DNA from: Pseudobutyrivibrio xylanivorans DSM 14809
Lineage (GTDB): Bacteria > Bacillota > Clostridia > Lachnospirales > Lachnospiraceae
Direction of reading: 5' to 3'
Length of the DNA: 64,000 bases
Assembly: GCF_900141825.1 (NCBI RefSeq)
Contig: NZ_FQYQ01000006.1
Location: forward strand, 62,001 to 126,000
Part shown: positions 1-64,000 of the stretch, piece after piece
Layout: each line of letters starts with the position of its first letter
Position numbering within the stretch: the stretch's first letter is position 1
Notes under the pieces: generated by a model
What the model saw: the letters and a program-made list of their open reading frames with translations, nothing else
The model's database searches: none
Told to the model about the DNA's origin: nothing
Program-made: the position numbers and the translations under genes

Positions 1-523
1 CAACAGCCTTATCAACCTCAGCAATGAACTTATCTGTCATCTTCTGACACTTATCTTCAAGATCTTTGATTTCATCTTCTGAAACACCCTCATCCTTTGA
101 GTGCTTCTTTAAATAATCAATAGCATCTCTTCTGATGTTTCTAATAGCAACCTTTGCGTCCTCGCCGTGCTTCTTAACATCCTTAGCAATTTCCTTACGA
201 CGTTCTTCTGTAAGCTCTGGGAACACAAGACGAATAAGCTTGCCATCGTTTGTAGGATTAATTCCAATATCAGACATATTGATAGCCTTTTCAATCTCCT
301 TAACGAGAGAAGCTTCCCATGGCTGAATCTGAATAAGTCTTGGCTCTGGAACTGAAATATTTGCTACCTGCTGAAGTGGAGTAGGTGCTCCATAGTAATC
401 AACAGTAATCTTATCCAAAATATGTGGGTTAGCACGACCTGCTCTGATAGTAGTGAACTCACTTTCAAGATTATTGTAGCTCTTTGTCATTTTTTCTTCG
501 TATACAGAAAGTATATTATCCAT
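1..523 (-). CDS. frr: Ribosome recycling factor (3' end outside window)
   Basis: Ribosome recycling factor works with EF-G to split the post-termination ribosome. The reading frame starts at the ATG at 523 (MDNILSVYEEKMTKSYNNL) with an AAGGAGG site that overlaps the pyrH stop codon. About 174 codons are visible; the family is usually about 185, so roughly ten C-terminal residues lie outside the window. The RRF signatures ESEFTTIRAGRANP and PWEASLVKEIEKAI, and the later ELTEERRKEIAK and RNIRRDA helices, are all present. It is the last gene seen in the pyrH-frr pair (9-base gap). The same pyrH-frr order occurs in most Firmicutes. Confidence 0.97.
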   Translation of the reverse strand, partial: MDNILSVYEEKMTKSYNNLESEFTTIRAGRANPHILDKITVDYYGAPTPLQQVANISVPEPRLIQIQPWEASLVKEIEKAINMSDIGINPTNDGKLIRLVFPELTEERRKEIAKDVKKHGEDAKVAIRNIRRDAIDYLKKHSKDEGVSEDEIKDLEDKCQKMTDKFIAEVDKAV

Positions 524-532
524 TCGCCCTCC

Positions 533-1228
533 TTATACGGTTACAACCGTACCATTAAATTTGCCTGAAATAGCTTTTACTATTGAATCCTCTTCATTTA
601 GAGAGAATACATACATTGGCATCTTCTGCTCCATTGCGATGATAGATGCTGTCATATCAACAACCTGAAGCTTCTGATCGATAACGTCCTGAATGCTAAT
701 CTCATCATAACGCTTAGCATTAGGATTCTTAGCTGGATCGCTATCATAAACACCATCAATAGACTTAGCTAATAAAATGCAATCAGCTTCGATTTCAACC
801 GCTCTAAGAACAGTAGGTGTATCTGTAGAGAAATATGGATGTCCTAAGCCACCTGCAAAAAATACAACCATTCCTCTCTCGAAATACTTGTTTGCTCTAT
901 CCTTAGAATAAAGCTTTGAAACATTTCCACACTCAAATGGTGTGAGAACCTGAGTCTTCATACCAACAGTTCTGAAAATCTCAGAAACATAAATACAGTT
1001 CATAACTGTAGCAAGCATACCAATCTGATCTGCTTTTGTTCTGTCGATATTCTCTGAAGTACGTCCTCTCCAGAAATTTCCGCCGCCGATAACAACGCCA
1101 ACCTGAACGCCATCATCTACAAGCTTCTTAACCTGACGTGCTACCATTAAGCAGGTAGCTTCATCAAATCCAAAACCCTTGTCCCCAGAAAGTGCTTCTC
1201 CACTAAGCTTTAATACTACTCTTTTCAT
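533..1228 (-). CDS. pyrH: UMP kinase
   Basis: Bacterial UMP kinase phosphorylates UMP to UDP in pyrimidine nucleotide synthesis and acts as a hexamer in the cytoplasm. The N-terminal KLSGEAL phosphate-binding loop, the GGGNFWRG motif near residues 49-56, the DRTKADQIGMLATVMN helix and the C-terminal GTVV end are typical of the amino-acid-kinase fold. The length of 231 residues is close to the family norm of about 235-240. A weak AAAGGAA site lies about 12 bases before the ATG. It sits between the bactofilin gene and frr; in B. subtilis it directly follows tsf, so two genes are inserted here. Confidence 0.97.
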   Translation of the reverse strand: MKRVVLKLSGEALSGDKGFGFDEATCLMVARQVKKLVDDGVQVGVVIGGGNFWRGRTSENIDRTKADQIGMLATVMNCIYVSEIFRTVGMKTQVLTPFECGNVSKLYSKDRANKYFERGMVVFFAGGLGHPYFSTDTPTVLRAVEIEADCILLAKSIDGVYDSDPAKNPNAKRYDEISIQDVIDQKLQVVDMTASIIAMEQKMPMYVFSLNEEDSIVKAISGKFNGTVVTV

Positions 1229-1269
1229 TTAAACTTATATTTCCTTTATATTATTTTTAGCGCCTGTGA

Positions 1270-2052
1270 TTAGATAGCAAAAACACTATTTACATCAACA
1301 TCTGAGTAGCTCTGTGAACAGAAGCCCTCGATAACAGCGCCATTATTAATCTGAACTGAACGAGACTTTATATTACCCATAACAACAGCTGATGTATCAA
1401 CAACAACTGGTCCGTTAACATCGATGTCACCCTTAACAGCACCAGCAATAACTGCTGAAGTAGCTGTAATATTTCCAATAATTACTGAACCAACGCCAAT
1501 TTTTGCTGTACCAGTAGTAACAACTTCACCTTCAATCTTTGCAGCGTCAGCAAAGAATTCTGCAGATGAAGAATTTCCTGTAACCTTACCAGCAATAACA
1601 AGCTTACCATTACATGTAACATCACCTACGATTTCACCCTGAACCTCGATAGAACCGATAGACTCAACGTTACCTGTAATCTTCATACCACCTGTAATAA
1701 CAGCATTTTCGTCTGAAGCTACATTCTTAGCCTCTGAACCATTTTCCATAACTCCCATTGTCTTTGATGCCTCCACTTTAGTATCTTTTTTTGTCTCAGA
1801 GAAGAATGATTTCTTCTCATTATACTGCTCCTGTACTGAAGCACTTTCTACTGCCTTTGTAGAAGGCTCATCTACCTTCTTAGAAACCTGTTCAAGAAGA
1901 CCATCAAGCTTTGTAAGCTCTGACTCTACATCAATATCACCATCGAGAGTGTTCACCATGACCTCCTCTTTAGCTGCAGTATCTTCGCCACCTGGAACCA
2001 GCTCATTTACTGCATCATTAAAATCCTCTTTGAAATCTTTAAAAAAACCCAT
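1270..2052 (-). CDS. Bactofilin-family cytoskeletal protein
   Basis: This is a polymer-forming bactofilin (DUF583 family). Residues 1-115 or so are an acidic, low-complexity extension. Residues from about 118 to the end form the right-handed beta-helix with its regular GxIxGDVxxxGxLxIxG rungs (for example GNVESIGSIEVQGEIVGDV and AVIAGAVKGDIDVNGPVVVD). Bactofilins form nucleotide-free filaments that scaffold cell-wall enzymes at the membrane. A GGAGG site precedes the ATG by 7 bases. It follows a membrane-anchored polysaccharide deacetylase by 23 bases, which suggests the two act together in envelope shaping; that link is inferred. Most bactofilins are shorter because they lack the long N-terminal tail. 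Confidence 0.9.
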   Translation of the reverse strand: MGFFKDFKEDFNDAVNELVPGGEDTAAKEEVMVNTLDGDIDVESELTKLDGLLEQVSKKVDEPSTKAVESASVQEQYNEKKSFFSETKKDTKVEASKTMGVMENGSEAKNVASDENAVITGGMKITGNVESIGSIEVQGEIVGDVTCNGKLVIAGKVTGNSSSAEFFADAAKIEGEVVTTGTAKIGVGSVIIGNITATSAVIAGAVKGDIDVNGPVVVDTSAVVMGNIKSRSVQINNGAVIEGFCSQSYSDVDVNSVFAI

Positions 2053-2075
2053 TATAAATCCTCCATAACATATTC

Positions 2076-2990
2076 TTATTGAACAACACTAACGTGCTGT
2101 ATAATTTCCGTATCTTCTGTAATTGGCAAAATAACGGCCCCCGCTTCGTTCAAAGATTCAATTAGTCTAGGTAGAGCTTCGACTGTTGCATTCTTATTTG
2201 AAGCATCATGTAACAATACTACAGACGTCTTGTATTTTACCACATCACTCATAACATTATCAACAAGTTCGTCCGCTGTAAAAGCCTGTGATGTGGCATC
2301 TCCAGAGGCAATATTCCAATCATAATAAACAGCCCCTACAGAGTTTAAATAATTAATAAAAACAGACATGCTTGTATTGCTGACTTTGTTACTGCTACCT
2401 CCAGGAAATCTGTAAAAATTTGTATCGACACCAGTAGTGTCATAAATCAAATCGTGAATCTTATTATAATCTGCAACAAAAGAATCTTCAGACTGATAGA
2501 GCTTAGAATAATTATGACTATATGAATGCATACCAATAGTATGTCCATCATTTACTATGCGACGATAGGCATCACCATATGTATCCAAATCCTTACCAAC
2601 TACAAAAAATGTAGCCTTCACATTATAGTCATCAAGAATATCCAGGATAGCATCGGTATTATCGCTGGGTCCATCATCAAAAGTAAGATATACCATAGGT
2701 ATATCTCCTTCTTCTGCGATATTATCCATGTTATCTACTAGATATAGATTATCTAAAAAGCTATCGTCAACCATTTCATTAGCATCATCTACTGTTTCAG
2801 AAACTGCAATCTTAGCTGACAAAGCATCTATTTGTCTTTGAAGAGAAATTACTTCAAAAACTAAAAAAATCATTACGCATAAAGTAATAAGCATAAAAGA
2901 GATAATTGTATAAATTATCATCTTTTTCATTCGAGCTACACGCCTGCGCTTAGCGCGCTGCTTTTCAAGCCCATCATTTACAATATCCAA
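2076..2990 (-). CDS. Membrane-anchored polysaccharide deacetylase (NodB domain)
   Basis: A cytoplasmic basic segment, one membrane helix (starting near IIYTIISFMLITLCVMIF) and a short coiled stretch lead to a NodB/CE4 domain facing outside. The metal and catalytic motifs are visible: TFDDGPS, HSYSH and RFPGGSSN. Such enzymes remove acetyl groups from peptidoglycan or other surface glycans. I chose the TTG at 2990 because GGGGAGG lies 8 bases upstream; an in-frame TTG at 3038 would add 16 residues but has no ribosome binding site. It is the first gene of a unit with the bactofilin, just after the rpsB-tsf terminator. The substrate cannot be read from sequence. Confidence 0.9.
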   Translation of the reverse strand: MDIVNDGLEKQRAKRRRVARMKKMIIYTIISFMLITLCVMIFLVFEVISLQRQIDALSAKIAVSETVDDANEMVDDSFLDNLYLVDNMDNIAEEGDIPMVYLTFDDGPSDNTDAILDILDDYNVKATFFVVGKDLDTYGDAYRRIVNDGHTIGMHSYSHNYSKLYQSEDSFVADYNKIHDLIYDTTGVDTNFYRFPGGSSNKVSNTSMSVFINYLNSVGAVYYDWNIASGDATSQAFTADELVDNVMSDVVKYKTSVVLLHDASNKNATVEALPRLIESLNEAGAVILPITEDTEIIQHVSVVQ

Positions 2991-3054
2991 TTTTTCATCC
3001 TCCCCGTAAAGATTCCTCTTTATTTTAGCACAACCCAATTACAAGATAAAGGGT

Positions 3055-3089
3055 AAAAAAAGAACGGGTCTACAAAATGTAGACCCGTT
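3055..3089 (-). terminator. Intrinsic terminator of rpsB-tsf
   Basis: A perfect 12-base-pair stem (3063-3074 with 3078-3089) has an AAA loop and, on the minus strand, is followed by a run of T (A7 at 3055-3061 on the plus strand). It lies 23 bases after the tsf stop, so it should end the rpsB-tsf transcript and separate it from the deacetylase gene. Confidence 0.95.
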
Positions 3090-3112
3090 AAATATGCTGT
3101 TTAACTTAATAA

Positions 3113-4042
3113 TTAAGCATTCATCTGAGCTGCAACTTCAGCAGCGAAGTCTTCGTTCTTCTTCTCAAGACCTTCACCAGTCTCAAAACGAACAAAGCTC
3201 TTGATTGAAAGTGCAGAACCTGTAGCCTTAGAAACTTCCTCTAAGTACTTAGCAACTGTCTGCTTTCCATCCTCAGCCTTAACGTAAACCTGATCAAGTA
3301 AGCAGATTTCCTTAAGTTCCTTAGATACACGACCTTCGATCATGCCATTGATAACCTTCTCAGGCTTCTGTGACTCCTTAGGATCGTTCATAATCTGAGC
3401 AAGAAGAATCTCCTTCTCGTGAGCGATGTACTCAGCAGATACTTCATCACGTGATACATACTTTGGATTAAGAGCTGCAATCTGCATAGCAAGGTTTGTA
3501 GCTGCTTCCTTAGCTGCATCTGACTCAGCGCCAGCCATATCAACGATAACACCGATACGTCCGCCACCGTGTGTGTATGATACTACGAATCCATCAGATG
3601 TAACCTTCTCGAATCTTCTAAGAGAAAGCTTCTCACCGATTGTAGCTACCATCTCTACGTGTACATCATTAACTGTCTTTGATGAATCCTCAGCCCATGG
3701 CTGTGTAAGGAGCTCATCAATTGACTTAACATCAGACTTGAGAATCTGCTTTGCAACCTTCTCAACGTATGTCTGGAACTTCTCGTTCTTAGCAACGAAA
3801 TCAGTCTCTGAGTTAACCTCAAGAACAACTGCTGTATTGCCTTCTACAACTACCTTGCAGATACCCTCTGCTGCGATACGAGATGCCTTCTTCTCAGCCT
3901 TAGCTGCACCGTTCTTACGAAGAAGCTCGAAAGCTGCATCCATATCACCATCGCACTCAGCGAGTGCCTTCTTACAATCCATCATACCTGCGCCAGACTG
4001 CTCGCGAAGGTCCTTTACCATTGCTGCTGTAATAGCTGCCAT
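3113..4042 (-). CDS. tsf: Elongation factor Ts
   Basis: EF-Ts recharges EF-Tu by exchanging GDP for GTP. The N-terminal UBA-like domain reads MAAITAAMVKDLREQSGAGM and continues MDCKKALAE, followed by the core domain with EVNSETDFVAKNEKF and the late MVATIGEKLSLRRFE motif. I start at 4042 (310 residues) because AGGAGG lies 8-9 bases upstream, inside the end of rpsB; a longer frame to 4087 would overlap rpsB and adds a basic tail foreign to the family. The gap to rpsB is 4 bases, so the two genes are probably translationally linked. A strong terminator follows. Confidence 0.97.
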   Translation of the reverse strand: MAAITAAMVKDLREQSGAGMMDCKKALAECDGDMDAAFELLRKNGAAKAEKKASRIAAEGICKVVVEGNTAVVLEVNSETDFVAKNEKFQTYVEKVAKQILKSDVKSIDELLTQPWAEDSSKTVNDVHVEMVATIGEKLSLRRFEKVTSDGFVVSYTHGGGRIGVIVDMAGAESDAAKEAATNLAMQIAALNPKYVSRDEVSAEYIAHEKEILLAQIMNDPKESQKPEKVINGMIEGRVSKELKEICLLDQVYVKAEDGKQTVAKYLEEVSKATGSALSIKSFVRFETGEGLEKKNEDFAAEVAAQMNA

Positions 4043-4046
4043 ATTA

Positions 4047-4775
4047 TTATGCCTCCTCTTCTGCTGTTGCTTCCTCAGCAACCTCATTCATTTCGCCCTG
4101 CTTTGCCTCGATAACAGCATCTGCCATCTTTGCAACGATAAGCTTTACTGCACGGATAGCGTCATCGTTACCAGGGATTACATAATCAAGCTCATCTGGA
4201 TCACAGTTAGTATCGCAAACACCTACAAGTGGAATACCAAGTGCATGTGCTTCCTGAACACAGATGTGCTCCTTCTTAGGATCGATGATGAAGATAGCAT
4301 CTGGAATTCTGTTCATTTCCTTGATACCACCAAGAACCTTTGTAAGCTTCTCCTGCTCCTTCTTGAGCTGAGTAACTTCCTTCTTTGGAAGAAGATCAAA
4401 TGTTCCATCTGCTTCCATCTTCTCGATTTCCTTAAGACGAGCGATTCTTGTCTGAACTGTCTTAAAGTTAGTAAGCATACCACCGAGCCATCTCTCGTTT
4501 ACATAGTACATTCCGCAACGCTCTGCCTCAGATGCGATAGCGTCCTGAGCCTGCTTCTTTGTACCAACGAAAAGGATGTTTCCACCCTGCTGAGCGATGT
4601 CAAAAATAACATCATAAGCATCGTCTACCATACCTACAGACTTCTGAAGGTCGATAATGTGGATACCATTACGCTCTGTGTAGATATAAGGAGCCATCTT
4701 AGGGTTCCATCTACGTGTCTGGTGTCCGAAGTGAACACCTGCCTCAAGTAACTGCTTCATTGAAATAACACTCAT
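4047..4775 (-). CDS. rpsB: 30S ribosomal protein S2
   Basis: S2 is a late-binding small-subunit protein. The family start [20 protein letters not shown], the [12 protein letters not shown] motif, the [11 protein letters not shown] segment and [14 protein letters not shown] are unmistakable. The acidic tail (EEATAEEEA) is common in Clostridia. AGGAGG lies 7 bases upstream. The gene has its own promoter about 110 bases upstream and a structured leader, and is followed by tsf as in nearly all bacteria. Confidence 0.98.
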
Positions 4776-4801
4776 TTTAATACCTCCTGGTTTGTTTCTT
4801 C

Positions 4802-4867
4802 CGCATAATTCTACCTGACAAACACCCGGCCTACTATAGGTTGGGAACCAATGCCAGTCCTTATGCG
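4802..4867 (-). promoter_or_regulatory. Structured rpsB leader, candidate autoregulatory RNA
   Basis: In the rpsB 5' untranslated region a 7-base-pair stem closes the segment: CGCATAA (minus strand, 4867-4861) pairs with TTATGCG (4808-4802). Inside lies a smaller hairpin built on GGTT/AACC around the CCC at about 4843-4845. The element ends about 27 bases before the start codon. S2 is known to repress its own mRNA in some bacteria; whether this leader does so is an inference. Confidence 0.45.
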
Positions 4868-4888
4868 TGTATTTTCAACAGCCCTTAG

Positions 4889-4917
4889 AATTTACCATAA
4901 TTTTGCAAATATTGCAA
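4889..4917 (-). promoter_or_regulatory. Sigma-A promoter of rpsB-tsf
   Basis: On the minus strand: -35 TTGCAA (4912-4917), 17-base spacer, -10 TAAATT (4889-4894). The -35 hexamer is one arm of a perfect dyad, TTGCAA-ATA-TTGCAA (4903-4917). The promoter lies only a few bases past the end of the flagellar operon, so some read-through from that operon into rpsB is possible because I see no terminator between them. Confidence 0.7.
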
Positions 4918-4920
4918 CTA

Positions 4921-5511
4921 TCAATTCTTAGGGGGTGTTGTTGTTCTAACATCTTTATTTACAAGGACTGCAACCAAGTCATCATAGCTACTTCCCTGTT
5001 TCACATAAAATGTACCATTTTGAATCAGATTATCTACCTTACATTTATTAAGATACTTATTAAATTCATCGGAATCATCAATAATTCCAGCCTTTTTCAA
5101 ATGATTACTGATGACCTCTGAAGACTCTCCGGCTCTGACTGTAAATGGGATGTAGGTGACAGTCTCCTCAACAGAAGAATCCGCTGAAATAGCATCTTCA
5201 CCAACTTTCGTTACTTCTTCCGACATGGCATCTTCAGCTTCAGTTATTTCACCAGCAAGAGGTACACTTTCTTCCTCTGTGATAACTACCTCATCAGTAC
5301 CTTCGATTGATTCAGTACCTTCAGAACTTTCAGTTACTTCAGTCCCCTCAGGCATGACCATACCAAGAGCTGTAGCTTTTTGAATTATTTCTTCATCTGA
5401 AAGAGATTTGTTATATAAAAAATCTCGTCCAAAATAGAAACTAACAGTTAAAAGTAATGTAGCTAGTGTTACACCAATACCAATGCCTCTAAGATAGTAC
5501 TTAAATCTCAT
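4921..5511 (-). CDS. MltG N-terminal-domain-like membrane protein, no catalytic domain
   Basis: The 196-residue protein has a membrane helix at about residues 8-27, then a degenerate acidic/serine/threonine region (about 55-118) with repeats of the EGTES type, and a C-terminal domain (about 119-185). The last part, with FTVRAGESSEVISNHLKKAG, then NGTFYVKQGSSYDDLVAVL, resembles the LysM-like module of MltG/YceG lytic transglycosylases. The MltG catalytic domain with its essential Glu is missing. Its ATG overlaps the previous stop (TAATG). It is the last gene of the flagellar block. Automatic pipelines may name it MltG; a lytic activity is not supported. It could bind peptidoglycan near the flagellum, which is only a guess. 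Confidence 0.7.
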   Translation of the reverse strand: MRFKYYLRGIGIGVTLATLLLTVSFYFGRDFLYNKSLSDEEIIQKATALGMVMPEGTEVTESSEGTESIEGTDEVVITEEESVPLAGEITEAEDAMSEEVTKVGEDAISADSSVEETVTYIPFTVRAGESSEVISNHLKKAGIIDDSDEFNKYLNKCKVDNLIQNGTFYVKQGSSYDDLVAVLVNKDVRTTTPPKN

Positions 5512-6239
5512 TATCTCCCCTCCTGATATAACCCTATAACAAATTTAACCTCACCAAGTCCTCTTCCAAGAGTCTTGGCAATTTCAACGTCAGACATTCC
5601 CTCATCAGCCATAGCAAGAATCTGCATATTGTCATTAGCCTTTATAGGCTTATTTTCCTCAGAAAACTTCTGAGCTAACGCCTCCGTAAAGGAAATAGTC
5701 TTGGATTCCTCCTCCTTTTTTTCTTTCTCAGATATGAGAGCCTCACGCTCTTCAGCTAATTTTTTCTTTTCTTCCTCTATCTCAAGCTCTTTATCCTTAA
5801 GTAAATCAAGCTTTCTAGCAACAGAAGCATCCAAAGCCACAAGGGTATCCTGCAGTTCGGACAGCTTTTTTGTCATCTCAACCATAGCCTGATGCTTATC
5901 GTTGAGCATAGAATACATAAACGTAACCTCTTTATGAGATTTATCTACAGACTCAAGCACCGTATCTGAATATTGAGATATTTCGAGAATCTTCTCGTTT
6001 GTCTCCTTATCAGTACGTCTATCTAGTTCTTCCATGGCAGAATCTATAGTGGCGGAAAGCTTATCCTCAGTCTCTACTCTGGCATCAGCCATTTTATCCT
6101 TAATAATTTCCTCGATCTGTTCTTTTGTAAGCTTTGTAAGATTTTCTCTGTCTTTTTCAGATAATCTTTCAGACACAAAAAAGCTCCCAATACACAGGCC
6201 CAGCCCGATAATCAGGAGCACAATTTCAAGTATAGTCAT
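5511..6239 (-). CDS. SwrB-position membrane coiled-coil protein (DUF6115-like)
   Basis: One N-terminal membrane helix (about residues 3-24) is followed by a long, highly charged coiled coil (about 30-185) and a short C-terminal helix-turn-helix-like end (ILAMADEGMSDVEIAKTLGR). In B. subtilis the gene between sigD and rpsB is swrB, a bitopic protein of similar layout that promotes hook-basal-body assembly. Position and architecture match here (fliA, one small gene, this gene, one further gene, rpsB), so a SwrB-like role is a reasonable inference, but I cannot show residue-level homology. The C-terminal motif is DNA-binding in shape, yet the protein is membrane-anchored, so a protein contact is more likely. 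Confidence 0.65.
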   Translation of the reverse strand: MTILEIVLLIIGLGLCIGSFFVSERLSEKDRENLTKLTKEQIEEIIKDKMADARVETEDKLSATIDSAMEELDRRTDKETNEKILEISQYSDTVLESVDKSHKEVTFMYSMLNDKHQAMVEMTKKLSELQDTLVALDASVARKLDLLKDKELEIEEEKKKLAEEREALISEKEKKEEESKTISFTEALAQKFSEENKPIKANDNMQILAMADEGMSDVEIAKTLGRGLGEVKFVIGLYQEGR

Positions 6240-6252
6240 TATAGTCTCCCCT

Positions 6253-6576
6253 CTAAATCCTCATATCAAAGGATGTTTTATGCTTCTCAGTAACACTACC
6301 ATCAGGCTTTTTTTCGTCTTTTTCCTGCTTCATAGCCTTCCGTCGTTTATTTCCTTCGTAGCCCTGACCATTTCCTTCTCTTTCGTAGCTATCCTCTTCC
6401 CTATTTGACTTGTACAAATCATTAACCTGTTTTGCTTGCTGCTCCTGTTGTTTTTCAACGGTGTGCGTCAGGTTCTGTTGTTCAAGCATAGGCTTTTGAT
6501 CCTCTTGAGCTTTAGTATGGCTAAGCTCATTTGTATTTTGGATCATTCCATTAAAATTGATTGGACTTATTGACAT
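6253..6576 (-). CDS. Small hydrophilic flagellar-operon protein, unknown function
   Basis: This 107-residue protein is rich in Gln, Glu, Lys and Asn, with no membrane segment and no domain I recognise. It starts MSISPINFNGMIQNTNELSH and ends in a Lys/Glu-rich tail with KRRKAMKQEKDEKK. I use the ATG at 6576, which has AAGGGAGGG 6 bases upstream; a longer frame to 6612 would place that site inside the gene. It lies between fliA and the SwrB-position gene with short gaps, so it is part of the operon. The N-terminal 'NFNGMIQ' style recalls flagellar-operon adaptor proteins, but no function can be assigned. Confidence 0.65.
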   Translation of the reverse strand: MSISPINFNGMIQNTNELSHTKAQEDQKPMLEQQNLTHTVEKQQEQQAKQVNDLYKSNREEDSYEREGNGQGYEGNKRRKAMKQEKDEKKPDGSVTEKHKTSFDMRI

Positions 6577-6637
6577 AACAAACCCTCCCTTAAAGATCAT
6601 CACAAAATTCAATCATCCATTAACAGAACTGAAAATA

Positions 6638-7405
6638 TTACTGGTTTGTTAAAATACCCATATATTCTCCAAGAACTTTTCTCATCTTTTGGAGTGCCTT
6701 TGTATGTAGCTGTGAAACTCTGGACTCAGAAACCTCCAGTGCTGCACTTATTTCTTTTAATGTCAAATCCTCATAATAATATAAGAGAATAACCTGTTTT
6801 TCTTTTTCGGTAAGCATATCCAAAGCTTCCTGTAGCTTTTGGGTAAGCTCCTGTTTTGAAATATTATCTTCCGGCTGAATAAAATGAGAGTTATGTTCCG
6901 CCTCCATAACCGGCTCATTACCAGCCTCAACAAATTCATTTAATGAAACAACATTAGTGACATTAAGCTGAGACTGCCACTTAGAAAACTCATCTGATGA
7001 AATATTAAGCTCCGCAGCTATATCTTCATCTGTGGCACTATGTCCAGTGCGAGCTTCTACCGTCTTAATTGCATCGTCAATCATTCTCTGTCTTTGTCGT
7101 ATCGTACGAGGAATCCAGTCCATCTTACGAATCTGGTCCAAAATCGAGCCACGAATTCTAAGACTTGCGTAGGTTTCAAACTTAACATCCTTGGCCAAAT
7201 CGAATTTGTCTATAGCGTCGATAAGACCAAAAATACCGTAACTACACAAATCTTCGTACTCTACTGTATTCCCCAAATACATACAGAGTCTGCCAGCAAC
7301 TATCTTAACAAGCGGCGCATATTCAAGTATTAATTGCTCCCTAATCTCGGGAGTAGGACTAACTTTGTATTTGTCCCAAAGCTTTTCCTTGTCACTCGCC
7401 TTCAT
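6638..7405 (-). CDS. fliA: Flagellar sigma factor sigma-28 (FliA/SigD/WhiG)
   Basis: This sigma-70-family factor directs transcription of late flagellar and chemotaxis genes. Region 2 shows YEDLCSYGIFGLIDAIDKFD and FETYASLRIRGSILDQIRKM, region 3 DWIPRTIRQRQ, and region 4 the terminal LTEKEKQVILLYYYEDLTLK with the helix-turn-helix EISAALEVSESRVSQ. Region 1 is absent, as expected for this group. The length of 255 matches B. subtilis SigD. It follows cheD and a small membrane protein, near the end of the operon, as in B. subtilis. I found no convincing sigma-28 promoter in this window, so its targets probably lie elsewhere (flagellin, cap, receptors). Confidence 0.95.
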   Translation of the reverse strand: MKASDKEKLWDKYKVSPTPEIREQLILEYAPLVKIVAGRLCMYLGNTVEYEDLCSYGIFGLIDAIDKFDLAKDVKFETYASLRIRGSILDQIRKMDWIPRTIRQRQRMIDDAIKTVEARTGHSATDEDIAAELNISSDEFSKWQSQLNVTNVVSLNEFVEAGNEPVMEAEHNSHFIQPEDNISKQELTQKLQEALDMLTEKEKQVILLYYYEDLTLKEISAALEVSESRVSQLHTKALQKMRKVLGEYMGILTNQ

Positions 7406-7439
7406 TAATGCCCCCTTAAATCAAGTCTGAATCAGTTAA

Positions 7440-7745
7440 CTACCCCTCCTCTGATTCAGACGAAACATCTTCGGTATCCATTTGATTTTCTTCTTCAATT
7501 TCATCTTCTGCTAACACACTGCTAATATCCTGAGGCTCACTATCAAGAGACTCAGCTGGTTCCAATTCTCTAAATGCATAATCAAGAATCATCTTTATAA
7601 TGGTTCCCATGGTAAGAAAAATCAGAACTACAACAAGCAGCCTAGAAACAAAGACAGAAAATTCAACTCTTTGAATAATAGACACAACACAAGATATAAA
7701 CGCTGCAGCCAATGTGATGATAATTGGAATAGGCTTTGTGTTCAT
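7440..7745 (-). CDS. Small two-helix membrane protein of the flagellar operon
   Basis: This 101-residue protein has two predicted membrane helices (IIITLAAAFISCVVSIIQ and SRLLVVVLIFLTMGTIIKMI) and an acidic C-terminal tail (EDEIEEENQMDTEDVSSE). I chose the ATG at 7745 because GGAGG lies 5 bases before it; the in-frame ATG at 7757 would place that site inside the coding region. It sits between cheD and fliA. I do not recognise a named family; similar small membrane proteins occupy this slot in related flagellar operons. No function can be given. Confidence 0.65.
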   Translation of the reverse strand: MNTKPIPIIITLAAAFISCVVSIIQRVEFSVFVSRLLVVVLIFLTMGTIIKMILDYAFRELEPAESLDSEPQDISSVLAEDEIEEENQMDTEDVSSESEEG

Positions 7746-7765
7746 CTGTGCCTCCATGTATTATT

Positions 7766-8251
7766 CTAAATAATTTTAAGTGGTTTGCCAACTGCCTTAA
7801 TATAGTACTCCCCAGTCTCGCTATACAGCTCAACTGTACGTCCATAGTTCAATCCACAATCTTCTGCAACTAGTCTTACTCCAAGCTGTTTAAGCTTTGC
7901 TCGACTGGCCTCAGCATTGCGATCGCCTACGTTTATAGATGTAGATGCTCCTGGCATTTCAAACATTTTAGCGCCACCAGCAATCTTCGCTACCATTCTA
8001 GCCTTATTTGCACCAGCTTTAATCATATCATCATAAAGCTTTTGAATTCCTGTATCTGCAAACTTGGCAATATTGCTATTATTCCTGATAGCAGTACTAT
8101 CTGGTAGCATAACATGCGCCAATCCACTAATCTTTGTTGATGGATCATAGATAGCAATACCAATACATGATCCCAGACCAATGGTAGTCAGTGCATCAGG
8201 AGCTTTACATATTTTAAGATCGGCCATACCGACTTTAATCATCTGCCCCAT
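7766..8251 (-). CDS. cheD: Chemoreceptor glutamine deamidase CheD
   Basis: CheD deamidates glutamines on chemoreceptors and binds CheC to raise its phosphatase activity. The catalytic Cys is in GLGSCIGIAIYD (Cys29) and the catalytic His in GLAHVMLPDS (His46). The IAGGAKMFEM and GGRTVELYSETGEYYI-like segments of the fold are also present. It is 161 residues, the normal length, and follows cheC by 12 bases. The cheC-cheD pairing is what lets this system adapt in the B. subtilis manner. Confidence 0.96.
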   Translation of the reverse strand: MGQMIKVGMADLKICKAPDALTTIGLGSCIGIAIYDPSTKISGLAHVMLPDSTAIRNNSNIAKFADTGIQKLYDDMIKAGANKARMVAKIAGGAKMFEMPGASTSINVGDRNAEASRAKLKQLGVRLVAEDCGLNYGRTVELYSETGEYYIKAVGKPLKII

Positions 8252-8263
8252 ACTTCACTCTCC

Positions 8264-8878
8264 TTATACTGGTATGCCAAGTGCTGTTAGTATCTTTGCA
8301 TAGGAATCTTCCTCAGGCATCAAAATAAAATGACCTTTAATTCCTAAATCATCAGAGAATTCTGTATTAATCATCAAAGCATTATCACCGAATATACCAA
8401 ACTGAACTGCAGGAACAGAAAGAATAGCTGCAGCCATATCAACTGCTACAAAAGGTACACTTGGTGCAATAGTAAGATTTGTAAGCCCCGAAAGAGCTGA
8501 AAGATAAGAACCTGCAATAATATTACCAACTTCCTTGATAGCAGATAAATCCATCTCATCAAATGGCTCTGAATAATCATCAGGTCTCATCATAAGCTTA
8601 TTTACAATATGATGTGCTGACTGCATATCCATCAGGAACATCATAGAACCGTCAATATCCTCTTCAACGCCCAACATAATACCAACAATAATCTCATCTT
8701 CGGCTCCAATAGCTCCGCCCAGTTCTTCTACTGGAAGGAAAGCTACTTCTGGAACACTCATATCAATTCGAAGGCCTAACATATTGGCGATGGCTGTTGT
8801 TGCATTGCCAGCGCCAATATTGCCTATTTCTTTAAGGACGTCAAAATATTTTTCATTTACCTCATTTAAAGTGAGCAT
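8264..8878 (-). CDS. cheC: CheY-P phosphatase CheC
   Basis: CheC removes phosphate from CheY-P. Both phosphatase helices are kept: FDVLKEIGNIGAGNATTAIA near residues 13-32 and MDLSAIKEVGNIIAGSYLSA in the second half, each with the E-x-x-N pair. The 204-residue length is standard for CheC, and it lacks the FliN-like extension seen in FliY. It overlaps no neighbour and sits between cheW and cheD. AAGGAGG lies 6 bases before the start. Confidence 0.96.
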   Translation of the reverse strand: MLTLNEVNEKYFDVLKEIGNIGAGNATTAIANMLGLRIDMSVPEVAFLPVEELGGAIGAEDEIIVGIMLGVEEDIDGSMMFLMDMQSAHHIVNKLMMRPDDYSEPFDEMDLSAIKEVGNIIAGSYLSALSGLTNLTIAPSVPFVAVDMAAAILSVPAVQFGIFGDNALMINTEFSDDLGIKGHFILMPEEDSYAKILTALGIPV

Positions 8879-8892
8879 TCTAACCTCCTTAA

Positions 8893-9360
8893 CTATGAAG
8901 CTTCATTCTCTCCTATGATAGAACTAATTTCAAAGATAGAAATGAGCTCATCCCCATTTTTTCCTACTCCGTTAATAAAGGAATTTTTACTCTTTAAAGT
9001 AGATGATGGAGCTTCAATATCATCCTCAGATAAAGACAGAACCTCTTTTACCTCATCTACAATAACACCCATTAAGCCGCCACCATCAAGCTTAAGGATA
9101 ATAATACGAGATGCATCTGTGAACTCGTCATCATCCAAATCCATTCTGCGTCTTAAGCTCATTACAGGAACGACCTCACCACGAAGATTAATAACACCTC
9201 GATAGTAAGAAGGAGCCTTTGGCACTCTGGTAATCTTGCTCAATCTAACAATATTATCAATATAGGAAATGTCGATACCATAGTGCTCGCCACCAATTTT
9301 AACAACAATGTATTGCTTTTTTTCTTTTTCAACTACATCATACATAGCTAAATCTGACAT
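8893..9360 (-). CDS. cheW: Chemotaxis coupling protein CheW
   Basis: CheW links chemoreceptors to the CheA kinase at the membrane array. The 155-residue protein is one CheW beta-barrel domain: YIVVKIGGEHYGIDISYIDN, then TRVPKAPSYYRGVINLRGEV with the conserved NLRG turn, and DEVKEVLSLSEDDIEAPS. AGGAGG lies close upstream and the gene follows cheA by 16 bases. Confidence 0.95.
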   Translation of the reverse strand: MSDLAMYDVVEKEKKQYIVVKIGGEHYGIDISYIDNIVRLSKITRVPKAPSYYRGVINLRGEVVPVMSLRRRMDLDDDEFTDASRIIILKLDGGGLMGVIVDEVKEVLSLSEDDIEAPSSTLKSKNSFINGVGKNGDELISIFEISSIIGENEAS

Positions 9361-9376
9361 ATGGTCTCACCTCCTA

Positions 9377-11500
9377 TTAAATGACAGCGTTAACATCAAG
9401 AATCATTGCGATTTCACCATCTCCAAGGATAGTAGCACCACTAATGAGCTTGTTGTTATCCAGCTTACCAAGTGATTTGATAACGATTTCCAGCTGTCCA
9501 ATAAGATTATCAACGATGATACCGCCAAGTGTATCACCCTTCTTACAAATAACAACTGTCATTGTATCTTCTGTATCTTCCTTTGGCTCAAAATCAAGAA
9601 GCTTGTCCAAGTGAATAAGAGGAATAACCTGTCCTCTAAGGTGAATAACCTCTTTAGACTCAACATACTTGATTTCTGACTTAGGAATGTTTTCAATGTT
9701 CATGATAGAAGCAAGCGCAATTGCGTACTTCTCATCTCTGATCTCAACCATGAGAGCCTGAATAATAGCAAGGGTAAGTGGAAGTCTTACAGTAAATGTA
9801 GATCCTTCACCCATTACAGACTTAACTGTAACATCGCCACCTAAGGCCTCAATATTACTCTTAACAACGTCAAGACCTACGCCTCGACCAGAAATATCGG
9901 TAATCTGTTTAGCCATCGAAAATGAAGGCATAAACAGGAAGTCAATAATTTCTTTCTGAGTAAGATTCTCTGCCTCTTCAGGTGTAACAAGGCCTCTTTC
10001 CACAGCCTTATCTCTAACCTTATCAGTATTAATACCACCACCATCATCACCTACTTCGATGATGACATTGTTACCTTCCTGGAAGGCATTAAGGAAAATA
10101 GTTCCCTTTTCAGGCTTGCCTGCAGCACGTCTGTCTTCAGGAGACTCAATACCGTGGTCAGCAGAGTTTCTAAGCAAATGCTGAAGTGGATCACCCAACT
10201 GATCTACTACAGTACGGTCAAGCTCTGTGTCCTCACCAGTCATTACAAGTTCCATTGGCTTGTTAAGCTTACGATCCAAATCACGAATCATTCTTGGGAA
10301 CTTAGCAACTACTGATTCAATAGGAACCATTCGAACCTTCATAACTGATTCATGAAGGTTTGTTGTAATTCTTTCAAGATATTCAATATTCTCATGTAAG
10401 GTCTGGCTATCAATCTCACCTGAACCATTGCTCTGAGAAGCAAGTGAGTTCTTAGCAATGATAAGCTCTGATACCTGATTCATGAGAGCATCAAGCTTTT
10501 CAATATCAACACGAATTGTACGTGAGGTAACAGGTTTATTTGCTGGCTGAGTAGTCTTTCCACCGCCACCAGATTTTGCTGCTGGTGCAGCAGGTGCTGC
10601 CGGTGCTGGAGCTGCTGGTGCAGCAGGTGCTGCCGCTGCTTCTGGAGCAGGTGCTGCCGCTTCGGCTGGTGCTGCAGGAGCCTCTTCCTCCTTCTTTTCG
10701 TACATTTCTGGTGTAACCTTGTCCGCTTCAACTGACTCTATTTCAGAAACAGTTTTGATAGACTCAATAATAGGATCAAGCTCTGATTCTGAAGAGAGAA
10801 TAAATGAAAAATCGAACTCAAAGTTTTCATCCTCAATATCTCCAGAGCTTGGATTGAAGGCCATAATCTGACCAAAGTCTTCTACAGCCTTAAATACAAG
10901 GAATGCTCGAGCTGCCTTAAGAAGACATTCCTTGCTGATATGTACAGTAAATCCATAGAGCTGCTTTTCACCTTTAAGCTTTTCACAAAGCTCAGGATCC
11001 ACTGGAATTTTCTTGTACAAAGGACCACCGGCGCCATCAGCTGCTCCTCCACCTTCGGCTGGTGCCTCTGCTGGTGCTTCAGCAGCTGGTGCTGCTTCGC
11101 CACCGCCTTCTCCGCCACCGCCAGAAAGATAGTCGTTCAAAAGTTTAATTAAAGCTTCGTTCTCTTCCTCGCCCTCATTAGAAGTAGCCTTTACAGTATC
11201 AAGATAACTCTCGATAGCATCAAGACACTTGAAAAGAATATCAATAAGAGCAGAATTAACCTTCACATTATCATTACGAACTTCCTGGAAAACGTTTTCC
11301 ATATCATGGGTAAGGCGCTGCATACGTTTAAATCCCATTGTACCAGCCATACCCTTTAAAGAATGGGCTGCACGGAATATTTCGTTTACAACATCCTTAT
11401 TATCCGGTTCCTTTTCCAACTCCATAATATTGTCGGAAAGGCTCTGAATATGACCACTTGTCTCATCAATAAAGATATCCAGATACTGACTTACATCCAT
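9377..11500 (-). CDS. cheA: Chemotaxis histidine kinase CheA
   Basis: CheA autophosphorylates and passes phosphate to CheY and CheB. Domains in order: P1 Hpt (about 1-105) with His46 in RAAHSLKGMAGT; P2 response-regulator-binding domain (about 165-270); P3 dimerisation (about 330-390); P4 ATPase (about 395-570) with the N box LLRNSADHGIE, G1 EVGDDGGGIN, and G2 DISGRGVGLDVV; P5 CheW-like (about 575-707) with HLRGQVIPL. The P1-P2 linker (about 130-160) and P2-P3 linker (about 275-325) are Ala/Pro-rich and encoded by repeated GCTGCTGG-type triplets. The full length is 707 residues. Confidence 0.97.
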   Translation of the reverse strand: MDVSQYLDIFIDETSGHIQSLSDNIMELEKEPDNKDVVNEIFRAAHSLKGMAGTMGFKRMQRLTHDMENVFQEVRNDNVKVNSALIDILFKCLDAIESYLDTVKATSNEGEEENEALIKLLNDYLSGGGGEGGGEAAPAAEAPAEAPAEGGGAADGAGGPLYKKIPVDPELCEKLKGEKQLYGFTVHISKECLLKAARAFLVFKAVEDFGQIMAFNPSSGDIEDENFEFDFSFILSSESELDPIIESIKTVSEIESVEADKVTPEMYEKKEEEAPAAPAEAAAPAPEAAAAPAAPAAPAPAAPAAPAAKSGGGGKTTQPANKPVTSRTIRVDIEKLDALMNQVSELIIAKNSLASQSNGSGEIDSQTLHENIEYLERITTNLHESVMKVRMVPIESVVAKFPRMIRDLDRKLNKPMELVMTGEDTELDRTVVDQLGDPLQHLLRNSADHGIESPEDRRAAGKPEKGTIFLNAFQEGNNVIIEVGDDGGGINTDKVRDKAVERGLVTPEEAENLTQKEIIDFLFMPSFSMAKQITDISGRGVGLDVVKSNIEALGGDVTVKSVMGEGSTFTVRLPLTLAIIQALMVEIRDEKYAIALASIMNIENIPKSEIKYVESKEVIHLRGQVIPLIHLDKLLDFEPKEDTEDTMTVVICKKGDTLGGIIVDNLIGQLEIVIKSLGKLDNNKLISGATILGDGEIAMILDVNAVI

Positions 11501-11520
11501 AACTCATGACCTCCAGTTTT

Positions 11521-12786
11521 CTACAACCTTTTTACAATTGAATTAGCAACTGATTTAAGTGGAACAACCTCATTGGAAAGCCCCCCCTGTTCCACTGCCT
11601 TCGGCATTCCATATACAACGCATGTGGAAGCTTCTTGCGAAATTACGTAAGTCTTTTTGTATTGATTCAAGTATTTAATTCCTTCAGATCCATCTGCTCC
11701 CATTCCTGTAAGAACTACACAAATAATCTCATCAAAACTAGATTTAATGAGTGACCTGTACATTACATCTGCACAAGGTTTCAAACTGTTTACAGGTGGG
11801 CTGTCATCCAAATGACAATATGCTGCCCGACTTCCGTCTTCGCAGATTTCCATGTGCTTACCACCCGGCGTAATATAAACCCATCCAGGTTTAAAGTACT
11901 CTCCATTTTCAGCTTCTTTAACATTAACCGCAGATATCTGATCAAGTCTTGCTGCAAGAGAAGCTGTAAAGCCTTCTGGCATATGTTGAACAAGGACCAG
12001 CGGTACAGATAAAGTAGCTGGAAGCATTGGAATAAATGTGTGCAAAGCCTGTGGCCCTCCGGTGGAACAAGCAAGAGCGATAATCTTTTTTGTTCTAACG
12101 CCTGTGCCTACTGGTTTTGGAGGAGGTGAAGAAGATTTTTTCTCCACAACCGGAGGAGTGCTGCTCGCTGTTTGAGTCGAAGCTTGAGTGACAGGCTTTC
12201 TCTCAACAGGTGTCTGCGATGGTGACGAACTAGACGAAGAAGTGGTTTGCGCACTACCACCTCCGGTTTTCGCCGCCTGTAGACTCCTTTTGACGTTCTC
12301 CATTCTTTCAAATGTTGAGCGTCTCGACTCCTCAATAGTCTTTGTAGCATCGCTTGGTGTTCTCCTGGCTGAAATCTGCCTAAAATTGGACTGTTTTGTA
12401 GCGTTGTGCAAAGCAGTTATCAGCTGGCGCCCAAAAACATCTCTGGTATCACTACCTGAACGAATTGGCTTTACTACAAAGTCTAATGCACCATATTCCA
12501 AAGCCCTTATGGTACTTTCTGTATCCTCTTTGAGGATGGAACTGACTAATACTACGTTAAACGGTATCTTCTCGTTAGAAAGCTTGGCGAGTAAATCAAC
12601 GCCCTGAAGCTTTGGAAGAACCATATCAAGTACCACAAGATCATATGGATTGTTCTTTATTTTGTTGTAAGCATCTTCGCCGTCTGCACTAACGTCGACT
12701 ACACGAAAATCACTATCTGCGTTGATAATATCACAGATAACCCTTCGCATAAGTGCAGAATCATCAACAACCAAAATCTTATACAT
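11521..12786 (-). CDS. cheB: Chemotaxis methylesterase/response regulator CheB
   Basis: CheB removes methyl groups from receptors when phosphorylated by CheA. The receiver domain (1-125) has the acidic pair D8/D9 and phospho-acceptor D54 in LVVLDMVLPK. A Ser/Thr/Pro-rich linker (about 170-235) leads to the esterase domain with Ser in LACSTGGPQAL, His in LVQHMPEGFT and Asp in VLTGMGADGSEG. The 421-residue length is long for CheB (about 350) because of the linker. It lies between the PilZ gene and cheA, 20 bases before cheA's start. No cheR is in the window, so the matching methyltransferase must be elsewhere. Confidence 0.96.
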   Translation of the reverse strand: MYKILVVDDSALMRRVICDIINADSDFRVVDVSADGEDAYNKIKNNPYDLVVLDMVLPKLQGVDLLAKLSNEKIPFNVVLVSSILKEDTESTIRALEYGALDFVVKPIRSGSDTRDVFGRQLITALHNATKQSNFRQISARRTPSDATKTIEESRRSTFERMENVKRSLQAAKTGGGSAQTTSSSSSSPSQTPVERKPVTQASTQTASSTPPVVEKKSSSPPPKPVGTGVRTKKIIALACSTGGPQALHTFIPMLPATLSVPLVLVQHMPEGFTASLAARLDQISAVNVKEAENGEYFKPGWVYITPGGKHMEICEDGSRAAYCHLDDSPPVNSLKPCADVMYRSLIKSSFDEIICVVLTGMGADGSEGIKYLNQYKKTYVISQEASTCVVYGMPKAVEQGGLSNEVVPLKSVANSIVKRL

Positions 12787-12789
12787 TCT

Positions 12790-13533
12790 TTACCCTTGAT
12801 CCTTCTTTCTTAAACGTCGCTCCTCGTCAAAAATGTACTTAATAATTGTCTCCCTGTCTTCTGCCTCTTTAAACAAAAACTCTATTCTATGTTCAAAAAT
12901 ACCAAGTTCCTGTTTATATTCATTTCTAACCATTCTGGCTATTGCATTTATCCTTTCATTGACTGTACTTGATTTCAGCCTAAAGGATACATACATATAC
13001 CGGTCAGTTAAAACATCCTTTTTAGCATGGATTTTAGCTCCACCTCCGCTAATATCCACTATATTTCCCTCTACAGGTTCACCATACGTGTTACCGTATT
13101 TTTCCAAATCCCTTTCCACAAGCTCCATGTTAGGTAGCAATGCTACATCTTCTGGAACCGGTAAAATTTTCACTGAAATAAGGCACTCAAACCTGAAATA
13201 GTCTCTCCTTTGAACCTTCTTCAGTTCTGTTGATGGAACAAATACATACACAGGAAAATTTTCAAGCTTTCCTCGTTTTGTTATCTCTCCAGTCAACTGA
13301 AACATTCCGCTTTTCGTATTGAAGACAGCATTAAAAGGAACATTCATCGGTATTGTGACTGTATGTCCCTTCCTGGTAGGAATGTGAAATACTATATCCT
13401 TATTCTTTGTTACGCCAAATACACTGGATATGTATACACTCCTATCCTCATCTATGTTGTTTTCAATGTCAGAATTTGTGCTGGCAATTGTAAATTCAAT
13501 AGGTGTGCCAGGCCTCAGATCGAATATTTCCAT
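12790..13533 (-). CDS. PilZ-domain flagellar brake protein (YcgR/YpfA type)
   Basis: This 247-residue protein has an N-terminal YcgR-type beta-barrel (about 1-100) and a C-terminal PilZ domain (about 105-240). The cyclic-di-GMP-binding residues are visible as VQRRDYFRFEC (Arg-Arg...Arg) and VDISGGGAKIHA (D-x-S-G-G-G). Such proteins bind c-di-GMP and slow the motor or affect its direction. Its place between flhG and cheB is common in clostridial flagellar operons. It suggests c-di-GMP control of motility; the binding itself is predicted from motifs only. Confidence 0.9.
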   Translation of the reverse strand: MEIFDLRPGTPIEFTIASTNSDIENNIDEDRSVYISSVFGVTKNKDIVFHIPTRKGHTVTIPMNVPFNAVFNTKSGMFQLTGEITKRGKLENFPVYVFVPSTELKKVQRRDYFRFECLISVKILPVPEDVALLPNMELVERDLEKYGNTYGEPVEGNIVDISGGGAKIHAKKDVLTDRYMYVSFRLKSSTVNERINAIARMVRNEYKQELGIFEHRIEFLFKEAEDRETIIKYIFDEERRLRKKDQG

Positions 13534-13536
13534 AAA

Positions 13537-14412
13537 CTATGCCCTATCTCTTAAAAGTGCACTGAAAATATGTGAAACACCCCATTTATAATGTGTGTGT
13601 TCATCTTTCTGAAGTAGCTTTGATGCAATCCCTTCAAAGCTTTTTGATGCCTTACTAGTCGGATATTCTAAAGACACAACCTTTTGGTTTCTAACTGCTT
13701 TCTCTAAATTACCATCATATGGTATAAACCCTAGATAATCTAAATCACCACCTAAAAACTTTTTCACCACAGATTGCATCTTCAAGTAAACAGCCCTTCC
13801 TTCAGCCTCGCTGTTCACTTTATTTGCCACCAAATGAACATTGGTTCCATCCTTAATATATTTGCTACTTTTACACATAGCTTTCATTAAAGAATATGAA
13901 TCGGTAAGTGAGCTTGGTTCTGGAGTAGAAACTAGAATAACTTCAGGTGAAGCTAAAACAAACTCCAAAACCTGGTCCGAAACGCCCGCACCGGTATCTA
14001 TTATAAGAATATCACATAAGTCATTTAAAAGTGATAGATTATGCACTAAAAACGTAATTTGTTCACGATTTAGATTATTTAATCCAACAACACCAGAACC
14101 ACCAGAAACAAATCCTATTCCCATGGGACCAGTTGAAATAATATCTCTGATGCTTCTCCCATTAAAAATCACATCTGATAGATTATATTTTGGCAAGGTT
14201 CCAAACATTACCTCAACATTAGCCAAACCAAAATCCGCATCAAGGATAATTACCTTTTTACCCATCTGCGAAAAGTGAATAGCAAGGTTTACCGCCATGT
14301 TTGATTTTCCTACTCCACCCTTACCAGATGTAATAGTAATAACCTTTGTATTCTCAACATTTCTGATGCTCTGGGCCTTTATTACGTTTCGTAAATTTTC
14401 CGCTTGATCCAT
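13537..14412 (-). CDS. flhG: Flagellar number regulator FlhG (MinD-like ATPase, YlxH)
   Basis: FlhG is a ParA/MinD-type ATPase that works with FlhF to set flagellar number and position and contacts FliM/FliY. The deviant Walker A is SGKGGVGKSNMAVNLA near residue 30, with Walker B IIDTGAGVSDQV and the DADFGLANVEVMFG segment. The N-terminal DQAENLR stretch is the expected FlhF-activating DQAxxLR motif. Length 291. Its ATG directly follows the flhF stop (TAA then ATG), which supports translational coupling. Confidence 0.95.
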   Translation of the reverse strand: MDQAENLRNVIKAQSIRNVENTKVITITSGKGGVGKSNMAVNLAIHFSQMGKKVIILDADFGLANVEVMFGTLPKYNLSDVIFNGRSIRDIISTGPMGIGFVSGGSGVVGLNNLNREQITFLVHNLSLLNDLCDILIIDTGAGVSDQVLEFVLASPEVILVSTPEPSSLTDSYSLMKAMCKSSKYIKDGTNVHLVANKVNSEAEGRAVYLKMQSVVKKFLGGDLDYLGFIPYDGNLEKAVRNQKVVSLEYPTSKASKSFEGIASKLLQKDEHTHYKWGVSHIFSALLRDRA

Positions 14413-15756
14413 TTAGTTTCCTCCCAATAACTGTTTAACCAGCTTCTGGGCATTAACAATTTCAATATCGTCTGGTACATTCTGGCCTGTGGTAATATAA
14501 GAAAGAGGTGCGCCAGTATAAAGCTTCAAATTAAAGATATTACCAAGGCACTTTGTTTCATCAAGCTTGGTAAATATAAGATTAAACTTTGTAAATTCCA
14601 TATATGTATCTGCTATATCTATCAAATCTTTATGTTTTGTTGTAGCAGACAAAACAAGGTAAACCTCGCTGTCGTAGAACTCACCCAATGCGTTAACCAA
14701 TTTTTTTGTATCGTTCTTCTGATCCTGATTCTTGTGAGAAAAACCAATAGTATCAACAAGAATCACATCAAGATCCTGGCATTCTCTATTCTGCTTCTTA
14801 ACTGTATCCAAAAGTTCATCAGAAGAATAAATAACATTCAGTGGAACTCCAAGAATATTGGCATAAGTCTGTAACTGATTTGCGGCTGCCATTCTAAATG
14901 TATCGGCTGTAATAAGACCGACTTTTTTACCTTCTTCAACCTTAAACTTAGAAGCAATTTTTGCAATTGTAGTGGTTTTACCTACACCTGTAGGACCAAT
15001 GAAGAAAATAACCTTAGGTTTCTTTTCCCCAGCAACTATACGTGTAGGAGTACCAAGCTTTAGAACCATTTTCTGATAAACTGAAGACAACAGATTATCA
15101 AGAGAATGACTGGTCTGAAGCACCTTATCCATATCATCTAAAACCTGATTTATGTACTTCTCCTGAACCTCATTATCCAAAAGAACGTTATAGAGCATCT
15201 TAACAAATACATGGTTGTCATTATCAATGGAAAGCTTTTCACTATGAGATGCGGCAATTGGCATCTCAACTGGAGTCCTTCCTACAGTTGTTTCTTCCTC
15301 TGGCTCAGGTTTAACTGGAGCCTTAACAAAGGCTGGCTTAGAATAGGTAGGTTCGATTAGTTTCGCTCTTGGTGCCGAGCCAGACAGAGGTTCAAATTCA
15401 ACTTGATTAGAAGTCATAGTATCTCCCTCCTGTTTCTCTAACACTTCATTAACTGCAGAGAATGCATCCTTTAAAATAAGTGCATCATCTGCAACAGCAT
15501 CAAAAGTACCAATCTTTTCTTCGCTATTATTCTCCTCTGTTTCTGAAGCTACATTAGCAAAATCTAGTGCCTCTTTAGAGAATCCATCATCCTCTACAGC
15601 GGCAGTAACCTCGTAAGTGCTGCTTTTAAAGAAGCTTCTAAGCCCCTTTGGTTTAATCACTTTTACGTTCATGATAACAGCAGCATTTCCAAGTTCTTCT
15701 CTAACCTTAGACATTGCCTCTTCTTCAGTTTTTCCAGTGTACTTGTTAATAACCAT
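14413..15756 (-). CDS. flhF: Flagellar SRP-type GTPase FlhF
   Basis: FlhF is the third SRP GTPase and helps place the flagellum. A variable B region (1-170) is followed by the N domain and the G domain. G1 is GPTGVGKTTTIAKIA at about 254-268, G4 is TKLDE at about 396-400. The G3 loop, usually DTAGR, reads DTIGFSHK at about 335-342, which is unusual and may alter hydrolysis or its FlhG dependence. Length 447 is normal. It sits between flhA and flhG as expected. Confidence 0.94.
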   Translation of the reverse strand: MVINKYTGKTEEEAMSKVREELGNAAVIMNVKVIKPKGLRSFFKSSTYEVTAAVEDDGFSKEALDFANVASETEENNSEEKIGTFDAVADDALILKDAFSAVNEVLEKQEGDTMTSNQVEFEPLSGSAPRAKLIEPTYSKPAFVKAPVKPEPEEETTVGRTPVEMPIAASHSEKLSIDNDNHVFVKMLYNVLLDNEVQEKYINQVLDDMDKVLQTSHSLDNLLSSVYQKMVLKLGTPTRIVAGEKKPKVIFFIGPTGVGKTTTIAKIASKFKVEEGKKVGLITADTFRMAAANQLQTYANILGVPLNVIYSSDELLDTVKKQNRECQDLDVILVDTIGFSHKNQDQKNDTKKLVNALGEFYDSEVYLVLSATTKHKDLIDIADTYMEFTKFNLIFTKLDETKCLGNIFNLKLYTGAPLSYITTGQNVPDDIEIVNAQKLVKQLLGGN

Positions 15757-15761
15757 TTAAT

Positions 15762-17810
15762 TCACCCTGTAACCATTCCCACTGATGAAAGTTCAACATT
15801 TGAATCAATCTCATTATAGGAAACAACAATTAAATCCTTTATATAGTCTTGAGTCATGCTCTTGAAGTACATTCTTACAATCGGAGATGTGACAACTATT
15901 GGAGTCCGTCCCATATCTTCAATCTTTTTAATCTCATCCTCCAGTGAGCCAATTATTGCTTTTATTCTCTCTGGATCAAGGGTTAGATATGCACCCTGCT
16001 CCGTCTGTTTAATTGAAGCCATAATATCTTGCTCTACCTTAGGATCAACAGTGATAACCTGTGTAACCTCGTTAGGAGCAAAATATCTTCCGGAGATTGC
16101 TCGCTTTAATCCCTGTCGAACATATTCTGTCAAAACATCCGTATCATGGGTTGTTGTAGCGTGATCTGCCAAAACCTCAAATATTGAAAGCAAATCTCTT
16201 ATTGAAATGCCTTCTGACAACAAATTTTGTAATACCTTCTGTACATCGCCAAGGCCAAGAAGCTTTGGAATAAGCTCGTCAACAATAACAGGATTTGATT
16301 CCTTGAGATTGTCCACAAGATTCTGGACATCCTGTCTAGTGAGAAGCTCTGCAATATGACTTCTGATAATTTCTGTAAGATGAGTAGCGATGATTGAAGG
16401 CGGATCAACAACTGTATAACCTAAAGATTCAGCCCTCTCACGCTGGCTTTCTGTAATCCATATAGCCGGCAGGTGGAAGGATGGCTCAAATGTAGGAATA
16501 CCTGTAATTTCCTCTTCCACATAACCTGGATTCATTGCCATATAATGGTCGAAAAGGATTTCTCCTTCAGTAACCTGAATTCCTTTAATCTTAATAATAT
16601 ATTGATTTGGATTAAGCTGAATATTATCTCTAAGTCGAATAATCGGAACAACAGTACCAAGCTCCAAAGCAATTTGCCTTCGAATCATAACAACTCGATC
16701 AAGTAAGTCTCCACCCTGGTTAACATCAGCAAGAGGAATAATTCCGTAACCAAACTCCAGCTCGATTGGATCAACCTGCAACAGCGAAACAACATTTTCC
16801 GGCTTTCTTATTTCTTCTGCCTCTGTTTCCTCTGCAGCAACCTCCTGCTCTATCTCCTCTTCGCCTAGAGTCTTTGACATTGAATAACCTGATACCCCAA
16901 AGGCTGCAGCAAATCCAAGGAATAAAACAGTATTAAGAGGTGTGAATGCAAGTACTGCCATAGAACCTGCCACAATATACAAAACCTTTGGTAAACCAAA
17001 GAGCTGTTTAACGAGTGTTCCTGAGAAATCAGCTGCCTTTGAACCCTTAGTTACCAAAATACCTGTTGATAACGAAATAAGCAGTGACGGAATCTGTGAA
17101 ACAAGACCATCACCTATGGTTAAAATGCCAAACTGCTGAATTGCCTCAGCAAATGGTAATCCCTGATTAATCATTCCAAGGGCTGTACCACCTGCCATAT
17201 TTACAACAGTGATAATAAGACCGGCTGTAGCATCTCCTTTTACGTACTTAGTGGCACCGTCCATAGCTCCGAAGAATGCTGATTCTTCCTGAATCTTATC
17301 TCTTCGTCTTTTAGCTTCCTGATCATCAATGGCACCGGTATTCAAATCAGCGTCAATAGCCATCTGTTTACCAGGCATAGCATCCAAGGTAAATCGTGCT
17401 GATACTTCAGCTACACGCTCTGAACCTTTATTGATAACCATGAACTGAATGATTATCAAAATCAGGAAGATAATGCCACCTATAATAAGATTGTTTCCAC
17501 CTACGAAAGTACCGAATGTTCTAACAACGTTTCCTGGGTCTCCGCTTGAAAGAATAAGCTTTGTAGAGGATACGTTCAGTGAAATTCTAAAAATTGTTGT
17601 AAAAAGCAAAAGCGTTGGGAAGAATGACATGTCCAGAACCTCCTGTACAAACAGGACATTCATAAGGACAATAAGAGCAATGGATATATTGAAAGCAATC
17701 ATTATATCCAGCAAAAAATTTGGAATTGGAATAATAAAGAACGCAACAGCCGCAAGCAGGTATAAAGCTATTCCAACATCAGTTTTCTTTACAGATGCAG
17801 CAAAATCCAT
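15762..17810 (-). CDS. flhA: Flagellar export gate protein FlhA
   Basis: FlhA forms the nonameric export gate ring. The N-terminal half (about 1-330) has eight membrane helices, and the conserved FHIPEP loop includes RFTLDAMPGKQMAIDADLNT and DQEAKRRRDKIQEESAFFG. The C-terminal half is the cytoplasmic docking domain with GYTVVDPPSIIATHLTEIIR. Length 682 is standard. The gene lies between flhB and flhF, with 5-28-base gaps. Confidence 0.97.
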   Translation of the reverse strand: MDFAASVKKTDVGIALYLLAAVAFFIIPIPNFLLDIMIAFNISIALIVLMNVLFVQEVLDMSFFPTLLLFTTIFRISLNVSSTKLILSSGDPGNVVRTFGTFVGGNNLIIGGIIFLILIIIQFMVINKGSERVAEVSARFTLDAMPGKQMAIDADLNTGAIDDQEAKRRRDKIQEESAFFGAMDGATKYVKGDATAGLIITVVNMAGGTALGMINQGLPFAEAIQQFGILTIGDGLVSQIPSLLISLSTGILVTKGSKAADFSGTLVKQLFGLPKVLYIVAGSMAVLAFTPLNTVLFLGFAAAFGVSGYSMSKTLGEEEIEQEVAAEETEAEEIRKPENVVSLLQVDPIELEFGYGIIPLADVNQGGDLLDRVVMIRRQIALELGTVVPIIRLRDNIQLNPNQYIIKIKGIQVTEGEILFDHYMAMNPGYVEEEITGIPTFEPSFHLPAIWITESQRERAESLGYTVVDPPSIIATHLTEIIRSHIAELLTRQDVQNLVDNLKESNPVIVDELIPKLLGLGDVQKVLQNLLSEGISIRDLLSIFEVLADHATTTHDTDVLTEYVRQGLKRAISGRYFAPNEVTQVITVDPKVEQDIMASIKQTEQGAYLTLDPERIKAIIGSLEDEIKKIEDMGRTPIVVTSPIVRMYFKSMTQDYIKDLIVVSYNEIDSNVELSSVGMVTG

Positions 17811-17837
17811 TACTCAGCTCCCCCTTTCCTCGATATT

Positions 17838-18968
17838 TTAAACAGCCTTATCTCTTTCTGTATAAACTACAGCTAAAATTTCAGCTACAGCCTGATAAAG
17901 CTCAGGCGGGATTGTTTGATCAATATCAACCGTAGCATATAAAGCTCTTGCCAGCGGTTTGTTTTCAACAATTGGTACACCGCTTTCTGTTGCGGTTTCC
18001 TTGATTTTTTTAGCAAGATAATCTTCACCCTTTGCAATAACTCTTGGAGCCTCATCCTTTGTGTTGTCATATAAAATTGCAACAGCAATATGGGTAGGGT
18101 TCGTAATTACAACATCGGCCTGTGGAACGTTCTTCATCATTCTTCGTTGAGATGTCTCCATCATTTTCTGACGCTGCTTACCCTTAATCTTTGGATCTCC
18201 TTCAGTATTTTTATATTCGTCCTTAACCTCTTGTTTAGTCATCTTCATATCATTAGTGAATTTCCATTTCTGGTACGCATAATCTATGAAGCCAAGGATT
18301 ATATATACAATACTGATTTTTATACCGACCTCACATATAAGCTTGAATACAAGACTTAATGCGGCTTTAAGTCCGATATCATAAAGGATAAATAGGTTTC
18401 CAGCCTGATCTCTTATTGATACATATGCTATATAGCAAACAAGAAAAATCTTTGCTAACGCCATTATCAGATTAACTATCGAATCTTTAGAAAAAATACG
18501 TTTAAAACCACTTACTGGGTTAAATTTACTAAGCTTTGGCTGTAACGGTTTTAATGTCAGCTTCCAGCCTACCTGAACAAGGTTTGTGACAAATCCTGTG
18601 AAAAAACCGATAACAAAAAATGGAAGTAAAATAATAAGCATTTTTAATATAAGTGTTCTAAATATGCCTGTTATTGTATGGATTGTAAGACCACTTCCGT
18701 TATAAGAAACAACATCAGGAATAATGGAATAAATCCAGGCAAATATTTCTTCAAATCGCACTCCTGCAAATGAAAGAAACACACTTAATGCAAAGAAAAA
18801 ACCTAAAAGAGCTATGCCATTTACTATCTCCTTACTTTTTGCAACTTTACCTTCGTTTCTGGCATCAGTAAGCTTCTTACTGGTAGGTTGTTCAGTTTTC
18901 TCTCCACCCTCACCATCTGCAAAAAACTGCAGATTATAAGGAAAAAGTAATACACGAGTCTCTGTCAT
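17838..18968 (-). CDS. flhB: Flagellar export switch protein FlhB
   Basis: FlhB switches export from rod/hook to filament substrates. It has four N-terminal membrane helices and a cytoplasmic domain with the self-cleaving motif NPTH in VVITNPTHIAVAILYD. The early signature GEKTEQPTSKKLTDARNEGK is kept. I start at the ATG at 18968 (376 residues), which overlaps the fliR stop by one base (TGATG); a TTG three bases upstream is possible but less likely. Partners are FliK, FlhA and FliPQR. Confidence 0.97.
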   Translation of the reverse strand: MTETRVLLFPYNLQFFADGEGGEKTEQPTSKKLTDARNEGKVAKSKEIVNGIALLGFFFALSVFLSFAGVRFEEIFAWIYSIIPDVVSYNGSGLTIHTITGIFRTLILKMLIILLPFFVIGFFTGFVTNLVQVGWKLTLKPLQPKLSKFNPVSGFKRIFSKDSIVNLIMALAKIFLVCYIAYVSIRDQAGNLFILYDIGLKAALSLVFKLICEVGIKISIVYIILGFIDYAYQKWKFTNDMKMTKQEVKDEYKNTEGDPKIKGKQRQKMMETSQRRMMKNVPQADVVITNPTHIAVAILYDNTKDEAPRVIAKGEDYLAKKIKETATESGVPIVENKPLARALYATVDIDQTIPPELYQAVAEILAVVYTERDKAV

Positions 18969-19747
18969 CAATACAACCCCTGAATGTATAAACTAAGCAT
19001 TGTTTTCATTTCCTTGAAAATAAAAGCCGCAATATCAGGTAAAAGGAAAATCGTTAAGAATAAAACTGTAAATCCCACAATTATTTTAAGCTGAGCACCT
19101 ACAGAAAACATGTGAATCTGAGGCGCAACCTTAACCATGATTCCAAGTATGGAATTTAATATCATAATTACTGCAAAAACCGGAAGGATTATTCTAAAAG
19201 CTATTACAAATACATCTCCCATAAACTGTATGGTGGATAGAAAAAGTGAATCCCATTTAAAAATAGTTCCACCAATAGGGATTAATGTAAAAGCATCGCA
19301 AAAGGTCTTAAAAATATATCTATGCATTCCCGATAAAACCAGGAGAATCATAATAAAATTGTTGTACAAGGTACCAGTAACACTGGATTCAGTACGAAGT
19401 GTCGGGTCGTATTCCTGTGCCATGGAAAGACCTATGTTCATATCAATCATATTTCCTGCAAGAAGAATTATGAAAGAGCAACAATAGGTGGAAAACCCGA
19501 TAATTAGTCCAGTTAAAGCTTCCTTCGTAACTAAAAAAGCATATCCAACTACTGTAGAATAGTTAAGCGCACTAAAATCAACCACAAAATACAAAAGAAG
19601 GGAAACAATTGCCGCAAAGCCGACTTTCACCCTTGCTGGTGTATTGCTGATGTTAAAGAAAGGTGCTACTACTACGAACATGGATATGCGTGTAAGTATC
19701 AACAAGAAATATTCAAAATTTTCTAATGTAAAATGTAAACTAAACAT
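18968..19747 (-). CDS. fliR: Flagellar export gate protein FliR
   Basis: FliR joins FliP and FliQ in the export gate. The 259-residue protein has six or so membrane helices, with the family segments FLLILTRISMFVVVAPFF, KEALTGLIIGF and APQIHMFSVGAQLKIIVGF. It sits 6 bases after fliQ and its stop overlaps the flhB start. The ribosome binding site is weak, consistent with coupling to fliQ. Confidence 0.96.
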   Translation of the reverse strand: MFSLHFTLENFEYFLLILTRISMFVVVAPFFNISNTPARVKVGFAAIVSLLLYFVVDFSALNYSTVVGYAFLVTKEALTGLIIGFSTYCCSFIILLAGNMIDMNIGLSMAQEYDPTLRTESSVTGTLYNNFIMILLVLSGMHRYIFKTFCDAFTLIPIGGTIFKWDSLFLSTIQFMGDVFVIAFRIILPVFAVIMILNSILGIMVKVAPQIHMFSVGAQLKIIVGFTVLFLTIFLLPDIAAFIFKEMKTMLSLYIQGLY

Positions 19748-19753
19748 TCATTT

Positions 19754-20023
19754 CTAGCCCAGATAAATACTAAAATTTGACCACAATTCAGTGATATATT
19801 CTGTTAACACTGTTAGCATCCATGGACCGAAAAATAGAAGAGCCGCAAATACCCCTACAATCTTAGGAATGAATGTAAGAGTTTGCTCCTGAATAGATGT
19901 GACTGTTTGAAAAATACTGATGACCAAACCTATAGTAAGGGATACCAGCAAAAGTGGTAGAGATGTTATCAGAAGCATATAAACCGCATCTCTTATGATA
20001 TCTAATACCTGTCCTTCAGTCAT
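19754..20023 (-). CDS. fliQ: Flagellar export gate protein FliQ
   Basis: This 89-residue protein with two membrane helices is the normal size for FliQ. The family pattern is clear: VLDIIRDAVYMLLITSLPLL, then GLVISIFQTVTSIQEQTLTF followed by IPKIV. GGAGAGG lies just upstream. The order fliP-fliQ-fliR is conserved. Confidence 0.96.
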   Translation of the reverse strand: MTEGQVLDIIRDAVYMLLITSLPLLLVSLTIGLVISIFQTVTSIQEQTLTFIPKIVGVFAALLFFGPWMLTVLTEYITELWSNFSIYLG

Positions 20024-20064
20024 AACTACCCTCTCCTAAAGCCCCCGGGTGAAATGATAAAGCG

Positions 20065-20925
20065 TTAATAGAATGTCTTTACCAGTCCACCAATAACAAG
20101 ATCCCAACCATCTACTAATACAAATAGTAATATCTTAAACGGTAATGAAATCGTAGTAGGTGGAAGCATCATCATACCCATTGACATAAGTACTGATGCA
20201 ACAACCATATCAATAACAATAAATGGAATGTAAATCATAAAGCCTATAATAAAGGCTGTTCTCAGTTCTGATAATATAAATGCTGGAACTACAACGGTGA
20301 AAGGAACATCATCATAATGATCTTTTTCATAGGTAATACCAGCTATATCACAGAACAAATTTAAATCCTTAGTCTGAGTCTGACCATACATAAACCCTCT
20401 TATAGGGGCTATAGCTGCATCTATAGCTTCCTCCTGAGTAATCTCTCCTGCATCAAAAGGATCAATTGCCTCTGTTTTAATTGTAGTCAGCACCGGAGAC
20501 ATAATGAATAATGTTAAAAACAACGCCAAACCAATCAAAACCTGATTCGGAGGCGCTGTGTTAGTTCCAATAGCAGCGCGTACAAAGTGTAGAACAATGA
20601 CACATCTGGTAAAGGAAGTTAACATTATGAGAATTGAAGGCGATAATGTAAGGATGGTTAAAACCAATAACATCCTAAGGGTGGAAGAAAAATTTCCATC
20701 CTCGCCATTGAACGTTAATGTAAAACCATTTCTTTCGCCAACAACTTCATCCGAAGCATTTGGTGCATTTTCCGTCGCACCGTAGGTTTCGTTTGCTGCC
20801 CCATACTGGGTGTCGTTGTATTCTGTTGCCTGCACTGTAATCCCAGTAGATAAAAGGGTAAACATAACAACTACAGTTGCAAAAATAATGCTGAAGAGTA
20901 AATACACCTTTTTGATTTTATCCAT
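20065..20925 (-). CDS. fliP: Flagellar export gate protein FliP
   Basis: FliP forms the pentameric core of the export gate. A cleavable N-terminal signal-like helix (KVYLLFSIIFATVVVMFTLL) and a short polar stretch lead to the FliP domain with LSPSILIMLTSFTRCVIVLH, GTNTAPPNQVLIGLALFLT and DMVVASVLMSMGMMMLPP. I chose the ATG at 20925 (286 residues); the longer open frame to 21069 overlaps fliO and encodes a basic stretch that is not FliP-like. The ribosome binding site is weak. Confidence 0.95.
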   Translation of the reverse strand: MDKIKKVYLLFSIIFATVVVMFTLLSTGITVQATEYNDTQYGAANETYGATENAPNASDEVVGERNGFTLTFNGEDGNFSSTLRMLLVLTILTLSPSILIMLTSFTRCVIVLHFVRAAIGTNTAPPNQVLIGLALFLTLFIMSPVLTTIKTEAIDPFDAGEITQEEAIDAAIAPIRGFMYGQTQTKDLNLFCDIAGITYEKDHYDDVPFTVVVPAFILSELRTAFIIGFMIYIPFIVIDMVVASVLMSMGMMMLPPTTISLPFKILLFVLVDGWDLVIGGLVKTFY

Positions 20926-20950
20926 AACATAATCTGCCCCAACGATGTTA

Positions 20951-21313
20951 TTATTTCTTCTTTGAGAATTTGTCCAATACGCTTTTGAAATCCACCGGTG
21001 TAATAGGCGATGCCTCACCTTCCTCGATTTCTTTAAGCTGGTCGGATGATATTTCCCCGAGAGGAACAACCTCGTCCTTACCTATGGCAATCAAGAAATA
21101 TCGATCCTGACCGGCTCTTATTATTTGAACATATTTATTGCTGGAGATTTTGATAGCTTCGATAATTTCAAGGTTTTTATTGAAGCCCTGGGTCTTCTGG
21201 TAGCCGGCAATCCATTTTGTCACATAATAAGTAACAGCTAGAACACCAACAAATACAATTAATACAAAAATTAACTGAAGAAAACTCTCACCAGCAGAAG
21301 AAAGAAAAAGCAT
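20951..21313 (-). CDS. fliO: Flagellar assembly protein FliO (FliZ)
   Basis: FliO is a small bitopic protein that helps FliP assemble. A short N-terminal part, one helix (LIFVLIVFVGVLAVTYYVTKW) split over residues 14-34, then a cytoplasmic domain with LEIIEAIKISSNKYVQIIRA and DRYFLIAIGKDEV as in FliO/FliZ. It is 120 residues and lies between cheY and fliP, the position seen in B. subtilis (cheY-fliZ-fliP). Confidence 0.88.
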   Translation of the reverse strand: MLFLSSAGESFLQLIFVLIVFVGVLAVTYYVTKWIAGYQKTQGFNKNLEIIEAIKISSNKYVQIIRAGQDRYFLIAIGKDEVVPLGEISSDQLKEIEEGEASPITPVDFKSVLDKFSKKK

Positions 21314-21315
21314 AA

Positions 21316-21678
21316 TTATCCAATTACCTTCTTAACAGCTTCGAGAACTCTCTCTGCCTGGAATGGCTTAACGATAAAGTCCTTTGCTCCAGACTGAATA
21401 GCCTCGATAACCATGGCCTGCTGACCCATAGCAGAACACATGATAACGCAAGCGTTTGGATCCTTCTCTTTAATGGCCTTTAATGCACCAATACCATCCA
21501 TTTCTGGCATTGTGATATCCAGAAGAACAAGGTCTGGTGTAAGTTCAGCATACTTATCAACAGCAATCTTGCCGTTCTCAGCTTCGCCGACTACATTGTA
21601 GCCATTCTTTGTGAGAATGTCCTTGATCATCATTCTCATGAAAGCAGCATCGTCACAGATTAAAATGTTTTTTGCCAT
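21316..21678 (-). CDS. cheY: Chemotaxis response regulator CheY
   Basis: CheY-P binds FliM and FliY to change motor rotation. The single receiver domain has the acidic pocket D9/D10 (ILICDDAAFMR), phospho-acceptor D54 (LVLLDITMPEMDG), Ser in MCSAMGQQ and Lys in DFIVKPF. Length 120. It lies between fliY and fliO, next to the switch genes it acts on, and has AAGGAGAT upstream. Confidence 0.96.
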   Translation of the reverse strand: MAKNILICDDAAFMRMMIKDILTKNGYNVVGEAENGKIAVDKYAELTPDLVLLDITMPEMDGIGALKAIKEKDPNACVIMCSAMGQQAMVIEAIQSGAKDFIVKPFQAERVLEAVKKVIG

Positions 21679-21702
21679 GTCTTCATCTCCTTAAATATGT
21701 AT

Positions 21703-22884
21703 TTATTCTTTGATGATTTCTGTAATACGTACTCCAAAGGATTCTTCAATTACTACTACTTCACCCTTGGCCACATACTTGCCATTAACAAGCACATCTA
21801 TTGGTTCACCGGCTATTTTATTCAGCTCGATGATAGTACCTGGAGCAAAATCCAAAATATCTTGGATTGTTTTATTGGTTCGACCTAATTCAACGGTAAC
21901 ATCAAGTGGTACATCCAAAATCAGGTCTATATTCTCCTGTGCAAACTGTGCGGAGAATCCTGGCCCAAATGGAGTAAACTGCGCAGGCTGTACATTGATT
22001 GTAGGCTGCGGCATGTACATATATGGAGGCATCTGCTGCCCTGCCATAGCATTTGGATCCATCTGAGGTGGTGGTGCTGCCTGTGGAGGAGGCGCTGCTG
22101 CCTGTGGTGCTGCCTCTGGAGGAGGTGCTGCAGCAGGTGCTGGCTCTGGAGCAACTCCAGCGTCTACTGTAGACTTGGTATCGTTCTCCATTGTGTTTTG
22201 CACCGCATTACACATTTCCTTCGCAAGAGAAATTGGATACAGCTGCATCATTTCTGAATCAACTAGATCTCCAATTTCCATTTTGAAAGCAATTCTAACG
22301 AAATTACTTTCAAGGAAAGAATCTATCTCACCACCGCTAATTGCTGTTAAATCAGTAAGTGTTGCTGTTGGTGGAGAAATATCTACCATCATGCCAAGCA
22401 TAGATGAAAGGGAGGTCGCCGAAGCCCCCATCATCTGGTTCATGGCTTCTGATATAGCTGAAAGATGAAGCTCGGTAATCTCACCATCGGTGTTTGTTCC
22501 ATCTCCACCCATCATCAAATCGGTAATGACTTTAACATCGTTCTCTTTTAAAACGAGAACGTTACTACCATCAATACCCTTCGTATATCCAATACGAACT
22601 ACAACGCATTTATCCGTATATTGGGAAGCTAATTCATCCCAGGTTGTTTCTGTAACTACAGGAGTAGAAATCTCTACTTTGATATTTACAAGTGCAAACA
22701 ATGATGTTGCTGCACTACCCATGCTGATATTGGCAACCTCGCCAATAGTATCAATCTGTTCGTTTGAGAGTTCTCCGCCTGCTCCGCCAGAACCCCCGCC
22801 ACCATCATCAGCTGGCGCAGCATCGGGAATGCCACCACTAAGTAGTGCATTTATCTCATCCTGTGATAATACACCGTCGCCCAT
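21703..22884 (-). CDS. fliY: Flagellar switch protein FliY (CheC-like plus FliN domain)
   Basis: FliY is the Firmicute switch protein that also dephosphorylates CheY-P. The N-terminal peptide MGDGVLSQDEINALL is a CheY-P-binding motif. A CheC-like domain (about 40-215) has TIGEVANISMGSAATSLFAL and HLSAISEAMNQMMGASATSL, and the C-terminal SpoA/FliN domain starts at about 310 (LDVPLDVTVELGRTNKTIQD). Between them is a Pro/Ala/Gln-rich linker (about 235-300). The 393-residue length matches B. subtilis FliY. It begins 3 bases after fliM. Confidence 0.96.
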   Translation of the reverse strand: MGDGVLSQDEINALLSGGIPDAAPADDGGGGSGGAGGELSNEQIDTIGEVANISMGSAATSLFALVNIKVEISTPVVTETTWDELASQYTDKCVVVRIGYTKGIDGSNVLVLKENDVKVITDLMMGGDGTNTDGEITELHLSAISEAMNQMMGASATSLSSMLGMMVDISPPTATLTDLTAISGGEIDSFLESNFVRIAFKMEIGDLVDSEMMQLYPISLAKEMCNAVQNTMENDTKSTVDAGVAPEPAPAAAPPPEAAPQAAAPPPQAAPPPQMDPNAMAGQQMPPYMYMPQPTINVQPAQFTPFGPGFSAQFAQENIDLILDVPLDVTVELGRTNKTIQDILDFAPGTIIELNKIAGEPIDVLVNGKYVAKGEVVVIEESFGVRITEIIKE

Positions 22885-22887
22885 TCG

Positions 22888-23865
22888 CTACTCCTCTCTT
22901 ATGATCTGTGTAACTCTAACTGCGTATTCTTTTCCTGAAGCACCTGGAAGGGCAGCGAATTTCCTAATGTCGCCCACAAATACATCCAGTTCTTCGTCAA
23001 CCTTTGTATCTAGTTTTACTATGTCGCCTACCTGGAGCTGTGAGAAATCAGCTACTGTAATAACACTGTTGCCAAGTACCGCTTTTACAGGTATCTTAGC
23101 CCTACTGATAAGGGCTTCAACAGTATCAGAGAAACTGGTTCCTGTTTTCTCCTTTTGACTACTATACCAGAACTTTGTGTTCAATTTGTCCATAACTGGC
23201 TCTAAAGTAATAAATGGAAGACAAATATTCATAAGGCCTTCCACGTCACCTATCTTTATATTCAAGGTGACAATCGCTATCATTTCTGACGGCGATATAA
23301 TCTGTGCGAACTGAGAGTTTGTTTCAATTCGCTCTAGTCTTGGATGAACGTCCAGAACGTTCTCCCAAGGCTCCCTTAAGAGCTCTATGCAGGAGGTCAT
23401 AATTCTTTCAATGAGCAAAAGCTCTATCTCAGAGAAATCTCTAACTTTATCAAGAGGCTCTCCAACTCCTCCTAACATTCTGTCTACCATGGCAAATCCA
23501 AGATTGGATGCCATTTCTACGATAATATTTCCCTCCAAAGGAGAAAAATCAACTACACCTAAAAGAACCGGGTTTGAAAGAGAATTAGAAAACTCCATGT
23601 ATGTAACTGCTTCGGAGTTCATAACCTCAATCTGTATATTTTTTCGTAAGAAGATTGGCAGATTAGTAGAAAGCAATCGACCATAATGTTCAAAGATAAT
23701 CTCCATTGTACGAAGATGCTCTTTTGAGAACTTTGATGGTCTGGCAAAGTCATAGTTCTTTACAGGCTTTTCTTTGTTGTTTTTAATCTCTTCAGCATCA
23801 AGCTCACCACTAGTCAAAGCATGAAGCAGATTATCTATTTCGTTTTGTGAAAGAACGTCACCCAA
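22888..23865 (-). CDS. fliM: Flagellar motor switch protein FliM
   Basis: FliM is the C-ring subunit that receives CheY-P. The N-terminal CheY-binding peptide is GDVLSQNEIDNLLHAL; the middle domain has YGRLLSTNLPIFLRKNI and the C-terminal SpoA domain LGNSVITVADFSQLQVGDIV. Length 325. The start codon is TTG with GGTGGTGAG upstream. It is separated from fliL by 129 bases that hold two strong hairpins, which is unusual in this compact operon. Confidence 0.96.
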   Translation of the reverse strand: MGDVLSQNEIDNLLHALTSGELDAEEIKNNKEKPVKNYDFARPSKFSKEHLRTMEIIFEHYGRLLSTNLPIFLRKNIQIEVMNSEAVTYMEFSNSLSNPVLLGVVDFSPLEGNIIVEMASNLGFAMVDRMLGGVGEPLDKVRDFSEIELLLIERIMTSCIELLREPWENVLDVHPRLERIETNSQFAQIISPSEMIAIVTLNIKIGDVEGLMNICLPFITLEPVMDKLNTKFWYSSQKEKTGTSFSDTVEALISRAKIPVKAVLGNSVITVADFSQLQVGDIVKLDTKVDEELDVFVGDIRKFAALPGASGKEYAVRVTQIIREE

Positions 23866-23929
23866 GCTTTCTCACCACCATTCATCCCCGAAGGTTGTAT
23901 AATAAAACAATGAAGTTCGGCCATTATAA

Positions 23930-23995
23930 TTGCCTACGGCAAAGTGGGCCTCACAGCATAATTTTTCACAAATCAAAGATTTGGAAAAAATATGC
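23930..23995 (-). repeat. Two hairpin-forming inverted repeats between fliL and fliM
   Basis: Hairpin 1 is TTGCC-TAC-GGCAA (23930-23942), flanked by GGCC at 23919-23922 and 23947-23950 that can also pair. Hairpin 2 (23956-23995) pairs GCATA with TATGC, TTTTT with AAAAA and CAAATC with GATTTG around an AAA loop, with small internal loops. Its outer arm begins at the last base of the fliL stop codon. No T run follows on the minus strand, so it is not a typical terminator. It may stabilise or process the mRNA, or be a dispersed palindromic element. Confidence 0.75.
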
Positions 23996-24519
23996 TATTG
24001 GTATGTAGCACTTGAAAAATTAACTCTTACAATAAATGATGATTTAAACAACGACTGGATAGCCTCAAGGATTTCTTCCTTTACGCCCTCCTCGTTGTTT
24101 CTCATCTCATCTATGGTATGTCCTGCAACTACCGTCTTGATAGTATCATTCAAAATATTATCATATGGCGTCAACGTGCCATCCGCGGCAAATTTAGCGT
24201 AATCTTCGTTTTGGTTATCCATTGAAAGCGAAACCGCAAGTACCGCGTAATGAGCTTCACCATCTCCATCATCCTTAAGGTTAATCGTCTGAGTAGAACC
24301 TGAATTAACAGGATAATCAACCATGTTCTCCACATTTATTGCAAGAGAACCAGCTGTATCGCCAGCCACCAAATCAAGATCTATTGCTGAGCAAACCTTT
24401 GTAATAAGCTCATTAGCTTTCTGCGTTTCAGGAATAATAGTAATTGTAAGAACCGCTGTAAGAACAAGATTTACCACAACCAGAGCGAGTATAACTACCG
24501 TAATCAAATTCTTTTTCAT
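23995..24519 (-). CDS. fliL: Flagellar basal-body-associated protein FliL
   Basis: FliL is a bitopic protein that surrounds the stator. One N-terminal helix (ITVVILALVVVNLVLTAVLT) is followed by an outside domain of about 140 residues ending in IQSLFKSSFIVRVNFSSATY. The FliL pattern LNDTIKTVVAGHTIDEM and the loosely conserved C-terminus fit the family; identity is low, so position (motB-fliL-fliM) supports the call. AAAGGGGA lies upstream. Confidence 0.85.
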   Translation of the reverse strand: MKKNLITVVILALVVVNLVLTAVLTITIIPETQKANELITKVCSAIDLDLVAGDTAGSLAINVENMVDYPVNSGSTQTINLKDDGDGEAHYAVLAVSLSMDNQNEDYAKFAADGTLTPYDNILNDTIKTVVAGHTIDEMRNNEEGVKEEILEAIQSLFKSSFIVRVNFSSATYQ

Positions 24520-24533
24520 GCTCGGTCCCCTTT

Positions 24534-25499
24534 CTACTCATTTACTATAGAGTCTGAACCAAAATCTGAAGAATATTTATTAAATATCTTAATTTCTACT
24601 CTTCTGTTTCTGGCTCTTCCTTCTGCAGTGCTATTGTCTGCAATAGGAACATATTCTCCTCTACCAGCAGATTTAATATATGCTGGATTCAAATTTGTCT
24701 GCTGCCTGATTCTATCAGCAACGTATAAAGCTCTATACATTGAAAGTACATCATTATTTTCGTAAGTACCAGAATGCATTGGTACGTTATCTGTGTGACC
24801 TTCAATTTCTATAATATTTTGATTATATTCAGAAATAATAGCTGCCAAATTATCAATAATACCAATGGCATCCTTAGCTAAATAAGCCTTTCCTGAATCA
24901 AATAGTAATGCACCATTTATGGTAATCATTACATATTCAGCATTGAAATCTACCTCTACAGTATCCTGAAGTCCGTGAAGTTTAAGCTTCTCTTCAATTT
25001 CCTCGGCAATCTCTTCGCTTTCAGAAACACCTGCATTTTCTAGTGCTTTCTTTGCTTCTGCAACAGACATTTCCGAAATATTTTCAATCTGACTACTGGT
25101 ATCTCCTGGACTTTGTCCTTGCTCTGTCTGAGAACCATTTTCAGTGTTTGCACCATCTTCAGATTGTTCGCCCTCTACCTTTTGATTTGAGGCTCCCTGT
25201 TTTTCGTAGTCCTCGTCCTCACCATCAGTAACACTCTTGAAATAATCGTCAAACATTTCCAGCTGGCTAATACCAGAAGAAATCATATGACCTTCACCGA
25301 TGGAACTACCACCTGATGAAAAAATACTGAAGCTCGACTGAATACTTGCTATCACCTCTTCGAATTTTGCTGTATCAGTACTACTCATTGAGAAAAGCAA
25401 AACGAAGAAACAAAGTAGCAGGTTCATTAAGTCGGAGAAAGTGGCCATCCAGGCAGGAGACCCAGCAGGAGCTTCTTCTTGCTTTTGCTTCTTTGCCAT
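24534..25499 (-). CDS. motB: Flagellar stator protein MotB
   Basis: MotB anchors the stator to peptidoglycan and carries the proton/sodium-binding Asp (D23 in MATFSDLMNLLLCFFVLLFS). After the helix there is an acidic linker of about 120 residues (60-180), longer than usual, then the OmpA-like domain with IIEIEGHTDNVPM and RIRQQTNLNPAYIKSAGRGE. Length 321. Its ATG overlaps the motA stop (TAATG). I cannot tell from the sequence whether protons or sodium ions drive it. Confidence 0.95.
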   Translation of the reverse strand: MAKKQKQEEAPAGSPAWMATFSDLMNLLLCFFVLLFSMSSTDTAKFEEVIASIQSSFSIFSSGGSSIGEGHMISSGISQLEMFDDYFKSVTDGEDEDYEKQGASNQKVEGEQSEDGANTENGSQTEQGQSPGDTSSQIENISEMSVAEAKKALENAGVSESEEIAEEIEEKLKLHGLQDTVEVDFNAEYVMITINGALLFDSGKAYLAKDAIGIIDNLAAIISEYNQNIIEIEGHTDNVPMHSGTYENNDVLSMYRALYVADRIRQQTNLNPAYIKSAGRGEYVPIADNSTAEGRARNRRVEIKIFNKYSSDFGSDSIVNE

Positions 25500-26296
25500 T
25501 AGCCTTCACCTCCTCCATCGCCGCTGCCGATGCCTTCTCTAGCAGAAGGTGGAAGGAATGATTTAAGTTTTTCCTCTATAACACGTGGATTTTCACCGGC
25601 CTGAATCGAAAGAAGACCTTCCACGGTTATTGACTTCATCATAATTTCAATTGCATTATCTACACCAAGTTTTGTTCCTACAGGACCTGTGTACCAGTTA
25701 GCGATAAGTGAACCATACAAGGTCGTAAGTAATGCAACCGCCATATTAGGGCCAATGGTGGATGCATCTGACAGGTTCTGTAACATATTTACAAGTCCTA
25801 CCAGGGTTCCAATCATTCCCCAAGCAGGTCCCATTTCACCCCATTTACCATAGAAAGCAATAACCTTTTTATGTCTGTCTTCAAGGCAGCTCATATCAGT
25901 CTCAAGAATAGCTCTAACAAGTTCTGGATCAGTACCATCAACTACAAGGTTGATTCCTTTTTTTAAGAACTCATCCTCAATGCTATGAGCAGCCTCTTCG
26001 AGAGCAAGAATACCCTCTTTACGAGAAATATTAGCCAAGTTTATAATATTACCAATAGTGTCCGCCGCATTTCCAACAGGAGGTTCTTTTATAGCTATAC
26101 CAATGCCCTTAAGACCAGCAATGAAATCTGGCATCTTATTACAGGTGATACACGCAGACAAAGAGCCACCAATAGTAATAATTACAGATGGAACATCTAT
26201 GAAGTTTGCCATTGCGGCTACACCACCTGATGAAACGATACCGAAGACAACCATTACAACACCAAGTCCTAAGCCGATAAGTGAAGCTATATCCAA
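25499..26296 (-). CDS. motA: Flagellar stator protein MotA
   Basis: MotA is the ion-channel subunit of the motor. Four membrane helices are seen, with IDVPSVIITIGGSLSACITC, the cytoplasmic loop and the helix GEMGPAWGMIGTLVGLVNML with its conserved prolines. Length 265. The start is TTG at 26296 with AAGGTGGTGAG upstream. It is the first gene of the second flagellar block, behind a sigma-A-type promoter and after the flgE terminator. In many Clostridia flbD lies between flgE and motA; no such gene is visible here. Confidence 0.95.
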   Translation of the reverse strand: MDIASLIGLGLGVVMVVFGIVSSGGVAAMANFIDVPSVIITIGGSLSACITCNKMPDFIAGLKGIGIAIKEPPVGNAADTIGNIINLANISRKEGILALEEAAHSIEDEFLKKGINLVVDGTDPELVRAILETDMSCLEDRHKKVIAFYGKWGEMGPAWGMIGTLVGLVNMLQNLSDASTIGPNMAVALLTTLYGSLIANWYTGPVGTKLGVDNAIEIMMKSITVEGLLSIQAGENPRVIEEKLKSFLPPSAREGIGSGDGGGEG

Positions 26297-26391
26297 ACTC
26301 TCACCACCTTGTTAATGAATTAGAAACTAGCCTCCAATGCGAAAATCCAGAATAATCTGTATAGAATTACTCGGTATACACTTTTGTGATT

Positions 26392-26420
26392 ATTTTACTA
26401 GATTTGTACATTATTGTCTA
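26392..26420 (-). promoter_or_regulatory. Sigma-A-type promoter of the motA...mltG-like operon
   Basis: Minus strand: -35 TAGACA (26415-26420), 17-base spacer, -10 TAAAAT (26392-26397). It leaves a leader of about 88 bases before motA. No sigma-28-like promoter fits here. Its position after the flgE terminator makes motA the start of a separate transcription unit. Confidence 0.65.
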
Positions 26421-26507
26421 CTTTTCTTAGTAAAATGGTCGCATATTATTGTGTAATTTTTATGTCCAAACCACTAAATATTGATTATTCACAAATTTTT
26501 CAGATTT

Positions 26508-26548
26508 TTATAAAAAATTAAGAAAGAGAGGGCTATGCCCTCTCTTTC
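26508..26548 (-). terminator. Terminator after flgE
   Basis: A perfect 12-base-pair stem (26522-26533 with 26537-26548, loop TAT) is followed on the minus strand by CTTAATTTTTTAT. It lies 16 bases after the flgE stop and ends the flgB-flgE transcript. Confidence 0.9.
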
Positions 26549-26564
26549 AAAAAATGTCTATAAA

Positions 26565-28304
26565 TTATCTCTTAAGGTTGATTAATTCTTCAAGCATGGT
26601 ATCTGAAACAGTGATAATACGTGAGTTGGCCTGGAATCCACGCTGTGTGGTAATCATGTCTGTAAACTCGCTTGAAAGGTCTACGTTAGCCATTTCAAGC
26701 TGTCCAGTATTCATTGAAGATCCATCAGCAGAAATATCAATACCGATACCATCGAACTCACCAGAGTTAAGTGTTGTATCATAGCAGTTATCACCCATCT
26801 CCTCCAGACCAGAAGCATTTGCAAACTGTGCAACTGCAATCTGTCCTAAAAGAACTGTATTACCATTACTGTAAGAACCGAAAATCTTACCATCATTCTG
26901 TACTGAAAGGCCGGTCATTGTACCAAGTTTCTTTCCTTCACCTCTCATTGAAGAACCATCTGGAATACCACGGTTTGCAACAACAGTTGATGTTCCCTTG
27001 TTATCATAATTTAAAAGGCTACCAAACTCGATTTCAATGTTTGACATAGCATTGTTAACAAGCTCACCAGTTCTAGGATCTGTATCACTTCTGTTAGGTC
27101 CAACAAGAGCTGTATTAAGCATTAACCTTGTTCCGCCGGCATTACCAGCTGAAATAATTGTACCCTCCTTAGTATCAAACTGAAGACCATAGTTAACAGT
27201 ATTAAATGACATCGTTACCGAATTTGTGCTTGATTTTGTAGATAAATTTAGATTTGTATAATCTGGATCACCTACTAAATTTTGTAAATCATCAGCAGAA
27301 ACGCCAAATATATCAGTCAAAGTGAAGCCCTTATCTGCATAAGATTGAGGATTACCTTCAGCTACACCATTTACAAGTCTGTCAAGAGTAACTGCTCCAC
27401 CTACTGCAGCCTGATCCATAACATACTTATTTGCATTATTAGCAGGATCCGTAAAGACATATTTGCCTAAAGTATCGTCCCATGCAACATTTGATGATAA
27501 GGTATAGCTCTTAGCTGTTGTACCAGCTACACCAAAAACGTCCTCAAGCCTTCCACCCTGAGCTATATAATCCTTTAACAAATCATTATTATCCTGATCA
27601 AGGATACTTGTAAGCTCAATAGTGTATTTTCCAAGTGTTCCATCAGCCTTCTTAATAGCAAACTTTGCTGTGTAGGAATAACCTAAATTGTCGTACAGTG
27701 TAAATGTTCTTACATAACCGCCTGAGCTTTCAAACTGACTATCATTCTTATCGATAACACCTGCAAAATTAGCTGCTGTAGTAGCTTCAGGTGCAGAAGT
27801 AAGATTCTCAGTCTTCATTACTCTCAAAGGAGAAACTGTATCCTTGATAATATTTGATGGATCCTCAGGGTCTACCTGCCATCCCATTACCAAGTATCCA
27901 GTTGTAGTCATTGCAAGGTTACCATTTCCATCGATATAGAAAGAACCTGCTCTGGTAAATAAATTCTTAGAACCGTTGTTAACGATAAAGAAATTTGTAG
28001 TATTTGAATCTGTAAGTCTGATATCAAGTGCATCACCTGTAGACTGCGCAGCACCTGCAGATGTGATAGAAACTTTGGTTGCACCATTAGTAACACCAAG
28101 ACCTATCTGCTTAGCGTTAGTACCACCACGTGTTGCTGTTGCACCTGATGCCTGCTGTGTAGTTTGATACATGATATCAGAGAAAGTTGTTGCAGAAGAT
28201 TTAAACGCAACAGTGTTAACGTTAGCGATATTATTACCGATAACGTCCATCTTGGTCTGGTGTGTCTTAAGACCTGCTACACCAGAGAAAAGTGATCTCA
28301 TCAT
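26565..28304 (-). CDS. flgE: Flagellar hook protein FlgE
   Basis: FlgE polymerises into the hook. The N-terminal D0 region RSLFSGVAGLKTHQTKMDVI and GNNIANVNTVAFKSS, and the C-terminal FTDMITTQRGFQANSRIITV with SDTMLEELINLKR, are the two coiled ends. The central part (about 100-480) is variable, and 579 residues is long for FlgE. I start at 28304, 9 bases after AGGAGG; the upstream frame to 28322 is not supported. The ribosome binding site is part of a perfect inverted repeat. It is the last gene of the first flagellar block. Confidence 0.96.
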   Translation of the reverse strand: MMRSLFSGVAGLKTHQTKMDVIGNNIANVNTVAFKSSATTFSDIMYQTTQQASGATATRGGTNAKQIGLGVTNGATKVSITSAGAAQSTGDALDIRLTDSNTTNFFIVNNGSKNLFTRAGSFYIDGNGNLAMTTTGYLVMGWQVDPEDPSNIIKDTVSPLRVMKTENLTSAPEATTAANFAGVIDKNDSQFESSGGYVRTFTLYDNLGYSYTAKFAIKKADGTLGKYTIELTSILDQDNNDLLKDYIAQGGRLEDVFGVAGTTAKSYTLSSNVAWDDTLGKYVFTDPANNANKYVMDQAAVGGAVTLDRLVNGVAEGNPQSYADKGFTLTDIFGVSADDLQNLVGDPDYTNLNLSTKSSTNSVTMSFNTVNYGLQFDTKEGTIISAGNAGGTRLMLNTALVGPNRSDTDPRTGELVNNAMSNIEIEFGSLLNYDNKGTSTVVANRGIPDGSSMRGEGKKLGTMTGLSVQNDGKIFGSYSNGNTVLLGQIAVAQFANASGLEEMGDNCYDTTLNSGEFDGIGIDISADGSSMNTGQLEMANVDLSSEFTDMITTQRGFQANSRIITVSDTMLEELINLKR

Positions 28305-28312
28305 AACTAATG

Positions 28313-28360
28313 ACCTCCTCACGGGAGGTGCTGTCTGTCGCTTCTGTCAGTCAGCGACAA
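28313..28360 (-). promoter_or_regulatory. flgE leader with two hairpins, one covering the ribosome binding site
   Basis: ACCTCC and GGAGGT form a perfect 6-base inverted repeat with a 5-base loop (28313-28329); one arm is the flgE Shine-Dalgarno sequence. Just upstream, TGTCGCT pairs with AGCGACA around a 10-base loop (about 28337-28360). The fold could limit flgE translation until it opens. No control protein or ligand is known from the sequence. Confidence 0.6.
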
Positions 28361-28380
28361 TTAGCTTCCATAAGGTCCAG

Positions 28381-28782
28381 CTAAACTATAACAGCACCAT
28401 CAATATTGGTAAAAATGTTCTCATCTGATTCAGTCTGGTCCATAGCTGTAACTACAGTCTGGTTTGGTACATTTACTATAAAAGCTAATGTATCAACTAA
28501 CACTAAAGAATCAGTAATCCCTTTTTCAGAAGCCTTCATGACTCCTTCTTCTAGCCTAAGGGATTGCTCCTCCGTGAGCTCTATATTTCTGTCATCAAGC
28601 CTTTGTGCAGCGTGCTTGGAAAATTTAAGTTCTGAAGCACTTTGAAGCTTCTGCTTAAATATATCCTCAAAACTTGCACCATTTAAATTGCCAAGTGGCC
28701 TGGACTCAGCTGCTGGATTGAGATAGGTTCCAGCTACCTTCTCGATGGAGGTAAAATTTGGATTAATATTTAAATTACTCAT
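28381..28782 (-). CDS. Flagellar operon protein, TIGR02530 family
   Basis: This 133-residue protein matches the small conserved family found between flgD and flgE in Firmicutes. The core is LKFSKHAAQRLDDRNIELTE followed by a helix and SLVLVDTLAFIVNVPNQTVV. The N-terminal 50 residues are poorly ordered. AGGAGG lies close upstream of the ATG. The biochemical role is not established; location points to hook assembly. Confidence 0.9.
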   Translation of the reverse strand: MSNLNINPNFTSIEKVAGTYLNPAAESRPLGNLNGASFEDIFKQKLQSASELKFSKHAAQRLDDRNIELTEEQSLRLEEGVMKASEKGITDSLVLVDTLAFIVNVPNQTVVTAMDQTESDENIFTNIDGAVIV

Positions 28783-28796
28783 ATATGCCTCCTAAA

Positions 28797-29561
28797 CTAA
28801 ACCTCTTTTGCATCACTTGTGTCAATCTTATCTGTAGCTTCTGTTTTCTCAGCCTTATTCTCTTTTGTCTCCTCAGTCTTATTATCTGCTTCTGAATCTT
28901 TGTTTATTAGCGTGTAGTACTGAGTGACTGTCTCTTCATACTTCTTCAAAAGCTTTTCATCCACGAAGCTCCTGTCATATTCATCCATCGCATTATAGAT
29001 GCCAACCGCTTCTGTAATAACATCTCCATCCTTTACTGTAACTGATTCCTTATCAGGAAGCTTCTTAATTGCGTCTGTAAGAAGATTTGCAAGATATTTA
29101 GCGTTGTAATAATCTGTGTCAACTACAGAAACCATATTTGACATTTCATAAAGCTCTCCATCAATAGAAAGCATCATTCCCTTTTTATCATCCTTCTGAA
29201 CAAAATCAACCTTTCCGGCTATCTCCTGTCCATTTACATTAAGTGCAACTACCTTTCCAACAATACTATTACTTTGGATAGTCTCCATGTTGTTCTGAAG
29301 TGACTGCATAGCTTCAACCTGTGTGAATGAAGCCAGCTGCGCAACATATTCACTATTATCACTTGGTTGCAATGGATCCTGATACTGCATTTCAGCTACA
29401 AGTAGCTGTAAAAACATATCCTTGTTGTATCCTGTATCACGCTTTTCTTCACTTTTTGAAGTAGTAACAGACTGATTGGCTTTTGTTGTATCCTGTGACG
29501 CCTGTGTCTTGGTGTATTCACCATTTGTAACAGCACCAACTAATAAATTATTATTAGCCAT
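28797..29561 (-). CDS. flgD: Hook-capping protein FlgD with an unusual C-terminal repeat
   Basis: FlgD caps the growing hook. The conserved N-terminal core is MFLQLLVAEMQYQDPLQPSD and NSEYVAQLASFTQVEAMQSL (about 49-88). A short beta segment (about 98-150) follows. Residues about 160-219 (AIKKLPDKESVTVKDGD, AVGIYNAMDEYDRSFVDEKL) look like the three-helix repeats of Gram-positive surface proteins, where they act as spacers. The end is a Lys/Glu/Thr-rich tail. The ATG at 29561 follows AAAGGAG by 6-7 bases. The usual FlgD Ig-like domain is not evident. Confidence 0.92.
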   Translation of the reverse strand: MANNNLLVGAVTNGEYTKTQASQDTTKANQSVTTSKSEEKRDTGYNKDMFLQLLVAEMQYQDPLQPSDNSEYVAQLASFTQVEAMQSLQNNMETIQSNSIVGKVVALNVNGQEIAGKVDFVQKDDKKGMMLSIDGELYEMSNMVSVVDTDYYNAKYLANLLTDAIKKLPDKESVTVKDGDVITEAVGIYNAMDEYDRSFVDEKLLKKYEETVTQYYTLINKDSEADNKTEETKENKAEKTEATDKIDTSDAKEV

Positions 29562-29582
29562 CAAAAACTCCTTTCCTTCAGA

Positions 29583-31064
29583 TTAAGCCATAAAGTCTAA
29601 TGTACCTCCATTATCCTTCATCATCTGGGCTATCAAAACATCCTCCTCTGACATTAATCCAGATAAATCATCGAGACTGTTAAGATGTATTCGAGTACTT
29701 CTTCTGGCGGATTGTTCTGAATGTTGCTCCTGATTTCTTGAATCATCCCTACCATTTTCATCAAGATTTCTTTCAAACTCGTGAGTTCCTACGGAAACCT
29801 CAATCGAAGTAACCTTTGTAGAGCTTTGATTCATTTCTGTCCTAAGAGCTGCCATCTGGCTTTCAAGAGCCGCTTTTACTGCATCATTTTCTGTAAAGAT
29901 TTTTGCAGTAATTTCACTACCTCTCTGAGTAACCTCCAGGTAAATCTTTCCTAATCCTTCAGGATTAAGTGTCATTTCCATGGTGGTCGATTCTGAATCT
30001 GTCATTACCTTTGCCTGTTCAACTAACTGATTGACGATATCTTCAGACTTTACCATTTCCCCAGTTGGTAAAGTAACAGCTGAATTTTCAGGTACGTACT
30101 GTAATTGAACATTCTGCTGAGGTGGAAGAATTCCATCTTCTCTTACAATGCGAGATTCATTTTGTTTTACCTCTGGCATTTTAAAATTGCTCTGGGTATT
30201 TTCTTCCTTATTTTCATCTTCAGGCTGGTTATTCTGTTGCTTTTGCTGTTCTTCATCAACCTTTAAATCTTCAGCAGAGTCTATTACAGGTGTTGGTTCT
30301 TCTATAACCGGTTCCTCGTGCTTTTCTACAGGTTTTACCTCTTCCTGTACAACCTGTACTGTAGGTTGTTGAGCCACTTCCTGAACAGGCATTTCTTCTT
30401 CCTCTGCCACTATTTCAGGTTGGGAAATTTCAGGAATTTCTACCTCTTCAATAGTCTGAACAACCTCATCGATTTGCATTTCTGTTTTATCGATTTGTGC
30501 AACCAGTTCCTTAAGTTGAACAAAGGAATTATTTGTTTCTTCAAATAGCTGGTTTGAAAGGTCTGTAGCTTTTTCTAAAATCTCAGCAAAATCATCACTT
30601 AACACAAGAGTAATAGATTCGGTCTCTCCTGTTAATTCTGATACAAGCTGTGCAAGGCTTTGTGGATTAAGAAGATCAATAAAGGTTAGCCCTAGGTTTT
30701 CCATTGCCTTCTCGATGTCTTCTTCGGTCACATCGAGTTGGTCTTTGATTACTTCCTTGACTTCCTCTACTACCGTCTCAATTTTTTCTGCAACCTCTGT
30801 TTTTTCTGTCAGTGGCTGTTCTTCCTGTTTGGTAGTTCTAACACTTGTTGTAGAACTATCTACTGAAACCGGCTTCTTTTCACCCTGTTTCTGTGGAAGT
30901 GCAGAATTAATATCAGAGCCTACACTTGGGACTTTATCAGCAACGCCCTTCAATGTCTTTTCAAATAGGCCTGCATCTACATTATTTGTAGATTTATCAG
31001 ATGTCATTGATACATCAATCTGGCCAATCTGAACCAGCATGTTAGAAACATTGCTACTCGTCAT
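29583..31064 (-). CDS. fliK: Flagellar hook-length control protein FliK
   Basis: FliK measures the hook and triggers the FlhB export switch. The long N-terminal part (about 1-330) is Glu/Val/Gln-rich and disordered, as expected for a ruler. The C-terminal domain (about 340-430) has TTMEMTLNPEGLGKIYLEVT and AKIFTENDAVKAALESQMAA, the flg_hook signature. Length 493. AAAGGAGGG lies 5 bases upstream. It lies between the motE-like gene and flgD as in other Firmicutes. Confidence 0.92.
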   Translation of the reverse strand: MTSSNVSNMLVQIGQIDVSMTSDKSTNNVDAGLFEKTLKGVADKVPSVGSDINSALPQKQGEKKPVSVDSSTTSVRTTKQEEQPLTEKTEVAEKIETVVEEVKEVIKDQLDVTEEDIEKAMENLGLTFIDLLNPQSLAQLVSELTGETESITLVLSDDFAEILEKATDLSNQLFEETNNSFVQLKELVAQIDKTEMQIDEVVQTIEEVEIPEISQPEIVAEEEEMPVQEVAQQPTVQVVQEEVKPVEKHEEPVIEEPTPVIDSAEDLKVDEEQQKQQNNQPEDENKEENTQSNFKMPEVKQNESRIVREDGILPPQQNVQLQYVPENSAVTLPTGEMVKSEDIVNQLVEQAKVMTDSESTTMEMTLNPEGLGKIYLEVTQRGSEITAKIFTENDAVKAALESQMAALRTEMNQSSTKVTSIEVSVGTHEFERNLDENGRDDSRNQEQHSEQSARRSTRIHLNSLDDLSGLMSEEDVLIAQMMKDNGGTLDFMA

Positions 31065-31121
31065 GTAATCCCTCCTTTCACATATTCTGTTTTCAAGTTG
31101 CTATAAAACGTATCGTTAGGA

Positions 31122-32015
31122 TTAAGGCTCCATCATTTTTGTAAGTATTGCTGCATTTTTCGCATCCATTGCTGAAAGAATACTAGAACGTGTACTAGCA
31201 TCCATTGCCTGAAGAATCTCACAAACCAAATCGTAATCATCTGTCATCTCATCGAAAATTGACGCTGCATTTTTAGCTTTCATACTAGTGTAAGTCTTTA
31301 CGTAATCTTCGATTTCCTTGTCGGTTTGTAGCTGCGAAATAACCTGTTTATAGATTGCTGCAGCGTTGTCCGGCTGGATGGATTCATAATACGTCTTATA
31401 TTCATTTATATCGGGTGCATTTTCGGAAAAAACAACCTCCTCGTAAAATTTTTCTTTGATTTCTTCGAAAGCTGCCTCATTAGCTTTATACTCCGCAAGC
31501 TCTGCGGATGCAGCCTCTAATTCCTTTATATAATCACTGTTTTCGTTGCCAGCTGTCTTAAGCTGCTCAACTTCAGTTTCAAGTTCTTTTATACGCTCTA
31601 TTGCCTTCTCCACAGTATCGTACTGTGAATAAGGGTTATCCTCTACCTCCTGCGGTAAGTATTCCTCAATACCTGGTAATATCTGGTTTACATAAGGTAC
31701 ATCCTTGAGCACAGGAAATAGTATTGATGAGCCAAAGCCACCAACATCCATCTTTACAAGAAATGCAAAAATAACAAGCCAAATAAGAAGAATGAGCAAC
31801 ACAACAAATGCCATGATGATTCCGCCACCAATACCTAAGCGTTCCTCATCCTCTGGCAATACCTCACCATTCTTTTTGGCTTCCTTACGTCTTTCCTTTT
31901 CAGCTTTTTTAGCTTCTTTTTTTGCTTCTTTTTCGGCTTTTTTATCAGCCTTTTCATCACCTGTATTAGCGGCTGGTGCTGCTACTTCCTCAGGTACCTG
32001 TGCTTCATCTGCCAT
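31122..32015 (-). CDS. MotE/YlxF-like membrane protein with MgtE-N domain
   Basis: A Lys/Ala/Glu-rich cytoplasmic N-terminus (about 1-65) precedes one membrane helix (IIMAFVVLLILLIWLVIFAF), a coiled coil (about 130-200) and a C-terminal MgtE-N-like helical domain with AAAIYKQVISQLQTDKEIED and repeated MDAKNAA/MKAKNAA segments. Proteins of this type at this place (fliJ-x-fliK) are named YlxF in Bacillus; the related MotE of other bacteria chaperones stator proteins. A stator or rod role is inferred. AAs 30-50 are of very low complexity. Confidence 0.8.
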   Translation of the reverse strand: MADEAQVPEEVAAPAANTGDEKADKKAEKEAKKEAKKAEKERRKEAKKNGEVLPEDEERLGIGGGIIMAFVVLLILLIWLVIFAFLVKMDVGGFGSSILFPVLKDVPYVNQILPGIEEYLPQEVEDNPYSQYDTVEKAIERIKELETEVEQLKTAGNENSDYIKELEAASAELAEYKANEAAFEEIKEKFYEEVVFSENAPDINEYKTYYESIQPDNAAAIYKQVISQLQTDKEIEDYVKTYTSMKAKNAASIFDEMTDDYDLVCEILQAMDASTRSSILSAMDAKNAAILTKMMEP

Positions 32016-32018
32016 AAC

Positions 32019-32474
32019 TTACTCATCCTCTTTTTCTGTGTTGAAATACGTGTAACTAACCAACTCATCCGTAATTTTACTTTCCTCACGGTCTAGCTCA
32101 TCTAAAAATTCTTCAAAGGCATGTTCTCTCAGCTTTTCATGCATCTTTCTTTCCATCATAACTGCATTAAGCTTTTTTCGGGCATTTTCCATTGCCTTTT
32201 GCGCCTTTGAAACCTCAATCATTTGGTCTCGAAGTGCTACTTTCATGGAAGTAATTGCACTCTTACATGTTTTAATTGCTTTAATATCAATATTTCCAAT
32301 AGATAACTCTTTAAGCTGTCTTTCGTAAGCAGCCTGCTTAATCATAAGCTGTCTTAGTTTGTCCTGCTCCTGATTAAATCGGGCTGTAGCCATGCCAAAG
32401 TTTGCTTTCTCCTGCTCCTCGATTTTCTGCTTGAGTTCAAGAATATTTTGCATTCGATAAACAAACTTTGCCAT
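32019..32474 (-). CDS. fliJ: Flagellar export protein FliJ
   Basis: FliJ is the coiled-coil stalk of the export ATPase complex. The 151-residue protein is almost entirely helical: FVYRMQNILELKQKIEEQEK, then long heptads to SYTYFNTEKEDE. The N-terminal FxYRLQxxLxLK pattern is the family hallmark. I start at 32474; the in-frame ATG at 32483 leaves no room for the AGAGGTG site. It follows fliI by 11 bases. Confidence 0.9.
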   Translation of the reverse strand: MAKFVYRMQNILELKQKIEEQEKANFGMATARFNQEQDKLRQLMIKQAAYERQLKELSIGNIDIKAIKTCKSAITSMKVALRDQMIEVSKAQKAMENARKKLNAVMMERKMHEKLREHAFEEFLDELDREESKITDELVSYTYFNTEKEDE

Positions 32475-32485
32475 TATCATCACCT

Positions 32486-33796
32486 CTATTCAGCGAAGAT
32501 TGCAGTCATCATTTCAATTATCTCATCATAATCAAATTTGTCATGAGTAGCTTGCAGCAGGAACTCATTCACCGCATCAATCTTTTTGATAGCATAATCT
32601 ATTGCTTTGTTAGAGCCATTTTTATATGCTCCAATGTTTATCAAATCCTCAGCCTCCTGATAGGTAGCCAGAACATTTTTTAGCTTTCCTGCTATAGCCT
32701 TATGCTCTGGTGTTGCCACTGCAGACATAACTCTGGATATGGACTGCAAAACATCAATGGCTGGATAATGATTCTTCTGTGCCAGCTTTCTATTAAGCAC
32801 AATATGCCCATCTAAAATCGAACGTGCTGTATCAGTGATTGGTTCATTAAAATCGTCACCATCAACAAGAACTGTGTATAATCCTGTTATTGAGCCCACC
32901 GATGAATTTCCCGCCCTTTCAAGCAAGCGTGGCATTTCAGAATAAACTGATGGAGGATAACCTCTAGTTACTGGTGGTTCACCAGATGCAAGACCGATTT
33001 CTCTCTGTGCCATAGAAAATCGTGTCAAAGAATCCATCATAAGGAGTACATCTTTCCCCTGATCTCTGAAATACTCAGCAATAGCGGTGGCTGTAAGAGC
33101 CGCTTTCTTACGAATAAGAGCTGGCTTATCAGAGGTTGCACATACAACCACAGATCTGGCCATACCCTCAGGTCCTAAATCATTTTCAACAAATTCGCGA
33201 ACTTCACGACCTCGTTCACCAATAAGCGCAATAACATTTATCTCAGCTTTTGTATTTCGCGCAAACATACCCATCAACGTAGATTTACCTACACCAGAGC
33301 CTGCAAATATTCCAATTCTTTGTCCCTTGCCAACAGTAATAAGTCCATCTACAGCCTTAACGCCAAGTGAAAGAGGCTCTTTGATAATTACTCTGGCCAT
33401 AGGATCTGGTGGATCTGCCTCTGCCGGATATTCCACAAGATTCTCAAAATCAGAAAAGTCATCTACATCAGATGGAACTCCAAGTCCGTCTAAAAGATGT
33501 CCCAAAAGCTGGTCTCCAACGGCTACACCAAGAGGATGTCCGGTATTTTCAACCATACAGCCAACACCAATTCCTTCAACATTCTCGTAAGGCATCAAAA
33601 GCAGACGTTTGTCCTTGAATCCGACAACCTCTGCTTTAATACGCTGATCAGAGCCCTCCACGATTATTTCGCACAAATCGCGAAGCTTGGCCTCTGGTCC
33701 CACTGATTCAATTGTAAGTCCAACAACCTTTACAACTTTGCCAAGAGATTTAAAGTAATCCTTCTCTGTCAGCTGCATCAATAATCCCTGGTCCAC
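32486..33796 (-). CDS. fliI: Flagellum-specific ATPase FliI
   Basis: FliI energises substrate delivery to the export gate with FliH and FliJ. Walker A is GIFAGSGVGKSTLMGMFA, the P-loop neighbour IALIGERGREVREF and Walker B VLLMMDSLTRFSMAQREIGL are visible, with the C-terminal YTVLVDGDDFNEPITDTARS. Length 436. The start is GTG at 33796 with AGGAGG close upstream; the ATG six codons later is a possible alternative. Confidence 0.96.
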   Translation of the reverse strand: MDQGLLMQLTEKDYFKSLGKVVKVVGLTIESVGPEAKLRDLCEIIVEGSDQRIKAEVVGFKDKRLLLMPYENVEGIGVGCMVENTGHPLGVAVGDQLLGHLLDGLGVPSDVDDFSDFENLVEYPAEADPPDPMARVIIKEPLSLGVKAVDGLITVGKGQRIGIFAGSGVGKSTLMGMFARNTKAEINVIALIGERGREVREFVENDLGPEGMARSVVVCATSDKPALIRKKAALTATAIAEYFRDQGKDVLLMMDSLTRFSMAQREIGLASGEPPVTRGYPPSVYSEMPRLLERAGNSSVGSITGLYTVLVDGDDFNEPITDTARSILDGHIVLNRKLAQKNHYPAIDVLQSISRVMSAVATPEHKAIAGKLKNVLATYQEAEDLINIGAYKNGSNKAIDYAIKKIDAVNEFLLQATHDKFDYDEIIEMMTAIFAE

Positions 33797-33804
33797 TTTG
33801 CCTC

Positions 33805-34713
33805 CTAGCTTAGGGCTCTAATTTCCCTGATAAGATTATCTAACTCTGTATCAATGCTACAATCAAAAATACCACCGTCTGTCTCAATAATACACTGACT
33901 ATCATTCAAAAGTGGATCCGCTATAATATCTAGTCCCACTTCAGCTCCAACTTTCCCTTGAATTTCTTCCTTTTTTCCTTTTATAAATTCTGCGTTTGCA
34001 TCGCTGACCTTTATTTGCATCTGTCCCGTGCGTTCAATTTTCATAATGCAATGATCTAACAGGTGATATAAAACATCCTTTTTTCCAGAAAGCTCAGCAT
34101 CAAAAACATGTTCAAAGACTGGGAGACACATCTCCACAATCTCACGCTCCATCTCTATCTGCTTCTGCATGTACTCATTTTCAATACGCTGAATTTCCGC
34201 CTGCATATTACTCTGTGATTCCTGAAGTTCACGGGCAGCTCTTTGAGTACCTTCGTTGTAGCCCTCCTTCTCGCCATCCTGACGTGCAAGATTACGCATA
34301 GCATCAGCATTAAGCTGTGCAGCATTTATAATCTCCTCAGCCTGTGCGTTTGCATCATCAATAATTCGTTGAGCCTCCTCATGGGCTTCAGCCAGAATCT
34401 CTTCCTTAGCAGGACCATAATCAACAGTTTCTTCCTCTTCATCCTGCATAATGGTATCAGCTAAACCTAAGAATTCATCTGTATCCATACCCTCAGGGAT
34501 TTCCGCTCCAGATTCACGCATAGCTTCTAAGCGACGCTCACGCTCTTCGTCCAGTAGCTTTTGCTTATATGCCTTTTCCTGCTTAAGAATGAGTTCCCTT
34601 GCCAAAGCATTAGAATCAATGACAAGTTCGCCTGTTTCGCCTGTTTCTTCGTCTGGCTCATTTGGAGCAACCAAAAAACCATAGATGACATTGTTACTAG
34701 ACAATGAGCTCAT
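33805..34713 (-). CDS. fliH: Flagellar assembly protein FliH
   Basis: FliH binds and restrains FliI and tethers it to the C ring. The 302-residue protein has an acidic N-terminus, a long coiled coil (about 100-200, ILAEAHEEAQRIIDDANAQA with repeated alanines) and the C-terminal V-ATPase-E-like domain (about 200-302, ending CIIETDGGIFDCSIDTELDN). Its start overlaps fliG by 17 bases, with AGGAGG in the fliG coding end. Confidence 0.92.
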   Translation of the reverse strand: MSSLSSNNVIYGFLVAPNEPDEETGETGELVIDSNALARELILKQEKAYKQKLLDEERERRLEAMRESGAEIPEGMDTDEFLGLADTIMQDEEEETVDYGPAKEEILAEAHEEAQRIIDDANAQAEEIINAAQLNADAMRNLARQDGEKEGYNEGTQRAARELQESQSNMQAEIQRIENEYMQKQIEMEREIVEMCLPVFEHVFDAELSGKKDVLYHLLDHCIMKIERTGQMQIKVSDANAEFIKGKKEEIQGKVGAEVGLDIIADPLLNDSQCIIETDGGIFDCSIDTELDNLIREIRALS

Positions 34714-35704
34714 CTCCGCCTCCTCTTGAAATTACAATCTCTGCAGAATCCTCAAGCTTTCTGATAATACCAACTATCTTCTGCTGAGCTTCTTCAACAT
34801 CCTTCATACGAACAGGACCCATGAATTCCATGTCTTCCTTGATCATAGCTGCAAGACGAGAAGAAAGGTTCTTAAAGATTGCAGATTGAACCTCATCATT
34901 AGCTCCCTTAAGGGCAACGCCAAGATCTGAGTTATCAACGTCTCTAAGCACACGCTGAATAGCTCTGTCGTCCAGAAGAAGAATATCCTCGAATACGAAC
35001 ATCTTCTTTCTGATTTCCTCAGCAAGCTCTGGCTCTTCGATTTCAAGAGACTCCATGATACGTTTCTCAGTACCACGGTCAACTGTATTAAGGATATTAA
35101 CTACCGCATCTACGCCGCCGGCGATAGTGTAATCCTGATTAATAAGAGATGAAAGCTTTCTTTCAAGAACTCTCTCAACCTCTTTGATTACCTCTGGGCT
35201 GGTTCTATCCATTAACGCAATACGTCTGGCAACATCAGCCTGTTTTTCTGGAGGTAAGGCGCCGATAATCAACGATGCCTGTCCAGCAGACAAATAAGAC
35301 AGAATCATAGCGATTGTCTGTGGATGTTCCTCCTGTATAAAGTTCAGCACCTGAGAAGGCTCTGTTTTTCGAATAAATTCGAATGGACGAACCTGTAATG
35401 ATGCTGTCAGCTTTGTAATTACATCCTGGGCACGGTCATCACCAAGAGCCTTCTCAAGAAGTTCCTTAGCATAACCGATACCACCTTCGGCGATGTATTG
35501 CTGAGCAAGACATACCTGATAGAATTCTTCAATTACCTCTTCCTTGAGCGCAGGAGAAATACTTCTCGTATTTGCAATCTCCAGTGTAAGTTCCTCGATT
35601 TCCTCTTCCTTGAGATGCTTAAATATCTGAGCTGATTTCTCTGGTCCTAGGGCGATTAAAAGTATAGCGGCTTTTTGAACGCCATTCATGTCTTCAGTTG
35701 CCAT
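34697..35704 (-). CDS. fliG: Flagellar motor switch protein FliG
   Basis: FliG joins the MS ring to the stator and produces torque. Domains: FliG-N (1-105) with GVQKAAILLIALGPEKSAQI, FliG-M (about 115-190) with EEHPQTIAMILSYLSAGQAS, and FliG-C (about 200-335) with FEDILLLDDRAIQRVLRDVD that carries the charged torque helix. Length 335. It starts 4 bases after fliF. Confidence 0.97.
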   Translation of the reverse strand: MATEDMNGVQKAAILLIALGPEKSAQIFKHLKEEEIEELTLEIANTRSISPALKEEVIEEFYQVCLAQQYIAEGGIGYAKELLEKALGDDRAQDVITKLTASLQVRPFEFIRKTEPSQVLNFIQEEHPQTIAMILSYLSAGQASLIIGALPPEKQADVARRIALMDRTSPEVIKEVERVLERKLSSLINQDYTIAGGVDAVVNILNTVDRGTEKRIMESLEIEEPELAEEIRKKMFVFEDILLLDDRAIQRVLRDVDNSDLGVALKGANDEVQSAIFKNLSSRLAAMIKEDMEFMGPVRMKDVEEAQQKIVGIIRKLEDSAEIVISRGGGDELIV

Positions 35705-35708
35705 AACC

Positions 35709-37322
35709 TTATCCCCAATCCTCGTTTAACCAATTTCTCAGAAGCTGAGCAACAGCCTCTGGTTTCTCATCCACAAACTTTTCAATAAGTATGCGTGCTT
35801 CTGATTTCTCTGTGTACCCAATATCTTCAAGCTCCTCCTCCTCTTCCTGAGCAGTTGAAGCAATAAGATCATCAATAGTAAGCTCCTGTTCCACAGGCTC
35901 CTCTTCTTCAGTCTTAAGACTTCTAAATACAACAAAGCCAAGCATTGCAAAGATAAGAGCTGCAAGTACAATCTGAATGATATCTGTCACTGAGATTGGT
36001 GGTCCTTCAGAATACTGGAACATTGGAATCTCATAAGCCACAACCTTTACATTGGCAGATGGGAAACCAGTAGTTCTGGCAACAACCTCTATAATGTCAT
36101 CTGAAACCTCCTGCTGAACAGGATTTGAATTTGCTTTTACGAATTCGTCAAAGGTCTGTCCTGCTTCTTCTAAGGTTCCATCCTTTTCCATCTTATCTTC
36201 ATTGTAAATTGCAAATTTCTTGCAGGTTACAGAAATTGAAGAATCCTCTAAGCTCTGTTTACCTATCTCATCCTTATGAGTTGTAATCCTTTCATCTGGG
36301 AGATAATCCTTCTCAAAATCCTCTGTAGATGCCTGAGTCTGGTTTTCATCTTCTATTACATATGTGGTATCATCATCATTAGAATCAGTTCCTGGTACGC
36401 CACCGCTACCACCAACAGAACTAGAGCTTGAGCCCTTTTCCCAATCAAGATAGCCCTCTGTACGTCCTTCATCTACTGAATAATCGTAGTTTACATAGCT
36501 ATTTTCATCAAAGCTCATAGAAAGATTGACGCCGACAGAAACAGAATCATAAAGATTTGTTCCCTCAAGAACAGTCTGAACACGTTTCACAATCTCTTCT
36601 CTAGCTTTATCCCTGGCATCCTGATTAGCTGAAGCGGAAGCTCCTGCTGTTCCAGCTTTTGCATTTGGATACAATAGATTTCCTTCTGTATCCATGATTG
36701 TGATGTTATCGGTTGTTTCATTAGCTAGGTTCGTAGCTAAATGCCTTGCCATACCTTCTATAGTTTCTTCTGTTATAGGTGAATTTAGAGTAAGAATTAC
36801 CGAAGACCATCCCGGCTGATTTTGGGCGATAAGAGTACCATCATCCTCTGGTATATTAAGAGTAACTCTTGCCTTATCAACCATCTCAAAGGCCTCAAGA
36901 TCAGAAGCAAACTGCTCCTCTAAAACCTTTTTGTATTTTTTTTGCTTGTCTGCTTCGGTAGATGAAAAACCACCATCGAAAACGTCATCTAAAGAGTATT
37001 TTGATGTAGGAATTTCATTAGAGCCAAGAAGAACATTGGCACGACCTTCATCCTTCTCATCAATGAAGAATGTAAATCCATCCGGAGATGTCTCGTAACC
37101 AATCTTTTCTTCTTCAAGAAGTTCTTTAACGGCAGCAGCCTGCTTACCATCCTCGCATGCTACCAGCTGAATCATTGTAGGCCTTGTAATTACAAAAGCC
37201 AAAATAGCAAAAGACACAATAACAACAGCAGTAATTGAAATGATCAATATCTGCTGTCGTTTTGTAAACTTTCTCCACCACTCTAAAAGTCTGTTTAAAA
37301 TAGCCTGAATTTGTTCTGGCAT
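35709..37322 (-). CDS. fliF: Flagellar MS-ring protein FliF
   Basis: FliF forms the MS ring in the membrane. Membrane helices lie at about 27-48 (ILIISITAVVIVSFAILAFV) and about 445-465 (DIIQIVLAALIFAMLGFVVF). Between them are the ring-building motifs, including EEEKIGYETSPDGFTF and DSSISVTCKKFAIYNEDK. The C-terminal FliG-binding tail is ILIEKFVDEKPEAVAQLLRN and WLNEDW. Length 537. It is separated from fliE by a 246-base gap with a strong three-way structure. Confidence 0.96.
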   Translation of the reverse strand: MPEQIQAILNRLLEWWRKFTKRQQILIISITAVVIVSFAILAFVITRPTMIQLVACEDGKQAAAVKELLEEEKIGYETSPDGFTFFIDEKDEGRANVLLGSNEIPTSKYSLDDVFDGGFSSTEADKQKKYKKVLEEQFASDLEAFEMVDKARVTLNIPEDDGTLIAQNQPGWSSVILTLNSPITEETIEGMARHLATNLANETTDNITIMDTEGNLLYPNAKAGTAGASASANQDARDKAREEIVKRVQTVLEGTNLYDSVSVGVNLSMSFDENSYVNYDYSVDEGRTEGYLDWEKGSSSSSVGGSGGVPGTDSNDDDTTYVIEDENQTQASTEDFEKDYLPDERITTHKDEIGKQSLEDSSISVTCKKFAIYNEDKMEKDGTLEEAGQTFDEFVKANSNPVQQEVSDDIIEVVARTTGFPSANVKVVAYEIPMFQYSEGPPISVTDIIQIVLAALIFAMLGFVVFRSLKTEEEEPVEQELTIDDLIASTAQEEEEELEDIGYTEKSEARILIEKFVDEKPEAVAQLLRNWLNEDWG

Positions 37323-37392
37323 AGACTCTCTCCCCTACAACACATTAAAAAATACCATTCTCCAAAATTACCATAAAACTATTCCCAGATGC

Positions 37393-37470
37393 CTTCACCG
37401 CATTCATAATGGAAGTCTTTCAGACTTCTTTACCGGCACTTCGTGCCTAACATTATTCATGTGGGTGAAG
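37393..37470. repeat. Three-way-junction palindromic element between fliE and fliF
   Basis: Nested inverted repeats: outer stem CTTCACC/GGTGAAG (37393-37399, 37464-37470); second stem CAT/ATG and ATAATG/CATTAT (37401-37411, 37451-37461) with a 2x2 internal loop; inside it, hairpin GAAGTCT-TTC-AGACTTC (37412-37428) and hairpin GGCAC-TTC-GTGCC (37435-37447). All four helices can coexist. No T run or reading frame explains it. The fold works on either strand; the fliE-fliF transcript is the minus strand. The rest of the 37323-37568 gap is AT-rich with nothing else I can identify. Confidence 0.85.
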
Positions 37471-37568
37471 CCACTGATTCCAGTTTAGAAATATTTAATG
37501 ATAATTCTTTTATAAGCAAGCTTAACAAGAATATATCCTTAAATATTTCTATCTGTGAATAGTAGCAT

Positions 37569-37874
37569 TTAGACCTGCATCTGCATTATCTGCTGATAAG
37601 CATCAAGAATTCTATCTCTTACTGCTACAGTGTACTGCAGTGCAGTATTTGCCTTCTTTTCTGCAATCATTAAATCGTGCGTGTTATCAGATTCTCCTAG
37701 CTGCAACGCAATCTGCTCACGATTTACATTCTTTTGTAGGGCATTAGTCTCCTCTAATAACCCCATAGCCGAATCAAGCATGCTCTGGAAACCTGTTGTA
37801 GCATCTACCTTGGGAGTTCTTACGTCTTTTACAGGAGTTCCACCGTATAAACTCTGAAGTGAAGCAATATCCAT
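37569..37874 (-). CDS. fliE: Flagellar hook-basal body protein FliE
   Basis: FliE links the MS ring to the rod. The 101-residue protein has the family C-terminal pattern LGESDNTHDLMIAEKKANTA and LQYTVAVRDRILDAYQQIMQ with MQV at the end. The N-terminus (SLYGGTPVK) is variable as usual. GGGGG lies just upstream. It follows flgC by 29 bases. Confidence 0.94.
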   Translation of the reverse strand: MDIASLQSLYGGTPVKDVRTPKVDATTGFQSMLDSAMGLLEETNALQKNVNREQIALQLGESDNTHDLMIAEKKANTALQYTVAVRDRILDAYQQIMQMQV

Positions 37875-37903
37875 AGCTATCCCCCGTCATATTCTACAAT
37901 CAT

Positions 37904-38359
37904 TTATCGCTGACCAATCTGAATACCATATCCAGCCATAGATTTTATGGCATTGAATGCTGTTACGTTAGCCTCATAAGAACGGCTTGCATCAATAAGA
38001 TTTGTCATTTCAGTAACTGTATTAACATTAGGGTATCTAACATACCCGTTCTCGTCTGCATCAGGATGAGATGGATCATATTCCATAATAAAATCTGTTT
38101 CTGTGTCCTCAGAAACCTTGCTGACCTTTACACCGTTGCCGTAATAATGTAGCTGTTTATCCTTTAATATGTTTCTAAAGTTTGGTATGCCGGAATGATA
38201 ATTCTTTTCCTTAAAGGTAACAATCTTTCTTCTGTATGGACCACCATTTTCAGTTCTTGTCGTACTTACATTTGCAATATTCTCAGCAATAATATCCATA
38301 CGAAAACGCTGAGCTGTCATTCCTGTAGCGCAGATATCAAAAGGTTGAAATAATCCCAT
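37904..38359 (-). CDS. flgC: Flagellar rod protein FlgC
   Basis: FlgC is a proximal rod protein. The N-terminal rod motif FDICATGMTAQRFRMDIIAE with NIANVSTTRT and the C-terminal NVNTVTEMTNLIDASRSYEA plus NVTAFNAIKSM are typical. I start at the ATG at 38359 (151 residues), five bases after AGGAGG; a GTG two codons earlier is within reach but too close. It follows flgB by 22 bases. Confidence 0.95.
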   Translation of the reverse strand: MGLFQPFDICATGMTAQRFRMDIIAENIANVSTTRTENGGPYRRKIVTFKEKNYHSGIPNFRNILKDKQLHYYGNGVKVSKVSEDTETDFIMEYDPSHPDADENGYVRYPNVNTVTEMTNLIDASRSYEANVTAFNAIKSMAGYGIQIGQR

Positions 38360-38381
38360 ACGCACCTCCTAATAGAACTCA

Positions 38382-38780
38382 CTATTTGCTACAAACAATT
38401 GAAAATCTTTCGAATTCGTTTGATATGCTTGTGGTGTACGCTTGATAACGAAGTGTTTCTGAGGCAAGCTCAACATTCTCTGTATCCGGATCAACGTTAT
38501 TTCGATCCAATCTGTAAGAGAATGTCTCGTAATCAATGTACTCAAAGCCGTCAACATGATTGCCATTATCATCAAGCTTGTTGACAGCTCTGTCCAGAGT
38601 CCTTTCATGGGTTCCCAACAATTCCTTTTTCAAGACACTTGCAAATTCAATATCTTTTCTCTTATAACCAGGAGTATCTTCATTGGCTAAATTATTCAGT
38701 ATGAGTGTCTGTCTGCGCCAGCTGGCATCAGCAGCACAATCAAGAGCATTTACGTAAGAAAAAGCATCTGACATAATCAT
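38382..38780 (-). CDS. flgB: Flagellar rod protein FlgB
   Basis: FlgB is the first rod protein and the first gene of the flagellar block. The N-terminal pattern DAFSYVNALDCAADASWRRQ, then TLILNNLANEDTPGYKRKDI with EFASVLKKEL, is diagnostic. The C-terminus (YQAYTTSISNEFERFSIVCS) is short. Length 132. AGGAGG lies 9 bases before the ATG. It has its own promoter downstream of the codY terminator. Confidence 0.95.
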   Translation of the reverse strand: MIMSDAFSYVNALDCAADASWRRQTLILNNLANEDTPGYKRKDIEFASVLKKELLGTHERTLDRAVNKLDDNGNHVDGFEYIDYETFSYRLDRNNVDPDTENVELASETLRYQAYTTSISNEFERFSIVCSK

Positions 38781-38812
38781 AGCAACACACCTCCTAGATT
38801 ACTTTTAACTAA

Positions 38813-38840
38813 ATTATAAAAGAAGTTATCTGAAAAACAA
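38813..38840 (-). promoter_or_regulatory. Sigma-A promoter of the flgB operon with a CodY-box-like site
   Basis: Minus strand: -35 TTGTTT (38835-38840), 16-base spacer, -10 TATAAT (38813-38818). The spacer contains GTTTTTCAGATAACT (38824-38838), which matches the CodY box consensus AATTTTCWGAAAATT at 11 of 15 positions. CodY binding here would block the promoter. The match is by eye and not unique in AT-rich DNA. Confidence 0.65.
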
Positions 38841-38893
38841 AGCATTTTTACTATATATTGTGTAAAATCGCCATTTTTTAACAATTTGTACAC

Positions 38894-38925
38894 AAAAAGG
38901 ACTTAAGTATTTCTTAAGTCCTTTT
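38894..38925 (-). terminator. Terminator after codY
   Basis: A 13-base-pair perfect stem (38895-38907 with 38913-38925) and loop of 5 bases is followed on the minus strand by TTGTG after a T4 arm. It lies 34 bases after the codY stop and separates codY from the flgB promoter. Confidence 0.9.
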
Positions 38926-38958
38926 ACTACATCAATCCATTTATATAAAACTAATGAA

Positions 38959-39735
38959 TTATTTATTCTTCTTAATTTCCTCAAGCTCATCAAATACAAC
39001 ATCGTTAAGGACCTTAATATATGTGCCCTTCATACCTGATGAACGAGACTCGATAACACCTGCTGACTCAAACTTACGAAGAGCATTAACGATAACAGAT
39101 CTTGTTATACCTACTCTATCGGCAATTTTCGATGCAACCAACACCCCTTCATTACCATCCAATTCATCAAAGATGTGAATGATTGCTTCAAGCTCTGAGT
39201 ATGAAAGTGTTGAAATAGCACTCTTAACAACCTGGAGCTTACGATTCTCTTCTGCAGATTCCTCGTTAACTGAACGCATCATCTCAAGACCAACTACTGT
39301 TGTACCGTACTCTGTAAGAATGATATCGTCAATATCGTACTGCTTGTCAAATCTGTAAACGAAAAGTGTTCCAAGACGCTCGCCAGCAATATCAATAGGT
39401 GCGATAATTGCAGAATACATATCAATATCAGTCTTTTCAAAGCCAAGAGTTTTAAGATTTACATTTTCTTTAGTTGAAAGAATAGAAAGTAATCTCTCAT
39501 TTAATAGTGGATCGATAAATCCACCAACCTCATCAACGATAAGCTCACCGATTTCTGTTGTGTTTGGAAGGTGCGAAAGACCAAGAACCTTTCCCTTCTT
39601 AGAAATAACAAGTACAGAAGAATCAAGGATTTCTGTCAATACTGAACAAATATCATTAAAGACAACCTTTGATGAATTATTGTTGTGAAGAAGCTTTCCA
39701 ATCTTTCTAGTCTTGTCTAATAACTGTACACTCAT
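38959..39735 (-). CDS. codY: GTP/branched-chain-amino-acid-sensing repressor CodY
   Basis: CodY senses GTP and branched-chain amino acids and represses genes for nutrient uptake, and in B. subtilis also motility. The N-terminal GAF domain (about 1-155) has LLDKTRKIGKLLHN and GERLGTLFVYRFD. The C-terminal winged helix-turn-helix reads VASKIADRVGITRSVIVNAL and KFESAGVIESRSSGMKGTYI. Length 258 is standard. It lies directly upstream of flgB as in B. subtilis, but codV, clpQ and clpY are not between topA and codY here. Its promoter has a CodY-box-like site. Confidence 0.97.
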   Translation of the reverse strand: MSVQLLDKTRKIGKLLHNNNSSKVVFNDICSVLTEILDSSVLVISKKGKVLGLSHLPNTTEIGELIVDEVGGFIDPLLNERLLSILSTKENVNLKTLGFEKTDIDMYSAIIAPIDIAGERLGTLFVYRFDKQYDIDDIILTEYGTTVVGLEMMRSVNEESAEENRKLQVVKSAISTLSYSELEAIIHIFDELDGNEGVLVASKIADRVGITRSVIVNALRKFESAGVIESRSSGMKGTYIKVLNDVVFDELEEIKKNK

Positions 39736-39794
39736 TTAAATATATTCCTCCTAAATAAAACAAAATGCAAACCTTTCATAGCACCTGTTTCCCC

Positions 39795-39809
39795 TGACTT
39801 CTGAAGTCA
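39795..39809. repeat. Perfect dyad in the codY leader
   Basis: TGACTTC-T-GAAGTCA is a 7-base perfect inverted repeat with one central base, inside the untranslated leader between the codY promoter and start codon. It could be an operator or an RNA hairpin (a 1-base loop is too tight for RNA, so the stem would be shorter). No binding protein can be named. Confidence 0.5.
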
Positions 39810-39825
39810 ATTCTGAATTGTTCAA

Positions 39826-39854
39826 ATTATAGCACTGATTCAGTTAAATTTCAA
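39826..39854 (-). promoter_or_regulatory. Sigma-A promoter of codY
   Basis: Minus strand: -35 TTGAAA (39849-39854), 17-base spacer, -10 TATAAT (39826-39831). This is one of the best promoters in the window. The leader to the codY start is about 85 bases. Confidence 0.85.
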
Positions 39855-39855
39855 T

Positions 39856-39870
39856 TAATTTCAGAATATT
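39856..39870 (-). promoter_or_regulatory. CodY-box-like site upstream of the codY promoter
   Basis: AATATTCTGAAATTA on the minus strand matches AATTTTCWGAAAATT at 12 of 15 positions and abuts the -35 element. This fits self-control by CodY. The evidence is motif match and position only. Confidence 0.5.
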
Positions 39871-39885
39871 TTAACTATTCACGTA

Positions 39886-41955
39886 TTAATTTTGACTCTG
39901 GACAAATCTGCACTCGTCATTACCACAAACAAGCTTATTGCCCTTCTCAACCATGTATGTGCCACACTTTGGACATTTAACAGTTGTAGGCTTTGACCAG
40001 CTAATGAAATCACACTCTGGGTGATTAGCGCAGCCAAAGAACTTTCTGCCTTTTTGAGATTTTCTAATTACAACATCTCCACCACACTTTGGACAAGGAA
40101 CTCCTATTTTCTCCAAGAATGGTTTTGTATTACGACACTCAGGGAATCCTGGACATGCCAAGAACTTTCCATGAGGCCCAAACTTGATTACCATGTTTCT
40201 TCCGCATTCCTCACAGATAACATCAGTAACCTCATCATGAATTTCAATCTTTGCAAGCTCTTCCTCGGCAATTTTAACTGCCTTTTCCAAATCTGGATAG
40301 AAGTTTCTAACAACAGACTTCCATTCAACTGTGCCCTCTTCAACGCCGTCCAAAAGAAGCTCTAAATTTGCAGTGAACTTATCATCAACAATAATTGGGA
40401 AAGAATCAACCATAATTGAGTTAACTACTTCACCAAGCTCGGTAACGAAAAGGTTCTTAGCTTCCTTTGTAATATAATGTCTCTTTAAAAGAGTTGTAAT
40501 TGTAGGCGAATATGTACTAGGTCTACCAATTCCAAGCTCCTCTAAAGTCTTAACCAATGATGCCTCAGTAAAATGTGGCGATGGCTGGGTAAAATGCTGC
40601 TTCTCCTCAAAGCTGTCGAAGGAAAGCTTTGTTTCCTCTGTAAGCTTTGCAAGTGGGTGAGTCTTTGAATCTTCCTCATCATCCGCAGCTGTATAAATCA
40701 TCATAAAACCATCAAAGTTGATTGATGATTCAGATGCTGTAAACACCTGGTCTTTAGCTGAAACGCTAAGTGATACTGTATCATAAAGTGCATTAGCCAT
40801 CTGGCTTGCAACAAAGCGCTTCCAAACAAGCTGATACAATCTATACTGATCACGTGTAAGGCTTTCTTTTATCTCTGAAGGTATAAGTTCTATGTTTGCT
40901 GGACGAATAGCTTCGTGAGCATCCTGAACTTTACTATTGTTCTTCTTTGTATTTCCTGCTGTTTCTGATAAATATTTATCGCCATAGTTTGAAGAAATAA
41001 ATTCTTCTGCAGCTGCCTTAGCTTCATCAGAAACACGTGTAGAATCAGTACGAAGATATGTGATAAGACCAACTGTACCGTGGCCCTTTACACTAACACC
41101 TTCATAAAGCTGCTGCGCAACACTCATAGTCTTTTGAATTGAAAAATTCAAAGCCTTTGATGCTTCCTGTTGCATAGTTGATGTTGTGAAAGGAAGTGGT
41201 GCCTTCTTTTCACGAGTACCTCTCTTAATTGAAGCAATTTTAAAATCTGCTCCATTAAGCTCTGCCATTATCTTATCAAGGCTTTCCTTATCGGAAATAT
41301 CCTTCTTTCCAGACTTGTCACCATAATACTTGGCAACAATAGGCTTCTTAGAACCTGGTGTATTTAAAAGTACATCAAGTGTGTAATATTCCTGAGGAAT
41401 AAATTGTTCGATTTCTTTTTCTCTGTCGCAGATAATTCTAAGAGCAACAGACTGAACACGTCCAGCAGAGAGACCTCTTTTAACCTTGGCCCAAAGAAGT
41501 GGCGAGATTTCATAACCTACCATTCTGTCAAGCATACGACGTGCCTGCTGTGCATCAACCAAATCCATGTCAATCTCTCGAGGATTCTTAAGTGAATTTT
41601 TGACAGCAGTCTTTGTAATTTCATTAAAGGTAATACGATATACCTTCTTGTCCTGTAAATTGAGTGCGTGAGTAAGATGCCAAGAGATAGCTTCCCCCTC
41701 ACGGTCGGGATCAGTTGCGAGAAATATTTTGTCTGCCTTCTTCACTTCTTTACGAAGTGCTGCAAGTAACTCGCCCTTTCCTCTAATTGTTATATATTTA
41801 GGTTCAAAATCATTTTCAGGATCAAATCCCAGCTGAGACTTTGGCATATCCCTAACATGTCCCTGAGAAGCCATTACCTCATAATTGCTTCCTAAAAACT
41901 TCTTAATGGTATGCACCTTTGCTGGCGACTCTACGATAACCAGATTTTTTGCCAT
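39886..41955 (-). CDS. topA: DNA topoisomerase I
   Basis: TopA relaxes negative supercoils by single-strand cleavage. The N-terminal TOPRIM domain is NLVIVESPAKVHTIKKFLG with the acidic TDPDREGEAISWHL. The active Tyr is in VGLITYLRTDSTRVSD (about residue 300). Three zinc-finger repeats end the protein, each with four cysteines (CEECGR...CPGFPEC, CPKCGG...CANHPEC, CPKCGT...CGNDEC). Length 689 is standard for Firmicutes. It lies between dprA and codY. Confidence 0.97.
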   Translation of the reverse strand: MAKNLVIVESPAKVHTIKKFLGSNYEVMASQGHVRDMPKSQLGFDPENDFEPKYITIRGKGELLAALRKEVKKADKIFLATDPDREGEAISWHLTHALNLQDKKVYRITFNEITKTAVKNSLKNPREIDMDLVDAQQARRMLDRMVGYEISPLLWAKVKRGLSAGRVQSVALRIICDREKEIEQFIPQEYYTLDVLLNTPGSKKPIVAKYYGDKSGKKDISDKESLDKIMAELNGADFKIASIKRGTREKKAPLPFTTSTMQQEASKALNFSIQKTMSVAQQLYEGVSVKGHGTVGLITYLRTDSTRVSDEAKAAAEEFISSNYGDKYLSETAGNTKKNNSKVQDAHEAIRPANIELIPSEIKESLTRDQYRLYQLVWKRFVASQMANALYDTVSLSVSAKDQVFTASESSINFDGFMMIYTAADDEEDSKTHPLAKLTEETKLSFDSFEEKQHFTQPSPHFTEASLVKTLEELGIGRPSTYSPTITTLLKRHYITKEAKNLFVTELGEVVNSIMVDSFPIIVDDKFTANLELLLDGVEEGTVEWKSVVRNFYPDLEKAVKIAEEELAKIEIHDEVTDVICEECGRNMVIKFGPHGKFLACPGFPECRNTKPFLEKIGVPCPKCGGDVVIRKSQKGRKFFGCANHPECDFISWSKPTTVKCPKCGTYMVEKGNKLVCGNDECRFVQSQN

Positions 41956-42011
41956 AGAAACTCCATCTCCATATTCTAGTTTCGCTTCAAAATTATATTG
42001 AAACGTTACTC

Positions 42012-42040
42012 ACTATACAACATTAAATTTCTATTTTCAA
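42012..42040 (-). promoter_or_regulatory. Sigma-A promoter of topA
   Basis: Minus strand: -35 TTGAAA (42035-42040), 17-base spacer, -10 TATAGT (42012-42017). It lies in the 143-base gap after dprA. The leader is about 50 bases. I see no terminator between dprA and topA. Confidence 0.8.
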
Positions 42041-42098
42041 GAAAAACTTTAATTATTGACAGAACATTCAAATCTTCATTACAAAAACCGATACCAAA

Positions 42099-43196
42099 TT
42101 AACTTTGTTTTATATAATTATTTTTGAAGGCCTCCGCCAACAATCCCATACGCTCCAAGGTAAGTACATTGGCCAAAAGCTCCAGATAGTCCATTCCAGA
42201 TTCTTCCAATACCGTAGACAAATTCTTAGGGTATAAATCAAAATAATTATATATTTTAAGTAACTCAGGCTCTAAATTTTTTACGCCATTAATTTTTTTC
42301 TTTTTGCTATGTATTGTCATTTTGCCATGAGACTCAGAAAGCTCGCTTACAAACTGATTAATATCCCATATAACTCCTGCACCTTGTGAAATCAATTTAT
42401 TACATCCAGATGATAAGGAATCTCCCACACGACCAGGAATAACATAAATATCTTTTCCCTGTTCCAATGCAAAATCTGCGGTAATCAAAGAACCGGACTT
42501 TTCTCGCGCTTCTACAACAATCACAATGTCCGATAAAGCAGAAACAATTCGATTTCGCCTAGGAAAATTCATAGCCACAGGATTTGTACCAAGCTGATAT
42601 TCAGATATAATTGCACCATTTTTTGATATTTCTTCATATAATAAATGGTTCTCAGGAGGGTAAATAACATCACAGCCGCATCCAAGCACTGCAACAGTTT
42701 TTCCTCCCGCATTAAGACAGCCCTTATGGCCATACGAATCCACCCCTCTGGCCATCCCACTGATTACAGTAAAACCTTCTGCTCCAAGAGCCTGACCTAA
42801 TTCTTCAGCCATCTTTTTGCCATATGCACTACATCTTCGTGCACCTACAATTGACACACAATTACTAAAATCAGGCAAGTCTCCTAAATAATAAAATCCG
42901 TATGGAGTATCATAAATATTTCTAAGCTTTTCCGGATAATCTCTGCCTTCTACAGTAGAAAAAGAAAATGGAGTTCGGGTAAATTTTTCATATTCCATAT
43001 CCAAATCAAATTTAGATCTATTTGCTATGAATCTGTCAATTGCCTTCTCTTCTAACAATCCACTACCAAGCAAAGCACGTTTACTGGCCGTGTATAAATT
43101 ATATGCATCATAAAAATAATCTATAAGCTTAACCTTTTTACTATATGAAATATCCTCATTGGAAAGGAACCAGTGCTGATATACTATCTCATTCAT
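42099..43196 (-). CDS. dprA: DNA-processing protein DprA (Smf)
   Basis: DprA loads RecA on incoming single-stranded DNA in natural transformation. The Rossmann-like core has VSIVGARRCSAYGKKMAEEL, GFTVISGMARGVDSYGHKGC and VAVLGCGCDVIYPPENHLLY. The C-terminal winged helix is short. I start at the ATG at 43196 with GGGAGGAGGG upstream; it lies 1 base after the comM stop. Length 365. The order comM-dprA-topA is common in Firmicutes. Competence itself is not shown here; the gene is also kept in non-competent species. Confidence 0.95.
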   Translation of the reverse strand: MNEIVYQHWFLSNEDISYSKKVKLIDYFYDAYNLYTASKRALLGSGLLEEKAIDRFIANRSKFDLDMEYEKFTRTPFSFSTVEGRDYPEKLRNIYDTPYGFYYLGDLPDFSNCVSIVGARRCSAYGKKMAEELGQALGAEGFTVISGMARGVDSYGHKGCLNAGGKTVAVLGCGCDVIYPPENHLLYEEISKNGAIISEYQLGTNPVAMNFPRRNRIVSALSDIVIVVEAREKSGSLITADFALEQGKDIYVIPGRVGDSLSSGCNKLISQGAGVIWDINQFVSELSESHGKMTIHSKKKKINGVKNLEPELLKIYNYFDLYPKNLSTVLEESGMDYLELLANVLTLERMGLLAEAFKNNYIKQS

Positions 43197-43197
43197 G

Positions 43198-44727
43198 CTA
43201 TCCCTCCTCCCAATATTTCTTTTCCAAACCACGATATAAAATCGCTTCCTGTAAATGAATTAATCCAATATCGGCACATCCCGCCATATCTGCTATTGTT
43301 CTGGCTACTTTTAAAACCTTGTGATATGTCCTTGCTGTCAAAGAATACTTTTCATACATGTCTTCCATGTAATTCAATTCCTCTTCCCCTAAAGGACAAA
43401 ATTTTTCTATTAAATTGCTGGGAATCTGGCTATTGTATCTAAATCCATAATCACTATATCTTTGGCGCTGTATTTCATGAGCTTTTATTACTCTGACTCT
43501 TATGTCAGCTGAAGACTCATTATTCTGCTTTTTATTGAGCATTCCAAAATTCAACGTAGGGGCCTCAGCACAAATATCTATTCTATCTAACAGAGGCTGA
43601 GAAATTTTATTTAAATAACGCTGTATAGACAGTCTTGTACAATGGCATTTATTTAAATCCGGATAATAGCCACATGAACAGGGATTCATAGCTGCTACCA
43701 GCACAAAATCTGCCGGAAAAGTGAAGCTTCCCTGTGCTCTGGCAATATTAACCCTCTTATCCTCTAATGGCTGTCTTAGAATTTCGAGGGTACTCTTGCT
43801 AAACTCTGTAAGCTCATCCAAAAACAGCACTCCACCATGGGCGAGTGATATCTCTCCAGGCTTTGGAATATGACCTCCGCCCACCAATCCTTGTGCAGAA
43901 ATTGTATGATGTGGGCTTCTAAATGGCCTGTTTGTAATGAGACCCATTCGTTCATCAAACATGCCTGAAACAGAATAGATTTTTGATAACTCCATCTGCT
44001 CATCAGAATCCATAGGAGGTAAGATTGATGGAATACACTTTGAAATCATTGATTTTCCGGCTCCTGGAGGACCAACCATAAGTAAATTGTGCATTCCTGA
44101 AATAGCAACCTCACATGCACGCCTCAGAGCCTGCTGTCCATTAATCATTGAAAAATCATAAGCTTCCTCTTTCACTTTGCTGGGAATATCAATGCTTAGA
44201 TTATTCATTTCAAAACGTCCCTGGTTTAATAAATCAATAACATCTTTTAGCTGACTTACACCAATTGTGATGATATCTGGAACCAGTCTTGCTTCCATTA
44301 AATTGTCTTCAGGAACGATAACAACATCTATATTATTCTTTTTCGCTTCTATCACCATGGATAACACACCGTTTACCGGCTGAATTTTGCCGTCTAAGGC
44401 TATTTCTCCACACACGCATACATTTTCCAGGCCATCACAGTTAATTATGCCTATAGCCGATAAAATAGCCACAGCGATAGGTAAATCAAATCCTGCTCCG
44501 GTTTTTCTAATACTTGCTGGGGATAAATTAACGGTGATTCGCTTAATAGGAAGTGCATAGCCTTCATTTTTAAGAGCCGCTCTAACACGCTCTCTAGCTT
44601 CTTTCACCTCTGATGAAAGGTATCCAACCATATCAAACATAGGCATACCTTCAGATATATCTGCTTCTACAGATATAATTTTTGAATCGATACCATAAAT
44701 GGTAGCGGTTTTAACAATACTATACAA
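43198..44727 (-). CDS. comM: ComM/YifB-family AAA+ ATPase (Mg-chelatase-like)
   Basis: ComM-type hexameric helicases promote branch migration of donor DNA during transformation. The N-terminal domain (about 1-170) has the ribosomal S5-like fold (INLSPASIRKTGAGFDLPIA). The AAA+ core has Walker A MVGPPGAGKSMISKCIPSIL, Walker B VLFLDELTEFSKSTLEILRQ, and a MNPCSCGYYPD motif. Length 509. The start is TTG at 44727 with CAGGAG upstream. It pairs with dprA. Confidence 0.93.
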   Translation of the reverse strand: MYSIVKTATIYGIDSKIISVEADISEGMPMFDMVGYLSSEVKEARERVRAALKNEGYALPIKRITVNLSPASIRKTGAGFDLPIAVAILSAIGIINCDGLENVCVCGEIALDGKIQPVNGVLSMVIEAKKNNIDVVIVPEDNLMEARLVPDIITIGVSQLKDVIDLLNQGRFEMNNLSIDIPSKVKEEAYDFSMINGQQALRRACEVAISGMHNLLMVGPPGAGKSMISKCIPSILPPMDSDEQMELSKIYSVSGMFDERMGLITNRPFRSPHHTISAQGLVGGGHIPKPGEISLAHGGVLFLDELTEFSKSTLEILRQPLEDKRVNIARAQGSFTFPADFVLVAAMNPCSCGYYPDLNKCHCTRLSIQRYLNKISQPLLDRIDICAEAPTLNFGMLNKKQNNESSADIRVRVIKAHEIQRQRYSDYGFRYNSQIPSNLIEKFCPLGEEELNYMEDMYEKYSLTARTYHKVLKVARTIADMAGCADIGLIHLQEAILYRGLEKKYWEEG

Positions 44728-44756
44728 TTAATCTCCTGTGGGATTATGTTTAGATG

Positions 44757-44800
44757 TAAAGAAAAAAAGACAGGAGTTATAATAACACACTCCTATCTTT
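44757..44800 (-). terminator. Terminator after trpS
   Basis: A 12-base-pair stem with one G-U pair (44766-44777 with 44789-44800) is followed on the minus strand by TTTTCTTT. It lies about 20 bases after the trpS stop. The comM ribosome binding site follows at once, so comM's promoter is not obvious. Confidence 0.85.
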
Positions 44801-44819
44801 AAATCAATTAACTTTATAA

Positions 44820-45827
44820 CTATCTAATTCTTTCTGTTAGACCAAGCTTCTTGTGAACCTTGCGTAATGTCTTGTTAGCGAAATAAGATGCCTTCTCAGC
44901 GTTTTCCTTAATGCACTCATCGATGAAAGTCTTATCCTTCTCAAGTTCTGCGCAACGCTGGTGGAATGGATCCAACATATCAGCTACTGACTCACCAACC
45001 GCAAGCTTGAAGTCTCCATAGCCCTTGCCATCAAACTCTTTTGCGATTTCATCCATGGACTTTCCTGTAACAACACCGTAAATCTCCATAAGGTTTGATA
45101 CACCAGGCTTGTTCTCAGTATCATAACGAACCTCAGCATCAGAATCTGTAACCGCCTTTTTAAACTTACGGATAATAGTGTCTCTGTCATCAACAAGATA
45201 AATTGTAGCATTAGTATTCTCATCAGACTTAGACATCTTCTTTGTAGGCTCAGCAAGTGACATAATTCTTGCTCCAGTCTTAGGGAAATATCCCTCTGGA
45301 ATAGTGAATACATCACCATAGATGTTGTTAAAACGCTCAGCTACGTCACGGCAAATCTCAAGATGCTGCTTCTGATCTGCTCCAATTGGCACAAGATCAG
45401 ACTGATATAAAAGAATATCAGCAGCCATGAGGGCTGGGTATGTAAATAAACCTGCATTGATATTATCAGCATGTTTAGCAGATTTGTCCTTGAACTGGGT
45501 CATACGGTTAAGCTCACCCATGTATGTGAAACAATCTAAAACCCATCCAAGTTCAGCGTGTGCTGGCACATGTGACTGAAAGTAGATGCAGTTCTTCTTT
45601 GGATCAAGACCAGCTGCTACATACTGTGTGTAGATACGTCTCGCATTCTGTCTAAACTCTGTAGGATTCTGTCTAACTGTGAGGGAATGTAAATCCATTA
45701 CACCAAAGAAGCAATCATACTCCTCATGTAAATTAACCCAATTCTTAAGTGCTCCAATATAGTTTCCAATGGTAAGCTTACCTGTGGCCTGCATACCTGA
45801 ATATAATACTTTTCTTTCTTTTTCCAT
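44820..45827 (-). CDS. trpS: Tryptophanyl-tRNA synthetase
   Basis: This class I synthetase charges tRNA-Trp. The HIGH-like motif is SGMQATGKLTIGNYIGALKN and the KMSKS loop is EPTKKMSKSDENTNATIYLV. The motif LTYPALMAADILLYQSDLV-like segment (FTYPALMAADILLYQSDLVP) binds Trp. Length 335 is normal. A clear terminator follows. No T-box-like leader is visible because the gene lies 15 bases after its upstream neighbour. Confidence 0.97.
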   Translation of the reverse strand: MEKERKVLYSGMQATGKLTIGNYIGALKNWVNLHEEYDCFFGVMDLHSLTVRQNPTEFRQNARRIYTQYVAAGLDPKKNCIYFQSHVPAHAELGWVLDCFTYMGELNRMTQFKDKSAKHADNINAGLFTYPALMAADILLYQSDLVPIGADQKQHLEICRDVAERFNNIYGDVFTIPEGYFPKTGARIMSLAEPTKKMSKSDENTNATIYLVDDRDTIIRKFKKAVTDSDAEVRYDTENKPGVSNLMEIYGVVTGKSMDEIAKEFDGKGYGDFKLAVGESVADMLDPFHQRCAELEKDKTFIDECIKENAEKASYFANKTLRKVHKKLGLTERIR

Positions 45828-45842
45828 AATTATGTCTCCGAT

Positions 45843-46379
45843 TTATTTTTTATTCTTTAAAATCTCTCTTCTTATGTAGTCATTTGTAGCTTCCTCACCA
45901 TACTCCGCAAGATGTGTAAGTAGCTTTTCCAAAAGATTTGCAGTGTTTACGTGCATCATGTATTTGCCCTTACCCTTTTCAAAGTATTCAAGAGCACTTC
46001 TATCAGTATATGCATCTTTCTGATAATTCTTGCATGCTGCAACTCTGTCGCAATACATTTCTACTACATAATTGACTGGCATTTCCATTCCTGTCATGCC
46101 ATGATGTTCATCTAAACCATAATCTATCCAATATTCAAAGTGGTGTTTGTTACGTCCTTTGTGATGAAGCCATGCAAGCGATACACCTGTATCCTCTCTT
46201 TCTGCATTATTAGGACTCTTATCACCCTGATAATACTTAGCGCCAACAGAAAATTCTGTCCATGAATATTTGGAAAGATCGTGTAGAAGCCCCTGCTTGT
46301 ACAAGCCTACAGCAAAGCACCCCTTCATAACTAAATGTCTGTGATGAGTAATTGTTTTAAAATGTTCCCACGCCTTCAT
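45843..46379 (-). CDS. DUF5662-family protein, probable HD-like metal protein
   Basis: This 178-residue protein is rich in His. It has HFKTITHHRHLVMKGC, then GLLHDLSKYSWTEF (an HD pair), LAWLHHKGRNKHHFEYW and YVVEMYCDRVAACKNY, a spacing that resembles HD-domain phosphohydrolases. The family name is by pattern recognition. It lies between the degenerate GH13 gene and trpS in one direction with 15-base gaps. The substrate is unknown. Confidence 0.8.
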   Translation of the reverse strand: MKAWEHFKTITHHRHLVMKGCFAVGLYKQGLLHDLSKYSWTEFSVGAKYYQGDKSPNNAEREDTGVSLAWLHHKGRNKHHFEYWIDYGLDEHHGMTGMEMPVNYVVEMYCDRVAACKNYQKDAYTDRSALEYFEKGKGKYMMHVNTANLLEKLLTHLAEYGEEATNDYIRREILKNKK

Positions 46380-46394
46380 GAAAAACTCCTAGCT

Positions 46395-48248
46395 TTATTT
46401 CTTTTCTGGTTTAATTCCAACAAGTACAGAAATGGAATTACCAGGTACATTTATTGATTGCTGATCATGAATTGGCTTAGGCGAAAAATCACTCTTATCA
46501 TCAAACTCGGCTGTGTTAAAGCAAAGACGCCATCGCTTTCCAGGCGCTAAAAGTGGCAATGCCATATCCACACTGTCATAATGGAAGTTGTAACAAACAA
46601 AAACATCTTCCTTTTCATTAGCATAAGCGCCATTATAAAGAACACCCAATGCCTTCTGTTCTTCTCCGATACTCATCATCCAAGGTTCTGAACCATGGAA
46701 CGACATATCAGGAAGCCCAAGATGTTTGTAATCGTTCATATAGAACGGAGTCTCTCCTCTGAGACACTTGTGATGTTTTCTAAAGGCAATAAGCTCCATA
46801 ACAAACTTCTGTAATGTATTCTTGGATTTATTTTTGGCAAACATAGTGTAACCAATCTTGTTATCCTGACAATATGGATTATTATTACCCTCATGTGTAG
46901 CCGCCATCTCATCTGCAGCAACTATAAGTGGAACACTCTGAGACATGAAAAGAGCTGTAAATGCATTTCTCATTTCTCTAAAGCGGTTTGAATTAATTAT
47001 TTTATTTGTTGTCTTTCCTTCTATACCATAGTTGAAGGAATAATTGTTATTTGTACCGTCACGATTATCTTCACCGTTTTCCTGGTTATGTTTTTCTCCG
47101 TAAGAATATGAATCCCAAAGGGAAAAACCATTTACATTAGCCATGTAATTTACAAAACCATAAGAACCATTTTGTCTACGCATATGATTTGCAAACTGAA
47201 CCATGCTACCATTCATGTGATTCTGGATCTGACGTGTAACATTCATGAATGAATCATTATAGATAAATAAATGTTTCTTTCCAGACTCCTGGCAAAGAAT
47301 CTCCTCTGGAATAAATTCATAGAAAATCTTGGTGTCAGCCAGGAATGGTTCTGCCGCAATACGCTCAATTGGAGCATTGCAGCCAACAATATGAAATCCA
47401 TCTATATGGAAATATTTAACATAATATTTTAAGCATTCTATGTATAGTTCTGAACTAACCTCTGTGGCAAATGAGAACTCCATAATAGCCTCGAATCCAT
47501 TAGCATGTAACGTACTAACAAGATTTCGCATAGATTCGCATACATTATTAGCACCGCCAAAATACGAAGCCTTAGGTGCAAAGTAATTAGCTAGACCAAA
47601 GCCCCAGTAATTAATCTTTCCTGTGTACTCTAATGCCTCGGTAATTCTGCCCTTAGGAGATATAACAGCTTTTGTCTCCAAAAACAACTCCTCAAAATCA
47701 TACAGAGGCATAAGCTCAATACTGGTAACTCCAAGTTTCTTCAGATAAGAAAGCTTTGAAGTAAGACCTTTATATGTGCCGATTTTAGCTTCTGACATAT
47801 TAAAACCAGCTGTAAAGCCTCTTAAATGAAGCTTGTATAAAACCATATCTGTAGGAGCTATCTGAACTTTAGTATCCTTCCAGTCCTTATCAATACGTGA
47901 AATACCTGAATATACTTTAAACTGGTGCTTCTCTCTAGCAGCAACATCTGCCCATTTATCACGACCTACAACAGCTGTAGCATAAGGGTCTACATAAACC
48001 TTACGATCTTCTTTGATGAGATAGCAAATCTCATCTGGATTGATGCCTGAAACTAAAACAGAGTAAACCGCTCCAACAGAATAATCCTTTGAAAGCTCTA
48101 TTAAATGTAATTGTTTGAATGTGGATTTATCGAATAAAATGATGGAGATTTTCTCGGCAGCAGGCTTCACAGCAAATGTGAAGGTAACTGCATCTCTTCC
48201 ACTAATTCGTGGACCATATTCCCCAAAATCTCCTCTTGAAATGTTCAT
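46395..48248 (-). CDS. Isoamylase/GlgX-like GH13 protein with lost catalytic residues
   Basis: Residues 1-110 form a CBM48-like beta domain, followed by a GH13 barrel of GlgX/isoamylase type (GFTLxD-like block at 374-380, ENGEDNRDGTNNNYSFNYG at 390-408, NNNPYCQDNKIGY at 455-467). The catalytic positions are changed: conserved region I reads EFSFAT instead of DVVxNH (257-262); region II reads DGFHIVGC, with the Arg replaced by His286 and the nucleophile Asp by Val288; region IV reads NVNGF instead of AHDGF (371-375). Glu311 may be the old acid. So hydrolysis is unlikely; glycan binding or a scaffold role is more plausible. Length 617. Confidence 0.85.
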   Translation of the reverse strand: MNISRGDFGEYGPRISGRDAVTFTFAVKPAAEKISIILFDKSTFKQLHLIELSKDYSVGAVYSVLVSGINPDEICYLIKEDRKVYVDPYATAVVGRDKWADVAAREKHQFKVYSGISRIDKDWKDTKVQIAPTDMVLYKLHLRGFTAGFNMSEAKIGTYKGLTSKLSYLKKLGVTSIELMPLYDFEELFLETKAVISPKGRITEALEYTGKINYWGFGLANYFAPKASYFGGANNVCESMRNLVSTLHANGFEAIMEFSFATEVSSELYIECLKYYVKYFHIDGFHIVGCNAPIERIAAEPFLADTKIFYEFIPEEILCQESGKKHLFIYNDSFMNVTRQIQNHMNGSMVQFANHMRRQNGSYGFVNYMANVNGFSLWDSYSYGEKHNQENGEDNRDGTNNNYSFNYGIEGKTTNKIINSNRFREMRNAFTALFMSQSVPLIVAADEMAATHEGNNNPYCQDNKIGYTMFAKNKSKNTLQKFVMELIAFRKHHKCLRGETPFYMNDYKHLGLPDMSFHGSEPWMMSIGEEQKALGVLYNGAYANEKEDVFVCYNFHYDSVDMALPLLAPGKRWRLCFNTAEFDDKSDFSPKPIHDQQSINVPGNSISVLVGIKPEKK

Positions 48249-48270
48249 AATAAGCCCCGTTTTCTCACGC

Positions 48271-48298
48271 TTTGTAGAATAAATGACGAAAATATCAA
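48271..48298 (-). promoter_or_regulatory. Candidate promoter of the GH13-like gene
   Basis: Minus strand: -35 TTGATA (48293-48298), 16-base spacer, -10 TACAAA (48271-48276). It overlaps the upstream side of the divergent promoter for the DUF1292 gene. The -10 match is modest. Confidence 0.4.
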
Positions 48299-48306
48299 AA
48301 AATCAC

Positions 48307-48335
48307 TAGACATCGCCATTGATGAATTATATCAT
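48307..48335 (+). promoter_or_regulatory. Candidate promoter of the DUF1292 gene
   Basis: Plus strand: -35 TAGACA (48307-48312), 17-base spacer, -10 TATCAT (48330-48335). It leaves a leader of about 37 bases. The -35 is identical to that of the motA promoter. Confidence 0.6.
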
Positions 48336-48378
48336 AAGGACAGTTCTTAAACAAATATTATCTTTAAAGGAGTATAGA

Positions 48379-48687
48379 ATGGACGAGAATCAGGTTTTCC
48401 CAGTCGATAATGAGGATGATGATGTAGTAGTTACTTTGAATTTAGATGACGGTTCAGAGGTTACATGTGAAATCCTTACAATATTTGATGTAAATGATCA
48501 GGACTATATCGTATTGCTTCCACTCGATAAGAACGGTGAGCCAAATGAGGACGGAGAAGTATTCATCTATCGCTATTTCGAAGATGAGACAGGTGCTCCA
48601 TCCCTTGACAACATCGAGTCTGATGAAGAATATGAGGCAGTATCTAAGCGTTTTGATGAAATCTGCGATGAAGATTTCGGAGAATAA
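48379..48687 (+). CDS. DUF1292-family acidic protein
   Basis: This 102-residue, very acidic protein begins MDENQVFPVDNEDDDVVVTL, continues CEILTIFDVNDQDYIVLLPL and ends DEEYEAVSKRFDEICDEDF; this is the DUF1292 family (YrzB). No function is established. I start at 48379 because AAAGGAG lies 6 bases upstream; a longer frame from 48319 is unsupported. It is one of only three plus-strand genes here and converges on the helicase gene, separated by 2 bases at the stop codons. Confidence 0.92.
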   Translation: MDENQVFPVDNEDDDVVVTLNLDDGSEVTCEILTIFDVNDQDYIVLLPLDKNGEPNEDGEVFIYRYFEDETGAPSLDNIESDEEYEAVSKRFDEICDEDFGE

Positions 48688-48689
48688 TT

Positions 48690-50387
48690 TTATAACTTCA
48701 TTTCATCTAAAAATCGGGACTTGTCCCGATTTTTTTTATTTGTATAAGATATATAGAGATTTCGTTTAGTTCTTGTGATTCCCACATAAAACAGTCTTCT
48801 CTCTCCCTCCATATCATCTCTGCTTTCTACTTTGTTAGATGGAATAATCCCATCATTTGCAGCCATAATAAACACATTATCAAACTCCAGCCCCTTGCTG
48901 GAATGCAAAGTATATAATCCAACCTTTCCGCTCTTATCTATATTAGAATTCTTATTTTCATAATCTATCTTTAGCCTAAGGATATTTAGCTTATCAATAG
49001 CCTGACGAATATTCCTACAGTCACGAAATACCTCCGTAATAAAATCAAGAATCTCATAATACTCGATTACCTCAACCTGCTTTACCACTGACTCTTCCAT
49101 CAAAAAAGTCTCGTAGCCCATAGCTTTCCTAATATAGCTAATAGCAGCCACTGGAGACATTTTTCCAATTAAATCTATATCAGCCCACAAAGCCTCGACA
49201 GTTCTGTAATTTTCAGGGTGAATCTTGTAAAAATCAAGCATTGCTTTTTTATTTGCACCGCTTTCCAGCGATTGCCTATGTAGATATCGATTTGGACGAT
49301 TGAGAATACTAAGTAGTCTTGCCTTGGTAACATTCCCTAGCGCCAGCTGAAAATAAGATTCAATATCTGAAATAATAAAATGCGTATATATATTTGGCAT
49401 ATGCTCCTTTAAATAGAAAGGAATACCTGCATTAACCATTTTATCTACTAAGTACCTTGCATCAGCGTGATTTCGGTATAGAATAGCTATTCCATCATAA
49501 TGGCCGCCTTCATTATATAGTCTGGTAATATTATCTACCAGCTTTTCCGCCTCTTCCTCTGGCGAATTATACTCATTAACAACAATACTTCCAACGGGAG
49601 CTGTGCTCTTAATTATTTTACTAAACCTGCTTTTATTAACCGCAATAAGCCTACCTGCAGCTTCAACTATATTTTGTGGATTTCTATAATTGTAATCGAG
49701 AATGATTTTAACAGCATTAGGAAACCTATCTTCGAAATCAAGCATAATCTTTGGATTGGCTCCCCTAAAACCATATATAGACTGGTCATCATCTCCTACA
49801 CAGAATAAATTATTGGTTTTAGCGGATAACATGCATATAAGTTCAAACTGCAGATTATTCATATCCTGCATCTCATCTACTAAGAAATATGAAAATCTCT
49901 CTTGCCATTTTGCCAGTACTTCAGGCTTCTTTACAAAAAGCTTATATGCCTTCGAAAGCATGTCATCAAAATCAACTACATGATATTTTTCTTTCAAAAA
50001 CTCATATTTCTTAGGAATATCTTCTTCATTTTTCCCTGCTAGATATGTAGCTTCTTTCCAGATTCTCTCCCTCATCTGACCCATTATTATGTCAGAGTTC
50101 TTATATCCTAATTCTTTTTGAATAATTGCCCAAAATAAAGAATGGAACGTTCCAAAGGTCACAGAAGCTTTTTCTTCTGATATACCTTCGAAACGTTCCT
50201 TCATTTCTATCGCGGCAGCCTTGGTAAATGTAATTACCAAAACCTGATTTGCTGGTATGCCAGAATTAATAAGCTCCTTAACCCTTTGTGTCAAAACTGC
50301 TGTTTTGCCACTACCTGGGCCTGCTATAACAAGACAGGGGCCCTCCTTATGGAGAACAGCCTGTCTCTGTGGGGCATTAAGTTTCAT
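48690..50387 (-). CDS. UvrD/PcrA-type superfamily 1 DNA helicase, short form
   Basis: All SF1A motifs are visible: I AGPGSGKTAVLTQRV; Ia ITFTKAAAIEMKERF; II LVDEMQDMNNLQFEL; III CVGDDDQSIYGFRGANP; IV LDYNYRNPQNIVEAAG; V LHSSKGLEFDNVFIM; VI ERRLFYVGITRTKRNLYIS. At 565 residues it is shorter than UvrD or PcrA (about 720-770), with a smaller 1B/2B region and no long C-terminal tail. The last 16 codons overlap a bidirectional terminator hairpin. It follows gltX by 58 bases. DNA repair or replication restart is the likely area; the exact role is open. Confidence 0.92.
   Translation of the reverse strand: MKLNAPQRQAVLHKEGPCLVIAGPGSGKTAVLTQRVKELINSGIPANQVLVITFTKAAAIEMKERFEGISEEKASVTFGTFHSLFWAIIQKELGYKNSDIIMGQMRERIWKEATYLAGKNEEDIPKKYEFLKEKYHVVDFDDMLSKAYKLFVKKPEVLAKWQERFSYFLVDEMQDMNNLQFELICMLSAKTNNLFCVGDDDQSIYGFRGANPKIMLDFEDRFPNAVKIILDYNYRNPQNIVEAAGRLIAVNKSRFSKIIKSTAPVGSIVVNEYNSPEEEAEKLVDNITRLYNEGGHYDGIAILYRNHADARYLVDKMVNAGIPFYLKEHMPNIYTHFIISDIESYFQLALGNVTKARLLSILNRPNRYLHRQSLESGANKKAMLDFYKIHPENYRTVEALWADIDLIGKMSPVAAISYIRKAMGYETFLMEESVVKQVEVIEYYEILDFITEVFRDCRNIRQAIDKLNILRLKIDYENKNSNIDKSGKVGLYTLHSSKGLEFDNVFIMAANDGIIPSNKVESRDDMEGERRLFYVGITRTKRNLYISYTNKKNRDKSRFLDEMKL
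48707..48738 (+). terminator. Terminator of the DUF1292 gene, inside the helicase coding end
   Basis: The stem AAATCGGGA/TCCCGATTT (48711-48719, 48724-48732) with loop CTTG is followed by T6 on the plus strand. On the minus strand it is also followed by TTTTTAG, so it could stop helicase transcripts about 20 bases before their stop codon. Confidence 0.9.
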
Positions 50388-50445
50388 AAAACTCCTTTAT
50401 GCCCAGTATTCAAAGCCAACCAACAAATATTTTTTATAAACCCAA

Positions 50446-51894
50446 TTATGACAGCTTTTCGATAGCTGCCTTGATACGCTTGATAGACTCTTCCTTACCA
50501 AGGATTTCCATCAACTCTGTTGCACCACCAGGAGTCATCTGTTTGCCTGAAACAGCTGTACGTACTGGCCAGAGAACGTATCCATTCTTGTATTCGTGCT
50601 CTGCAGCAAATCCTGAAAGAAGTGCGTAAAGAGCATCATTTGAGTAATCATCCTGAGCCTCAAGAACTGGTAAAAGCTCCTTGAGAACTGCAAGTGAAGA
50701 TTCCTCATTTGTCTTCATTTTCTTGTGAGTATACATTGCACTGTCATACTCAGGTACAGCATCAAAGAAATCAACATGATCTTTGATGTCTGGGAAGATT
50801 TCGATTCTTGTCTGAACCATCTTTGCAATCTTCTTAAGGTCGTAATCGCCCTTAATGTATTCCTTGAGGTATGGCTCGGCCATCTCGTAGAACTTGTCAA
50901 AGTTCATAGCCTTCATGTACTCGCCGTTCATCCACTTAAGCTTTGTGATATCGAATACGGCTGGAGACTTTGAAATACGATGGTAATCGAACTCCTTAAC
51001 AAGCTCCTCAAGTGAGAAAATCTCATTATCATTTTCTGGTGACCAACCAAGAAGAGCTACGAAGTTAACAACAGCCTCTGTAAGGAAGCCCTGCTCGATT
51101 AAATCCTCGTATGAAGAGTGACCTGAACGCTTAGAAAGCTTCTGGTGCTCCTCGTTTGTAATAAGTGGGCAGTGGATGTACTTTGGTACTTCCCAACCAA
51201 ATGCCTCGTAAAGACGATTGTACTTTGGTGATGAAGAAATGTACTCATTACCACGAACAACGTGTGTGATACCCATAAGGTGATCATCAACAACATTAGC
51301 AAAATTGTATGTAGGATATCCATCAGACTTGATAAGAATCATATCATCAAGCTCTGCATTATCTACTGTAATCTCTCCGTAAAGCTCATCTACGAATGTA
51401 GTAGTGCCTGTACGTGGATTGTTCTGACGAATAACATAAGGCTTTCCAGCTGCAAGATTTGCCTCTACCTCTTCCTTTGAAAGATTAAGGCAGTGCTTGT
51501 CATAGATGTGGATTTCCTTATCACCGATGACCTGTTTGCACTCAGCAAGACGCTCATCATCGCAGAAGCAGTAATATGCCTCTCCTTTTTCGATAAGCTG
51601 CTTAGCGTACTTAAGGTAGATACCAGCTGCCTGACGCTCAGACTGAACATATGGGCCAACGCCCTTGTCCTTATCTGGGCCTTCGTCGTGGATAAGACCT
51701 GTAGCTGCAAGTGTTCTGTAGATAATATCAACAGCGCCCTCTACAAGACGCTCCTGATCTGTATCTTCTATTCTAAGAAGGAAATCTCCTCCCTCGTGCT
51801 TTGCTACTAAATATGCATAAAGAGCTGTACGAAGATTACCAACGTGCATACGACCAGTTGGTGATGGTGCGAAACGTGTTCTTACTTTACTCAT
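50446..51894 (-). CDS. gltX: Glutamyl-tRNA synthetase
   Basis: This class I enzyme charges tRNA-Glu (and, in many Clostridia, tRNA-Gln). The HIGH motif is [20 protein letters not shown] and the KMSKS motif is [18 protein letters not shown]. The [19 protein letters not shown] and [20 protein letters not shown] segments are typical of GluRS. Length 482 is normal. No own promoter is clear: the region upstream holds the terminator of the polyphosphate group. Confidence 0.97.
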
Positions 51895-51913
51895 TTATAT
51901 TTCCTCTCAATAT

Positions 51914-51951
51914 CAAAATAAACTAAGGACTGCAAAAATCCGCAGTCCTTA
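51914..51951 (-). terminator. Terminator of the polyphosphate/lipoprotein operon
   Basis: A 10-base-pair perfect stem (51924-51933 with 51942-51951) with an 8-base loop lies 42 bases after the stop of the lipoprotein gene. The tail on the minus strand is GTTTATTTTG, which is only moderately T-rich. Confidence 0.75.
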
Positions 51952-51993
51952 ATTATTTTATACCAATTTCTATTTTTTTCAAGTAGTTGATTC

Positions 51994-53295
51994 TTATAAT
52001 GAATCATCATTCTGCTGGTTATCAGCGCTGCCCTCTGTGGCTTCTGTTTTTTCACCATTTTCTGGTGGCTCAGGTCTGTTTTCAGGATCAAAGTCCTCTG
52101 GAAGGTTATTAGGATCAAAATCCCCATTCTCGCTAGGTCCACCCTGACCTCTCTGGCCACCTGGGCCTGCTTTATCACCCTGGCCACCCATTCCTCCGCC
52201 TGAGAATGTGTCGCCAGTTATATTATTATCTCCACCGTTTTCGATGATTGGACTATTGCAACCGCCTGTAGCTGTCACTTTTCCTCCATTAATGATTACA
52301 GAAGATTCATCCGCATCTAATGCACCATCAGGCATTCCAGCTCCAGTAGCATTAACAACGCCATCATTTATGGTAAGGCAACCATCAAAACCTCCGTTAC
52401 TATCTATAGCATCATTATTAGTGCTTTTAACAGTAACTGTTCCTCCATTAATTTCTATGTAGCAGCTGGCATTAATACCATCATCTGCAGAATCTACAGT
52501 TATATCTCCTCCATTAATAAATATTAAGCTCTTTGACTCGATACCCTCGTTTTCACTAGTGACGTTAACAGTTCCTCCGTCTATGCTCAAAAGATCATTG
52601 GCACGAATTCCATCCTTCACATTTGAAACTACATTTATTGTTCCAGATTCTATATAAAGCTTGTCATCACAGGCAATGCTATGCTTATAATTTCCTGTTA
52701 CATTAAGAGTCCCCTCTCCTAAAAAGATTAAATCATCGTTGCAAGAAATAGCCGCTTTACCGATATCATTTCCCTCAGCATCTGTTTCGTATTCAGAGGC
52801 ATCCTCTATTGAATTTGTAGTGCCTGCTGCTGTTTCAATATACAGATTTTTAACCTGCTGGCCATAAATCACTGGGCCTTTTGCACTCTTCAATTCCACT
52901 CCATTAAGAATCAGCTTTACATTTTCATCAGTATTGATAAGAATAGATGCATTATCGCTGGTGCCTGTCAGTGTGTAGGCACCGCCCTCTGTGATATATA
53001 AAACATCATCCTCATTAGAGCATCCACTTCCGTCTATAGTCATTCCATCAGATGAAAATGTAACAGTAGCTTTACTATCCCAGTCGGTCTTAATAGTCAG
53101 CTCTTTGTAGGCAGCTGATGCAGATGCAGCATCACTATAAGCTGTATCTGAAGATACCTCTTCTGTGGTGACTGTAGTTTCTGTCTGTTCCTCTGATTTT
53201 GCTGAAGTAGCTGTATTAGTTTTATTAAAACTGCAGCCAACTAGAGAACCAACAAGTAATAAACCCAAAATACTAATTACAATTTTGTTTTTCAT
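51994..53295 (-). CDS. DUF4353-type carbohydrate-binding lipoprotein
   Basis: A lipobox (LLLVGSLVGCSFN, Cys21) marks a lipoprotein. After a Ser/Thr/Glu linker a long parallel beta-helix domain (about 70-355) has repeats of the type DGIRANDLLSIDGGTVNVTS, EGIESKSLIFINGGDITVDS, DGINASCYIEINGGTVTVKS and DAIDSNGGFDGCLTINDGVV. The C-terminal part is Gly/Pro/Glu-rich (GGGMGGQGDKAGPGGQ and beyond). Family members sit near CotH kinases and polyphosphate polymerases; here two of those partners are present (DUF4956, VTC) and CotH is missing. It may bind surface glycans. Confidence 0.88.
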   Translation of the reverse strand: MKNKIVISILGLLLVGSLVGCSFNKTNTATSAKSEEQTETTVTTEEVSSDTAYSDAASASAAYKELTIKTDWDSKATVTFSSDGMTIDGSGCSNEDDVLYITEGGAYTLTGTSDNASILINTDENVKLILNGVELKSAKGPVIYGQQVKNLYIETAAGTTNSIEDASEYETDAEGNDIGKAAISCNDDLIFLGEGTLNVTGNYKHSIACDDKLYIESGTINVVSNVKDGIRANDLLSIDGGTVNVTSENEGIESKSLIFINGGDITVDSADDGINASCYIEINGGTVTVKSTNNDAIDSNGGFDGCLTINDGVVNATGAGMPDGALDADESSVIINGGKVTATGGCNSPIIENGGDNNITGDTFSGGGMGGQGDKAGPGGQRGQGGPSENGDFDPNNLPEDFDPENRPEPPENGEKTEATEGSADNQQNDDSL

Positions 53296-53296
53296 A

Positions 53297-53986
53297 TTAT
53301 AATTCCTCTGCTTCGTTCATATCACAACGACCACATACAACTGTAAGATTTCCGTTTCTCATTCGGATTTCATCGATGAATGATTTTTCCTGCTTTTCAT
53401 CATTTAATTTTATCCTATAATTGATTTCATACATAGAGCCCATATTTGTAGTCTTTACTGCTACCTGCTTATAGCTCTTTGTATATCTCTCAAAAATATC
53501 ATCGAATATATCGCTATAATCAAGATTTTCTGGAATTGTTACCCTAAGGTCCTTTTCATCCACATCATTTGCCGCAAAGTTTGTATAGTAAAGGACCATA
53601 TGAATTGCACAAATAAATGCTGTTACCAAAAGTGCCAGTGGCAATTCTCCAATTGCACAAATAATACCTACTGTCATTGTAAAGAAAATAAATCCAATGT
53701 CCCGGGAGCTTCCCTGAAGGGATCTAAATCTAACCAGTGAAAAGGCTCCAACAACTGCAAGACTTGTTCCGAAATTTCCATTAACTGCCAACATTACAAG
53801 GCAAACCAAACTAGGTAAAATGATAAGTGTTCTTGCAAAATTCTTTGAGTTCTTTCCTGTTTTAATATACGTAAATGAAATAATAAGTCCTAAAATTGCT
53901 GCAAGACCTGCATCCATTAATGCGTCTGCGATTGTAAATGTTGTCTCCACATTTGTACTTTGAATTGCTGATAAAATCGATTCCAT
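53297..53986 (-). CDS. DUF4956 membrane protein
   Basis: This 229-residue protein has about four N-terminal membrane helices (LAAILGLIISFTYIKTGKN, LIILPSLVCLVMLAVNGNF, VGIICAIGELPLALLVTAFI) and a cytoplasmic alpha-beta C-terminal domain with KQVAVKTTNMGSMYEINYRI. The LVRFRSLQGSSRDIGFIFF segment is typical of DUF4956. It is adjacent to a VTC polyphosphate polymerase and a DUF4353 lipoprotein, the usual partners. Function is not established; a polyphosphate transport or control role is guessed. Confidence 0.88.
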   Translation of the reverse strand: MESILSAIQSTNVETTFTIADALMDAGLAAILGLIISFTYIKTGKNSKNFARTLIILPSLVCLVMLAVNGNFGTSLAVVGAFSLVRFRSLQGSSRDIGFIFFTMTVGIICAIGELPLALLVTAFICAIHMVLYYTNFAANDVDEKDLRVTIPENLDYSDIFDDIFERYTKSYKQVAVKTTNMGSMYEINYRIKLNDEKQEKSFIDEIRMRNGNLTVVCGRCDMNEAEEL

Positions 53987-54008
53987 ATTTTAAAATTTAC
54001 TCCTTTTC

Positions 54009-54704
54009 TTACGCTTCCTTTAATTGCTTCTTATAAAAATTTCCATATTTTGAAAATGATGTTGGATATATCTCATACCTTGATAGTAATCTTACAAACC
54101 ACAAAGGCATTGAATCTGATATTTTAACTTCCATTAATCTTTGACCTGGCTCTAATAGATACTCATTATCCTCATCACTGTACAAGGTCAGGTTGTAATC
54201 CCTGCCTCTTATGTTCATATCAAAAGTAACTCGAAATTCTGAATCCTCTTTTCCAAACAATGCCAGTCTGTCATAAGCTATGTATCTTTTAGGTTCTAGA
54301 GGATAATGGCTAAAGAAATAATCTATCTCTCTAAAAATCTGATTAGGATTCGTTGGTAATACTCCATCAATCAGGTAGCTTTCTGCCTCTTCCATTGGAA
54401 TTGCTACTCGCCTCTTATTAACCAGACCCTTGTATTTTTTCTTTATTTCCAGAAAACACATACTATCGTAGGATGGCTTTCCGTAACAGCGAACTCTGAA
54501 TTTCTCTTTGTACTTTGGTCCCTCTATTGATGTTCTTATAAGTTCATCCGTTGGTGTGTCATAATAAATATTTCTAATAGTATGGATTCCGTAATTATCT
54601 TCCTCCATATATTCATCCAAATCTTTCTTAAATTTCAGATAAGTATTTTCATCTAGTAGAAATTTCTTTTCGTATCTGTTAAATACTTTTTGAATCTCAG
54701 CCAT
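54009..54704 (-). CDS. VTC-domain polyphosphate polymerase
   Basis: The 231-residue protein is a single VTC-type triphosphate-tunnel domain. The family pattern is FNRYEKKFLLDENTYLKFKK, TIRNIYYDTPTDELIRTSIE, YKEKFRVRCYGKPSYDSMCF, LEIKKKYKGLVNKRRVAIPM and YIAYDRLALFGKEDSEFRVT. VTC polymerases make polyphosphate from ATP; the basic residues in the tunnel are kept. It is the first gene of a three-gene unit and has AGAAAGGAA upstream. No exopolyphosphatase is nearby. Confidence 0.92.
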   Translation of the reverse strand: MAEIQKVFNRYEKKFLLDENTYLKFKKDLDEYMEEDNYGIHTIRNIYYDTPTDELIRTSIEGPKYKEKFRVRCYGKPSYDSMCFLEIKKKYKGLVNKRRVAIPMEEAESYLIDGVLPTNPNQIFREIDYFFSHYPLEPKRYIAYDRLALFGKEDSEFRVTFDMNIRGRDYNLTLYSDEDNEYLLEPGQRLMEVKISDSMPLWFVRLLSRYEIYPTSFSKYGNFYKKQLKEA

Positions 54705-54740
54705 GCTTTGGTTCCTTTCTGTGTGATTTGTTGCTATGGC

Positions 54741-54769
54741 TATAATCTAATGGGGGAAAGTGATTGTTA
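54741..54769 (-). promoter_or_regulatory. Candidate promoter of the polyphosphate operon
   Basis: Minus strand: -35 TTAACA (54764-54769), 17-base spacer, -10 GATTAT (54741-54746). The match is modest, but the position, between the galT terminator and the VTC start codon, is right. Confidence 0.4.
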
Positions 54770-54804
54770 AGTGAAGGTAAAATGAATTTAAAAGAAAGAA
54801 TAAA

Positions 54805-54841
54805 TGAAAAAAGCTCCTTGATGGTCTCCCATCAAAGAGCT
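54805..54841 (-). terminator. Terminator after galT
   Basis: A 13-base-pair stem with one G-U pair (54812-54824 with 54829-54841) and a GAGA tetraloop (minus strand) is followed by TTTTTT on the minus strand. It lies 11 bases after the galT stop. Confidence 0.93.
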
Positions 54842-54852
54842 AAAAAACAATA

Positions 54853-56346
54853 TTATAATGTATCAACAAATCTCATAAATGCTGCAAGTCCTTCTTCATT
54901 GCACTTGTATACACCTGCGCACTCTAGTACTTCACAGAAGACCTTACCAATTTCCTGTTCAAGGATTTCTTTTACATTGCCAGCATCTATGTGTTCATAG
55001 TTCTTAGCGAACTCTTCTACCCAATCAGCATGCTTTTCAAGCACCTCATTGCTTCTAAGGTCCTTGCCATTAACAATGTAATCCGCAAGCTGTTCCATCT
55101 CACCTTTGAGACGACTAGGAAGAACTGCAAGCCCCATTACCTCAATAAGACCAATGTTCTCCTTTTTAATATGGTGAAGGTGAGCATGTGGATGATAAAC
55201 ACCAAGAGGATGCTCCTCTGTAGTAATATTATTTCTAAGAGCCAGGTCTAGCTCGAATAAATCTCCACGCTTTCTTGCGATAGGTGTGATTGTATTGTGC
55301 TTCTCTCCATCTGTCTCAGCAAAGACAAATGCAGCTTCATCAGTATAGCCTCTCCAGACATTCAAAATATGTTCTGCTAAATCAATGATGCGTTTTTCAT
55401 CCTCGCACTGAAGACGAATTACAGAAAGTGGCCACTTAACAATACCAGCCTTAACATCTTCATATCCATTTACAGAGAATTCCTTAATGATAGGTGCCTT
55501 CTCCATAGCAAATGTATAGCATCCGCCCTGGAAATGATCGTGGCTAAGAATTGAACCGCCTACAATAGGAAGGTCTGCATTACTTCCAAGAAAATAATGT
55601 GGGAAAAGCTTTACAAAATCAAACAGCTTTACAAATGTGGCACGCTCGATTTTCATTGGAGTATGTTTTCCATTAAAAACGATACAATGCTCGTTATAAT
55701 ATACGTATGGGCTGTACTGGAATCCCCACTTGCTATCGTTGATAGTGATAGGAATAATTCTGTGATTCTCACGTGCAGGATGATTTGCACGACCTGCATA
55801 GCCCTCATTTTCCATACAAAGCTGACACTTTGGATAAGCAGACTGCTTTGCATTCTTTGCAGCAGCAATAGCCTTAGGATCTTTTTCTGGCTTTGAAAGA
55901 TTGATTGTGATATCAAGTGTTCCATAATCAGTCTCTGTGGTCCACTTTAAATCCTTCTTTACTCTATATGTACGAATATAATCTGATGCCTTGCTAAGGT
56001 CATAGAAATAATTAGTAGCTGCCTTAGGGCCATCATTCTTATATTTGTTATTAAATTCATTAATTACCTGTGAAGGTCTTGGACAAAGCTGATTCATAAG
56101 CTTAGTGTCAAATAGATCTCTGTAGGTAATAGAATCTTCAATGATACCTCGTTTTACAGCCTCATCTAAAAGATCTGCAAGAACGTTCTCGAGAACTATA
56201 TCAGACATATCACAATCTGGATCAGTAAACTCATCCTCTTTAAAACACTCTAACAAAAGATTTGTAGTGTAGATACGCTCACACTCTGGTGTAAGCCCCT
56301 GATTAATTCCATATTGAACTAATTTTTTAATACTTTCCTGAAGCAT
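54853..56346 (-). CDS. galT: UDP-glucose-hexose-1-phosphate uridylyltransferase (Firmicute GalT)
   Basis: GalT transfers UMP to galactose-1-phosphate in the Leloir pathway. The protein is the 497-residue Firmicute class. The catalytic region shows GVYHPHAHLHHIKKENIGLI with its His-rich motif, and earlier VGGSILSHDHFQGGCYTFAM (HDHFQGG). The C-terminal part is all-helical. CGGAGGGGA lies close upstream. It stands alone between two terminators; galK and galE are not in the window. Confidence 0.95.
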   Translation of the reverse strand: MLQESIKKLVQYGINQGLTPECERIYTTNLLLECFKEDEFTDPDCDMSDIVLENVLADLLDEAVKRGIIEDSITYRDLFDTKLMNQLCPRPSQVINEFNNKYKNDGPKAATNYFYDLSKASDYIRTYRVKKDLKWTTETDYGTLDITINLSKPEKDPKAIAAAKNAKQSAYPKCQLCMENEGYAGRANHPARENHRIIPITINDSKWGFQYSPYVYYNEHCIVFNGKHTPMKIERATFVKLFDFVKLFPHYFLGSNADLPIVGGSILSHDHFQGGCYTFAMEKAPIIKEFSVNGYEDVKAGIVKWPLSVIRLQCEDEKRIIDLAEHILNVWRGYTDEAAFVFAETDGEKHNTITPIARKRGDLFELDLALRNNITTEEHPLGVYHPHAHLHHIKKENIGLIEVMGLAVLPSRLKGEMEQLADYIVNGKDLRSNEVLEKHADWVEEFAKNYEHIDAGNVKEILEQEIGKVFCEVLECAGVYKCNEEGLAAFMRFVDTL

Positions 56347-56405
56347 AATCCCCTCCGATTATTTTCTAATATTATATTTCAAATTATTCATCCCCTATGG
56401 AAACT

Positions 56406-56435
56406 ATTTTAAACTATTTTAGTTTTCTTATTCAA
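56406..56435 (-). promoter_or_regulatory. Candidate promoter of galT
   Basis: Minus strand: -35 TTGAAT (56430-56435), 18-base spacer, -10 TAAAAT (56406-56411). Two tandem AAACTATTTT copies lie here, so the -10 could also shift. No catabolite or regulator site is evident. Confidence 0.4.
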
Positions 56436-56475
56436 GCTTTCTCATCAAAATTATTGCAAATTCGACTATTAAAAA

Positions 56476-56516
56476 GAGTAAAAGAAAAGCTAGCAGTCCC
56501 GTAGAACTACTAGCTT
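56476..56516 (-). terminator. Terminator after dnaJ
   Basis: An 11-base-pair stem with one G-U pair (56487-56497 with 56506-56516) and an 8-base loop lies 4 bases after the dnaJ stop. The minus-strand tail is TTCTTTTACTCTTTTT. It ends the hrcA-grpE-dnaK-dnaJ transcript. Confidence 0.9.
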
Positions 56517-56520
56517 ATTT

Positions 56521-57693
56521 TTATAAATCATCTATTGCATCTTTAATCTTATCAGCAAAGCCCTTGCGTTTCTTTTCTGTCTTAACAGTCTTAGGACCAC
56601 CTGTTGTAGTGTTTCCTGTAAGCTCATCGTATTTACGAAGAGCATCCTTTGCATCCTTAGAAAGAGATGTTGGAACCTGAACTACAAGTGTAACGTAGTG
56701 ATCGCCACGAACAGCCTTATTTCTAAGAGAAGGAACACCCTTACCCTTTAAGCGAATCTGAGTGTTTGTCTGAGTACCAGGCTTAACCTCGTATGAAACC
56801 TTTCCATCAAGCGTCTCGATGATAACCTCTCCACCAAGTGCTGCCTGAGCAAATGAAATTGGAGCCTCTGAATAAATATCATAATCACGACGATGGAATG
56901 TAGGATGACTGGAAACGATAACCTCTACAAGTAAATCGCCTCTAGGACCACCATTTCTTCCTGGCTCACCCTTTTCACGAATGCGTACGCTTTGACCATT
57001 ATCAATACCTGCAGGAATAGATACAGCAATCTTCTTTCTGCGAGATACATAACCTGTTCCGTTACAATCTGGACATGGAGTATCAATAACTTCACCTGTA
57101 CCATGACAATCTGGACAAGTAGTAACATTCTGAACCATTCCAAATAGTGACTGCTGAGTAACCATTACACGGCCCTTACCACCACACTTTGTACAAGTTC
57201 TCTTGCTTGTACCAGGCTTTGCACCTGAGCCGTGACAAGCTGCGCACTCTTCTTTAAGAGCGATTTCAATCTGCTTCTCACAACCGAAAGCAGCCTCTTC
57301 AAATGTAATATGAACAGCTGCACGAAGGTTTGCTCCACGCATAGGACCATTAGAAGCACGGCTTGCGCCGCCGCCTCCAAAGAAACTTCCAAAGATATCT
57401 CCGAAGATATCTCCAAAATCCATACCAGAGAAATCGAAACCGCCTGCTCCGCCACCGCCATTTTCAAATGCTGCGTGACCGAACTGATCGTATTGACGTC
57501 TCTTATCTGGATCAGAAAGAATCGCATATGCTTCTGAGGCCTCCTTGAATTTCTTCTCAGCCTCTGCATCACCTGGATTCATATCTGGGTGATACTTTTT
57601 AGCAAGCTTTCTGTATGCACTTTTAAGCTCACTTTCTGAGGCTGTCTTGGAAACACCAAGAACCTCATAGTAATCGCGTTTTTGTTCTGCCAT
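56521..57693 (-). CDS. dnaJ: Chaperone DnaJ
   Basis: DnaJ delivers substrates to DnaK and stimulates its ATPase. The J domain (1-70) has [14 protein letters not shown] with the HPD motif. A Gly/Phe-rich stretch (about 75-115) follows, then four zinc-binding CxxCxGxG repeats ([32 protein letters not shown]; about 147-217) and the C-terminal beta domains. Length 390 is normal. It follows dnaK with a strong hairpin between them. Confidence 0.97.
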
Positions 57694-57720
57694 TGTTTAT
57701 CAATCCTTTATTATACTATT

Positions 57721-57745
57721 AGCTCCCTCGGTACCCGAGGGAGCT
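57721..57745 (-). promoter_or_regulatory. GC-rich hairpin between dnaK and dnaJ
   Basis: A perfect 11-base-pair stem (57721-57731 with 57735-57745) and TAC loop. On the minus strand it is followed by AATAGTATAATAAAGG, with no T run, so it is not a standard terminator. It may protect the dnaK message or reduce dnaJ expression relative to dnaK. Confidence 0.8.
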
Positions 57746-57757
57746 GAATTATACTAA

Positions 57758-59674
<1,917 letters not shown>

Positions 59675-59693
59675 TTATCCTCAAAATAATAAA

Positions 59694-60302
59694 TTAGTTA
59701 GCTACCTTAACCATTGAATGACGAACTACAGTGTCGTTGTACATATAGCCCTTCTGGAATTCCTCTACGACGATATTCTCGCCAACTTCCTCATCCTCAA
59801 CATGCATTACCGCATTGTGGAAATCCGGATTGAATTCCTGTCCTACAGCCTCGATAGGCTTAACTCCTGCCTCATCAAGTGTTGTAAGCAATTGCTTATA
59901 TATCATGAGCATTCCATCAGCAAATGGATCTGCTCCTTCCTCAACTGTAGCAAGACCTCTTTCGAAGTTGTCTACTACAGGAAGAATCTTTTCTACGATG
60001 CTCTTTGCACCTGTTGCAAACATCTGAGACTTCTCAACCTCAGTTCTGCGTCTGAAGTTTTCGAACTCTGCCATCTGACGCATAACTCTGTCATTAAGCT
60101 GTTCGATTTGCTCGTCTCTCTTATCTTTTTTCTTTTCCTTTTTCTTGAAGACCTTCTTTGATTCCTTTTCAGAATCCTTAGCCTCCGCTGCTTCTTCTGA
60201 ATTCTCAGCTGTAGCAGCTTCCTCTTTCATTTCTTCAGCGTTCTCTACAGCTTCCTTAACTGCTTCTTCTGTAGAAAACTCTTCCATTTTATTCTCTGCC
60301 AT
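59694..60302 (-). CDS. grpE: Nucleotide exchange factor GrpE
   Basis: GrpE releases ADP from DnaK. An acidic/Lys-rich N-terminus of about 60 residues precedes the coiled-coil and beta domain. The hallmark is QMAEFENFRRRTEVEKSQMF, then VDNFERGLATVEEGADPFAD and IEAVGQEFNPDFHNAVMHVE. Length 202. It lies between hrcA and dnaK. Confidence 0.96.
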   Translation of the reverse strand: MAENKMEEFSTEEAVKEAVENAEEMKEEAATAENSEEAAEAKDSEKESKKVFKKKEKKKDKRDEQIEQLNDRVMRQMAEFENFRRRTEVEKSQMFATGAKSIVEKILPVVDNFERGLATVEEGADPFADGMLMIYKQLLTTLDEAGVKPIEAVGQEFNPDFHNAVMHVEDEEVGENIVVEEFQKGYMYNDTVVRHSMVKVAN

Positions 60303-60313
60303 TAAGAAATCTC

Positions 60314-61363
60314 CTAACTATCATTTTTCTTCTCATTGCGGAGCAGCTTATCAAGCTGTTCCTTGAGACTCTTTATATTATCAACAACATTTTCGTAATC
60401 CATTCTCTTAGGGCCTACGATACCAATTGTGCCCTTAACTCCGTCACCAAGTTCGTATGTTGCTGTAACAATCGAGCAATCTTTCATGGTAGATATTGGT
60501 GACTCATCACCGATGTATACCTGAATTCCTGTCTCCTCATCAGAAGCGTTCTCTGAGAGAAGCTCTATCAACGACTGCTTTTCTTCGAATGTATCTAAAA
60601 GTTCTGAAGCTTTCTTTGAGTCTGAAAGCTCTGGGTATTTGAAGATGTTAGTCGCACCAGAGGTGTAAACTTGTAAATCTTCATCTTCTGTGATGGTTTC
60701 TGCAACAGTATCAAGTACCTGAGAAACTATCTCGTCATGGATACCTGCCTGTTCCTTTAATCTGGTAATAAGCGCCAAATTAATCTGATCAACAGAAAGA
60801 CCATTAAGATTTGTATTCAAAAGCATATTAAGCTTAAGTAATGTCTCGTTATCAAGCGGTTTGTCAATGTGGATGATTTTGTTCTTTACTATATTTCCAT
60901 CCATAACCACAACTGAAAGCAACTGATTCTCATCAACTGCTGAAAGTTGTACAAACTTTAATCTGTTCGAAACAACTGATGGAGCTGAAATCAATGTGGC
61001 GTATTGGGTGTTAGTAGCTAGAACCTTTGCAACATTTTTAAGAAGTGTTTCTATCTTCTCTTCTCGTTCTATCATCCACTCCTTCATATCAGATACTTCT
61101 TTATCTTTGGAAGCAATCAGATTGTTAACATAAAATCTGTAACCCTTATCTGAAGGAATACGACCTGCCGATGTATGAGGCTGAACGATATAACCTAAAT
61201 CCTCAAGATCTGACATCTCATTACGAATGGTGGCTGAGCTTAAGTTCAAATCTGTATATTTCGAAATCGTTCTTGAACCAACAGGCTCTCCGGTTTCTAA
61301 ATAGTTCTTAATAATAGCATTTAGAATCTTAACTTTTCTCTCATCAAGCTCTATATCTGCCAT
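60314..61363 (-). CDS. hrcA: Heat-inducible repressor HrcA
   Basis: HrcA binds CIRCE and represses the chaperone genes. The N-terminal winged helix reads ERKVKILNAIIKNYLETGEP, SRTISKYTDLNLSSATIRNE and DLEDLGYIVQPHTSAGRIPS. The middle dimer and C-terminal domains follow, ending LLRNEKK. I start at the ATG at 61363, with AGAGGTG about 6 bases upstream; the frame to 61402 runs back across the CIRCE site and is not used. Length 349. It is first in its operon, so it controls itself. Confidence 0.96.
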   Translation of the reverse strand: MADIELDERKVKILNAIIKNYLETGEPVGSRTISKYTDLNLSSATIRNEMSDLEDLGYIVQPHTSAGRIPSDKGYRFYVNNLIASKDKEVSDMKEWMIEREEKIETLLKNVAKVLATNTQYATLISAPSVVSNRLKFVQLSAVDENQLLSVVVMDGNIVKNKIIHIDKPLDNETLLKLNMLLNTNLNGLSVDQINLALITRLKEQAGIHDEIVSQVLDTVAETITEDEDLQVYTSGATNIFKYPELSDSKKASELLDTFEEKQSLIELLSENASDEETGIQVYIGDESPISTMKDCSIVTATYELGDGVKGTIGIVGPKRMDYENVVDNIKSLKEQLDKLLRNEKKNDS

Positions 61364-61395
61364 GTATTCACCTCTTCCCCATTCGTTTTTATTTG

Positions 61396-61422
61396 TTAGC
61401 ACTCACTCATTTGGAGTGCTAA
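61396..61422. promoter_or_regulatory. CIRCE operator
   Basis: TTAGCACTC, 9 bases, GAGTGCTAA: a perfect match to the HrcA operator. It lies between the hrcA -10 element and start codon, where HrcA binding blocks transcription of hrcA-grpE-dnaK-dnaJ. Confidence 0.98.
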
Positions 61423-61437
61423 TCATTTTCTGATGTT

Positions 61438-61466
61438 AATTTACACCTACCCCATTAGTTTGTCAA
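61438..61466 (-). promoter_or_regulatory. Sigma-A promoter of the hrcA operon
   Basis: Minus strand: -35 TTGACA (61461-61466), 17-base spacer, -10 TAAATT (61438-61443). The -35 is a perfect consensus. The CIRCE operator begins about 16 bases downstream of the -10. Confidence 0.93.
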
Positions 61467-61546
61467 CAGACTTTAGACTTTTTTAATAAAACATTTATTT
61501 CTATAATGAAGTGATTATTTTTACCTGCCTGTTTTGCCAGCAATTC

Positions 61547-61575
61547 TTGTTATTTTTTCAATGCTTTGGTAAGAT
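61547..61575 (+). promoter_or_regulatory. Sigma-A promoter of lepA-hemW
   Basis: Plus strand: -35 TTGTTA (61547-61552), 17-base spacer, -10 TAAGAT (61570-61575). It is divergent from the hrcA promoter, about 80 bases away. The leader is short. Confidence 0.65.
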
Positions 61576-61604
61576 AATTGCAGTATTTTTATAAGAGGTA
61601 ATTT

Positions 61605-63410
61605 ATGGATCAAAGTAAAATTAGAAATTTTTGTATAGTTGCACATATCGATCATGGTAAGTCTACTCTTGCTGATCGTATTATACAGATGACTGGCACT
61701 CTCACTGACAGAGAGATGCAGGCACAGGTCCTTGATAATATGGATCTTGAACGTGAACGTGGCATCACAATCAAGTCTCAGGCAGTTCGTATTATTTACA
61801 AGGCCGATGATGGTCAGGAGTATATCTTTAATCTCATCGACACTCCAGGACACGTAGATTTTAATTATGAAGTTTCTCGCTCCCTTGCTGCTTGTGACGG
61901 AGCTATTCTTGTTGTAGATGCAGCTCAGGGCATTGAGGCTCAGACTCTTGCAAATGTTTACCTTGCACTTGACCACGACCTTGATGTTATTCCTGTTATC
62001 AATAAGATTGATTTACCTTCAGCAGATCCTGAAAGAGTTATCGAAGAAATCGAGGACATTATCGGTCTTGAGGCTCAGAATGCGCCACAGATTTCTGCTA
62101 AAACGGGTCTTAATATTCATGATGTTTTAGAGGCAATTGTTAATCAGCTTCCTGCTCCAAAGGGAGACCCAAAGGCGCCTTTACAGGCACTTATCTTTGA
62201 TTCACTTTACGATCCATACAAAGGTGTTATCGTATTTTGTAGAGTTAAAGAAGGTACACTTAAGGTTGGCGATAAGGTTCGCATGATGGCTACAGGTGCC
62301 GAATTCGATGTTGTTGAAGTAGGCTACTTTGGTGCCGGACAGTTTATTCCTTGTGGAGAGCTTCCTGCTGGTATGGTAGGTTACATGACAGCCTCTATCA
62401 AAAATGTTCGTGACACTCGTGTGGGTGACACAATCACACATGTTAATCATCCAGCTGCAGAACCACTTCCAGGCTATAAAAAAGTAAATCCTATGGTTTA
62501 CTGTGGATTATACCCTGCTGATGGTGCAAAATATCCTGACTTAAGAGACGCGCTTGAAAAGCTTCAGCTTAACGATGCCGCTCTTCAGTTCGAGCCAGAA
62601 ACATCCATCGCTCTTGGTTTTGGTTTCAGATGTGGATTTCTTGGTCTTCTCCATTTGGAAATAATTCAGGAGCGTTTAGAGAGAGAATATAATCTCGATC
62701 TTGTTACTACTGCTCCATCAGTAGTTTATAGAGTTCATAAAACAGATGGCACTATGATAGAACTAACAAACCCTAGTAATCTTCCTGATCCATCAGAGAT
62801 TGATTACATGGAAGAGCCTATGGTAGAAGCCGAAATCATGGTTACCAGTGAATTCATTGGCGCTATTATGGATCTTTGTCAGGAACGCCGTGGACAGTAC
62901 ATAAGCATGGAATACATCGAAGAGACTCGTGCACTTTTAAAGTACACTCTTCCACTCAACGAAATCATTTACGATTTCTTTGATGCATTAAAAAGCCGTT
63001 CACGCGGTTATGCTTCATTTGATTATGAAATGAAAGGATATCAGAAGTCAGAACTTGTTAAGCTTGATATACTTATTAATAAAGAGGAAGTTGATGCTCT
63101 TTCATTCATAGTCTTCTCTGGAACAGCTTACGAGCGTGGTAGAAAGATGTGTGAGAAGCTTAAGGATGAGATTCCTCGCCACTTATTTGAGATTCCTATC
63201 CAGGCAGCTGTCGGTTCAAAGGTTATTGCACGTGAAACAGTTAAAGCTATGCGCAAGGACGTTCTTGCCAAGTGTTATGGTGGTGATATCTCACGTAAAA
63301 AGAAACTTCTTGAAAAGCAGAAGGAAGGAAAAAAGAGAATGCGTCAGGTTGGTAATGTAGAAATTCCACAAGCAGCCTTCATGAGTGTTCTCAAACTTGA
63401 CGAGGATTAA
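61605..63410 (+). CDS. lepA: Elongation factor 4 (LepA)
   Basis: EF4 is a ribosome-bound GTPase that aids translation or ribosome assembly under stress. G motifs: G1 [14 protein letters not shown], switch [14 protein letters not shown]3 [14 protein letters not shown]4 [13 protein letters not shown]. The C-terminal domains have the LepA-specific [20 protein letters not shown] end. Length 601 is normal. AAGAGG lies 7 bases before the ATG. In B. subtilis lepA-hemW lie upstream of hrcA in the same direction; here they diverge. Confidence 0.98.
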
Positions 63411-63411
63411 A

Positions 63412-64000
63412 ATGACTCCTATCGAACTGTACATTCATATACCATTTTGCGTTAAAAAATGTTTATATTGCGATTTCCTCTCAGGGGTTTTCGATGAGAA
63501 AATGCAGCGGCGTTATACCGCTGCTTTGTGCACTGAAATAAAATTTATTGCAGCCACTCATCCAAACTGCATTATTTCCACCATTTATGTTGGAGGTGGC
63601 ACACCATCGTGGCTCTCAGAGGATTTGATGGATGCTATTATTACCACTGTTAAGGAATGTTTCAAAATAGACCCATTAGCAGAAATTTCGGTTGAATGCA
63701 ATCCTGGTACTCTTTCTGCTGAAAAGCTTAATGTCTATCGTTCAATCGGTATAAACAGACTAAGCATTGGTCTTCAATCTGCAAACGATGATGAGCTAAA
63801 AGAATTAGGTCGTATACACGATTACAATCGATTCTTACATACCTTTGATTTGGTTCGTAAAGCCGGATTTGATAACGTAAACGTAGATATTATGACAGGC
63901 TTGCCTCATCAGAACATTACTAAGCTTGAAAAGACATTAAACTCTGTTACAATGCTTCGACCTGAACACATTTCAGCCTACTCTCTTATTATAGAAAAAG
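63412..64000 (+). CDS. hemW: HemW-type radical SAM protein (3' end outside window)
   Basis: HemW resembles coproporphyrinogen III dehydrogenase (HemN) but acts as a heme chaperone; many are wrongly named HemN. The [4Fe-4S] motif is FCVKKCLYCDF (Cys13, Cys17, Cys20), followed by IYVGGGTPSWL and LSIGLQSANDDELKELGRIH. About 196 of the expected 370-380 codons are visible. The ATG lies one base past the lepA stop, with GAGG inside lepA's end, so it is translationally linked to lepA. The HemW signature (IHIPFCxxKCxYCDF) is clear; it lacks the fourth HemN Cys. Confidence 0.94.
   Translation, partial: MTPIELYIHIPFCVKKCLYCDFLSGVFDEKMQRRYTAALCTEIKFIAATHPNCIISTIYVGGGTPSWLSEDLMDAIITTVKECFKIDPLAEISVECNPGTLSAEKLNVYRSIGINRLSIGLQSANDDELKELGRIHDYNRFLHTFDLVRKAGFDNVNVDIMTGLPHQNITKLEKTLNSVTMLRPEHISAYSLIIEK

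Follow-up and report, generated by a model that had tools for sequence, protein, structure and literature searches.

The 246 nt gap between fliE and fliF in Pseudobutyrivibrio xylanivorans DSM 14809 is very probably occupied by an old copy of a dispersed, MITE-like palindrome whose fold has been maintained to an unusual degree. Copies of the element, here named type 1, are dispersed in the genome, the genus and the gut members of the family Lachnospiraceae, have inverted ends and covary in their stems, and about half of the relatives outside the genus are flanked by 8 bp target site duplications (TSD). Conservation of the interior is not something that an ordinary MITE requires, which counts against this explanation. 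To judge from the alignments, the unusual feature appears to be an interior fold preserved by matching changes of paired bases across many bacterial genera. No description of type 1 was found in the literature at the level of titles and abstract openings.

A palindromic unit between fliE and fliF

The window, the whole stretch of DNA that was analysed, is 64,000 nt long and includes the gap at 37323-37568. The genes on either side lie on the minus strand, and we take them to be fliE (37569-37874) and fliF (35709-37322); these and the other flagellar names used here were assigned by recognising the sequence, not from a family search.

The first-pass annotation had described four nested inverted repeats in the gap and considered them unlikely to have formed by chance. 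All four stems were found, and the fold of the whole gap was more stable than every shuffle on either strand, at -62.8 kcal/mol (z -8.4; 0/200 shuffles equally stable) on the plus strand and -70.7 kcal/mol (z -4.75; 0/200) on the minus strand. On the minus strand, the outer stem is CTTCACC/GGTGAAG (7 pairs) and the second stem is CAT-GA-ATAATG/CATTAT-GA-ATG (9 pairs with a 2x2 loop). As the operon is on the minus strand, it is the minus-strand fold that the transcript carries. The core of the earlier fold is real, but it had been described on the non-transcribed strand and makes up only about half of the unit, which extends over 37375-37566; the long hairpin at 37486-37551 and the terminal arms had not been listed. 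No terminator-like site was detected within 37200-37700, and a transcription terminator was rejected as a candidate on this ground.

End-to-end alignment with 30 other full-length copies from the genus defines type 1 in the window as a 192 bp element on the minus strand (37375-37566) that starts 2 nt past the fliE stop codon, with the fliF start codon 52 nt downstream. Sequence and alignment place terminal inverted repeats (TIR) at both ends, GCTACTATTCACAG (37553-37566; consensus GTTACTATTCACAG) at the 5' end and CTGGGAATAGTTTT (37375-37388; consensus CTGTGAATAGTAAC), which is worn in the window copy, at the 3' end. Between them on the same strand are the AT-rich hairpin A (37486-37551; fold and alignment), whose tip AAGCUUGCUU is GCUUGC, a mini-hairpin ACUG-GAAU-CAGU (37473-37484; alignment and covariation) and stem B (37393-37469; fold and alignment), the forked structure seen earlier. 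Stem B includes a tandem G-A 2x2 internal loop (37457-37458/37404-37405; fold and alignment) and two triloop hairpins, GGCAC-GAA-GTGCC (37435-37447) and GAAGTCT-GAA-AGACTTC (37412-37428), both identified from fold and covariation.

Dispersal, target duplications and transposase

A second copy in the source genome, 80% identical to that in the window, is on another contig (G000:C19:121469-121660). The source genome also contains a partial copy (L004 1479-1616) that lacks hairpin A and is near a tRNA-Ser gene and, by eye, a terminator-like hairpin, and three solo GTTACTATTCACAGT sites (L095, L096 and L097 on contigs C23, C26 and C27) with no partner end in the surrounding sequence when up to 3 mismatches are allowed. 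Sequence matches to type 1 were returned from 18/29 genus genomes, the source included, with up to 9 per genome when some opposite-strand matches of the palindrome are counted. The exact 15-mer of the TIR is present in 20/29 genus genomes and the reversed-pattern control in 0/29. When a covariance model built from 31 full-length genus copies was used to search the family, and the best 8 candidates per genome were scored, matches were found in at least 36/299 genomes and at least 35/298 genera. A genome from another genus, G267, has 278 matches to the 15-base end with no more than 1 mismatch, and many of its contigs break off inside the element, as expected from a recent burst; three of its four complete elements (L206, L237 and L262, not L250) have 8/8 TSDs. 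Type 1 contains no transposase gene and is present in multiple copies, as is characteristic of MITEs. The first pass had offered four guesses: control of the fliE to fliF mRNA ratio, an RNA cleavage site, protein binding and a mobile palindromic unit. Dispersed copies with inverted ends fit the last, and the other three drew no support from the comparison of fliE-fliF gaps or from the orientation of copies elsewhere.

A TSD was scored where the flanking 8-mers were identical at 7/8 or more positions (one mismatch allowed), with shuffled flanks as the control. An 8 bp TSD surrounds 25/77 complete TIR-bounded elements (shuffled mean 0.57, maximum 4) and 33/88 elements in a wider set. Among other lengths from 4 to 13 bp, 7 bp alone exceeded the shuffles (4/77; mean 0.55, maximum 3). 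Outside the genus, 9/17 relatives of 160-205 bp, all 17 of which are also covariance-model matches, have the TSD (mean 0.53, maximum 4). Elements with a CAATGTC core, the IS4-type inner end, at both ends have it in 10/12 cases (mean 0.97, maximum 5), 7 of the 10 being in one genome. Inside the genus, where L172 and L173 were placed for these group counts, the TSD was found at just 1/27 copies (mean 0.15, maximum 2). The window copy was left out of the 27 because of its worn end, and has no TSD, as its flanking 8-mers agree at only 4/8 positions. Given 1/27 in the genus and none at the window copy, the latter is probably an old relic of the element. As the genus copies have diverged, loss of the duplications is the simplest reading, though another route is possible.

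In other genera, the ends of type 1 are shared with autonomous transposons. In two elements, the same outer ends are followed inwards by IS4-type ends and enclose a gene for an IS4-family transposase. L202 in Catenibacillus scindens (the same place as L276) is 1748 bp, has a TSD at 7/8 and encodes a transposase that matches NF033592 at 168 bits (cutoff 115). L277 in Dorea sp. 5-2 has a TSD at 8/8 and 298 aa that can be read before a run of N (an assembly gap); this protein is 35% identical to that of L202 and matches NF033592 at 86 bits, below the cutoff of 115. A further Dorea sp. 5-2 unit, L325, has a TSD at 8/8 and is composite: only one of its sides has the IS4-type inner end, and it contains a second frame that looks unrelated. 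Inside the genus, an arms-plus-IS4 unit (L218) has no TSD (4/8), and for L210 the better reading is that an IS has entered a GTTACTATTCACAGTAAC palindrome, duplicating 9 bp. The five genus IS4 elements tested (L207, L208, L209, L211 and L213) end at CAATGTC without arms and have 10-11 bp duplications, which makes the link of the 15 bp arms to the IS4 transposase indirect. No unit combining arms with a transposase turned up in the source genome, where four IS4 copies are armless on the visible side and have the other side at a contig end. Taking L218, L210 and the five armless elements into account, we infer that the transposase probably comes from IS4-family transposons with the same outer ends.

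All five of the armless genus elements sit in terminator-like hairpins, as if targeting terminators.

Palindromes of the IS200/IS605 or REP/RAYT type have no target duplication and depend on a Y1 HUH transposase. Relatives of type 1 outside the genus have 8 bp TSDs in 9/17 cases, and the ends, where they enclose a transposase, enclose one of the DDE type. BOX, ERIC, RUP and the Rickettsia palindromic elements are likewise dispersed palindromes that can sit near or in operons; they are not known to be related to type 1 in sequence or to share its hosts. The prokaryotic MITEs Chunjie and QMITE2, as described in a review (PMC10969869), resemble type 1 in being non-coding and approximately 200 bp, with inverted ends and short direct repeats, and in being intergenic, sometimes in operons, with a stable folded transcript. 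Type 1 differs from the MITEs described there in its multi-branched interior, its covariation and its non-pairing motifs conserved across many genera. The CAATG inner end fits the -AATR pattern listed for the IS4 subgroup in Table 1 of PMC2266710. While the duplications listed for that subgroup are 10-13 bp, units with the 15 bp outer arms have 8 bp duplications, a length within the range given in the same table for IS4Sa, IS50 and ISPepr1.

Under the explanation we prefer, an element with 14-15 bp inverted ends, and with an 8 bp target duplication in genera with recent-looking copies, would be moved by an IS4-family transposase supplied by transposons that have the same outer ends in other genera. 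The window copy would have arrived by the same transposition route and is presumably immobile today.

Maintenance of the interior fold

The interior of type 1 is more than what an IS has left behind; a specific multi-branched fold is kept there by compensatory change. In the 31 genus copies, 48/73 pairs have at least one copy in which both sides have changed and pairing is kept. The first-pass annotation had named unconserved pairing in close relatives, or many identical copies elsewhere, as grounds for giving up its reading. The outcome was divided: dispersed copies exist, yet pairing proved to be strongly conserved by compensatory change, and type 1 is thus a repeat that is dispersed and nevertheless keeps its fold. 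Parts that do not pair have also persisted. A loosely defined tandem G-A signature is present in 31/31 genus copies and in 14 of the 33 family-level copies retained after 14/47 alignment rows (opposite-strand, duplicate, short or partial) were dropped; an AA/GC form of the loop is seen in 6 more family copies and neither form in 13. The CUUG tip is found in 25/31 genus and 29/33 family copies.

On a consensus fold chosen by energy, mismatches in the genus alignment were 39 G-T and 21 A-C among 2252 cells, and those in the 33 family-level copies were 72 G-T and 31 A-C among 2151 cells. That G-T outnumbers A-C suggests folding of this one strand of the element. G-U makes up 1.8% (genus) and 3.6% (family) of standard pairs, compared with 8.2% in 16 tRNAs taken from these loci, and so low a value suggests that the pairing is maintained at the level of DNA or as single-stranded DNA. 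The zero A-C count of the tRNAs is an unfair control, as the way in which ARAGORN draws its brackets may leave no room for A-C pairs.

Type 1 shares a terminal closing stem, the GCUUGC tip and a tandem G-A stem with the Clostridiales-1 RNA (RF01699; tabulated in PMC2864571). A full-length match of the window copy to RF01699 scores 25.2 bits (E 0.001-0.005). As this is below the gathering cutoff of 48, as are relatives with up to 40.9 bits, membership was rejected, and as its hairpins come in a different order we have not filed type 1 with Clostridiales-1. Relatives in other genera match RF01699 at 32-41 bits in 6/20 loci, one of which (L177) also holds a true member at 128.6 bits. A true member is also present in the source genome, on contig C31, and RF01699 has matches in at least 10/29 genus genomes, a lower bound because a 49.7-bit match in G001 (L042) is outside that count. 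None of the nine distinct Clostridiales-1-type copies with GTTTCTATTCAG-like ends has an 8 bp duplication (best 5/8), L136 being excluded from the nine as a type-1 copy and L126 and L131 counted as one place; the remaining RF01699 loci have no GTTTCTATTCAG-like ends.

Two readings of the fold other than ours have to be weighed against these data. A neutral palindrome, in which template switching or gene conversion keeps the arms alike and the fold is unselected, would account for the low G-U share and for the near-perfect palindromes of 419-692 bp that have the same ends. It would also account for uncompensated changes in recent orthologous pairs, since copies that share a locus differ by a mixture of compensated and uncompensated changes. 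The window copy and that of its congener G021, which the tree does not show to be one insertion, differ at 11 pairs with compensation, at 8 with a one-sided break and at 1 with a G-U change. Arm-to-arm correction by itself should have removed the non-pairing motifs, such as the tandem G-A signature, and it does not predict more G-T than A-C mismatches; we regard neutrality as unlikely, though it retains some weight. If type 1 were instead a trans-acting structured RNA family, a diverged Clostridiales-1 with repeats that are gene copies and ends that form the closing stem, the full-length RF01699 match, the higher scores of relatives (one of them beside a true member), the common tip and G-A loop and the G-T excess in both alignments, as strand-specific folding gives, would all be understandable. 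Set against this are the scores, all of them below 48 among the type-1 matches found, the different branching order, the 8 bp duplications flanking the ends of relatives and a G-U share well short of that in the tRNAs, and we consider such an RNA family quite improbable.

Three loci hold near-perfect non-coding palindromes, of 419 bp (L099 30-448), 692 bp (L107 1824-2515, which includes a run of N) and 602 bp (L110 1914-2515), with ends that are the same as those of type 1 or nearly so and no 8 bp duplication. A match to TwoAYGGAY (RF01731) at 57.4 bits, above the cutoff, is in the centre of the last (L110 2137-2298). With the best 9 candidates scored, RF01731 matches at least 45/299 family genomes, often in many copies, inside long variable inverted arms. 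In the 27/30 TwoAYGGAY loci that are long enough, inspection by eye revealed long variable arms and no shared end motif. CsrA binding has been proposed for TwoAYGGAY in the account given by PMC4333381. Tentatively, type 1 could be a transposable module of structured nucleic acid, in which IS4-type ends have acquired a fold resembling Clostridiales-1 that must adopt a particular single-strand shape (tandem G-A loop, GCUUGC tip and GNA-type triloops) for the module to spread, and several 'structured RNAs' of gut Clostridia in Rfam (Clostridiales-1 and the TwoAYGGAY core in L110) could be mobile palindromes of the same class; we hold this to be possible and somewhat doubtful.

The flagellar operon and wider meaning

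A fliE match was obtained in 27/29 genus genomes, and the 27 fliE-fliF gaps were compared. Thirteen are 19-38 nt and too short for type 1, and three are 53-66 nt, of which that in L058 has an apparent remnant of a Clostridiales-1-type end, that in L062 a short hairpin and that in L055 nothing recognised. Another palindromic repeat, type 3, is carried by seven gaps, five assigned by sequence match and two (L043, which includes a run of N, and L045) by eye. One gap (L042) contains the 49.7-bit Clostridiales-1 copy and one (L046) has, by eye, a short form with similar ends in which an Rfam scan gave no match. Type 1 is present in 2/27 gaps, those of the source genome and G021, in the latter beside what looks by eye like a type-3 remnant, and in the phylogeny of copies these two do not resolve as one insertion. 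The mixed contents indicate a place that tolerates repeats, not one marked by a single conserved element. In L039, L040, L041, L044 and L061, type 3 lies just past the fliE stop codon, and partial matches to it occur elsewhere in those genomes.

If the element acted in cis on the flagellar operon as an RNA, by setting the ratio of fliE to fliF, by shielding the 3' end of the fliE mRNA or as an RNase site, this would suit the very stable fold without a terminator-like site and the position inside an operon after a stop codon. That position recurs in four congeners (L015, L019, L023 and L153), in which type 1 directly follows a flgG-like gene and the next gene was read as flagellar; a supported clade (95/98) unites three of the four copies, which seem to have been passed on at that site, so some copies have been inherited for a long time. 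Conservation at the orthologous gap, the mark of a cis-regulatory RNA, is not what the comparison revealed, with 13/27 gaps too short, type 1 in 2/27, and type 3, a Clostridiales-1 copy or remnants in the same place in other species. Flagellar genes were recognised beside only 5 of the 30 type-1 copies whose neighbours were examined, and orientation relative to neighbouring genes is mixed. We rejected an operon-specific regulatory RNA on the gap comparison and regard cis action of this kind as very unlikely. A role in fliE or fliF expression is possible but unsupported, and the presence of type 1 in the flagellar operon is probably incidental. Just past the fliE stop codon, with no terminator-like site and a purine-rich stretch before the fliF start codon, the window copy is probably tolerated, and its effect on the operon would be small.

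Covariation alone is no proof of a functional RNA gene, as a mobile palindrome here has double-sided changes at 48/73 pairs. The Rfam authors flag the same problem for plant MITEs taken for microRNAs in the relevant part of PMC4383904, and that misreading would extend to bacterial RNA candidates. Should mobility depend on the interior fold, type 1 would be a MITE with a shaped RNA or single-stranded DNA as its cargo.
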